Shown here: positions 1 through 36,256 of the stretch, in pieces
Layout of the letters: every line of letters begins with the position of its first letter
Numbering within the stretch: the first letter of the stretch is position 1
Source of the DNA: Cyclobacteriaceae bacterium
Lineage (GTDB): Bacteria > Bacteroidota > Bacteroidia > Cytophagales > Cyclobacteriaceae
Direction: 5' to 3'
DNA length: 36,256 bases
NCBI GenBank assembly: GCA_947458475.1
Contig: CANGZP010000017.1
Span: 1 to 36,256 of the forward strand
Notes under the pieces: model-generated
The model's input: the letters and a program-made list of their open reading frames with translations, nothing else
Database searches by the model: none
What the model was told of the DNA's origin: nothing
Translations under genes and position numbers: made by a program

Positions 1-29
1 CAGCTGACTGTCCACGGTCCACAGCTCAC
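1..29 (+). repeat. Dispersed 7-bp-period repeat, copy A
   Basis: Two clear heptamers of the form ACNGTCC occupy 7-20, followed by the degenerate unit ACAGCTC (21-27). An earlier partial unit starts at base 1, so the copy may be cut by the window edge. Related copies are at 1705-1736, 26900-26929, 34478-34503, 35963-36011 and, inverted, 36081-36103. Copies A and B bracket guaA in direct orientation. Confidence 0.6.
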
Positions 30-156
30 CTAATTGAACCTTGCAGAATGATTTTATTTTTTATCTAAGCTATTGATAATCAATATAAAAAACTGGATCA
101 AGTTCCGCACAATCCAAAATTTCTTCCTTAGGTTTTAGCAAGCGGTTGGCAGTGCT

Positions 157-164
157 TACCTTTG
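157..164 (+). promoter_or_regulatory. guaA -7 promoter box (TACCTTTG)
   Basis: TACCTTTG matches the Bacteroidota primary sigma -7 consensus TAnnTTTG exactly. A TTTT (133-136) lies 20 bp upstream as a weak -33 element. Only three bases separate the box from the guaA ATG at 168, so transcription would start at or next to the start codon. The start site itself is inferred. Confidence 0.6.
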
Positions 165-167
165 CAC

Positions 168-1697
168 ATGGCCCAACAGATCCTCATCCTAGATTTTGGT
201 TCCCAGTACACCCAACTCATTGCTCGTCGCGTGCGCGAACTCAATGTGTACTGCGAAATTCACCCCTACAACAAAGTTCCTGAAATCACTTCCGACATCA
301 AAGGGATCATCCTTTCTGGATCTCCTTGCTCGGTGCGGGATGAAGGCTCCCCCGATGTCAATACGGATGCTTTCCGTGGCAAATTGCCCTTGTTGGGAGT
401 TTGTTACGGAGCCCAACTGCTAGCGAGTAAGTATGGGGGAGAGGTATTGCCTTCCACCATTCGGGAGTATGGCCGAGCCAATTTGGATCACATCGACTTG
501 CATCAGGATTTGCTCAAGGAAATGACCCACGGTTCCCAAGTTTGGATGTCCCATGGAGATACCATCAAGGAGGTTCCGGCAGGCTTTGAGGTAATCGCGA
601 GTACCGAATCAGTTCGTGTAGCGGCATTTAAGGTGCAAGGTGAGTCTACCTACGGCATCCAGTTTCACCCTGAAGTTACCCATTCCTCAGAAGGTAAAAA
701 CCTACTTCGCAACTTTGTAGTAGGCATTTGCGGATGCGACCAAGACTGGACTTCGGATACCTTTATCGATTCGACAGTTGCGGATCTGAAGAAAAAAATA
801 GGAGCAGATAAAGTGGTCATGGGCCTATCTGGGGGAGTAGATTCCTCTGTGGCCGCCACATTGATTCATAGAGCCATCGGCGATCAGTTGACCTGCGTGT
901 TTGTAGACAATGGCTTATTGCGAAAGAACGAATATGAAGAGGTGCTGGATTCCTACAAGCACCTCGGATTGAATGTGATTGGCGTAGATTCCAAGCAGCG
1001 TTTTTACGATGCCTTGGCAGGACTAACCGATCCAGAAGCGAAAAGAAAAGCAATCGGACGTGTGTTTATCGAGGTTTTTGACGACGAAGCAAATAAGATT
1101 GCCGGTGTGAAGTGGCTAGGACAGGGCACCATCTATCCGGATGTGATCGAGTCCGTGTCGGTCAAAGGTCCTTCCGCCACCATCAAGTCCCACCACAATG
1201 TGGGTGGTCTCCCAGACTTCATGAAGCTTTCTGTAGTGGAGCCTTTGAACACCTTGTTTAAGGACGAGGTACGTGAGGTGGGTAGAGCCCTTGAGATCCC
1301 TGAAAAAATCATTGGCAGACATCCTTTCCCAGGTCCGGGATTGGCTATCCGTATTTTGGGTGACATCACCGAGGAGAAAGTAAAGACACTTCAAGAAGTG
1401 GACTACATCTTTATCCAAGGATTGAAGGATCATGGCTTGTACGATCAGGTCTGGCAGGCAGGAGCGATTCTGTTGCCCATCCAATCTGTAGGGGTCATGG
1501 GAGACGAGCGTACCTACGAAAAAGTAGTGGCGCTACGAGCTGTGGGTTCCGTGGATGGCATGACTGCAGACTGGATTCACTTGCCTTACGAATTCCTGGC
1601 CAAGATGTCCAATGACATCATCAACCGTGTCAAGGGAGTCAATCGTGTGGTGTACGACATTTCCTCCAAGCCACCTGCAACGATTGAGTGGGAATAG
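168..1697 (+). CDS. guaA: GMP synthase (glutamine-hydrolysing)
   Basis: Converts XMP to GMP with ATP and glutamine, the last step of guanine nucleotide synthesis; cytosolic. The 509-residue protein has the usual two-part layout. The N-terminal class I glutamine amidotransferase has the nucleophile Cys79 in GVCYGAQ and the FHPEV His/Glu near residues 166-170. The ATP-pyrophosphatase domain carries the P-loop GLSGGVDSS near residue 224, and the C-terminal dimerisation domain contains [19 protein letters not shown] two codons upstream is in frame, but the ATG at 168 gives the family's normal N-terminus. The gene stands alone between two copies of the 7-bp-period repeat and ends before a strong terminator at 1822-1858. 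Length and motifs leave little doubt. Confidence 0.98.
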
Positions 1698-1704
1698 GGG
1701 AGTT

Positions 1705-1736
1705 GCTAACAGTTGACGGTCGACTGTCCACAGCCT
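1705..1736 (+). repeat. Dispersed 7-bp-period repeat, copy B
   Basis: GCTA is followed by four heptamers in register (1709-1736); the middle two are ACGGTCG and ACTGTCC. It starts eight bases after the guaA stop. It is the clearest copy and sets the consensus ACNGTCS. Confidence 0.7.
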
Positions 1737-1821
1737 ATTTGTTGTGACTTCAAGGCTTCTTCTGGATGTTCAGTGGTTACCTATCGGAGAAAGATAAAAG
1801 CAAAAAAGAATTCCATTTCAT

Positions 1822-1858
1822 AAAAAAACCGAGCTGTACGCTACAGCTCGGTTTTTTT
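1822..1858. terminator. Bidirectional terminator between guaA and the 1901-2359 gene
   Basis: A perfect 10-bp stem (1829-1838 with 1842-1851) and a CGC loop are flanked by seven A and seven T. It can therefore stop transcripts from guaA (+) and from the convergent membrane-protein gene (-). Confidence 0.92.
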
Positions 1859-1900
1859 GTTTTGGTGTAATTTATTTCTTGAATTCCAACCTCAGGAATC

Positions 1901-2359
1901 TCAGGATTTTTTGGGTTTCAACAGCTGCTTCGGTGCTTTCTTTTTGAGGTAGTTGATAAATTCGGAGTAGGCCTCGTGTTCGTGGTTGGAAACCGAGATC
2001 GAATTTCGATCCTTAAACGCCACCGTGACCTGTTTGAACTCCCGCTTGTTGGCAAGGACTGTTTCCTCCTCCCAAGCTAAAATCTCGGTAACTGGATAGA
2101 CTTTGGTGCTGCCGCGCAGGGGAAGTTTGATCACGACATGTTCCTTTCCTGCCGAGATAAACCGCCATCCTGCCATCATTTTGACCAGCAGCATCAGAAG
2201 CACAAGCGTAAGCAGGGAACTCGCCACCAAGTAAAACCACAAGTCATAACTTCTGCTGTAGGCAAAATCTCGAAGAATGAGGACTAGGCCAAGTAAAAGA
2301 ATGAAAAGTACAGCACCTAGGGAAATGTAGGTCGATAGTTTGGGTTTAAGTAGGATCAT
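1901..2359 (-). CDS. Small membrane protein with C-terminal PH-like domain
   Basis: A 152-residue protein of unknown function. Two hydrophobic helices (about residues 10-32 and 42-66) are followed by a soluble tail of about 85 residues. The tail has alternating strands and a final helix rich in Lys, a pattern like the bacterial PH (YcxB/DUF304-type) membrane-tethered domain. The chosen ATG at 2359 overlaps the end of the upstream AcpH-like gene by 14 bp, suggesting translational coupling. A longer reading from 2476 would add a Lys-rich stretch lying inside the AcpH gene and is less likely. The downstream hairpin at 1822-1858 ends the unit. The PH assignment rests on pattern, not on a recognised motif. 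Confidence 0.8.
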   Translation of the reverse strand: MILLKPKLSTYISLGAVLFILLLGLVLILRDFAYSRSYDLWFYLVASSLLTLVLLMLLVKMMAGWRFISAGKEHVVIKLPLRGSTKVYPVTEILAWEEETVLANKREFKQVTVAFKDRNSISVSNHEHEAYSEFINYLKKKAPKQLLKPKKS

Positions 2360-2951
2360 GGGATTGGATAAGTGCGGCAAGTGTTGTGGAGGCAAAAGTC
2401 TCCAAATCTTCGAAAAAAGCGAAGAAAATCGCTTCAATTTCTTCTTCTTTTTCCCAAAGGACTTGGGTAGACTCATTCATTTTGGAATCGAAGCGGGCCC
2501 GACGGCTCAGCCCATCCAAGGCGGCTTGAATACCTGCTGCTTCGCGGTAGGCATAAAGCCAATTTTGGGCTTGCATCCAGTGAAACATCCGGCAAAAAGC
2601 TTCTGGGAGCTCATAAGGAGATGAGGAAAGGGTTCGGTAGCTGTCTAGGCTGAACGGTTCCAAATCGGTATTCGAATAGTTTTTCCAATTTTTTGCCAAG
2701 AAATAATCGAAAAAAACATCGCTAATTACCCTCGAATAATGTCCAAAACGTGGAATTAGGAAGGATTGCACCTGCTTGACCAGAGGATGCGAATCGGTGT
2801 AAGTATCGATTGCTCGATGCAGCCGTATGCCGAGTTGCACTTTTTTTGGGTAATTTTCCAACTCCTTTCCACGGACAAAGTCGGCAATAAAATTACCGAC
2901 TAGGATTTCCTCCTGACCAAAAGAAAGGTACGCATGCGCAAGAAAATTCAT
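2346..2951 (-). CDS. Acyl carrier protein phosphodiesterase family (AcpH/DUF479)
   Basis: A 201-residue cytosolic protein of the AcpH family, members of which remove the 4'-phosphopantetheine arm from acyl carrier protein. The N-terminus MNFLAHAYLSFG, then GNFIADFVRG, GIRLHRAIDTYTDSHP and the SDVFFDYFLAKNW helix, give the conserved His/Asp residues of this HD-like family. Length is close to the roughly 190 residues of the E. coli enzyme. A TACTTTAG box on the minus strand (about 3003-3010) could be its promoter. It overlaps the downstream membrane-protein gene by 14 bp. The family is clear; activity on ACP is inferred by homology. Confidence 0.88.
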   Translation of the reverse strand: MNFLAHAYLSFGQEEILVGNFIADFVRGKELENYPKKVQLGIRLHRAIDTYTDSHPLVKQVQSFLIPRFGHYSRVISDVFFDYFLAKNWKNYSNTDLEPFSLDSYRTLSSSPYELPEAFCRMFHWMQAQNWLYAYREAAGIQAALDGLSRRARFDSKMNESTQVLWEKEEEIEAIFFAFFEDLETFASTTLAALIQSHDPT

Positions 2952-3016
2952 CTAAAATCAGCGAAAGGCAAACACTAGGGATAATCCCTTGTTTCAAGGC
3001 TAAAGTACAACCATTC

Positions 3017-4942
3017 ATGCGGAATTCCCTCGAAGAAATTAAGGTAGGCCTCAAGCTGCTGCAACTGGAGCGGCAAGAGGATCTGGCTCAGTACAAAAAG
3101 AAGTTTCTCAACACCACCATCTCGGACAAAAAGAAAGAGGGCATCACCTGGCATCCCATTTTGCTCAAAAAAACGAAGATCGGCATGGGCGAGCGACTGA
3201 TCATCGAGGTGGAGCGTACCGATACGAATTACCCTTCTTCCTTCAGTTCTGGCAAGTCTGTTTCATTTTTTTCTACGCAGGATGGCTACCATAGCCCCGA
3301 ATTCCGAGTGAATGGAGTAGTCAATCAAGCCAAAAAAGATACGCTCATTGTCACGCTTCAGGCGGATGAAGTGCCGGAATGGATGGATTCAGGCAGGCTT
3401 GGCGTGGACCTGCTTTTTGATGAGGCCAGCTACCGAGAGATGGAGTCGGCCCTGAAAAAACTGCTCGTCACCGAAGAGCCACAGCTCCTCAAATTTAGGG
3501 ATCTCGTGTACGGCGAGAGTCGTCCTGTGTTTGGGGAGGAACTAAAAATTGACCTACCGGAATTGAATTTTTCCCAAGTGCTGGCCTGCCAAAAGATGGA
3601 TGCAGCCCAAGACATGGCGGTGGTTCATGGACCTCCGGGCACGGGCAAGACCACTACCTTGATTGCGGCTATTTCACGTGCAACACGGTCCAATCAGCGA
3701 ATTCTAGTTTGTGCTCCGAGTAATGCTGCCGTAGACTTGCTTGTAGAAAAGTTGGTGGATCGGGGCATCGCTACGCTTCGACTAGGTCATCCCGCTCGTG
3801 TGGAGGAGAAAATCCTCAACCAGACCCTAGATGCCAAGGTGGCGCTGCACGACAGCTACCGTGACTTGAAGAAATTGCGCAAGGAAACAGAATCCTACCT
3901 ACAGCTGGCCAAGCAATACAAACGGAATTTCGGACCCGAGGAGCGGGCCCAGCGCAAGCTCTTGTACCAGGAAGTGAGCCGCATCCGAGAACTCGCGGAG
4001 CACCTCGAGGATTACATTCGAACGGATGTGTACCAGAAGACCCAAGTATTTGCGAGTACCTTGGTGGGTGCAGGTTCGCACCACCTCAAAGGGATGGTCT
4101 TTGACCTGGTATTTATCGATGAGGCGGCGCAAGGCTTAGAGGCTGCAACCTGGATTCCGATTTTGAAGGCCAGGAAAGTGATTTTTGCGGGGGATCATTG
4201 CCAACTTCCTCCCACCATCAAGTCCATCGATGCGGCAAGGCAAGGACTATCCACTACCTTGTTTGAAAAAATGATTCAACGCCATCCTCATGCAGCACAA
4301 ATGCTGCAAGTGCAATACCGCATGCCGGCCACGATCATGGGATTTTCAAATCAGCAGTTTTATGAGGGGAAATTACAAGCGGCAGAAAATACGGAAACGC
4401 ATGCTTTTTCTCCCGACGAACCCGTCATGGAGTGGGTCGACATCGCAGGTGCGGGTTACAGCGATCAGGTAGAATCCGAAAGCCTCAGCACCTTCAATCC
4501 CGAGGAGGCACAGTTTGCCTGCCAATACCTCAACGACACGGTCCTTCGCATTGGCTTTGGGCTATTTAAGGAAAAGGGTTGGACCATTGGCCTGATTGCC
4601 CCGTATTCAGCGCAGGTGCGCAGGCTGCGTCATTTGATTTTTGAAACCTATGCTTTTCCCAATTTGAGGGCCTTTGCTGAGCTGATCACCATCGATACGG
4701 TGGACGGATTTCAAGGGCAGGAACGGGACTTGATGCTGATTAGCCTTACCCGATCCAACGACCGAGGAGAGATTGGATTTCTTTCCGATAAGCGCCGCTT
4801 GAACGTGGCCCTGACAAGAGCTAAGCGAAAATTGATTGTGGTGGGGGATAGCAGCACCTTGGCGCAGCATGCCTTTTTTGACTCCCTGCTACGCTATGTC
4901 GAGGAAAAAGGGAGCTACAAAAGTGTGTGGGAGTTTTTGTAA
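3017..4942 (+). CDS. Superfamily 1 helicase, UPF1/IGHMBP2-like
   Basis: A 641-residue ATP-dependent DNA/RNA helicase of the DNA2/NAM7 (UPF1-like) group. Motifs in order: Walker A GPPGTGKTT (about 205-213), the motif Ia region with CAPSNAAVD, Walker B VFIDEAAQ (about 363), motif III GDHCQLPPT (about 391), QYRMP (about 432), DTVDGFQGQERD (about 560) and LNVALTRAKR (about 595). The N-terminal 200 residues resemble the beta-barrel/stalk region of IGHMBP2-type enzymes, and a charged helical insertion follows motif Ia. The set of motifs is complete, so the enzyme should be active. Its stop is four bases from the stop of the convergent DEAD-box gene. The cellular role is unknown. Confidence 0.93.
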   Translation: MRNSLEEIKVGLKLLQLERQEDLAQYKKKFLNTTISDKKKEGITWHPILLKKTKIGMGERLIIEVERTDTNYPSSFSSGKSVSFFSTQDGYHSPEFRVNGVVNQAKKDTLIVTLQADEVPEWMDSGRLGVDLLFDEASYREMESALKKLLVTEEPQLLKFRDLVYGESRPVFGEELKIDLPELNFSQVLACQKMDAAQDMAVVHGPPGTGKTTTLIAAISRATRSNQRILVCAPSNAAVDLLVEKLVDRGIATLRLGHPARVEEKILNQTLDAKVALHDSYRDLKKLRKETESYLQLAKQYKRNFGPEERAQRKLLYQEVSRIRELAEHLEDYIRTDVYQKTQVFASTLVGAGSHHLKGMVFDLVFIDEAAQGLEAATWIPILKARKVIFAGDHCQLPPTIKSIDAARQGLSTTLFEKMIQRHPHAAQMLQVQYRMPATIMGFSNQQFYEGKLQAAENTETHAFSPDEPVMEWVDIAGAGYSDQVESESLSTFNPEEAQFACQYLNDTVLRIGFGLFKEKGWTIGLIAPYSAQVRRLRHLIFETYAFPNLRAFAELITIDTVDGFQGQERDLMLISLTRSNDRGEIGFLSDKRRLNVALTRAKRKLIVVGDSSTLAQHAFFDSLLRYVEEKGSYKSVWEFL

Positions 4943-4946
4943 GTGC

Positions 4947-6113
4947 TTATTCGCTGGGAGTTTCTCCGAGTTCTGAACTTTCTTTGCCAAAAGCTTCTGC
5001 AGGTACCAAAGTCACCCACTTGCCCATCTTTTTTTGAATAACCTTGAAGTGGTGCTGCTCCTCTGGGGTGATGAGGCTAATTGCATGGCCTGCTGCTCCT
5101 GCTCTGCCTGTACGGCCGATGCGGTGGATGTAATCCTTGGGTGAACGGGGCAGTTCGTAGTTGATCACTAGGGGCAATCCTTGAATATCGATGCCTCTCG
5201 CGGCGAGGTCGGTGGCGACCAGCACCCGTGTTTTTCCAGACTTAAACTTAGCCAGTGCTTCTGTGCGTGCTCCTTGGCTTTTGTCTCCGTGAAATGCGAC
5301 CGCGTTTATGCCATTTTTATTCAGTTTCACGACCATGTTATCCGCCGTGCGGATGGACGAGGCAAACACTAGAATTTGTTTCCAATCTCCAGATTGAATG
5401 AGTTGCCGGAGAAATGGCCCTTTGGTTTCTGGACTGACGCGATAGGCTTCTTGATGGATGGCGTCAGGGGTGAAGTCTGTCGGTGCAACTTGAATTTCAA
5501 TAGGATTTTTGAGGAGTTGCTGGATGAGCGAAGCGAGTTCTTGGTCCTGAGTAGCAGAAAATAGCAGCGTCTGTTTCTTTTTGGGAGTCAGTTCCAGGAG
5601 GTGATCCATCTCTTCCCGAAAGCCCATTTGCAGGAGTTTGTCCGCTTCATCGATCACGAGGGTGTGGATGCGTCCTATGCCTATTGCATTTCGACCTACC
5701 AGGTCAATGAGTCTTCCTGGAGTAGCAATGAGTACCTCCACACCGCCCAATTTCATCATTTGGGGATTGATGGATACCCCTCCAAAAATGGCGAGGGGCT
5801 TGATGCGCCTGGGAAGGAATCGGCTAAAGTTTTCGGTGACTTCTGCTACCTGTATTGCCAATTCCCGGGTGGGTACGAGCACGAGAACAGGCACCTGTCG
5901 ATCTCTTGGAGCCTCTTGCTGCAGCAGCTGCTGTAGGATGGGCAGGATGTAAGCGGCAGTTTTTCCAGAGCCAGTTGGTGCTAGACCTAGGATGTCTTTT
6001 TGTTGCAAAACTGCAGGGATAGCCTCCAGCTGGATGGGATAGGGCGTATCGTAGTTGGCTCGCTGAATAGCCGTCTGTAGTGCAGGGGAAAGACCTAGCT
6101 CGGAAAAAGTCAT
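4947..6113 (-). CDS. DEAD-box ATP-dependent RNA helicase (RhlE-like)
   Basis: A 388-residue RNA helicase with all core motifs: the Q-motif region YPIQLEAIP (25-33), Walker A APTGSGKT (45-52), PTRELAIQV (81-89), TPGRLIDL (131-138), DEAD (155-158), SAT (186-188), ATDLAARGIDI (300-310) and HRIGRTGR (330-337). The C-terminal tail after the helicase core is short (about 40 residues) and lacks the basic, RNA-binding DbpA/CsdA-type extension, so it resembles a minimal RhlE-type protein for RNA remodelling or ribosome assembly. A TACCTTTA box at 6129-6136 on the minus strand suggests its own promoter with a leader of about a dozen bases. RhlE is the closest label; the exact subfamily is uncertain. 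Confidence 0.95.
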   Translation of the reverse strand: MTFSELGLSPALQTAIQRANYDTPYPIQLEAIPAVLQQKDILGLAPTGSGKTAAYILPILQQLLQQEAPRDRQVPVLVLVPTRELAIQVAEVTENFSRFLPRRIKPLAIFGGVSINPQMMKLGGVEVLIATPGRLIDLVGRNAIGIGRIHTLVIDEADKLLQMGFREEMDHLLELTPKKKQTLLFSATQDQELASLIQQLLKNPIEIQVAPTDFTPDAIHQEAYRVSPETKGPFLRQLIQSGDWKQILVFASSIRTADNMVVKLNKNGINAVAFHGDKSQGARTEALAKFKSGKTRVLVATDLAARGIDIQGLPLVINYELPRSPKDYIHRIGRTGRAGAAGHAISLITPEEQHHFKVIQKKMGKWVTLVPAEAFGKESSELGETPSE

Positions 6114-6128
6114 GGAGTTAATTTTTTG

Positions 6129-6136
6129 TAAAGGTA
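6129..6136 (-). promoter_or_regulatory. -7 box for the DEAD-box helicase gene (TACCTTTA)
   Basis: Read on the minus strand, TACCTTTA differs from TAnnTTTG at one position and ends 15 bases before the ATG at 6113. No convincing -33 TTTG was seen. Confidence 0.4.
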
Positions 6137-6166
6137 AGCAGCTGCACGAATAGAAAGCGGATTTCT

Positions 6167-7498
6167 TTAGTTCAAGACTAGGCTAAGCAAGTACACCACC
6201 GTCATCGATGCGGTAGCTGCCACAAGGGTGCCCAAACTATGCGAGAGATTGCCTTGCTTGGTACTCATTCCTGAAAGTTGCGTGACTACCCAGAATGCAG
6301 AGTCGTTGGCATGGGAAATGGCCAATGCCCCCGATCCAATCGCCAGGGTGGTGAGCACCTTCATGGATTCTGAATCTAGCCCCAAAGCAGAAAGGAGCGG
6401 TGCCACGATGGAGGCAGTGGTGATCATGGCCACCGTGGTGGATCCTTGCGCGCATTTGAGGCCAAAAGCAAGTAAGAAGGGTAGAAAAATACCCCAATTG
6501 GCTTCTTGCATGCTTCCAGCAACTACCTCACCAATGCCCGAATTTTGGAGCATCTTGCCAAAAACGGCTCCTGCTCCAGTGATAAAGATGACCGGTGCAG
6601 CGTAGATAAGGGCTTCACCTACCCATCCGCTGGAAGAAAGTAACTTTCGGTCCAGTTTTTTGGGTAAAGTAAAGGACAAGAGCGCTCCTACGAGCAGAGC
6701 GATGATGGGGGATCCTAGAAAACTGAGGATCTCGGGTAGTGTACCTTCACCTAAGGGTTTGGTCGGATAAGTAGCCAAGGAGGCTAAAAAAATTAAGAGT
6801 AAAGGGACCAGGATCGGCAGTAGGGAAGAAAAAAAGGAAGGTCTTTCGGCTTTAGAAATGGGCAAATCTGTTGCTAAGGTGATCGGGCGAACTTGGATTT
6901 TAGTAACCCACTTTTGAACAAAAAAGTGGAGGGGAAGGAGGGCAATCAAGGAGACTACCCCTCCATACAAAATGACTTGCCCTAAGTTGGCACCCAAGAT
7001 CCCTGCAGCAGCAATGGGTCCAGGGGTGGGTGGAATTAAGGAGTGGCTTGCCATAGCTCCCAGCGAAACGGCTACCAAGGTGGCGGCATAGGAAATGCTA
7101 CTTTTTGTAGCGAGCGACTTGGCAATGGGATTCATCATCAAGATGGTGCTATCTCCAAAAATAGGGATAGACAGCACCCATCCGCTGAGTAGAAGGGAAA
7201 GGTTGACAGATTTTTCTCCTACCCAAGCCAATACTTTTTCTGCAATGACCATGGCGCCCCCCGTTTTTTCAAGGAAGGTTCCCAGGATGACTCCAAACAA
7301 AATCAGCAAGCCTATATTCCCCATTACGGCTCCAAAGCCTTCTGTAATGGAAGCGAGGATGGCTTTTCCCTCCATGCCCACCAAAAATCCATAGCAAATG
7401 GCTCCGCCTAAAAGTGCCAAGAAGGGATGCGTGTCGTAGCGAATGATGGCTACTAGGATGAGTAGTAAGACGAGCACAAGGATGGCAAGAGCGAGCAT
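6167..7498 (-). CDS. GntP-family gluconate/organic acid:H+ symporter
   Basis: A 443-residue integral membrane transporter of the GntP family, which imports gluconate or related hydroxy acids with protons. It has about 12-14 hydrophobic helices. Family signatures include the FGDSTILMMNP stretch, the SHSLIPPTPGPIAAAGILGA loop, KCAQGSTTVAMIT and SHANDSAFWVV near the C-terminus. The ATG at 7498 opens directly into the first membrane helix. An upstream in-frame ATG at 7552 would add a Cys-rich stretch unlike the family and was not used. No sugar-acid kinase or dehydratase lies nearby, so the substrate cannot be told from context. Confidence 0.93.
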   Translation of the reverse strand: MLALAILVLVLLLILVAIIRYDTHPFLALLGGAICYGFLVGMEGKAILASITEGFGAVMGNIGLLILFGVILGTFLEKTGGAMVIAEKVLAWVGEKSVNLSLLLSGWVLSIPIFGDSTILMMNPIAKSLATKSSISYAATLVAVSLGAMASHSLIPPTPGPIAAAGILGANLGQVILYGGVVSLIALLPLHFFVQKWVTKIQVRPITLATDLPISKAERPSFFSSLLPILVPLLLIFLASLATYPTKPLGEGTLPEILSFLGSPIIALLVGALLSFTLPKKLDRKLLSSSGWVGEALIYAAPVIFITGAGAVFGKMLQNSGIGEVVAGSMQEANWGIFLPFLLAFGLKCAQGSTTVAMITTASIVAPLLSALGLDSESMKVLTTLAIGSGALAISHANDSAFWVVTQLSGMSTKQGNLSHSLGTLVAATASMTVVYLLSLVLN

Positions 7499-7621
7499 AG
7501 GTGTAGGGCTGGAGTTCTTACAGTATTGAAAAAGTACTAAAAAACAGCACAATACCCGCTACCCTTACTGTAAATCCTTGAAAAATAGGCGCGATGAATA
7601 GCGATTGACGCGTTGAAAAAA

Positions 7622-8914
7622 TTAAGTAATTAGAAGGTAAAGAATCACAAGTAGGCAGCCGAGCCCTGTGATGCCATAGCCTTTGAGTAATAGGCTGCGT
7701 AGTTGAGGGCTGCCTAGGTAGCTACCCAAAAGCAGTTTGACTAAGGTATTGGATAGGCAGGCGAGAAACAGGGATAGCTCCGCTAGGGAGAGGGAAAGGC
7801 TGGTGCCGCTAAGTTTGGCCACGGAAATGCTGACCGCATCGATGTCAGCCAAACCAGCAATAGTACTGCTGAGTAGGGTGCCTTGATCGCCAAAATAATC
7901 ATTGGCATAGCTTACGCCCAAAAGAATGCCCATGTAAATCCCACCAAATACGAGTGCACTAACCAGGTCCAAAGGCTTGTGAAGGGCAGTATTTTCCTCC
8001 ACCTGCTCTCCTTTGTTTTTGGAATAGGTATAGAAGGTGCTTGCCAAGGAGATGAGTAAGAGCAAAAGCAAGTATACCGCAATGGAGCGAAAAAACAGGG
8101 GGGAAAATAGGGCAGTCCATAAGCCTACTCGAACAAACAAGATGGAGGAAGCTCCCAAAATGGCTGTGGCACATGGTCCAGAGAGCGAAGGGTTTTCCTT
8201 ACTTTTTCGAGCATAAATCCAAGTAATGCTCGTGCTGGAAACCAAGCCTCCGAGAAGACCTCCCAAAAGAATCCCTCGATGTGCGCCAAGGGTTTTGATC
8301 AGAATGTAACCTAAAAATCCAAAGCCAGAAGTGAGCAGGACAACCCAACCGATTTCTTTGGGATTGAGCACGGCATAGGGTCCAAAAGGGGTATTGGGTA
8401 AAAAGGGAAAAATGAGCAAAGCCAATACCACGAAACGCACAAATGCATACAGTTCTGCAGCCGTAATTTTACCTACTAGGGTTTGAAATCGAAACTTGGA
8501 AGAAAGAAACAAGAGGACGACTACGGTGATCATCAAGCTGAAGGCGATGAGTCCATAGGCAGCCATACTTCCCAACACAAAGGTGAGTATTGCGCTCAGT
8601 TCGGTGGTCATGCCCCGATCCCCTTGCAGGGCCGTTTGCCAGTAGGCCAAGGCGGTAAGGGTTACTAGGCCAAAAAACAAGCCCAAATAAACCCATGGGG
8701 AGAAAATAAAGTAAAAAATGCCCGCAATGCAGCCCAATAGGGAATAGAAGGTAAAGGTTCGGATGCCAAAATAGCCATGCGCATGTTCCTTGATGGCACG
8801 GTATTGCCTTTCCAATCCAATGACGATCCCTATCCCAATGCTCACGAGCAAGCGGATCAGAAATTCTCCTTGAGAAAGCGAAAAAGTGTCCGTATCGATT
8901 AGTAGCTGCTCCAT
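7622..8914 (-). CDS. MgtC/SapB-family membrane protein with DUF4010 domain
   Basis: A 430-residue inner-membrane protein of unknown transport role. The N-terminus has the MgtC signature (GEFLIRLLVSIGIGIVIGLER, about residues 13-33), followed by four helices of the MgtC domain. The remaining 280 residues form a second helical bundle typical of DUF4010. GLLGGLVSSTSIT and GLADIDAVSISVAKLSG are conserved-looking, glycine/serine-rich intramembrane segments. The start is uncertain: ATGs at 8965, 8953 and 8914 are in frame and none has a clear ribosome site. 8914 was chosen because it leaves the usual short N-terminus. MgtC homologues act in Mg2+ homeostasis or as ATP synthase modulators, but that function cannot be assumed here. 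Confidence 0.88.
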   Translation of the reverse strand: MEQLLIDTDTFSLSQGEFLIRLLVSIGIGIVIGLERQYRAIKEHAHGYFGIRTFTFYSLLGCIAGIFYFIFSPWVYLGLFFGLVTLTALAYWQTALQGDRGMTTELSAILTFVLGSMAAYGLIAFSLMITVVVLLFLSSKFRFQTLVGKITAAELYAFVRFVVLALLIFPFLPNTPFGPYAVLNPKEIGWVVLLTSGFGFLGYILIKTLGAHRGILLGGLLGGLVSSTSITWIYARKSKENPSLSGPCATAILGASSILFVRVGLWTALFSPLFFRSIAVYLLLLLLISLASTFYTYSKNKGEQVEENTALHKPLDLVSALVFGGIYMGILLGVSYANDYFGDQGTLLSSTIAGLADIDAVSISVAKLSGTSLSLSLAELSLFLACLSNTLVKLLLGSYLGSPQLRSLLLKGYGITGLGCLLVILYLLIT

Positions 8915-8984
8915 AAAAAAATCTAACTGTGATTGATTGGATGACTTCTTCATCCAAGTTGCCACTGGCTTGATGGGTTAATTC

Positions 8985-9020
8985 CCGCCCTAAGGAAACC
9001 CATTCCTTAGGGCGGAAATT
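8985..9020. terminator. Hairpin terminator after the dienelactone-hydrolase gene
   Basis: Arms 8985-8997 and 9003-9015 are a perfect 13-bp inverted repeat with a five-base loop. The best U-tract is on the plus strand (9019-9024), whereas the gene that needs it ends at 9023 on the minus strand, where the tail is poorer (GAATTAACC). It probably works in both directions. Confidence 0.8.
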
Positions 9021-9022
9021 TT

Positions 9023-9910
9023 TTAACCTAATTTTTTGGTGAAGAAGGAAATGGTTTTTTCCCAAGCCGCTTTTGCAGCTGGTTCGTCATAGCGCGGAGT
9101 GCTATAGTTGTGAAACCCGTGATTCACACCCGGGTAGTTGATCATCTCGTAGGTTTTACCCTCGGCCTTTAAGGCTGCTTCGTAAGCAGGCCAGCCCGCA
9201 TTCACACGCTCGTCTAGTGCAGCATAGATGATTAAGAGCGGAGCCTTGATATTGGGGACTTCAATGACTTCAGGTTGACCACCATAGAAGGGTACTGCTG
9301 CCTTCAGGTCAGGGATACGTACAGCCATCATGTTGGAGATCCAACCGCCAAAGCAAAAGCCGACCACGCCTACCTTGCCGTTGCAGTCTGGATGGTTCTT
9401 TAGGAATTCATAGGCTGCGATAAAATCTTCGAGCATTTCTTCTCGCGTACGCTTGGCCTGCATCGCCCGACCTTCGTCGTCGTTGCCAGGGTAGCCACCA
9501 AGTGGCGTAAGCGCATCTGGAGCTAGGGAAATAAAGCCATCTACCGCACATTTTCTGCCTACGTCTTCAATGTAGGGATTGAGTCCCCGGTTTTCATGGA
9601 CGACAATGATGCCTGGAAACTTTCCTTTTCCAGTTGGGGTGGAGAGCAGGGCTTTGATTTGTCCTCCACCTTTTGAGGAGTTGTACATCAGGTAGTCCGA
9701 ACTTTGAAGGCGCTCGTCGCCTAGGGCAACAGTTCTGCCGCTATCGTAGTCTGGCATCATGCTTCCCAGTAGGGCAGCAACGGTAATGCCACCGACGGCA
9801 TACACGGATAGTTTTTCGATGAAGGTTCGCCGGTCCAATTTGTTGTGGCAGTAGTAATCGTAGAGGTCAAAGGCCTCCTGCGGGATATCGGCTTTGTTGA
9901 GTTTTTCCAT
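9023..9910 (-). CDS. Dienelactone hydrolase family protein, exported or anchored
   Basis: A 295-residue alpha/beta hydrolase. The catalytic triad is visible: Cys186 in GFCFGG, Asp233 in ALDERV and His264 in VNHGFH, with the HENRG glutamate at 106 that primes the cysteine in dienelactone hydrolases. Residues 27-52 hold a twin-arginine-like segment (DRRTFIEKL) followed by a hydrophobic stretch ending AALLGSMM, after an unusually long charged n-region. This layout is common for Bacteroidota members and suggests Tat export or membrane anchoring. No aromatic-degradation genes are adjacent, so the physiological substrate is unknown. The hairpin at 8985-9015 follows the gene. Confidence 0.92.
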   Translation of the reverse strand: MEKLNKADIPQEAFDLYDYYCHNKLDRRTFIEKLSVYAVGGITVAALLGSMMPDYDSGRTVALGDERLQSSDYLMYNSSKGGGQIKALLSTPTGKGKFPGIIVVHENRGLNPYIEDVGRKCAVDGFISLAPDALTPLGGYPGNDDEGRAMQAKRTREEMLEDFIAAYEFLKNHPDCNGKVGVVGFCFGGWISNMMAVRIPDLKAAVPFYGGQPEVIEVPNIKAPLLIIYAALDERVNAGWPAYEAALKAEGKTYEMINYPGVNHGFHNYSTPRYDEPAAKAAWEKTISFFTKKLG

Positions 9911-9990
9911 GGTCTGCTTGAATAGTTAAATAATATAGGAAAAAAATGGTTAGGAAAAATAAGCCTTACATCAACAGGGTTAACAAAAGT

Positions 9991-10500
9991 TTAATTGGTT
10001 TCTGATAGAGGAGGGCTGGTACTCTGGTGGTCGTAGCTCAGCACTTCAGTCAGTTTCCAGCTTGCGTTTTCCAAGATCCAGAGGTGTGTAAATCTTGCGG
10101 TACTGGTCCATAGGTCTTTCTTGTCCTTCTCACGGATGTAAAAGTGGTGAACGCCTGTTTGGATGGCTCCATAGATTTTACCCGATGCATAAAGCGGAAA
10201 CACTTCCAAACTCTCGGGAACGACTTTTCGGATAGGCTTTTGGGCAGGGGAACCACAGATGTTGTTTGCGGTATTTTCCAGGAATTTAGTTTTGTCCTGG
10301 AAGCCGCCCTGATCGTGGTAAAAGCGCAAGTCCTCTGACACCTGATTTTTCAAGTAGTCTAGGTCGCAGCGGTTGAATCCCCGTTCAAAGAAGACGCTAT
10401 CTTGGTGTTTCAATTCTTGAAATAGGGCATTTTTCTCCTGCGCTTGGACCTTGGTGAAGCTGATTATTGCGAAAAAATAGAGTAGGAGATGCGCTTTCAT
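9991..10500 (-). CDS. Secreted NTF2-like (DUF4440/SnoaL-type) protein
   Basis: A 169-residue protein. A signal peptide (MKAHLLLYFFAIISFTKVQAQ, cleavage after QA) precedes a single NTF2-like alpha+beta cone domain. The pattern is typical of DUF4440: an initial helix with HQDSVFFERGFNRCDLDYL, a DLRFYHDQGGFQDK turn, and paired strands ending FTHLWILENASWKLTEVLSYDHQ. Such proteins bind small ligands or act as isomerase-like enzymes, but most have no known function. It is probably transcribed alone: 80 bp separate it from the dienelactone-hydrolase gene and 77 bp from the toxin-antitoxin pair upstream. Confidence 0.85.
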   Translation of the reverse strand: MKAHLLLYFFAIISFTKVQAQEKNALFQELKHQDSVFFERGFNRCDLDYLKNQVSEDLRFYHDQGGFQDKTKFLENTANNICGSPAQKPIRKVVPESLEVFPLYASGKIYGAIQTGVHHFYIREKDKKDLWTSTARFTHLWILENASWKLTEVLSYDHQSTSPPLSETN

Positions 10501-10577
10501 TTTCTTGTTGAATTGGTTTAATTTCTGACTTCCCTTGAAGGATTAGGTAATTTTTTTAGGCAAGGAGTCTGAGATCC

Positions 10578-10904
10578 CTACGGAAGTTTGACAAACCGGT
10601 CGTCGAGCTTAACGCTAAAATTAATTTCAGCCTTTAAGGCGGTGAATATTTTTAATAGCGTGTCTACCGTAGCACTGTTGGCACTGCTTTCAAGCTTTGA
10701 GATTTGGGCTTTTTGTACGCCCACCAACTGCCCAAGTTCCTCTTGGGTCAACTTTCGTTCCTGCCGGGTTGATTTGATCATTTTGCCCAATACTTCCATA
10801 CGTAGTTCGTACTCGTAGTGGTCGCGTTCCTCTGAACCAAGTTTCCCGAGGTACTTGTCTTTCATTTCGGAAAGGGAATGAAGTTTCATTTCTGAGTTAG
10901 ACAT
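10578..10904 (-). CDS. XRE-family HTH antitoxin (HigA-like)
   Basis: A 108-residue DNA-binding protein, second gene of a toxin-antitoxin pair. The Cro/CI helix-turn-helix spans about residues 40-92, with LTQEELGQLVGVQKAQISKLES as the recognition region. The first 40 residues are helical and charged, as in antitoxins that wrap the toxin. The last 20 residues form a beta-like tail (INFSVKLDDRFVKLP). It starts 11 bp after the toxin stop, in the toxin-first order typical of higBA. It should neutralise the toxin and repress the pair's promoter; GTTTC/GAAAC arms at 11286-11303 are a possible operator. Confidence 0.9.
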   Translation of the reverse strand: MSNSEMKLHSLSEMKDKYLGKLGSEERDHYEYELRMEVLGKMIKSTRQERKLTQEELGQLVGVQKAQISKLESSANSATVDTLLKIFTALKAEINFSVKLDDRFVKLP

Positions 10905-10915
10905 ATTCTATTTTT

Positions 10916-11248
10916 TTAGAAGGTAGCAAAATAGTTTTCACGAAGTTTTAAGGCACGTTCGATTTCGTTTTTTGGCACTTTATCGGCTTTTTTAAAAAAG
11001 CCATGTGTCGCTATAATCAAGGCTTTTTTAGGTTCGCTTTTGTCCCAAAAGGCAAGAAGCCTAATTTGATGACCACTATAATTTGTTCGGAACTCCCAGA
11101 TTTCTCGCGTGAGTTTCTTCAGGAGTTTTGGATTAGGGGTTTGTTCTGCCAAATCGATGTTGTACAGCACTTTTTTGACAATTTTCGGATCTAATTCGGA
11201 AAGAAACTTATCGACTTCATCTAAAAATTTTGTTTCAAACAATTTCAT
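10916..11248 (-). CDS. RelE/HigB-family toxin (Gp49-like)
   Basis: A 110-residue protein of the RelE/ParE superfamily, HigB/phage Gp49 branch, whose members are ribosome-dependent or free mRNA endonucleases. Recognisable parts are the two N-terminal helices (FLDEVDKFLSELDPKIVKKVLYNI), KLLKKLTREIWEFRTNYSGHQIRLLAFWD as the central strands, and THGFFKKADKVPKNEIERA, the conserved GF.KK...P..EI..A signature near the C-terminus. The gene precedes its XRE antitoxin by 11 bp. The chain has no visible break, so both partners look intact. The pair lies at the edge of an AT-rich accessory patch. Confidence 0.92.
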   Translation of the reverse strand: MKLFETKFLDEVDKFLSELDPKIVKKVLYNIDLAEQTPNPKLLKKLTREIWEFRTNYSGHQIRLLAFWDKSEPKKALIIATHGFFKKADKVPKNEIERALKLRENYFATF

Positions 11249-11285
11249 TGTTGGAATTATTGAAGTTAAAAAAAATAATTAAAAA

Positions 11286-11303
11286 GTTTCTAAATATGGA
11301 AAC
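11286..11303. promoter_or_regulatory. Possible HigA operator upstream of the toxin gene
   Basis: GTTTC (11286-11290) and GAAAC (11299-11303) form an inverted repeat with an 8-bp spacer, 38 bp upstream of the toxin ATG. Its position and symmetry suit autoregulation. There is no direct evidence, and short AT-rich inverted repeats arise by chance. Confidence 0.25.
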
Positions 11304-11431
11304 AAAAATTAAGCAAGCCTATTTTTTTCTACTAAAAGGCCTTGATAATGCTAGTCAAAGAGAAGAAGCAATGGGTCGAGAACGTTTTCATTTTTAGTTT
11401 CTTAAAATTTTTCTCCCTTCTGCCAGTTCAT

Positions 11432-11680
11432 CTATTTTTCAAAGAGTAATTCGTGCAAGAATCTGAATCGGATAAAGCCAAATGATTTTATAAATTCATC
11501 TTTAGTGACAAGCCCTTTTTCCTGGAGTCTTTTATAGTCAACGATAGGTCTGTATACGAACGCATATAGACAAACCGCAATAGCAAAAGGGGCTAATCCA
11601 ATGATCTTGTAGATGTAAAGCGGTAGGATTACCAGTAAGGGTAGTGATGTGGTAAGATGATAGATAGCTAGTTTTTTCAT
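11432..11680 (-). CDS. Small two-helix membrane protein, possible immunity protein
   Basis: An 82-residue protein I do not recognise. The first half carries two hydrophobic helices (about residues 8-27 and 29-46). The second half is charged and amphipathic, with KRLQEKGLVTKDEFIKSFGFIRFRFLHELLF. Its ATG shares one base with the TAA of the upstream lipoprotein gene (TAATG), so the two are almost certainly co-translated. Small membrane proteins coupled in this way to a secreted hydrophobic peptide are often immunity proteins of bacteriocin-like systems. That reading is inference; a generic small membrane accessory protein is the alternative. Confidence 0.7.
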   Translation of the reverse strand: MKKLAIYHLTTSLPLLVILPLYIYKIIGLAPFAIAVCLYAFVYRPIVDYKRLQEKGLVTKDEFIKSFGFIRFRFLHELLFEK

Positions 11681-12327
11681 TATTTAGCGAGTATAGCTGT
11701 GGCATATCCTGCACACACAACGAGAGAAAGAGGAGAATATAAACCTAATGTTGCAGAATTCAAGATAAAGCCAATTGCATAATTAGCAATATTTGAAGGA
11801 GTTAAATTGTGAAACCTGCCTACACAATCATCCGCATCGCTCCACCAACCAGCAGTTCTTCCGTTTATGATTGAATTTTCGCTGTAAATAATACTTCTTG
11901 ATCCATCTATTCTATCAACATAAGAAATTCTTAGGACCCCATTTGTAGAATAAATCTTGTTTGTGATATCACCATTTTCACTTTTAAATGTCTTACTTAA
12001 AAATGAAAATGCAACTTGTCCTTTTTCGTCTAATGAAAATGAGATAGCTTGATTGGAGTTGTTTGAATCTAGAACGGTGAGTATTTGGTAACCTTTCTCA
12101 AAATCTACTATTTTTTGTAATTCCTCTAAGTTAAAACCCCCATTTATTCGGCTTGAAATGGATGACGAAACCCAATCAGATACTATGGTTTTCTCTATTA
12201 GTGTTGCTTTGACAATTTTGTATTGTGGTTGTTTTATTTCATTTATCTCCACATCCTCATCCAAACAACCGAAAGTGAATAACGCAAGAAATAAGAAAAA
12301 TACAGATTTAAATATTTTTGTTTTCAT
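11680..12327 (-). CDS. Lipoprotein with hydrophobic, bacteriocin-like C-terminus
   Basis: A 215-residue protein with no family I can name. A signal peptide ends in the lipobox TFGC (Cys21). Residues 22-155 form a strand-rich region (for example YQILTVLDSN, NGVLRISYVDR). The last 60 residues differ: GWWSDADDC, then ANYAIGFILNSATLGLYSPL and a small-residue hydrophobic end VVCAGYATAILAK, with just two cysteines. This looks like a membrane-active peptide fused to a lipoprotein carrier. The gene is AT-rich compared with the flanking housekeeping genes and is followed by an overlapping small membrane protein. Function is unknown; the toxin reading is inferred from layout. Confidence 0.75.
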   Translation of the reverse strand: MKTKIFKSVFFLFLALFTFGCLDEDVEINEIKQPQYKIVKATLIEKTIVSDWVSSSISSRINGGFNLEELQKIVDFEKGYQILTVLDSNNSNQAISFSLDEKGQVAFSFLSKTFKSENGDITNKIYSTNGVLRISYVDRIDGSRSIIYSENSIINGRTAGWWSDADDCVGRFHNLTPSNIANYAIGFILNSATLGLYSPLSLVVCAGYATAILAK

Positions 12328-12406
12328 AAAAAATTAGGGTTAAAAAGGTTGAAATTCTAGTACAGAAAAGGATTAACTAAACTCAGGGATTAAAAAAAGC
12401 TCAAAA

Positions 12407-12517
12407 ATGAAGTTGGAGGAATTTGTAAAGAATAAAAAAGAGTTGCTATCTCCAAAATGCCATAGGATCTTCTACGGAGATATTCAAAAAAAGGTTTTGA
12501 TTCGGTCAAAAAATTAA
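12407..12517 (+). CDS. Short ORF (36 codons), possible gene remnant
   Basis: An ATG-to-TAA reading frame in the gap between the lipoprotein gene and the DUF1456 gene. It encodes a basic, lysine-rich peptide containing SPKCHRIFYGDI. That string faintly recalls the HIF.GEI segment of bacterial EndoU-type nucleases, but the frame ends soon after and no domain can be claimed. It may be a real small protein, a truncated remnant or chance. Confidence 0.2.
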   Translation: MKLEEFVKNKKELLSPKCHRIFYGDIQKKVLIRSKN

Positions 12518-12559
12518 AGACCAATGCATTTACTAAGTCAGAAAATGACAGGCTTACTT

Positions 12560-13021
12560 TTATTCTCCCCTGTACTTCTCCTGCAGTCCCATCAAAAAAT
12601 TACGGAGCACCTGGTCCTTGCACTCGCGGTACTGCGCCTGTGCCGGATTGCGAAAAAAGGCACTCAACTCGTGCTTACTCAGTCGAAAGCCACGCAAGCC
12701 AAAGATCTCCAGCATCCCATCATCCTGCAGATTCAGGGCAATCTTGAGTTTCCGCAGGATGCCATTGTTGTTCAGTGTCTTTTCAACTACCGGCGCGGCT
12801 CCCTCTTTCTTGCCGCGATTTGACACGATCAGCCCATCCAGAAAGTGGGCCAAATCCTTGTCGTACAACTTTACGAAGTCAGGATCCTCCTCCTTTTTGA
12901 GCCAAAGGGCCACTTCCTCAAACGTAATATCCTTGCCACCCAAGGCAAAAATCTCCTTCATCTTGTGGTCGTGGTAGTAAAAGGTGTAGCGGAGGGTGCG
13001 CAGAATGTCGTTGTTGCTCAT
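12560..13021 (-). CDS. DUF1456 family protein (YehS-like)
   Basis: A 153-residue cytosolic protein made of two copies of the roughly 70-residue DUF1456 module. Copy one begins SNNDILRTLRYTFYYHDHKMKEIFAL and copy two NNNGILRKLKIALNLQDDGMLEIFGL. Each is followed by a helical segment with EVALWLKKEEDPDF or ELSAFFRNPAQAQY. The E. coli relative YehS has the same duplicated layout and no defined function. The ATG at 13021 places the first module at the N-terminus; a longer start at 13048 would add nine residues foreign to the family. The gene is divergent from the radical SAM gene, with about 170 bp between them. Confidence 0.9.
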   Translation of the reverse strand: MSNNDILRTLRYTFYYHDHKMKEIFALGGKDITFEEVALWLKKEEDPDFVKLYDKDLAHFLDGLIVSNRGKKEGAAPVVEKTLNNNGILRKLKIALNLQDDGMLEIFGLRGFRLSKHELSAFFRNPAQAQYRECKDQVLRNFLMGLQEKYRGE

Positions 13022-13190
13022 GCTGGCAAAGATCGAAAATTTACCCACATCTTTCCTAAGTCACGCCTTCTTCCTCCCTTGGGAACTAACTTCTTCCAAA
13101 ATCAGGCTTGATATTTCGTTCATTCCGGCAAAAAAAGCGAGAAAATCTCCTTTCTTTACGACCTTTGCACAAGCCAAACCCCGCTGTCCC

Positions 13191-15359
13191 TTGTCTAACG
13201 AAGTTTTATTCATCACTCCTCCCTTCACCCAGCTCAATACGCCCTATCCGGCAACTGCTTACTTGAAGGGGTTTTTGAATACACTTGGGGTACCTTCCAA
13301 ACAAGCAGATTTGGGGATCGAGGTGATGTTGGCTATCCTCAGTCCCGATGGCCTTCGCCACATTTTTGAGCAGGCAGAAAAGGTAGATTCCCTCTCGGAC
13401 AATGCGCTACGCATCCTTCGAATCCGCACGCAGTACCTGCAAACCATCGGTCCAGTGGTGGATTTTCTGCAAGACAAAAACCCTACACTCGCTTACCGAA
13501 TCGCTGAAGGTGATTTTCTACCGGAGGCTGGTCGGTTTGAACAGGTGGAGGACATGGATTGGGCTTTTGGGGCCTTGGGCATCCGTGACAAAGCCCGCTA
13601 CCTGGCCACACTCTATTTGGAGGATTTGGGAGACCTGATCACCGAAGCCATTGACCCACATTTTGGATTTACTCGCTATGCCGAGCGTCTAGGACTGTCG
13701 GCTAAGTCCTTTGACGAACTACAGGAAGCGCTGCAGCAGCCTCTTACTTTGGTTGATGAACTCTTACTTCGACTCCTCGAGGAAAAAATACAAGCTTATC
13801 GCCCTAGCTCAGTTGCTTTTTCGGTGCCTTTTCCGGGCAATCTCTATGCAGCCCTCAAATGCGGGCAATACCTCAAGGCCCACCACCCCGACATCAAGAT
13901 CTGGATGGGAGGAGGCTACCCAAATACGGAATTGCGCTCCCTGAAAGAGCCTCGGGTATTTGATTATGTAGATTACATCGTGCTCGACGATGGAGAAGCT
14001 CCTGTGGTCTTACTTTTGGAGCACCTTGCAGGGAAAAGACCGCATACGGAACTGAAGCGTACCTTTCTACGCCTAGATGGGAAAGTGACCTACGTAAATA
14101 ACCTAGCCGTCAAAGATCTCCCCCAACGGGAACTCGGCACGCCAGACTACAGTGATCTTCCCCTTTCTTCCTACCTATCAGTCATCGAGGTGGCCAATCC
14201 CATGCACCGATTGTGGAGCGATGGGCGTTGGAACAAGCTGACGCTCGCCCATGGTTGCTATTGGGGAAAATGTACCTTTTGTGATGTTTCCCTAGATTAT
14301 ATCGGTCGCTACGAGCCTATTACTGCGTCCCTGCTCTGCGATCGCATTGAAGAGATTATGACCCAAACGGGTACCAACGGATTCCATTTTGTAGACGAAG
14401 CCGCTCCTCCCGCCTTGATGCGTGAGCTGGCCTGCGAGATTCTCCGTCGAGGACTCGTCGTAGTCTGGTGGACCAATATTCGTTTTGAAAGTAGCTTTTC
14501 GGCAGACCTTTGCCGCCTCCTGCGCGCCTCGGGTTGCATCGCGGTATCCGGTGGACTTGAGGTGGCTTCCGATCGCCTTTTGGACTTGATCAAAAAAGGA
14601 GTGACCGTGCCACAGGTGGCACAAGTTACCCAGCATTTTACCCAGGCAGGGATCTTGGTACACGCCTACCTGATGTATGGCTATCCCACCCAAACAGTTC
14701 AGGAAACGGTAGATTCGCTTGAGATGGTGCGGCAGCTCTTTGAGCAAGGGATTATTCAATCGGGTTTCTGGCATCGCTTTGCGATGACGGTGCATAGCCC
14801 GGTGGGTTTAAATCCTTCCGCTTTTGGAGTGAAGCGTCTGGACGAGTCACTCGGAACCTTTGCCAATAATGAAGTGGACTTTGAGGATCCTATTGGTGTT
14901 GATCATGGTGCTTTTTCTGAAGGGCTGCGCAAATCCTTGTTCAACTACATGCAAGGAGTAGGTCTCGACCTTCCCTTGAAAAACTGGTTTGACTTTAAGA
15001 TTCCTCCTACCAGCATTCCCCGTACCTACATTGCAAAACAGCTGGAAGAACTTTCCTCCAAGCCCATCAAGGATCACCACCGCATCTGCTGGTTGGGCAG
15101 CGCGCCGCAGCTGGATGAACTTGAGGATGGGCTATGCGAACTGCTATTTTCGGGTAAAAAAGAAGATTTCGCCCTCGAACTACCTTTAGAGCTAGGGCAT
15201 TGGGTGTTTTGGCTCCTGGAAAAAGTAAGCCATACTCAAGTCTCTGTCACAGTAAAGGAGATTCGTGCACATTACGAGCAGGAGTTAGGGGATTTCGAAG
15301 AGTTGCTCGACTCCGAGGTGTGGGAACTCCTCTCCGAAAACGGCCTGCTAGTTTTTTAA
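13191..15359 (+). CDS. B12-binding-type radical SAM protein with CX4CX2C motif
   Basis: A 722-residue enzyme of the cobalamin-binding-domain radical SAM class. The N-terminus (VLFITPPFTQLNTPYP) is typical of this class. A Rossmann-like B12-binding region follows near residues 210-290 (SVAFSVPFPGN, IWMGGGYPN, DYIVLDDGEAP), without an obvious DxHxxG cobalamin ligand. The SAM TIM-barrel has its cluster cysteines at 356, 361 and 364 in GCYWGKCTFC, which is CX4CX2C and not the usual CX3CX2C. Downstream are GFHFVDEAAPP and VSGGLEVASDRLLDLIKKGV. The start was set at TTG 13191: the only in-frame ATG (12996) would add 65 residues unlike the family and overlap the divergent gene. The substrate is unknown. 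Confidence 0.88.
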   Translation: MSNEVLFITPPFTQLNTPYPATAYLKGFLNTLGVPSKQADLGIEVMLAILSPDGLRHIFEQAEKVDSLSDNALRILRIRTQYLQTIGPVVDFLQDKNPTLAYRIAEGDFLPEAGRFEQVEDMDWAFGALGIRDKARYLATLYLEDLGDLITEAIDPHFGFTRYAERLGLSAKSFDELQEALQQPLTLVDELLLRLLEEKIQAYRPSSVAFSVPFPGNLYAALKCGQYLKAHHPDIKIWMGGGYPNTELRSLKEPRVFDYVDYIVLDDGEAPVVLLLEHLAGKRPHTELKRTFLRLDGKVTYVNNLAVKDLPQRELGTPDYSDLPLSSYLSVIEVANPMHRLWSDGRWNKLTLAHGCYWGKCTFCDVSLDYIGRYEPITASLLCDRIEEIMTQTGTNGFHFVDEAAPPALMRELACEILRRGLVVVWWTNIRFESSFSADLCRLLRASGCIAVSGGLEVASDRLLDLIKKGVTVPQVAQVTQHFTQAGILVHAYLMYGYPTQTVQETVDSLEMVRQLFEQGIIQSGFWHRFAMTVHSPVGLNPSAFGVKRLDESLGTFANNEVDFEDPIGVDHGAFSEGLRKSLFNYMQGVGLDLPLKNWFDFKIPPTSIPRTYIAKQLEELSSKPIKDHHRICWLGSAPQLDELEDGLCELLFSGKKEDFALELPLELGHWVFWLLEKVSHTQVSVTVKEIRAHYEQELGDFEELLDSEVWELLSENGLLVF

Positions 15360-15390
15360 AATCTCATCGTTTCCGATGCATGCGCCATCG

Positions 15391-17970
15391 CTATTCAGGT
15401 ACCGTGGGTAGGGGAAAGAATTTGGTGCGGACCCATTTTTCCAGTTCCACTGCGTGAAAAACCAAGGCGGACAATCCCAAGCAAGCGGCGAGCTCCCCAA
15501 AAGAAAGCGCTTCTGTTTTAAATAAGTCGTTGAAAAAGGGGAGGTAAATCACGGCCAATTGAAGCAAACAGGTTCCCACCACAGCGAGGATTAGGGGCTT
15601 ATTGCTAAGGATTCCCTGCTTAAATAAGAAGGTGCGGTCACTACGAATGGCAAGCACGTGCCCGAGTTGAGAGAAGGAAAGCACCGAAAAGACCATCGTT
15701 TGCCAGTGCCAGCCTTGCTGGATGGCAAGGTACTGGGTAAAAAGCGTGACAGCTGCCATCCAAATTCCGACCCAGATGATGTGGTAGCCTACCCCGTTGG
15801 CAAACAAACTCTGTTTGGGTGAGCGAGGCAGCCGTTGCATGCTGTCTGGTTCTGCGCCCTCATTGGCCAATGCCAATGCTGGGAGGCCATCCGTAACCAA
15901 GTTGATCCACAGAATATGAATAGGAAGCAGGGGAATGGGAAGGCCTAGGAAAGGAGCCAGGCCGATGACCCAGATTTCGGCGCCGTTGCAGGTGAGGATG
16001 TATTTGATGAAGCGAACGATGTTGTTATAGATGCGCCGCCCCTCTTGGATGGCTTTGACTATGGTAGAAAAATTGTCATCCAATAGGATCAGGTGAGCGG
16101 CTTCCTTGCTCACATCTGTCCCGGCAATGCCCATAGCAATGCCGATGGTGGCTGCTTTAAGCGAAGGGGCATCGTTGACCCCGTCACCGGTCATGGCGGT
16201 GAAGTGACCTTTTTGCTGAAGGGCTTGCACAATCCGCAACTTCTGCTCTGGGGCTACTCGCGCATAGACACTTACTTGTTCCACCTGCTTAGCAAAATCC
16301 TTGTCAGAAAGTTGGGCCAATTCGGTCCCCGTAAGCACCAAGCTTCCTGATTTCCAGATGCCCACCGCTTCGGCAATGGCCTTGGCGGTGGCAGGATGGT
16401 CACCTGTGATCATCACCGGGGTGATGCCTGCTTGGAAGCAATCCTGGATGGCTTTTTTTACCCCTTCGCGTGGAGGATCAATCATGCTGACTAGGCCATA
16501 ATAGGTGAGGTGCTGTTCCAGCGTAGCTTTTTCCTCTTCCGAAGGCATTTTGTCCAATACCTTGCCGGCAAAGGCAAGTACCCGCTCTCCTTGACCTGCC
16601 CAGTGGCTAGCGCTTTTGGTGAGTTGTTTTGCCTGTGTAGCATCCTCCAGCACGGCTGCAATCGACTCAGGCGCTCCTTTGCAGAGGAGAACCACCTGAT
16701 TGCCCAATGTATGGATGGTGCTCATTCGCTTTCTTACTGCGTCAAAGGGGAGCTCCATCTTTCGCGGCAGCTGCTTATTGAGTTGGCGGTATTGCGTCAC
16801 TGAAATCTCGTTGAGCAACTGCTTGACAAGGGCCAGTTCGGTAGCTTCTCCAACTGGTTTATCCTTCGCATTGAGGTGCACGTCCTGACAGAGGCCAAGG
16901 GCAAGCTGTAGGTTGCTGTAGCCTTCAAGAAGCGGGATGTCCGAAGCGGCTTCTGTGCGTACTACGGTAAGTTTATTTTGCGTAAGGGTTCCCGTTTTGT
17001 CTGTGCAAATGTAGGTGACGGCTCCGAGGCTCTCCACGGCGGGGAGCTTGCGCACCAGCGCCTTGCCTTTTGCCAGCCTGCTGGCGCCCAAAGAAAGAGC
17101 TATCGTGATCAACGCGGGGAGTGCTTCCGGGATGGCAGCCACGGCAAGGCTCATGGAGAGGAGTAGTACGGAGAGGACCTCCTCTCCACGGGCTAGCCCA
17201 GCAAGAAAAAGTAGAAGGCAGATGACACCAATAACGAGGGCAATTACTTTGCTAAATCGCTGCATCCGTTGCTGCAGGGGTGTCCTTGGCGAACTAGGTT
17301 CGAGTAGGGCTGCAATCTTTCCGATCTCGGTATTCATTCCGATGGCCACCACCATGCCCGTTGCGCGGCCATGAGTAACCAGGGTCCCGTTGAAGGCCAG
17401 GTTTCTTTGATCGCCAAGGGGAAGTGCTTGTGAGGAAAGTGTCTCTGGATTCTTGTCGCTAGCGATGGATTCGCCGGTGAGGGTGGATTCGTCGATTTTT
17501 AAGGAGAAGGTTTCCAGCAAGCGAAGGTCGGCGGGCACTTTGTTGCCAGCCTCCAGGTGGAGGAGGTCACCTACAACAAGTTGCTTGGAGGGCAGGGTGA
17601 CTAGCTTGCCGGAGCGGAGTACCTTGCTCTGAGTTTCGGTCAGCTCCTTGAGGGCATCCATGGCTTTTTCAGCGCGGTATTCTTGAATGAATCCCAGTAG
17701 GGCATTCAATAGCAAGATAACCAGGATAATTACCGTGTCTGTCAGGTCGCCAATAAGCCCAGAAAGCAGGGCGGCGGCGGCAAGAATTAGTACCATGAGG
17801 TCCTTAAACTGACCTAGAAAAAGAAGCCAAACGGCCTTTTTCTTTTTTTCTCGGAGGAGGTTGGGTCCCTGCTTTTCGCTACGGCGTAGGGCCTCTGTTT
17901 CATCCAATCCGGTGGGTTGAGCATCCAAACGGATAAAAAGTTGCTCAGGAGATTCTTGATAAAAAACCAT
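15391..17970 (-). CDS. Cation-transporting P-type ATPase (Ca2+-type, P2)
   Basis: An 859-residue membrane pump of the P2 (SERCA/PMCA) group, expected to export Ca2+. Visible parts: N-terminal cation-ATPase segment, TGES actuator loop (165-168), PEALP in helix M4 (281-285, replacing PEGLP), phosphorylation site Asp324 in CTDKTGTLT, the TGDHPATA and MTGDGVNDAPSLK hinge motifs, and about ten membrane helices including IHILWINLVTDGLPALALA in M6. The M4 PEALP and M6 N..TD residues match Ca2+ coordination in bacterial LMCA1-like pumps. The gene converges on the radical SAM gene, with 31 bp between stops, and has a TATTTTAG box upstream. Na+ or Mn2+ transport cannot be excluded. Confidence 0.95.
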   Translation of the reverse strand: MVFYQESPEQLFIRLDAQPTGLDETEALRRSEKQGPNLLREKKKKAVWLLFLGQFKDLMVLILAAAALLSGLIGDLTDTVIILVILLLNALLGFIQEYRAEKAMDALKELTETQSKVLRSGKLVTLPSKQLVVGDLLHLEAGNKVPADLRLLETFSLKIDESTLTGESIASDKNPETLSSQALPLGDQRNLAFNGTLVTHGRATGMVVAIGMNTEIGKIAALLEPSSPRTPLQQRMQRFSKVIALVIGVICLLLFLAGLARGEEVLSVLLLSMSLAVAAIPEALPALITIALSLGASRLAKGKALVRKLPAVESLGAVTYICTDKTGTLTQNKLTVVRTEAASDIPLLEGYSNLQLALGLCQDVHLNAKDKPVGEATELALVKQLLNEISVTQYRQLNKQLPRKMELPFDAVRKRMSTIHTLGNQVVLLCKGAPESIAAVLEDATQAKQLTKSASHWAGQGERVLAFAGKVLDKMPSEEEKATLEQHLTYYGLVSMIDPPREGVKKAIQDCFQAGITPVMITGDHPATAKAIAEAVGIWKSGSLVLTGTELAQLSDKDFAKQVEQVSVYARVAPEQKLRIVQALQQKGHFTAMTGDGVNDAPSLKAATIGIAMGIAGTDVSKEAAHLILLDDNFSTIVKAIQEGRRIYNNIVRFIKYILTCNGAEIWVIGLAPFLGLPIPLLPIHILWINLVTDGLPALALANEGAEPDSMQRLPRSPKQSLFANGVGYHIIWVGIWMAAVTLFTQYLAIQQGWHWQTMVFSVLSFSQLGHVLAIRSDRTFLFKQGILSNKPLILAVVGTCLLQLAVIYLPFFNDLFKTEALSFGELAACLGLSALVFHAVELEKWVRTKFFPLPTVPE

Positions 17971-17991
17971 GGAGGCTAACGAGTAGTTTCT

Positions 17992-17999
17992 CTAAAATA
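17992..17999 (-). promoter_or_regulatory. -7 box for the P-type ATPase gene (TATTTTAG)
   Basis: Minus-strand TATTTTAG ends 21 bases before the ATPase ATG. It departs from TAnnTTTG at its last two bases, so the call is weak. Confidence 0.3.
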
Positions 18000-18075
18000 C
18001 AACTTTCAAAAATGAGTACGGAGAATATGCATTAAAAAGATAGAACAAAACCGGGGGTGCCTCTAAACGCCACTT

Positions 18076-18615
18076 TCAATTTGGCGATAAAAAAAGGCGC
18101 TGCTGGTAGCTGAAATTCAAATGGCTAAGTACATTACCAAAGGCCTCTGCTGCTTCTAGCTGCCGGTCGCTTACTTTTTTGCCAAGCAAACGACAGAGCA
18201 ATAAGCCATAGACGCCATTCAGGCAGATTTGAATTTCATTTCCAAGATCCTCCGTTTGAGCAGCTTCCACTGCCTCAAGCAGGTGAGGCTTGACCAGATG
18301 AAAGGTGGCCACGTAGTTGGCGTCGGTTTTTAGCAGTTGGTAGTGGAGCTCGAGCAGTTGATGCACCAGTTCCTGAAGCTCTCGAAGGTGCCCTTTTTGC
18401 ATTAGCTCCTGCTGCTGCATGGAGGCTGCTAAGCCTTCAAACCAGGTTTTAATACTTTCCTTTTCCTCTTCAGGTACCGGGTAGTGGGAGATCACATACT
18501 GTTCGATTTCCGCCATGTTCCCTTGGTAGGAACGGATGAGGTCTTCCATCTGGTACATGTAGATGAGGTATTCCCCGATGTTCTGCGCTTTTTTTCGTTC
18601 AGCGATCGCCTGCAT
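18076..18615 (-). CDS. DUF4924 family protein
   Basis: A 179-residue, all-helical cytosolic protein of a family found mainly in Bacteroidota, with no known function. The N-terminus AERKKAQNIGEYLIYMYQMEDLIRSYQGN is the family signature. The rest is a series of amphipathic helices, including a Gln/Leu-rich pair (residues about 65-100), and the C-terminal NFSYQQRLFLS. The ATG at 18615 is supported by a TACCTTTG promoter box at 18638-18645. The alternative start at 18663 would place that promoter inside the gene. It is divergent from lepA across a 230-bp intergenic region. Confidence 0.88.
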   Translation of the reverse strand: MQAIAERKKAQNIGEYLIYMYQMEDLIRSYQGNMAEIEQYVISHYPVPEEEKESIKTWFEGLAASMQQQELMQKGHLRELQELVHQLLELHYQLLKTDANYVATFHLVKPHLLEAVEAAQTEDLGNEIQICLNGVYGLLLCRLLGKKVSDRQLEAAEAFGNVLSHLNFSYQQRLFLSPN

Positions 18616-18637
18616 GAGAAAGAAATGGTTGGGTGGA

Positions 18638-18645
18638 CAAAGGTA
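18638..18645 (-). promoter_or_regulatory. -7 box for the DUF4924 gene (TACCTTTG)
   Basis: An exact TAnnTTTG match on the minus strand, with a TTTG at 18668-18671 as -33 (22-bp spacer). It gives a leader of about 19 bases and decides the start codon at 18615. Confidence 0.65.
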
Positions 18646-18823
18646 AGTTAGAAACCAAAACACCCAGCAAAAGCTGCTTCAAAAATAGCAGAAACTGGAG
18701 GAATTAGTTCAAAACAAACTCCCTAAACATGGGATTATGGATTTGTCCAAAGAATTGAGAAAAAAGCTTGCTTGGAAGTCTTCTATTTCTTGCATCTCCT
18801 AACCAAGAAAGCTTCTTTTTTCC

Positions 18824-18831
18824 TACTTTTG
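18824..18831 (+). promoter_or_regulatory. lepA -7 box (TACTTTTG)
   Basis: An exact TAnnTTTG match 14 bases before the lepA ATG at 18846. It excludes the longer reading frame starting at 18768. No clear -33 element was seen. Confidence 0.6.
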
Positions 18832-18845
18832 CAACACGTAAGCTT

Positions 18846-20633
18846 ATGAAAAACATTCGAAATTTCTGCATCATTGCCCACATTGACCACGGCAAAAGTA
18901 CCCTAGCAGACCGGTTGCTGCAGACGACCAACACGGTTTCTGACCGAGAAATGCAAAACCAGTTGCTAGACGACATGGATCTGGAGCGGGAGCGTGGCAT
19001 CACGATCAAGTCCCATGCCATCCAGATGAAGTACAACTACAAGGGAGAGGAATACATTCTCAACTTGATTGATACGCCAGGTCACGTGGATTTTTCGTAT
19101 GAGGTGTCTCGCTCTATTGCAGCTTGCGAGGGTGCATTGCTTATCGTAGATGCCTCCCAAGGGGTAGAAGCACAGACCATTTCCAATTTGTATTTGGCAT
19201 TGGGGCATGATCTAGAAATCATCCCTGTGTTGAATAAAATAGATTTACCTGGTGCAGATCCTGAGGTGGTTGCGGATGAAGTAATTGACCTTTTGGGTTG
19301 CAAGCGGGAGGACATCGTGTTGGCTTCGGGCAAAGAAGGCATCGGAATCGAGGATATTTTGGCCAAGGTGATTGAAAATATCCCGCCACCCAAAGGGGAT
19401 CCCGAGGCTCCGCTTCAGGCCATGATTTTTGACTCTCAGTTCAACTCCTTCCGTGGCGTTGAAGTAATCTTCCGAATTTTCAACGGTACGCTCAAGAAAG
19501 GCGATCGCATCAAATTTGTCAATACCGGCAAGGAATACTTTGCCGATGAGATAGGGATTTTGGGGATCAACCAGATTCCGCAGCAAACCATGAGTGCGGG
19601 TAACGTAGGGTACCTCATTTCAGGAATCAAGGTAGCCAAAGAAGTAGCAGTGGGGGATACGGTGACACATGTCAAAAACCCTTGTGCAGAAGCCATCAAG
19701 GGCTTTGAAAATGTGAAACCTATGGTCTTTGCAGGAATTTATCCTGTGGATACTACCGAGTTTGAAGAGCTACGTGCCTCCATGGAAAAGTTGCAGCTCA
19801 ACGATGCCTCCCTCGTTTGGGAGCCGGAAACATCCGCGGCCTTGGGCTTTGGCTTCCGATGCGGATTTTTGGGCATGTTGCACATGGAGATTGTTCAGGA
19901 GCGTCTGGAACGTGAGTTTGACATGACGGTCATCACCACAGTGCCTTCCGTGCAGTTTAAGGCCCTTATGACCACAGACGAGTACCAGGTGGTGAATGCG
20001 CCTTCCGATATGCCTGATCCTACGCGGTTCAAGCACATCGAAGAGCCGTTTGTAAAGGCATCCATTATCACGGCCGCAGAATACGTGGGTCCTGTGATTT
20101 CCCTTTGCATGGACAAGCGAGGTCAAATTAAAAACCAGGTATACCTCACGGCTGATCGGGTGGAGTTGTCCTTCGATATGCCCTTGGCGGAAATTGTATT
20201 TGACTTCTTTGATCGTTTGAAGACGATTTCCAGAGGCTATGCTTCTTTGGATTACGAACTAAAGGGCTTTCAGGAGTCGCACATGGTGCGCCTAGATATC
20301 ATGCTCAATGGAGAACCGGTGGATGCGCTATCCGCGATAGTGCACCGCGACAAGGCCTACGAATGGGGCAAGCGCCTATGTGAGAAATTAAAGGAGCTGG
20401 TACCGCGTCAAATGTTTGAAATTGCCATTCAGGCGGCCATCGGTCAAAAAATCATTGCTCGTGAAACGGTGAAAGCCTTGCGTAAAAACGTGTTGGCCAA
20501 GTGCTATGGTGGTGATATTTCGCGTAAGCGCAAACTCTTGGAAAAGCAGAAGAAAGGCAAGAAGCGTATGCGCCAAGTTGGTAATGTCGAGATCCCGCAA
20601 GAGGCCTTTATGGCGGTGTTGAAGCTAGACTAG
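18846..20633 (+). CDS. lepA: Elongation factor 4 (LepA) GTPase
   Basis: A 595-residue translational GTPase (EF4), which binds the ribosome and affects initiation and back-translocation under stress. G1 is AHIDHGKST (11-19), switch I/G2 lies in [14 protein letters not shown]3 is DTPGHVDF and G4 is NKIDLPGAD. They are followed by domain II, the EF-G-like domain III/V, and the LepA-specific C-terminal domain with [30 protein letters not shown], whose basic residues contact the tRNA acceptor region. Length is the family norm. The start is set by the promoter at 18824-18831. There is no adjacent lepB, unlike in proteobacteria. Confidence 0.98.
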
Positions 20634-20657
20634 GAGAGTTAGTTCCACTAGCAAGTC

Positions 20658-21217
20658 TTCTTCATTATTCTTAATTCATCATTCGACATTCATCATTCGA
20701 CATTTACGTACTGTAAATAGATAGAATGCCAATTTTCGATTTTAATTTTTTTATCGATTACACCTAATTTTTTTTGACTGAAGTAATGATGGAAAAGAAG
20801 TTTGATTTAGAAGAGCGGCTAATTGAGTTTGCTGCACAATTAATCCAGTTTACTGAAACCATGGTTTCCAGTAAATCTGGAAATCATCTAGCAAATCAAC
20901 TCTTGAGGAGCGGAACAAGTCCTGCTTTGAATTATGGAGAAGCCCAGAGTGGTGAATCGAGAAAAGATTTTATCCATAAGTTTAAAGTCATATTAAAAGA
21001 GTTAAGAGAGACCCTGATAGGTTTAAAAATTGTAGAAAAAGCAAAGCTGCATCAGGATGTGGAGTTTTTGAATAAAGTAAAAGATGAGTGCAATCAGTTG
21101 ATTTCTATTTTTGTCAAAAGTGTGTTGACTGCAGAAAGGAATAGATTTCAATAGCTGGAACTAAGTAAAAAATAATGAATGTCGATTGTTGAATATCGAT
21201 TGAAGAATAATGTAGAA
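20658..21217. mobile_element. Inverted-repeat cassette carrying a four-helix-bundle gene
   Basis: The ends are a 15-bp inverted repeat with one mismatch (20658-20672 and 21203-21217), 10 bp of which (CATTATTCTT) are identical. Directly inside the left end are two perfect tandem 14-mers, CATCATTCGACATT (20677-20690 and 20691-20704). Inside the right end are two degenerate copies in reverse complement (21178-21205). Both flanks have an underlying 7-bp period. The only gene inside is the four-helix-bundle protein; no transposase is present, so any mobility would depend on factors elsewhere. Calling it mobile is inference from this structure. Confidence 0.45.
20786..21154 (+). CDS. Four-helix-bundle protein (S23/IVS-type, TIGR02436-like)
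   Basis: A 122-residue all-helical protein of the family first known from open frames in 23S rRNA intervening sequences, and related in fold to the Avd accessory protein of diversity-generating retroelements. Signature segments are LEERLIEFAAQLIQFTE, the GNHLANQLLRSGTSPALNYGEAQ core with its conserved S..SP..N...A pattern, and FIHKFKVILKELRETLIGLKI. ATGs at 20786 and 20789 are both possible; a TTG at 20774 is less likely. The gene sits inside an inverted-repeat cassette. It is probably a basic, nucleic-acid-associated pentamer by analogy, but its function is unknown. Confidence 0.9.
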   Translation: MMEKKFDLEERLIEFAAQLIQFTETMVSSKSGNHLANQLLRSGTSPALNYGEAQSGESRKDFIHKFKVILKELRETLIGLKIVEKAKLHQDVEFLNKVKDECNQLISIFVKSVLTAERNRFQ

Positions 21218-21228
21218 TAAAAGATCCC

Positions 21229-22113
21229 ATGGCAATCCTAATAGACGGAAAAAAAACCTCCCAAGACATCAAAAATGAAATTGCAGCGCGGGTAGCAGAA
21301 ATTAAACAAGAAGGCGGCAAGCAACCGCACCTTGCAGCAATCCTGGTAGGAGAAGATGGCGCTAGCCAAACCTATGTAGGCGCCAAAGTGAAGGCCTGTG
21401 AGGAAGTTGGATTTACGTCTACGCTGGTACGGCTGCCTGCTGAGGTGAGTGAGGAAGAGTTGCTCCGCACCGTGGAGGACATCAACCAAAATCCAGACAT
21501 CGATGGCTTGATCGTGCAGCTTCCCCTGCCCAAGCATATTTCAGTAGATAAGGTAACCAACTGCATTCGTCCAGAAAAAGACGTGGATGGTTTTACTCCT
21601 GCCAACGTGGGCAGAATGACCCTCAACTGGCCTGCCTACGTGGCGGCAACGCCTTACGGAATTGTGGAACTTTTGAAGCGCTACCAGATCGAAACTTCCG
21701 GTAAGCACTGTGTGGTCATCGGCCGAAGCCATATTGTGGGGAGTCCGATGAGCATCTTGATGGCGAGAAATGGCTATCCAGGCAATGCTACCGTGACCCT
21801 GACGCATTCCAAGACTGAAAACCTGGCAGCGATTTGTAAGACTGCCGATATTTTGATTGTGGCAATCGGCAAACCCGAGTTTGTGACAGCTGACATGGTG
21901 AAGCCAGGTGCGGTTGTAATTGATGTGGGGATTCACCGCATTGCCGATGAGACCAAGAAAACAGGTTTCCGATTGATTGGTGATGTCAAGTATGAGGAAG
22001 TAGCGCCTCTTGCATCTGCCATTACTCCTGTACCGGGTGGGGTAGGACCTATGACCATTGCGGCTTTGCTGTACAATACGCTTCAATCCGCTGAAAAGAA
22101 GGTTTTTGGTTAA
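21229..22113 (+). CDS. folD: Methylenetetrahydrofolate dehydrogenase/cyclohydrolase
   Basis: A 294-residue bifunctional cytosolic enzyme that converts 5,10-methylene-THF to 10-formyl-THF, supplying formyl groups for purine synthesis and initiator tRNA. Visible motifs are the substrate-site [15 protein letters not shown] with catalytic Lys in Y(V)..[10 protein letters not shown], the PCTP-equivalent region reading [10 protein letters not shown] (an altered form in which Cys is absent), NADP site [17 protein letters not shown], and [18 protein letters not shown] at the C-terminus. The ATG at 21229 lies 12 bases after the right end of the cassette, so any original promoter may lie beyond it or in the cassette end. 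A hairpin at 22145-22163 follows the gene. Confidence 0.96.
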
Positions 22114-22144
22114 ACTTTAAAAAAAGTAAAGAAAAGCGGAGCGA

Positions 22145-22170
22145 AGCTTTGCTTCCCAAAGCTCGGTTTT
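22145..22170 (+). terminator. folD terminator hairpin
   Basis: AGCTTTG (22145-22151) pairs with CAAAGCT (22157-22163) around a five-base loop, followed by CGG and a short T-run. The tract is modest. The TTTG of the left arm doubles as the -33 element of the tRNA promoter. Confidence 0.6.
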
Positions 22171-22171
22171 C

Positions 22172-22179
22172 TACTTTTG
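22172..22179 (+). promoter_or_regulatory. tRNA-Leu promoter, -7 box TACTTTTG
   Basis: An exact TAnnTTTG match with TTTG at 22148-22151 exactly 20 bp upstream. Together they are the best Bacteroidota-type promoter in the window. Transcription should start near 22183-22186, a few bases before the mature tRNA. Confidence 0.75.
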
Positions 22180-22191
22180 CAGTCCCCAATC

Positions 22192-22275
22192 GCGCACGTG
22201 GTGAAATTGGTAGACACGCCACTTTGAGGGGGTGGTGCCCTTACGGGTGTGGAAGTTCGAATCTTCTCGTGCGCA
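22192..22275 (+). tRNA. tRNA-Leu (anticodon GAG)
   Basis: The acceptor stem GCGCACG/CGTGCGC pairs perfectly. The anticodon stem CCACT/GGTGG holds the loop TTGAGGG with anticodon GAG. A class II long variable arm (GGTGCCC..GGGTGT) and the T-arm GGAAGTTCGAATCTTCT complete the leucine fold. The 3' CCA is not encoded: the discriminator A is followed by CTCCA. The gene has its own promoter and a strong terminator. Confidence 0.96.
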
Positions 22276-22288
22276 CTCCAAAAATTAA

Positions 22289-22317
22289 GGCGACTCTGTA
22301 AGGAGTCGCCTTTTTTT
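22289..22317 (+). terminator. tRNA-Leu terminator
   Basis: GGCGACTC (22289-22296) pairs perfectly with GAGTCGCC (22303-22310), loop TGTAAG, followed by seven T. It also faces the end of the convergent cytochrome peroxidase gene. Confidence 0.93.
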
Positions 22318-22342
22318 ATTTAAGACTTCAGCTAGGGAAATC

Positions 22343-23539
22343 CTACCGAGTAAAGGGGTCAGACCATTTTTCATTGGTGTACACGTCTCTGCCTGAGAGG
22401 GTACGCACAAAGGCTACCAACGCAGCAGTTTCTGCTGGGGTCAAATTTAGGTTTTGTCCAATGCCTCCTGGCATTAGCCTGGCGTCCAAGTTGTTGTTTC
22501 CTTGTACAATAGGAATGGTATTGTAATGCCCCATTACATTTTGAAGTGTTGCAAATACGCCGTTGTGCATGAAGGGTCCATTGGAACCTCCTGTGGAATT
22601 CACCACATCCCTGAGGGAGGGTGAGCGGGTATTGGTTAGGTCTAGCGGTCCACCAGCGGCGATTCTACGAACCACTCCGTTATTTCTGCTATTTGGATCA
22701 ATGTCAAATTCGGGTGCAGCGTGGCAACCTTGGCAACCAGCCCCTCCGCTAATTCGGACGCTGTTGGGATTAAAGACTGGGGGAGCCAAGAAAAGCTGCT
22801 TCCCAAGATTTTCCTGTGCGGTAAAATTTTGGAAGGGCGCAGCATCGTTGGGTGCTGTGGCTCGGCCCATATCGAATTTGCTATCAAAGGATTGGATGCT
22901 TCGGATGAAGGCAGCCAAGGCCTGTTGCATGCGTGGCTCGGTAACAGCGGCACTCCCGAAGGCAAGGGTAAATAGCTCCTGATAATAGGCAATTCCGCCC
23001 AATTTGGTTAGGAGAACTGCGAGGTTAGGACGACCATTTTGACCGCTAAACCCCATTTCGGCATGATCTTGAATGGGACTAGTTACTTGAGCCTCTAGTG
23101 TGGCCGCGCGCTCGTCCCAAAAGAATTTGGCCTCAGTTGCAAAACGCGAATTGATCAAGCGCATGGAGTGTCGCGTAGCCGCTCCACCTTGAACGCCTGG
23201 ACTGGCCAAGGTGGTGTCACTAAAGGCAAAGGCTTGCTTGTGGCAGCTGGCGCAAGAAATGGAATTATCGATACTTAGGTTTTTGTCGTAAAAAAGCACC
23301 CTTCCTAAGATGGCTTTTTCATCCGTGATGGGATTGTTCCCGGTGTTGTCCTTTCGAATGTAGTTTGGGAAAGCCTGGTTGGCATAGTTCGGTAAGGCAT
23401 TGGGATTAATTTTGGTCCCAAACGTCTCCAATATTGCTTGATTTGCAAGTGGAGCTTCGCTTTCAGTTTGGGTTTCGGGTTCACAAGAGGCCAACACCCC
23501 AAGAAGTCCTACACAATACAAAAGGGTGATTTTTTTCAT
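22343..23539 (-). CDS. Di-heme cytochrome c peroxidase family lipoprotein
   Basis: A 398-residue periplasmic enzyme of the CCP/MauG superfamily, which normally reduces H2O2 with electrons from cytochrome c. A type II signal peptide ends at LASC (Cys19), so it is a lipoprotein. Two heme sites are clear: CASCH (96-100) in the N-terminal domain and CQGCH (269-273) in the C-terminal domain. FSDTTLASPGVQGGAATRHSM and GPFMHNGVFATLQNVMGHYN (a probable distal ligand region) match the family. The C-terminus ends in the usual TPAETAALVAFVRTLSG. No TonB or SusCD-type partner is adjacent. The in vivo substrate could differ from H2O2, as for MauG-type members. Confidence 0.94.
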   Translation of the reverse strand: MKKITLLYCVGLLGVLASCEPETQTESEAPLANQAILETFGTKINPNALPNYANQAFPNYIRKDNTGNNPITDEKAILGRVLFYDKNLSIDNSISCASCHKQAFAFSDTTLASPGVQGGAATRHSMRLINSRFATEAKFFWDERAATLEAQVTSPIQDHAEMGFSGQNGRPNLAVLLTKLGGIAYYQELFTLAFGSAAVTEPRMQQALAAFIRSIQSFDSKFDMGRATAPNDAAPFQNFTAQENLGKQLFLAPPVFNPNSVRISGGAGCQGCHAAPEFDIDPNSRNNGVVRRIAAGGPLDLTNTRSPSLRDVVNSTGGSNGPFMHNGVFATLQNVMGHYNTIPIVQGNNNLDARLMPGGIGQNLNLTPAETAALVAFVRTLSGRDVYTNEKWSDPFTR

Positions 23540-23882
23540 GGAGAGCTAGGTTGGAGGTAAAACTGAATGTGGGATTTATACGCTTTAGAGCCGATTAACC
23601 CATTTTTGAGTTTAGACTCATCTTCGGGTAGGGAGTTTAATTTAAACTCGAATTAACATAATAAAAATTTATCATACACATAAGATTATTTTAAAAACTA
23701 CCTGCTTCATGGAAGGAAAAAGTCCGGTAAATCTTAAGTTGAAGTTTTTGAAAAAGTTCCTTAGGTCTTTATTGAAATACCCGCTCGGAATCCAATCACA
23801 TGTCAGCTTATAGCAAATGGAGTTAGGGGATTTCCCATTTATTTTTTAAAATTTTAGTAGTTTAGAAAAAAAATCAAACCCC
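23540..23882. other. 343-bp divergent intergenic region
   Basis: It separates the peroxidase gene (-) and the DsrE gene (+), is AT-rich and shows no reading frame I would call. It holds a 17-bp palindrome (23633-23649), a nearby TGAGT/ACTCA hairpin (23607-23620), and a TAGTTTAG box about 25 bp before the DsrE ATG that may be its promoter. Confidence 0.6.
23633..23649. promoter_or_regulatory. 17-bp palindrome, possible operator
   Basis: GAGTTTAA and TTAAACTC are perfect inverted arms around one T, about 95 bp upstream of the peroxidase ATG and between divergent genes. A regulator site is plausible, but no regulator gene is nearby. Confidence 0.3.
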
Positions 23883-24425
23883 ATGAAAGCCATCCACTTC
23901 TTTCTTTTATCCGTTGCTGCTGTGTTTATTTCATTTTCCTCCGCAGCCCAAACCCCTCAATTTCCAATTGTAAAAGGATTTGGTGGGATCTATGAAATCC
24001 CTGATGCAACAGAGCGTCCGGATGGAACCTTAGAATACAAGATTTTGGTGGACCTGACCTCCCCTTCAGAAGACCCCAAACAGATCTCTAGGTTTGTGGA
24101 CAACGTAGCCCGAATGATGAACCTGCATGGCTTAGCAGGGGTTACCCAAGACCGAATCAAGGTCAAGGTGGTGCTGCATGGAGGAGGGATTTTTACCTTG
24201 CTCAATGATGAGAATTACAAAAAGAAATACGAGGTGGACAATCCCAACCTGGCAGTCTTTAAAGCCTTGGAAGAAGCAGGTGCAGAAATATTAGTTTGTG
24301 GGCAGTCGCTGATCGCTAGAAACCTCAAGACCGCAGATCTTTGGCCTGGTGTAACTATCGCCCACTCCGCGCTGACCACCATCACCACCTATTCGATGAA
24401 GGGGTATACTGTATTAAAATTCTAA
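23883..24425 (+). CDS. Secreted DsrE-family protein
   Basis: A 180-residue protein. A Sec signal peptide (MKAIHFFLLSVAAVFISFSSAAQ) precedes a DsrE/DsrF-like alpha/beta domain, with KILVDLTSPSEDPKQISRF, VKVVLHGGGIFTLLND, and the conserved-position cysteine in EILVCGQSLIARN. Cytosolic relatives move sulfur as persulfides on this cysteine. Exported Bacteroidota forms of unknown role have the same Cys, and the redox environment of the periplasm would alter its chemistry. It is followed 21 bp later by a small secreted protein, which may share its transcript. It is divergent from the cytochrome peroxidase gene, and both products are exported. Confidence 0.9.
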   Translation: MKAIHFFLLSVAAVFISFSSAAQTPQFPIVKGFGGIYEIPDATERPDGTLEYKILVDLTSPSEDPKQISRFVDNVARMMNLHGLAGVTQDRIKVKVVLHGGGIFTLLNDENYKKKYEVDNPNLAVFKALEEAGAEILVCGQSLIARNLKTADLWPGVTIAHSALTTITTYSMKGYTVLKF

Positions 24426-24446
24426 GTATCTAAAAAAGAATTAGAT

Positions 24447-24848
24447 ATGAAAAAAATTGGATTAATTTTCCTTTTGTTTTTTGGGCTGATTTTTGGCTCT
24501 CATGGACAAACTATATCTGAAAATGGTTTAATAAGGGTTGGGAATTATCAATCACCAACACCTGCAAAGTATCGTTTGTATCCAACCTTTAATAGGTTTA
24601 ATTTTTTAAGATTAAATACAACGAATGGGCTTATTGACCAGGTTCAATATGATGTAGAAAGTGAAAATCGGAGAATTGATGTTCTAAATTCGATCCCATT
24701 GGTTGAAAATGGTGAAATTGACAGGTTTACTTTGTATCCAACTTTAAATAATTGGACATTTTTACTTTTGGATCAGTTAGAGGGAAGTACTTGCCAGGTT
24801 CAGTGGAGTTTTGATCGTGAAACCCGATTGATTTTTAAAATATATTAG
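24447..24848 (+). CDS. Small secreted protein with two LYPT/QVQ repeats
   Basis: A 133-residue protein with a signal peptide (cleavage after SHGQ, about residue 21). The mature part contains two copies of a roughly 40-residue unit. Copy one has LYPTFNRFNFLRLNTTNG then DQVQYDVESENRRI; copy two has LYPTLNNWTFLLLDQLEG then CQVQWSFDRETRLI. The repeated pattern (LYPT.N...FL.L....G...QVQ......E.R.I) suggests two blades or beta-hairpins with a shared fold. I know similar YPT.N.WTFL.LD..G..WQVQW strings in other bacterial proteins of unknown role. The gene is AT-rich compared with its neighbours and lies 21 bp after the DsrE gene. Confidence 0.8.
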   Translation: MKKIGLIFLLFFGLIFGSHGQTISENGLIRVGNYQSPTPAKYRLYPTFNRFNFLRLNTTNGLIDQVQYDVESENRRIDVLNSIPLVENGEIDRFTLYPTLNNWTFLLLDQLEGSTCQVQWSFDRETRLIFKIY

Positions 24849-24907
24849 GTGGAAATGGAGAAATGAAGATTTAGGATTTTCATCTGGGTAAATCTTTTGA
24901 AAAAACC

Positions 24908-24915
24908 TACCTTTA
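24908..24915 (+). promoter_or_regulatory. -7 box for the purF homologue (TACCTTTA)
   Basis: TACCTTTA differs from TAnnTTTG at the last base and ends 30 bases before the ATG at 24946. No -33 element is evident. Confidence 0.4.
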
Positions 24916-24945
24916 TCCCTTCCTATAAACCCATCTTCTTTTTCC

Positions 24946-26829
24946 ATGAGTGACGCTATCAAACACGAATGTGGAATAGCCCTAATCCGGCTCAGAAAAC
25001 CTGTTCAGTATTACATCGATACCTACGGAACGGCTGCATTCGCAGCAAATCGACTCTACGTGTTGATGCAGAAGCAGCTCAACAGAGGTCAGGATGGGGC
25101 AGGGGTAGCCAACATCAAAATTGGCACCAAGCCGGGAACCCGATACATCAGTAGGTACCGCTCCGTAGAGCCCTCTGCAGTCAACGATATTTTTGATAAA
25201 ATCACCAGTAAGTTCAAGAAAGCCAAGAAGCTAGGAGGTAAGAAAGCACTCAATAATGGGGAATGGCTCAAAGAAAACATGGCCTTCTCTGGGGAGGTTT
25301 GGCTAGGACACCTGCGCTACGGAACGCACGGAGAAAATAGCATCGAAACCTGCCACCCTTTTCTGAAGCAGAACAATTGGAGAAGTCGCAATCTGGTGAT
25401 GGCGGGAAATTTCAACATGACCAACAACGAAGAGCTTTTTGGAAGACTCGTGGAGTTGGGGCAGCACCCAAAGGAGAAGACTGACACGGTGACTGTGATG
25501 GAGAAAATCGGACACTTTTTGGACGAGGAAAACCAACGCATTTTTGATCAATTCAAGGAGGAATTTTCCAACGAGGAATTGACCCATATCATTGAAGATA
25601 AATTGGATGTGGGGCGGATCCTCCGCAGATCTTGCCGTGATTTTGATGGGGGCTATGCCATGGCTGGAATGATTGGCAATGGTTCTGCCTTTGTGGTGCG
25701 GGATCCCTCCGGAATTCGACCTGCATTTTACTATGCCGATGACGAGGTGATTGTGGTAGCATCTGAGAAGCCCGCCATTAAGTCGGCTTTCAATATTGAC
25801 TTTAATGCCATCAAAGAAATTCAGCCAGGACATGCGATCGTAATCAACAAAGACGGTTCCTACGCCGAAGAAGAGATTTTGCCTGCTCGCGAGAAGAAAT
25901 CCTGTTCCTTTGAGCGGATCTATTTTTCCAGAGGAACGGATCCAGGCATCTACCAGGAACGAAAAAACTTGGGTAAAGCGCTGATCCCACAGATCTTGAA
26001 AGCCATCGATTTTGATTTGAAAAATACGGTGTTCTCCTACATTCCCAATACCGCCGAAACGGCCTTTTTGGGCATGATTGAGGGACTCGATGAGTACCTA
26101 GTCGCCAAGCGAAAAGAAGTGCTTTTGGATGGAAAGCCCCATGTAGGCGACTTGGAAGAGTTGCTGAGCTTCCGCCCTCGAGTGGAGAAGTTGGTGAGTA
26201 AAGATGTGAAACTGCGCACCTTCATCACCAGTGATGCCGATCGGGATTCCATGGTGGCTAGCGTTTACGATACCACCTACGAGGTGATTCGGCCAGGGGT
26301 CGATACGCTGGTGGTCATTGACGACAGCATTGTGCGAGGTACTACTTTGGAAAAAAGCATCCTCACTACGCTAGACCGACTCAATCCCAAACGCATAGTC
26401 ATTGTCTCCTCTGCGCCTCAAATCCGTTTCCCAGACTGCTACGGCATCGACATGTCGCGGATGAAAGAGTTTGTGGCCTTTCGAGCGGCCATTGAGCTAC
26501 TCAAGGATCGTGGGATGGAAAATGCACTAGATTCGATATATACTCAATGTGTAGCGCAGCCAGATCATACCGAGAACTTTGTCAAGCAGGTGTATGCTTC
26601 CTTTACAGAAGAAGAAATTTCCGATAAGGTGGCACAAATTGTAACTACCTCAGAAATCAAAGCAGAAGTAAAGGTGATCTTCCAAACGGTCGATAACCTG
26701 CATCGCTGCATCCCTGAACATACCGGAGACTGGTACTTTACCGGAGACTATCCTACCACGGGAGGTACCCGCGTAGTCAACAAGGCCTTTGTCAACTACA
26801 TGGAAGGAAAGACCATTCGGGCGTATTAA
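24946..26829 (+). CDS. purF: Amidophosphoribosyltransferase, long Bacteroidota form
   Basis: Transfers glutamine-derived ammonia to PRPP, the first step of purine synthesis. The N-terminal Ntn glutaminase begins at Cys9 (KHECGIAL), so an eight-residue propeptide (MSDAIKHE) must be removed to expose the nucleophile, as in the B. subtilis enzyme. The phosphoribosyltransferase PRPP loop is VVIDDSIVRGTT (about residues 457-468). At 627 residues it is well over 100 longer than E. coli PurF. Extra residues are visible in the glutaminase half (around 75-105, a Lys-rich stretch) and at the C-terminus. Bacteroidota often carry this long form, sometimes beside a standard PurF, so it may be a paralogue with a distinct role. 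Confidence 0.88.
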   Translation: MSDAIKHECGIALIRLRKPVQYYIDTYGTAAFAANRLYVLMQKQLNRGQDGAGVANIKIGTKPGTRYISRYRSVEPSAVNDIFDKITSKFKKAKKLGGKKALNNGEWLKENMAFSGEVWLGHLRYGTHGENSIETCHPFLKQNNWRSRNLVMAGNFNMTNNEELFGRLVELGQHPKEKTDTVTVMEKIGHFLDEENQRIFDQFKEEFSNEELTHIIEDKLDVGRILRRSCRDFDGGYAMAGMIGNGSAFVVRDPSGIRPAFYYADDEVIVVASEKPAIKSAFNIDFNAIKEIQPGHAIVINKDGSYAEEEILPAREKKSCSFERIYFSRGTDPGIYQERKNLGKALIPQILKAIDFDLKNTVFSYIPNTAETAFLGMIEGLDEYLVAKRKEVLLDGKPHVGDLEELLSFRPRVEKLVSKDVKLRTFITSDADRDSMVASVYDTTYEVIRPGVDTLVVIDDSIVRGTTLEKSILTTLDRLNPKRIVIVSSAPQIRFPDCYGIDMSRMKEFVAFRAAIELLKDRGMENALDSIYTQCVAQPDHTENFVKQVYASFTEEEISDKVAQIVTTSEIKAEVKVIFQTVDNLHRCIPEHTGDWYFTGDYPTTGGTRVVNKAFVNYMEGKTIRAY

Positions 26830-26899
26830 ACTAGTATGATTATCCGCAATTGGTCCCGTTAATAAATTGATTGTTGCCAACCCATGCGGATAATCGCTC

Positions 26900-26929
26900 A
26901 CGGTCGGCAGTCAATGGTCCACAGCCCAC
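26900..26929 (+). repeat. Dispersed 7-bp-period repeat, copy C
   Basis: Four heptamers in register start at 26900, among them ACGGTCG and ATGGTCC. The copy ends in ACAGCCC, like copies A and B. It lies 71 bp after the purF stop. Confidence 0.6.
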
Positions 26930-27017
26930 TTAGGCGGCCCTCAAACCCTAGCTTTTCTTTGGTTGGAGTTTGAAGATGCGGGGATAATCACAAAAAATTT
27001 ATTCTTTTAGTAGATAG

Positions 27018-27054
27018 AAAGCCTTTGGATCGTTGGATTCAAAGGCTTTTTTTT
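27018..27054 (+). terminator. purF terminator
   Basis: AAAGCCTTTG (27018-27027) pairs with CAAAGGCTTT (27040-27049). The stem extends inward to a GTTG loop with one G-T pair, and an eight-base T-run follows. It is about 190 bp after the purF stop. Confidence 0.85.
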
Positions 27055-27201
27055 CAGTTAAGCTGACCCGATTTCCAAAACTGATTGGTCTTTCGGGGTC
27101 TACCTAAGTTTTAGACTTGGAGAAGCGGGTGTTTTTTGTGGTGAAATTTGGGTAAGGGTAGCGCCAACTAAATTTATTTTTCATATCCGCTTGCTTTTTA
27201 A

Positions 27202-27220
27202 AAACTAAATCATTTAGTTT
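27202..27220. promoter_or_regulatory. 19-bp palindrome upstream of the lipoprotein operon
   Basis: AAACTAAAT and ATTTAGTTT are perfect inverted arms around a single C, 33 bp before the operon start and just upstream of a TATTTTTAG promoter-like tract. An operator is plausible. Confidence 0.35.
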
Positions 27221-27253
27221 AAATAAATATTTTTAGAATTTATAACTTTTTAA

Positions 27254-28648
27254 ATGCAATTATTTATGAAAATAAGTATAATAAATCAAAAACCTGGTCA
27301 GCAAAAACTACTTCGGTTCGAAGGAAGCCTGACTAAATCTTTCAGAACCCCATTTTTTTTAATCGCAGTTTTCCTTGTTGCTGCCTGTAGCCCTGAACTA
27401 CAAGAGCAAGAAGGAGTGGTAGAAAGTGTAGCCAATCCAGTTGAAAGCAAATTTGAAAAGTGGTACGAAGCTGAGCATAAGGAAATACTCGAGCCCCCAT
27501 CCAATGCGCGGATGCAGTTTGATCCCAGTGTTCGACTCACCTACCGGTACAAAGAGGTGGATTGGAGTTCCTACAAAAAGCTCAACCTACCAAGCAAGTT
27601 GGAGATTTATGAATTTGATTTTTTGGCTCCCAATGTGGTAGTTCCCTTCGATTTCAAAGAAGAATTTGGGTACGAGGAAGCCTTGAAAAGATCTAAGCAA
27701 ACCCTTTTGATTTTTGCACAAGGCAAAGAAGTGGTCAAGTCCTACGTGATCCGCTATTATTTTTCAGGTGATAAAGCTGGGATTGCCGATTTCCAGAAAG
27801 TTAACTACGATGCGGTAGACAAGAATTGGAAAGGCCAAATTGACCTTTATTCCCTAAATGAAATTCACTTGGTATCTTTTGATATGGTCATTGGTCAGGT
27901 GATCGGTACAGAGACTATGAAACTGGGGAGCCAAGATGACATCCATCCCTCCCAATCAGCGAGCACTACCTGTACCACCATTTGGACTGAAGGACCCTGC
28001 GAACCGATTTCTGGCGAGACTGGAATTGTTTGTTACGATACGTTTACTACCTACTGCTACAATACTAGTCCACCCTTGATATCGGGTTTTCCAGCTTGGA
28101 ATGGCAGCGGTGGATTTGCTCCTGGCGGTAGTGGTGGACCTGCTGATCAATCCATTTGTGATTTTGATCCAACTTGTATTCCTCATCCTGATTCTCAAGT
28201 TAATCCAGATGAACAAATTGAAGGATTTTATGATGAACCCGTGGATTTCATCATGGAATCAAATCCAGGAAGTTTGGATTGGCAGAACTCTTCTTCCTCA
28301 GAGAGATTTGTTCATATGATAAATCATATCTATGCTGCAAAATTAGCCGGTAATAGTACTTTAAACATTAAAAATATTTTCTCGAATTGGCCTTCAAATT
28401 TTCAAAGTAGCGGTCCAATTAAAAGTGGATGGGCTAACCTCAATTTTAATGGTGTTGTAACCAAAGTTTATTATGAAATTCCAGTTATTGAACCTTGGTC
28501 AATTATTAATACAAATGGGCAAAGGAAAGTAAATGTTAAAGATGAATGCGTTATTGAGTTTAGTGTTTCACACGGTAATATGGGAGCTGTTTATTTAGTC
28601 CTACCAACCTCAAGTTTATGTACATATTATGAAAACCTATTGTTATGA
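27254..28648 (+). CDS. Lipoprotein with Gly-rich linker and variable C-terminal domain
   Basis: A 464-residue protein, not a named family. A long basic n-region precedes a hydrophobic helix and lipobox VAAC (about Cys45); ATGs at 27254 and 27266 are both possible. Residues 55-240 form a conserved-looking region (FEKWYEAEHKEIL, then strand-rich text ending in QIDLYSLNEIHLVSFD). A Cys-rich segment (CTTIWTEGPCEPI, IVCYDTFTTYCY) and a Gly-rich linker (WNGSGGFAPGGSGG, near 290) follow. The last 140 residues are unrelated in style and clearly more AT-rich at DNA level. This order (carrier, Cys/Gly linker, swapped C-terminus) is that of Bacteroidota polymorphic-toxin-like secreted proteins. It overlaps the next gene by ATGA. 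Confidence 0.8.
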   Translation: MQLFMKISIINQKPGQQKLLRFEGSLTKSFRTPFFLIAVFLVAACSPELQEQEGVVESVANPVESKFEKWYEAEHKEILEPPSNARMQFDPSVRLTYRYKEVDWSSYKKLNLPSKLEIYEFDFLAPNVVVPFDFKEEFGYEEALKRSKQTLLIFAQGKEVVKSYVIRYYFSGDKAGIADFQKVNYDAVDKNWKGQIDLYSLNEIHLVSFDMVIGQVIGTETMKLGSQDDIHPSQSASTTCTTIWTEGPCEPISGETGIVCYDTFTTYCYNTSPPLISGFPAWNGSGGFAPGGSGGPADQSICDFDPTCIPHPDSQVNPDEQIEGFYDEPVDFIMESNPGSLDWQNSSSSERFVHMINHIYAAKLAGNSTLNIKNIFSNWPSNFQSSGPIKSGWANLNFNGVVTKVYYEIPVIEPWSIINTNGQRKVNVKDECVIEFSVSHGNMGAVYLVLPTSSLCTYYENLLL

Positions 28649-29286
28649 AAACTACCCTACTTTGTTTATTTCTATTGATTTTTATTGTGTCCTGTAAGAA
28701 TGACCCAACTGCCAAGGAGATGGTTGTCGTTGCAGCTGATGATAGTTCCTCCATTTCACTGGATATTGAAGTTAGCACCCATGGAGACACGCCAGTTTGG
28801 GTAGGAAAAGAAATACCTGAAGTAGAATATTTACTGGGGGTTTTGGATTCTGTAGCACTTAACTCAATCTCTATAGCAAAAGATCCGATCCAATCACTTG
28901 ATTTAAAGCTGTTTATTCTTCAGTTTGGTTTGAAGAAGACGGATTCAGAGGGTATTTTATTTCTTTCGGAGGGGAATGACTCGATGCGTATAGTCACGAT
29001 TAAGGAACGTTTAGCATTTTTGAATTTGATCTCGCTTGAGAATGTAGTTCTGGCTGGCTTGCCGGTAAATGAGTTGCGTATAGCGGAGGTGAAAAAGCGA
29101 TTTCCCATCTCCTATGGGGTAAGAAATTTTTACGGAGATAATTATAGAGCTAATTTTTTTGACCGAAAGTTTGACTCCTATGATCATGTGGTCCTAAAGA
29201 TTTCTCAGACCCCTTATTTTCTCCACCTTAGATTTGTGGATGGGCAATTGGAAGATTTGGAAATCAATCTGGAGGGTATCAATTAG
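28645..29286 (+). CDS. Lipoprotein, probable partner of the preceding gene
   Basis: A 213-residue protein of unknown family. The signal peptide ends at lipobox IVSC (Cys17), so it should be tethered to a membrane facing the periplasm. The mature part is rich in strands, with an acidic, Ser-rich start (AADDSSSISLDIEVS) and a C-terminal region YFLHLRFVDGQLEDLEINLEG resembling a small beta-sandwich. The ATG overlaps the stop of the upstream gene by four bases, which points to coupled synthesis. If the upstream product is an effector, this one is placed like a periplasmic immunity or chaperone protein. No sequence motif confirms that. Confidence 0.75.
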   Translation: MKTTLLCLFLLIFIVSCKNDPTAKEMVVVAADDSSSISLDIEVSTHGDTPVWVGKEIPEVEYLLGVLDSVALNSISIAKDPIQSLDLKLFILQFGLKKTDSEGILFLSEGNDSMRIVTIKERLAFLNLISLENVVLAGLPVNELRIAEVKKRFPISYGVRNFYGDNYRANFFDRKFDSYDHVVLKISQTPYFLHLRFVDGQLEDLEINLEGIN

Positions 29287-29312
29287 GATTTAGGTAATGG
29301 TATGAAAGTTTG

Positions 29313-29633
29313 ATGGATAGAAAAGAAAAATTTAAATGCCCGCACTGCAAAAAGAAATTACCCCTCTTTTTTGTAGTAAAGATTAAATCTGATCACGAAT
29401 TCGAATGCCAGTATTGTGGTAAATCTATGGTTCCTGTAAGCTCAAAATCCTTCGCTTGGGGCTATGGAATAGGGTTCTTTGCTTTTGTAATCCCAGCACA
29501 GATTTTACTTTACTTTAACCATGATTTTTTGTTTGCTTTTTTTGTGGCGATGACGTCCGGCTTACTGAGTGTTTCTCTAATTGGGCTTTATGTGTACACG
29601 ACCACTAGTTTAGTCAAGTCAACTTCGTCATGA
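29313..29633 (+). CDS. Zinc-ribbon small membrane protein
   Basis: A 106-residue protein. The cytosolic N-terminus carries a zinc ribbon formed by CPHC (about residues 9-12) and CQYC (about 33-36), with a Lys-rich loop between. Two hydrophobic helices (about 51-68 and 73-96) follow, then a short polar tail. The ATG at 29313 is chosen over the in-frame TTG at 29310. It lies 26 bp after the second lipoprotein gene in the same orientation and before a terminator, so it probably belongs to that operon. Function is unknown. A sensor or assembly role would be guesswork. Confidence 0.7.
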   Translation: MDRKEKFKCPHCKKKLPLFFVVKIKSDHEFECQYCGKSMVPVSSKSFAWGYGIGFFAFVIPAQILLYFNHDFLFAFFVAMTSGLLSVSLIGLYVYTTTSLVKSTSS

Positions 29634-29716
29634 AATTCTACCTATCCGTCACCTATAGATACTTTGATCGATTATGCAGTTGAGCTGATGGGGCTGAAAG
29701 TGAGGTGAATCTAAAC

Positions 29717-29750
29717 CGGAAGTGGAAATTCTCCCTTCCGTTTTTGTTTT
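29717..29750 (+). terminator. Terminator of the lipoprotein operon
   Basis: CGGAAG (29717-29722) pairs with CTTCCG (29735-29740), with GGA/TCC extending the stem inward past a single-base bulge, followed by TTTTTGTTTTT. It closes the 27.2-29.6 kb unit. Confidence 0.75.
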
Positions 29751-29783
29751 TCTGCTATTTTTAGGAAAAAGTAACTGTTTCCT

Positions 29784-30833
29784 ATGATCAACGTTTCCCT
29801 TCTCAAGCAAATTTGTGAAATTCCAGGAGCCCCTGGTTTTGAAAAGCCTGTTCGCGACCTAGTCATCTCCCTCATTACTCCTTTGGTTGACGAGGTTCGT
29901 GTCGACAATATTGGCAATGTGATCGCCATCAAAAAGGGAGTTCGCAATCCCGATGGCAAGCGCGTCATGCTGGCCGCACACCTAGATGAGATTGGGTTTA
30001 TCGTGTCCCATATCGATGAACAAGGCTTTTTACGATTCAATACCCTTGGAGGATTTGATCCGAAAACACTTACTGCACAGCGGGTCATCGTACATGGCAA
30101 AAAAGACCTCATCGGGGTTATGGGCAGCAAGCCCATTCACGTGATGACGCCCGAAGAGAAAACCAAACTTCCCAAGACCACTGACTTTTTTATCGATCTG
30201 GGCATGCCCAAGGAAGAAGTGGAGAAGTACATCACCATCGGTGATCCCGTCACTCGGGATCGGGAGCTGATCGAGATGGGCGACTGTGTCAACTGCAAGT
30301 CTATTGACAATCGTGTAGCGGTATTTATTGTGATTGAGGCGCTGAAGCAACTTAAAAACCCAGCCTACGATATATATGCTACCTTTACCGTGCAGGAAGA
30401 AGTAGGCATTCGGGGAGCCAATGTGGCGGCTCACAGCATCAACCCGGATTTTGGAATTGCACTGGACACCACCATTGCCTTTGACGTGCCGGGCGCTGCT
30501 CCTCATGAGAAGGTAACCGAACTCGGAAAGGGAACTGCCATCAAAATCATGGATGCAATGACGATCTGCGATTACCGCATGGTGGCGTTTATGAAGCATG
30601 TAGCCACGAAAGAGGCCATCTCCTGGCAGCCGGAACTATTGACTGCTGGAGGAACCGATACCGCAGGCGTGCAACGAATGGGCAAGCAAGGAGCGATTGC
30701 TGGGGCAATTTCCATCCCGACGCGCCACCTGCATCAGGTGATTGAAATGGCTCACAAAAGCGATATCGCTGACTCCATCGCCTTGTTGGTAGCCTGCCTC
30801 GAGCAATTGGATGCACACGATTGGAGCCATTGA
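29784..30833 (+). CDS. M42-family metallo-aminopeptidase
   Basis: A 349-residue cytosolic, di-metal aminopeptidase of the M42 family (PepA/TET/FrvX-like), which usually forms tetrahedral dodecamers that trim short peptides. Metal ligands are visible: His66 and Asp68 in AHLDEIGF, the bridging Asp in SIDNRV (about 175), the catalytic Glu pair in VQEEVGIRG (about 205), Asp in ALDTT, and the C-terminal His of IPTRHLHQVIEM. A PDZ-like insertion lies between residues 70 and 165. The gene starts directly after an AGGAAA/TTTCCT inverted repeat (29763-29783), probably incidental, and is separated from the DUF1080 gene by 60 bp. Confidence 0.95.
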   Translation: MINVSLLKQICEIPGAPGFEKPVRDLVISLITPLVDEVRVDNIGNVIAIKKGVRNPDGKRVMLAAHLDEIGFIVSHIDEQGFLRFNTLGGFDPKTLTAQRVIVHGKKDLIGVMGSKPIHVMTPEEKTKLPKTTDFFIDLGMPKEEVEKYITIGDPVTRDRELIEMGDCVNCKSIDNRVAVFIVIEALKQLKNPAYDIYATFTVQEEVGIRGANVAAHSINPDFGIALDTTIAFDVPGAAPHEKVTELGKGTAIKIMDAMTICDYRMVAFMKHVATKEAISWQPELLTAGGTDTAGVQRMGKQGAIAGAISIPTRHLHQVIEMAHKSDIADSIALLVACLEQLDAHDWSH

Positions 30834-30893
30834 GTACCGAGAAGGGAGAACCTTCTTGGAATTAGGAAATGATTTAATCGAATAGAACGACTT

Positions 30894-31688
30894 ATGCCGA
30901 TCCTCTCCTTTATCCTTTATTTCTTGACTCTCGGAATCACTAGTTTAGGGTTCCAGAAAGAGGAGCCCCATCAAGCCACTAGCGACTGGCAAGTGCTTTT
31001 CAATGGCAAGGACCTGAAAGGCTGGGTACCCAAGATCCACCACCACGAAGTAGGGGATAACTATGCGAATACTTTTCGGGTACAGGATGGGGCCATAGCG
31101 GTCAATTACGACGGTTATGGGGAATTTGAAGACCGATTTGGGCACCTCTTCTACGAAAAGCCATTTTCGAGCTTTCACTTGGTTTGGGAATACCGCTTCA
31201 CAGATCAGTTTGTACCAAGTGCACCCAGTTATACCTACCGCAATTCCGGGGTGATGTTTCACTCCCAGGCACCCGAAACCATTCTGAAAGAACAGGATTG
31301 GCCGATCTCTGTCGAATACCAAATGCTGGCGCAGGAAAAAGAAGGAGAAGCTCGCCCGACAGGAAACATGTGTTCCCCGGGTACGGATATTTTCTATCAA
31401 GGAAAAATCGATCCCCGACATTGCATCGATTCTACTTCCCCAACCTTCGCTTGGGACGAATGGGTGAAAGCCGAATTGATTGTTTACGGCGACTCCATCG
31501 TCCACCACCTCGTCAATGGAGATACGGTATTGACCTATTCCTTTCCACAGGTCGGTGGAGGGGTAGCCAATCGCTACGACCCAAAGCTAAAAGTAGATGG
31601 GAAACCCCTTCGTTCAGGCTACATTGGTCTGCAAAGTGAGGGTCAAGGGGTACTTTTTAGAGCTTTAAAAATTCGAGAACTCAAGTAG
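30894..31688 (+). CDS. DUF1080 (3-keto-disaccharide hydrolase-type) protein
   Basis: A 264-residue protein with a signal peptide (MPILSFILYFLTLGITSLGFQ) and a single DUF1080 concanavalin-like beta-sandwich. The start WQVLFNGKDLKGW is the family hallmark, followed by GHLFYEKPFSSFHLVWEYRF, NSGVMFHSQ, ISVEYQMLA, and the ending GYIGLQSEGQGVLFRALKIREL. Family members bind or hydrolyse carbohydrates, including 3-keto sugars, in the periplasm. No sugar dehydrogenase or SusCD pair is adjacent, so the substrate is not indicated. Its stop is 43 bp from the convergent valS stop, with a hairpin between. Confidence 0.92.
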   Translation: MPILSFILYFLTLGITSLGFQKEEPHQATSDWQVLFNGKDLKGWVPKIHHHEVGDNYANTFRVQDGAIAVNYDGYGEFEDRFGHLFYEKPFSSFHLVWEYRFTDQFVPSAPSYTYRNSGVMFHSQAPETILKEQDWPISVEYQMLAQEKEGEARPTGNMCSPGTDIFYQGKIDPRHCIDSTSPTFAWDEWVKAELIVYGDSIVHHLVNGDTVLTYSFPQVGGGVANRYDPKLKVDGKPLRSGYIGLQSEGQGVLFRALKIRELK

Positions 31689-31689
31689 T

Positions 31690-31722
31690 CTTCCTGCTCC
31701 AAGCACTTCTTGAAGCAGGAAG
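31690..31722. terminator. Hairpin between DUF1080 and valS genes
   Basis: CTTCCTGCT (31690-31698) pairs with AGCAGGAAG (31714-31722), and an inner CAAG/CTTG extends the stem past one mismatch. It lies between convergent stops. No T-run follows on either strand, so efficiency is uncertain. Confidence 0.6.
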
Positions 31723-31731
31723 TATGAACTC

Positions 31732-34365
31732 TTATCCCAATTGCGCCAAACTTGCTTCCAAAGCCTTGATTTTGGCTTCGGCATCAGCTTGCTTCTTGCG
31801 TTCCATGTCCAACACCTGGGCAGGAGCACCTGCTACAAATCGCTCGTTACTTAATTTTTTGAGCACCCCCGCCAAAAAGCCTTGAGTGTATTCCAATTCT
31901 TTGAGGAGATTGGCTTTTTCAGCTTCCACATCGATGCTGCCTCCCATGGGAACAAAGTATTCATCGCCTTTGATGACAAAACTCATTGCCTGCTCCACTT
32001 GCTCTCCAAACTGAAGGGAGGAAAGGTTGGCAAGTTTGACCAACACCGACTCAAATTGGGTGTATACTCCCGGGTTTTGGGTTCGGATGCTGAGTGCCAG
32101 GGCTTCCTTTGGGGACATGCCCTTGGAAGCACGCAAGTTTCTGATCTGTGACACCACTTCAAACACCTGAGCGGCATCTGCGGTGATTTGCGAATCAAAA
32201 GGCTTGGATTCCGGCCAAGAAGCAAGAATCAAGGACTCTTCCACGGTGCGTTCCTTGATTTGATGCCAAAGTTCCTCGGAGATAAATGGCATAAAGGGAT
32301 GAAGGAGCTTTAAAATATCCTCAAACAATCCCAAGGTCTTGTCGTAAGTTACTTGGTCGATAGGCTGCTGGTAGGCAGGCTTGATCATTTCGAGGTACCA
32401 AGCGCAGAAGTCGTCCCAAACCAACTTGTAGGTGGCCATTAGGGCGTCTGAAATTCGGAATTTGTCGAAATGCTCGTTGATTTCACTCAAGCTTTGCTGG
32501 AATCGCTGCTCAAACCATTCGATACTGGAGGCATTGGCCGAGCCATCCAGTTTGGGATCGATCTCCCAGCCTTTGACTAGGCGGAAGGCATTCCATATTT
32601 TGTTGGCAAAATTTCGTCCCTGCTCCACCAACTTGTCGTCGTAAGGAAGGTCATTTCCCGCAGGGGAAGAAAAGAGCATGCCCGTACGAACGCCATCCGC
32701 GCCATATTGCGCGATGAGGTCGAGTGGATCGGGGGAGTTGCCGAGCGACTTGGACATCTTTCTGCCCAGTTTGTCGCGGACAATGCCCGTGAGGTAGACA
32801 TTTTTGAAAGGCTTCTCGCCTAGGTATTCGTAGCCAGCGATGATCATGCGCGCCACCCAAAAGAATAAAATCTCCGGGGCCGTCACCAGATCGTTGGTCG
32901 GGTAGTAGTAGCTGAGTTCTTTATTGGGCTTGCCTGTTGTGAACACTTCCGTATCAAATACGGAAATAGGCCAGAGCCAGGAACTAAACCAGGTATCTAG
33001 CACATCCTCATCCTGACGGAGATCTGCTAGACTGTATTGGGTGCCGAACTGGGCATTTGCTTGTGCCAAGGCCTCTTCGGCAGTTTTGGCAACTACATAT
33101 TCTCCATTGGGGAGGTAATAGGCGGGTATGCGGTGTCCCCACCAAAGTTGACGGGAAATGCACCAGTCGCGGACATTCTCCATCCACACCCGGTACATGT
33201 TTTTGAATTTGGGTGGGTGGAGTTGGATGACATCGTCCATGACTGACTTGAAGGCAGGCTGGGTGATTTCATCCATTTTCAAGAACCACTGCATCGAAAG
33301 CTTCGGCTCAATCACGGCATCACTTCGTTCGGAGTGACCCACATTGGAGCGGTATTCGTCGACTTTTTGTAGTTGACCCGCTTCGTCAAGCAGCTTGCCA
33401 ATTTTCTTTCTAGCGACAAAGCGATCTTCTCCTACCAGAAGCTGTGCTTTGGCATTGAGGGTACCGTCGTCATTGAGGATATCGATGACCTCTAGCTTGT
33501 GCTTGAGGCCAAGTTCGTAGTCGTTGAGGTCGTGTGCAGGAGTCACCTTGAGGCAACCTGTACCAAATTCCATGTCCACGTAGCTGTCCTCAATGATCGG
33601 TATACTTCGGTTGATCAGTGGGATAATAGCCCGCTTCCCCTTTAGGTGTGTAAATCTCTTGTCGTCTGGATTGATGCAAATCGCCACATCGGCCATGATT
33701 GTTTCCGGGCGGGTAGTGGCGATGGTCAGGAATTCATTGGGGCTGCCTTCGATGGCGTAGTTGATGTAATACAACTTGGATGCCACCTCTTTCATGATCA
33801 CCTCATCATCCGAAAGGGCCGTTTGTCCTTTAGGATCCCAATTGACCATGCGGATACCGCGGTAGATCTTGCCCTTCTGGTGGAGGTCTACAAATACCGA
33901 AAGCACGGCATTGCTGAGTCCTGGATCCATGGTGAAGGCAGTTCGATCCCAGTCACAAGATGCCCCCAGTTTTTTCAATTGTTCGAGGATAATTCCTCCG
34001 TATTTTTCTTTCCAGTCCCAAGCATGGGTTAAGAATTCTTCTCGGGTAAGGTCTTTTTTATCGATGCCTTGTTCCTTTAGGAGCTGCACTACCTTGGTTT
34101 CGGTAGCAATCGAGGCATGGTCTGTACCAGGCACCCAGCAAGCATTTTTACCTTGCATTCGGGCGCGTCGGATGAGGACGTCTTGTATGGTATTGTTGAG
34201 CATGTGCCCCATGTGGAGCACACCGGTGACGTTAGGAGGAGGGATGACGATGGTGTAGGGCTCCTTGTTTGGATCTACGCTGGAGGAAAACAACTTGTGT
34301 TCCATCCAGTACGCATACCATTTGGCCTCGGCAGCTGCCGGTTCGTATTTGCTGGCAATAGACAT
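31732..34365 (-). CDS. valS: Valine--tRNA ligase
   Basis: An 877-residue class I aminoacyl-tRNA synthetase that charges tRNA-Val and edits misactivated threonine. HIGH appears as HMGH (51-54) in [14 protein letters not shown], and KMSKS near residue 534 in [11 protein letters not shown]. The CP1 editing domain (about residues 190-330, with [15 protein letters not shown]), the anticodon-binding domain and the C-terminal coiled-coil arm (about 810-875, Lys/Glu/Leu-rich) are all present. Length is normal for the bacterial enzyme. Upstream, 34366-34631 holds repeat copy D and no gene. No T-box or other leader element was seen. Confidence 0.98.
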
Positions 34366-34477
34366 AGGTACTAGTTTCTTGGAGCTGCAAAAATAGCAGA
34401 AAAAAAATTGGGGGAAGGAGGGTAGTGGAAAAAAGGGGGACTTGGGAAACTAAGTTGAGGTTGATTCAATGACAAAA

Positions 34478-34503
34478 GCTAACCGCCGACAGTCCATGGT
34501 AAC
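34478..34503 (+). repeat. Dispersed 7-bp-period repeat, copy D
   Basis: GCTA is followed by three units in register, the middle one ACAGTCC. The GCTA lead matches copy B. It lies about 110 bp upstream of valS in the gap between valS and the DUF4143 ATPase gene. Confidence 0.5.
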
Positions 34504-34631
34504 TTTTTTTAAGTTTCAACCTTATAATTGCATTGATGATGGGTAGTAAGCGGATTTACAAGAAAAAAACCTTTCAGATCATTATCCAATAATGATTGTT
34601 CTGAATAGCGTTTCCGTTAACTCCATAACTT

Positions 34632-35777
34632 TTAAAGATTCCACAAGTTACTGATTTGAATGGTCTCCCGTTGCTGAACTAGATGTCCGGCATAGATAAG
34701 TTTGGACTGAGCATGTGGAGCTACTTTTTGAAAATTTTTCAAGCCTTTTAAGAAGTCTAAATGGAAAGTTTCAGATGCTTTTATTTCGATTGCGATTAGT
34801 TTTCCATCTTTTTCTTGGAGTAAATCCACTTCATTTTGATTGGAATCTCTCCAAAAATAAAGCGCCGCTTTGTTTCCTTGGTTGAGTTCCTGCTTCATCA
34901 GTTCAGTGACCACTAAGTTTTCAAATACTTGACCTCTAGCAAAGTGTAGGTTTAGGTCAGTAGACTTTCGAATTCCCAATAGGCTGCAAAGAACACCGGT
35001 ATCGTAAAAGTAAACTTTAGGTGATTTCAAAATCCGTTTATTAAAATTTTGGTAGTACGGAGGTAGCCTAAAAGCCACAAAAGAGGCCTCAAGGACGCCA
35101 AGCCATGAATCAATAGTTTTGTTATTGACGCCCAATTCATTTGCAAAATTATGTTGGTTAAAGAGTTGGCCTGCTCTACCTGCAAGGAGCTGAAGAAATT
35201 TCTGAAATGCCGCTAGATCCTTGATGTTTAAAATCTGGCGTACATCTCGCTCCAGGTAAGTTTGAATGTAATTGGGATAGAAATCGGTTGGATCTATGTC
35301 AAATTGGTATTTGCGCGGATACCCTCCACCGAGTGCCAGCTCTTCCCAACGATCAATTTTGTGCTGAACTTCAAGTTCTTTCAAAGAAAAAGGCAAGAGT
35401 TGAAGCATCGCGACTCTGCCTGCCAAGGACTGGGTAATTTGAGAGGATAGCAAAAAGTTTTGTGAACCAGTGAGTAGGTATTCGCCAGGTTTATTTTTTT
35501 CATCGGATAAGACTTGGAGGTAAGAGAAAAGTTCAGGTACCCACTGGATTTCATCGAGAATAACCCCATTTTGATAGCTTTTTAAAAAGGCTATGGGATC
35601 AGATTTGGCAAATTCGCGGTATTCTGGAAGTTCTAAATTGATATAGGCAAAGTCCGGCCTAAGCTGTCTAGCAAAAGTTGTTTTGCCCGATTGTCTAGGT
35701 CCAATGATGGCTAAAAACGGAAATTTTGTTAAAAGTAAAGTTGCTTTATCTTTTAATAAACGATCTATATAGGTCAT
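34632..35777 (-). CDS. AAA ATPase with DUF4143 domain
   Basis: A 381-residue ATP-binding protein of the widespread AAA_14/DUF4143 family, whose function is unknown. The P-loop GPRQSGKT is at 26-33, Walker B is GVILDEIQWVPEL, and sensor-like LTGSQNFLL follows. The DUF4143 half has LAGRVAMLQLLPFSLKEL, TYLERDVRQILNI, FYDTGVLCSLLGI and FENLVVTELM. The nuclease-like end has RDSNQNEVDLLQEKDGKLIAIEIKAS, a PD-(D/E)xK-style E-V-D...E-I-K pattern. The ATG at 35777 is the family's usual start; it is the base of a 45-bp perfect palindrome. A start at 35807 would translate the palindrome itself and is unlikely. The gene appears to stand alone. Confidence 0.92.
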   Translation of the reverse strand: MTYIDRLLKDKATLLLTKFPFLAIIGPRQSGKTTFARQLRPDFAYINLELPEYREFAKSDPIAFLKSYQNGVILDEIQWVPELFSYLQVLSDEKNKPGEYLLTGSQNFLLSSQITQSLAGRVAMLQLLPFSLKELEVQHKIDRWEELALGGGYPRKYQFDIDPTDFYPNYIQTYLERDVRQILNIKDLAAFQKFLQLLAGRAGQLFNQHNFANELGVNNKTIDSWLGVLEASFVAFRLPPYYQNFNKRILKSPKVYFYDTGVLCSLLGIRKSTDLNLHFARGQVFENLVVTELMKQELNQGNKAALYFWRDSNQNEVDLLQEKDGKLIAIEIKASETFHLDFLKGLKNFQKVAPHAQSKLIYAGHLVQQRETIQISNLWNL

Positions 35778-35820
35778 TTTTATGCAATTTGGGAATTGAA
35801 TTCCCAAATTGCATAAAAAT
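35776..35820. promoter_or_regulatory. 45-bp perfect palindrome spanning the DUF4143 ATPase start
   Basis: Arms 35776-35797 and 35799-35820 are exact 22-base reverse complements around a single G. The inner part contains TTTGGGAATT and its complement. In the minus-strand mRNA the stem would contain the whole leader up to the AUG, hiding any ribosome site. As DNA it could be an operator for a dimeric regulator. It has no T-run and is in the wrong place for a terminator of this gene. Confidence 0.85.
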
Positions 35821-35853
35821 AAACAGGAACAAAAGCGTATTTCAATTAATTAC

Positions 35854-35880
35854 AAAAAAAAGCCGGGCTATTTCCCGGCT
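35854..35880 (-). terminator. Terminator hairpin oriented to the minus strand
   Basis: AGCCGGG (35861-35867) pairs with CCCGGCT (35874-35880). On the minus strand it is followed by nine U. It would stop leftward transcription from 35.9 kb and beyond, though no leftward gene is visible in the window there. Confidence 0.75.
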
Positions 35881-35962
35881 TTGAATAGACTAGGTGTTTT
35901 TTCAGTGATTATAATTATTCTAAAAGGAATTAAGGCTTGAAGTTCAATTGAGTGAGCTGTGA

Positions 35963-36011
35963 ACAGTTGGTAGAATCGTCCACAGTTGGCGGTCGACAGA
36001 CCACAGTCAAC
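35963..36011 (+). repeat. Dispersed 7-bp-period repeat, copy E
   Basis: Five units in register from 35975 (among them GCGGTCG and ACAGTCA), preceded by an ACAGTTG unit out of register by an indel. It is the longest copy. Confidence 0.6.
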
Positions 36012-36080
36012 TATGTTCAGCAAATGAAAACTCTATCAAAATTTGAATTCTAAACTTGATTTCACTAGAATCGGCTTTCG

Positions 36081-36103
36081 ACAGTGGACCGTCGACCGTT
36101 AGC
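36081..36103 (-). repeat. Dispersed 7-bp-period repeat, copy F (inverted)
   Basis: In reverse complement it begins GCTA and continues with ACGGTCG and ACGGTCC, matching copies B and D. With copy E it makes an inverted pair. It ends eight bases before the presumed IS left end. Confidence 0.6.
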
Positions 36104-36111
36104 AAATTGTA

Positions 36112-36256
36112 TGTCCCTGATATAGGTTGACCACTTTCACTCAACCTTCTATCATGAAAGCGAATTTAAGATTAATCAACAAGTCAAGGCGATTCAGTGA
36201 TGAATTTAAAAAGGCCTTAGTTTCAGAGTTTGAAAAAGGGAATTTAAGCGTGCGTC
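36112..36256 (+). mobile_element. Left end of an IS3-family-like insertion sequence, cut by window edge
   Basis: TGTCCCTGATATAGGTTGACC (from 36112) starts with TG and looks like the left terminal repeat of IS3/IS150-type elements. A transposase start follows 42 bp later. The right end lies outside the window, so the exact boundary and target duplication cannot be checked. Confidence 0.65.
36154..36256 (+). CDS. IS3-family-like transposase OrfA, N-terminal fragment
   Basis: The first 34 codons of a gene cut by the window edge. The peptide is basic and contains SRRFSDEFKKALVSEFEKGN, the start of an HTH_8/HTH_Tnp_1-type DNA-binding domain as in IS3-family OrfA proteins, which bind the element's terminal repeats. 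In complete elements a programmed -1 frameshift joins OrfA to the DDE catalytic OrfB; neither can be seen here. The ATG at 36154 follows the left terminal repeat at the expected distance. Another IS family with a similar HTH is possible. Confidence 0.75.
   Translation, partial: MKANLRLINKSRRFSDEFKKALVSEFEKGNLSVR

What the first reader, a model, noticed from the sequence alone, without database searches (positions are those of the whole stretch)
20658..21217. Four-helix-bundle gene packaged in an inverted-repeat cassette with 7-bp-period flanks
The S23/IVS-type gene is enclosed by 15-bp inverted ends (one mismatch) and, inside them, by two 14-mers on each side in opposite orientation. The left pair is perfect and the right pair is diverged. 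The 14-mer is two related heptamers. Proteins of this family are known as passengers in 23S rRNA intervening sequences, so a free-standing repeat-bounded copy between lepA and folD suggests a small non-autonomous element, possibly one whose protein recognises the repeats.
Basis: partly seen in the sequence, partly recalled or inferred. Interest (0 to 1): 0.62.

Follow-up and report, generated by a model that had tools for sequence, protein, structure and literature searches.

The report
Swappable gene cassette with seven-base arms
Between two housekeeping genes sits a small gene framed by two mirror-image sets of about five seven-letter repeats; many relatives of this gene in several bacterial phyla have the same frame, the package is swapped between species, and the repeat count may match the five-part ring that such proteins form.

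Summary
In detail: the two arms are the only tandem repeats found in the window, and the gene is the only one of 29 scored with inverted flanks. It generalises. Of 151 TIGR02436 (S23/four-helix-bundle) loci across Bacteroidota, 88 have significantly inverted flanks (about 1.5 expected; direct-repeat control 14). The arms have period 7, sometimes 8; the unit differs from site to site but is shared by both arms. Ten of 12 fetched plasmid copies (Cyanobacteria, Treponema, Chlorohelix) also pass. In Bacteroidota the unit count per arm peaks at five under most settings; a 21-locus hold-out gave 4-5; plasmid left arms are often longer. Solved relatives have five chains per entry. In 49 relatives the lepA-folD gap holds allele A (19), B (23) or neither (7), without phylogenetic signal; one near-identical cassette sits between diverged flanks, so it transfers as a unit. 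The layout matches S23-bearing 23S rRNA intervening sequences, but in operon gaps. My reading: an exchangeable IVS-type cassette whose arms bind its own pentamer, one heptad per subunit. Architecture is near certain, exchange well supported, binding inferred. Tests for selection on an RNA stem were negative.

The parts
18846..20633 (+). lepA, upstream host gene; the left arm begins 24 nt after its stop codon
   Evidence: Pfam LepA_C 181 bits, GTP_EFTU 187 bits; ORF
20658..20705 (+). left arm: inverted partner of 21170-21217; heptad array with core ATTC (spacers TTA/ATC/GAC/ATC/GAC), about five units; outer 15-mer 20658-20672
   Evidence: TRF 20661-20698, period 7, 5.4 copies
20786..21154 (+). 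S23-family four-helix-bundle gene (ATG at 20786 or 20789), 'type A' allele
   Evidence: TIGR02436 71.4 bits; PF05635 40.6 bits; AlphaFold2 model with four helices, mean pLDDT 91.3; best solved folds 2RLD and 2GSC; dN/dS 0.08 among six close relatives, 15 pairs
21170..21217 (+). right arm: diverged heptad array, inverted relative to the left arm; outer 15-mer 21203-21217
   Evidence: TRF 21177-21209, period 14, 2.4 copies
21229..22113 (+). folD, downstream host gene; starts 11 nt after the right arm; in relatives its first about 18 nt can travel with the cassette
   Evidence: Pfam THF_DHG_CYH and THF_DHG_CYH_C; flank linkage; alignment

Best explanation
The region is an exchangeable cassette of the 23S-rRNA-intervening-sequence (IVS) kind that lives in the gap between two genes of an operon. 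It consists of one S23/four-helix-bundle gene, read in the direction of the host genes, between two inverted arms, each a degenerate array of about five heptamers; together they fill the gap from the host stop codon almost to the next start codon. SHOWN by computation: the architecture, its spread over much of the family, the period, the peak of the unit count near five in Bacteroidota, the lack of phylogenetic signal of the cassette alleles at lepA-folD, transfer of a cassette as a unit, and purifying selection on the protein. INFERRED: the protein, whose solved relatives are pentamers, binds its own arms with one heptad per subunit (compare the TRAP ring, recalled), most likely on DNA since both arms are equally regular; this marks the cassette ends and may aid its exchange or regulate it. 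Each cassette has its own unit, which tends to follow the protein.
For: 88 of 151 TIGR02436 loci beat the 99th percentile of dinucleotide shuffles for left flank versus reverse complement of right flank, 57 of 151 beat all 1510 shuffles, cross-locus pairs pass in 3.4% of 1510. Controls: 15 of 238 neighbour genes pass 25 and 2 pass 32; 17 of 358 genes in 80 other loci pass 25 and 10 pass 32; 1 of 29 window ORFs passes; the same flanks compared in direct orientation pass in 14 of 151, 5 of them not inverted. Lag-7 and lag-14 self-identity 0.556 and 0.539, other lags 0.23-0.31; periods 7 and 8 stand out. Plasmids: 10 of 12 fetched copies pass 25, 11 of 12 beat all 200 simple shuffles; each 4HB gene scores highest among the genes scored in its locus, the other 27 at most 21. 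Units per arm, 94 period-7 loci, 4-nt core with one mismatch: left 4:24 5:35 6:11, right 4:22 5:40 6:10; shuffled flanks mostly 1-2; 74 arrays without a 4HB hit have a broad spread. Hold-out of 40 unused loci: 21 pass, all period 7; 19 of 42 arms have 5 units, 13 have 4, none 6. Pentamer: 2RLD and 2GSC, the best fold matches, are each listed with chains A-E; Xanthomonas S23p is called a homopentamer in PMC4990558. Exchange: 20 label changes on a 48-row lepA tree, shuffled mean 20.5, 101 of 200 as low; A and B never in one genome, 0 of 59 (Fisher p 2e-7); L132/L143 cassette 98-100% identical over most of its length between lepA and folD ends at about 82%. Unit follows protein across sites: share of pairs with unit similarity above 0.7 rises from 0.02 (below 25% identity, 2109 pairs) to 0.37 (60-80%, 43 pairs). 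119 of 147 loci lie in the sense of both neighbours, 14 antisense to both. dN/dS 0.08 (15 pairs, A) and 0.14 (10 pairs, B).
Against: No binding data exist here. 63 of 151 loci and 19 of 40 hold-out loci fail the inverted-flank test. The count of five depends on settings: with a 5-nt core and one mismatch the left-arm mode is 4; with an exact 3-nt core the one-per-site mode is 4; with a 3-nt core and one mismatch the drop after five is shallow on the left (33 to 27). In the hold-out the left arm ties at 4 and 5, and with the exact core its mode is 3. Period-8 loci: mode 4 left, 5 right; the 11 plasmid loci counted have left arms of 4-20 units (two with 5) and right arms mostly 4 (6 of 11). So five is a peak, not a law. 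Loci were selected for inverted flanks, which disfavours short arms. Unit-follows-protein is partly shared ancestry. A search from one heptamer (GACAGAT) found a 4HB gene within 600 bp in only 4 of the 80 loci examined, so heptad arrays also exist without the gene. In Coxiella the authors think S23p is probably not made and the RNA matters more, and saw no growth effect of S23p in E. coli (PMC4990558). No movement between sites was seen in this genus.
Confidence: 0.45

Rival explanations
1. RNA-level IVS: the arms matter as a stem in the operon mRNA. The hairpin encloses the 4HB message and is cut by RNase III, as in 23S rRNA IVSs, separating upstream and downstream messages; the heptads are just how the stem is built.
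For: The window gap folds with the arms paired, z -2.96, 0 of 100 shuffles as stable. The Coxiella IVS is cut by RNase III in vitro and its cleavage site lies at the start of its heptamer repeats (PMC4990558). 119 of 147 cassettes lie in the host sense, 14 antisense to both neighbours. A weak register effect exists: 53 of 67 loci match better than the median of unit-shuffled arms.
Against: No sense-strand preference: mismatches that would be G.U pairs in the sense RNA 98, in the antisense RNA 127; sense duplex more stable in 49, antisense in 63 of 115 loci, p 0.21. Shuffling unit order lowers the match only from 37.0 to 31.7 on average, with 5 of 67 loci at p below 0.05. Arms also occur where the gene is antisense to both neighbours or between opposed genes (6 of 14, 5 of 6, 5 of 8).
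Confidence: 0.27
2. Mutational by-product: heptad arrays grow by slippage and the two arms are kept alike by template switching between inverted repeats; the arms have no function and the 4HB gene only hitch-hikes.
For: Arm sequence drifts fast (first 50 nt of the L132/L143 gap 86% alike against 98-100% in the gene). Some cyanobacterial arms are near-perfect copies and long. Heptad arrays occur without the gene (76 of 80 loci examined have none within 600 bp in the fetched stretch).
Against: It does not explain why this gene family is singled out in Bacteroidota, Cyanobacteria, a Treponema and a Chloroflexota plasmid, why counts fall after five in most settings, or why the unit follows the protein across sites.
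Confidence: 0.18
3. The A/B pattern at lepA-folD is old tandem cassettes with differential loss, not exchange between species.
For: Several junctions hold an array of one type next to a cassette of the other (by eye: L075, L093, L098, L099, L130, L133; L090, L142). Within type, distances track lepA (Mantel r 0.76 for A, 0.34 for B).
Against: None of 49 junctions and none of 59 genomes holds both genes. L132/L143 share a near-identical cassette between diverged flanks, and nearest neighbours by lepA and by 4HB agree in only 7 of 19 (A) and 8 of 18 (B).
Confidence: 0.12

Closest known systems
23S rRNA intervening sequence (IVS) with S23p ORF, e.g. Coxiella burnetii (PMC4990558)
   Same: S23-family ORF in sense with the host transcript, inside terminal inverted repeats; tandem heptamers (GACAGAT, two or three by strain, plus one degenerate) before the start codon; scattered distribution, proposed as a transferred element
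   Different: lies in helix 9, 25 or 45 of 23S rRNA; 28-bp stem with one mismatch and a bulge; excision by RNase III shown in vitro. Here: between protein genes, arms share a unit rather than exact pairing, excision unknown. I read passages and the Discussion; figures are not held
TIGR02436 / PF05635 four-helix-bundle (S23) proteins; 2RLD (BT_0352), 2GSC (Xcc0516)
   Same: family membership and fold
   Different: the family models describe the protein only; I saw no mention of flanking repeats outside rRNA in the listings and passages I looked at
Avd of diversity-generating retroelements (4DWL, 8UB7; NF033474)
   Same: similar four-helix fold (TM 0.72-0.74, Foldseek E 0.23-0.48); a relative from L215 matches the Avd model at E 2.3e-5, below its cut-off, one from L226 matches PHROG 3206 Avd; Avd is part of the DGR ribonucleoprotein (title of 8UB7)
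   Different: no Avd match for the window protein at E 0.001 or in PHROGs at 0.01; no reverse transcriptase domain among the 10 neighbouring proteins scanned
Heptanucleotide repeats: cyanobacterial STRRs (recalled) and TAACTGA repeats (PMC4679880)
   Same: intergenic tandem heptamers; Cyanobacteria and Bacteroidetes among the hosts
   Different: TAACTGA sets in one genome are 169 direct and one indirect; the terms S23 and four helix do not occur in that paper's main text (passages seen)
TRAP (trp RNA-binding attenuation protein), recalled
   Same: proposed logic: a ring binds tandem short repeats, one per subunit
   Different: unrelated fold, 11 subunits, one RNA site, not a mobile cassette; binding is not shown here

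Membership tests
TIGR02436 four helix bundle / PF05635 23S_rRNA_IVP | score above the curated cut-off | tested here: met
   71.4 bits vs 24; 40.6 vs 33.8; type B 74.8 vs 24
23S rRNA IVS | insertion inside the 23S rRNA gene (helix 9, 25 or 45) | tested here: not met
   lies between lepA and folD; Rfam at gathering scores finds only one tRNA in the window
23S rRNA IVS | terminal inverted repeats able to form a stem | tested here: met
   arms pair in the predicted RNA fold
23S rRNA IVS | S23 ORF in sense with the host transcript (in the ORF-bearing kind) | tested here: met
   window gene is on the strand of lepA and folD; 119 of 147 family loci in sense of both neighbours
23S rRNA IVS | excision from the transcript by RNase III | not testable with these tools
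   needs RNA; sequence tests for selection on an RNA stem were negative
DGR / Avd | match to the Avd model, with a reverse transcriptase close by | tested here: not met
   window protein hits TIGR02436 and NF008911, not NF033474; no reverse transcriptase domain among 10 neighbours
DGR / Avd | template and variable repeats | not tested
   not sought
Transposon / insertion sequence / MITE | transposase close by, or close copies at several sites | tested here: not met
   no transposase domain among 10 neighbours; close type A and B proteins at lepA-folD, one contig-end fragment apart; relatives at 40-55% identity do lie at other sites
Transposon / insertion sequence / MITE | target-site duplication | not tested
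   no systematic test; edges lie at or just inside the host genes
Defence system | match to a PADLOC model | tested here: not met
   0 families at E 0.01 for three proteins; some plasmid copies do sit inside or beside defence genes

The most novel reading that the evidence does not exclude
A widespread class of mini-elements, of which S23-bearing rRNA IVSs are the known tip: each carries one gene for a pentameric four-helix ring and is bounded by two inverted heptad arrays that are binding sites for that ring, one heptad per subunit. Unit and protein co-diversify, so every site has its own 'address', and cassettes displace one another as mutually exclusive alleles between essential operon genes.
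Probability: 0.34. Interest if true: 0.92.

Novelty: new variant of a known kind. Interest (0 to 1): 0.77.

Why it matters
S23/four-helix-bundle proteins are very common in Bacteroidota (TIGR02436 in 223 of 296 sampled genomes), and PMC4990558 says they have no known function and that the function and origin of IVSs remain unclear. Tying the protein to a readable DNA feature, inverted heptad arrays of about five units, gives a concrete ligand to test. It links things kept apart in what I read: IVSs, Avd-fold proteins and intergenic heptamer repeats. The lepA-folD locus, where mutually exclusive cassettes show no phylogenetic signal, is a ready system for studying how such cassettes move.

Tried and rejected
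RNA stem selection: wobble asymmetry and sense/antisense duplex energies were negative (in one search the antisense kind was even in excess, 107 vs 76, p 0.026); unit-order shuffling shows a weak register effect at most. One-arm (single-strand) recognition: left and right arms are equally regular, 0.702 vs 0.710, p 0.20. Phase variation with silent copies: no copy of type A at E 1e-20 besides the lepA-folD one in genomes with type B (drafts may be incomplete). Exchange by long recombination tracts: lepA near the junction shows little linkage with cassette type (one window, 120-180 nt before the stop, 14 of 300 shuffles; others weaker), the first 30 nt of folD do (0 of 300). Reverse search from a heptamer to the gene: mostly arrays without the gene. 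Defence gene: no PADLOC match.

Corrections and gaps: one search used a frame-shifted type A query, replaced. One search printed minus-strand loci unflipped, replaced. One search stopped with an error after six loci, so flanks of L242, L251, L275 and of the phage loci L333 and L334 were not scored. The junction table covers 49 of 56 genomes with a folD match (six not fetched, L097 cut off); L083 was left out of the lepA tree. The 151 loci favour high-scoring family members. Of 23 plasmid records 20 were listed and 12 fetched.

In print: literature searches (open-licence library, no preprints; several listings show only the top of a longer list) showed no paper linking four-helix-bundle/S23 genes outside rRNA with inverted heptad arrays. 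Seen: passages and Discussion of PMC4990558; passages of PMC4679880, PMC5524665, PMC8700078; otherwise listings and the starts of abstracts. Subscription papers were not searchable.

Full report
WHAT IS THERE. The window is a whole contig (C17) of an unnamed draft genome of 2.77 Mb, 78.7% complete (that it belongs to Bacteroidota is my inference from gene content and relatives). Between lepA (18846-20633) and folD (21229-22113) lies a gene of the S23/four-helix-bundle family (TIGR02436, PF05635). It is enclosed by inverted arms 20658-20705 and 21170-21217. The arms are degenerate heptad arrays and are the only tandem repeats found in the window at score 40. Among 29 greedily chosen window ORFs only this one has inverted flanks (score 40, next 22).

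IT IS A FAMILY FEATURE. I took 151 TIGR02436 loci from own-genome, family, phylum and four-genome searches (L009-L071, L102-L129, L150-L209). In 88 of 151 the 220-nt left flank matches the reverse complement of the right flank better than the 99th percentile of dinucleotide shuffles (score above 25); 57 of 151 beat every one of 1510 shuffles; flanks paired across loci pass in 3.4%. Controls: 15 of 238 neighbour genes pass 25 and 2 pass 32; 17 of 358 genes in 80 other loci pass 25 and 10 pass 32. Compared in direct orientation the same flanks pass in 14 of 151; 79 loci pass only inverted, 9 both ways, 5 only direct, so a few cassettes have direct arrays. In the 88 loci the arms have self-identity 0.556 at lag 7 and 0.539 at lag 14, 0.23-0.31 at other lags. 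Of the 63 loci that fail, 35 have a period-7 array in at least one flank. The unit differs between sites (GTAC-type at sucB-lpd, AGAC-type at thiolase/acyl-CoA dehydrogenase, AAAG-type of period 8; the gene names of these sites are my reading of the flanking ORFs, not a database call) but is shared by both arms of a locus. All three copies found in the window's own genome pass (L009 42, L010 40, L011 67), though L011 has no clear heptad period.

OTHER PHYLA. Of 23 plasmid records with a match (20 listed) I fetched 12: ten cyanobacterial, one Treponema, one Chlorohelix. Ten of 12 pass 25 (L332 scores 25, L342 21); 11 of 12 beat all 200 simple shuffles, the twelfth 198 of 200. In each locus the 4HB gene scores highest among the genes scored; the other 27 reach at most 21 (in L331 and L341 no other gene could be scored). 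Some arms are exact, such as TAATTCG repeats in Dolichospermum and Nostoc. Several copies sit inside or beside defence genes (helicase and DNA methylase; cas genes). A published rRNA case fits: the Coxiella 23S IVS has a 28-bp terminal stem, an S23 ORF, and two or three GACAGAT heptamers plus a degenerate one before the start codon, with the RNase III site at the start of the first repeat (PMC4990558). Its authors think the protein is probably not made there.

WHERE IT SITS. In 147 of 151 loci both neighbours are within 400 nt; 119 are in the sense of both, 14 antisense to both, 14 between opposed genes. In 72 sense loci with arms the left arm starts a median 2 nt after the upstream stop codon (48 of 72 within 10 nt) and the right arm ends a median 8 nt before the downstream start of the longest ORF (49 of 72 within 0-30 nt). 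The cassette thus fills the gap from stop to start.

ABOUT FIVE UNITS. I counted the longest in-phase run of the unit core. With a 4-nt core and one mismatch, of 94 period-7 loci the left arms have 4:24, 5:35, 6:11 and the right 4:22, 5:40, 6:10. With an exact 3-nt core the counts fall from 26 to 3 (left) and 30 to 3 (right) between five and six. In four of five settings the mode is five in both arms; with a 5-nt core and one mismatch the left mode is four. Taking one locus per site (28 sites) the mode is five in four of five settings, four with the exact 3-nt core. Shuffled flanks give mostly 1-2; 74 arrays without a 4HB hit have a broad spread (3:10 4:18 5:8 6:6 7:13 and on). With settings fixed I then fetched 40 loci not used before: 21 pass, all of period 7, and of 42 arms 19 have five units, 13 four, none six; the left arm alone ties at four and five, and with the exact core its mode is three. 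The plasmid arms do not show five: of 11 counted, left 4-20 units, right mostly four. Solved relatives look pentameric: the best fold matches 2RLD and 2GSC are listed with chains A to E, and the Xanthomonas protein is called a homopentamer in PMC4990558. One heptad per subunit is an inference.

A SWAPPED CASSETTE. In 59 genomes of the genus folD was found in 56; I could read 49 junctions. 19 hold type A (the window's), 23 type B (27-42% identical to the window protein; three with stops inside), 7 none (gaps of 14 to 288 nt). On a lepA tree of 48 genomes the three states need 20 changes; shuffled labels average 20.5. Sister species differ, for example L093 (A) and L094 (B), whose lepA is identical from 350 to 51 nt before the stop, with differences in the last 50 nt. 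A (at least 65% identical) and B (at least 62%) are never in one genome (0 of 59), and lie at lepA-folD apart from one contig-end fragment of B (read); relatives at 40-55% occur at other sites. L132 and L143 have lepA about 82% and the start of folD about 81% identical but a cassette 98-100% identical over most of its length. L096 (B) and L130 (A) share a B-type left array, after which L130 continues with an A cassette; their folD differs in the first 18 nt and hardly after. The swapped segment thus reaches at most about 50 nt into lepA and 20 nt into folD in these pairs. The protein is under purifying selection, dN/dS 0.08 (A) and 0.14 (B).

RNA OR DNA. The window gap folds with the arms paired (z -2.96), but evolution gives no sign of selection on an RNA stem: G.U-type mismatches are not in excess on the sense strand (98 vs 127), sense duplexes are not more stable (49 vs 63 of 115), and both arms are equally regular. 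What is kept is mainly the unit, not exact pairing. I therefore prefer recognition of double-stranded arms, with modest confidence.

VERDICT. An exchangeable S23 cassette with the layout of a 23S IVS but placed between protein genes. It is not an IVS in the strict sense (wrong location, excision untested). The architecture and its generality are near certain; exchange is well supported; binding by the pentamer is my best explanation of the arms and the decisive thing to test.

Noticed in passing
L329, L330, L332, L342, L344: Four-helix-bundle genes on cyanobacterial and Chloroflexota plasmids sit inside or beside defence genes (helicase - 4HB - DNA methylase, drmD - 4HB - pglX, csx2 - 4HB - cas1, between cas2 and cas1 on the opposite strand).
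   Followed up: partly
L011 (G000:C23:21216-24539): A third copy in the window's genome has inverted flanks (score 67) that contain a GC-rich palindrome CCCCGCAAGCGGGG and no clear heptad period; L122 and L123, in the same site cluster, also lack a clear period 7.
   Followed up: no
L125, L186, L160: Heptad-like arrays flank the gene in direct, not inverted, orientation.
   Followed up: no
PMC5524665 Table 5 (Flavobacterium columnare): A four-helix-bundle gene between guanylate kinase and a nicotinate-nucleotide adenylyltransferase gene is listed there as part of a phage region; it looks like another operon-gap cassette.
   Followed up: no
L210-L289: Tandem GACAGAT arrays without a four-helix-bundle gene in the fetched stretch occur in many phyla, up to 36 units; their nature is unknown.
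   Followed up: partly
L335 (G000:C15:17337) and L338 (G000:C79:2001): Two further window-type heptad arrays in the same genome, on contigs without a TIGR02436 hit; L338 also holds TACGAGG- and GTACTTG-type arrays close by, perhaps remains of cassettes.
   Followed up: no
L333, L334: Two phage records from human faecal samples encode a relative of the window protein; flanks not scored.
   Followed up: no
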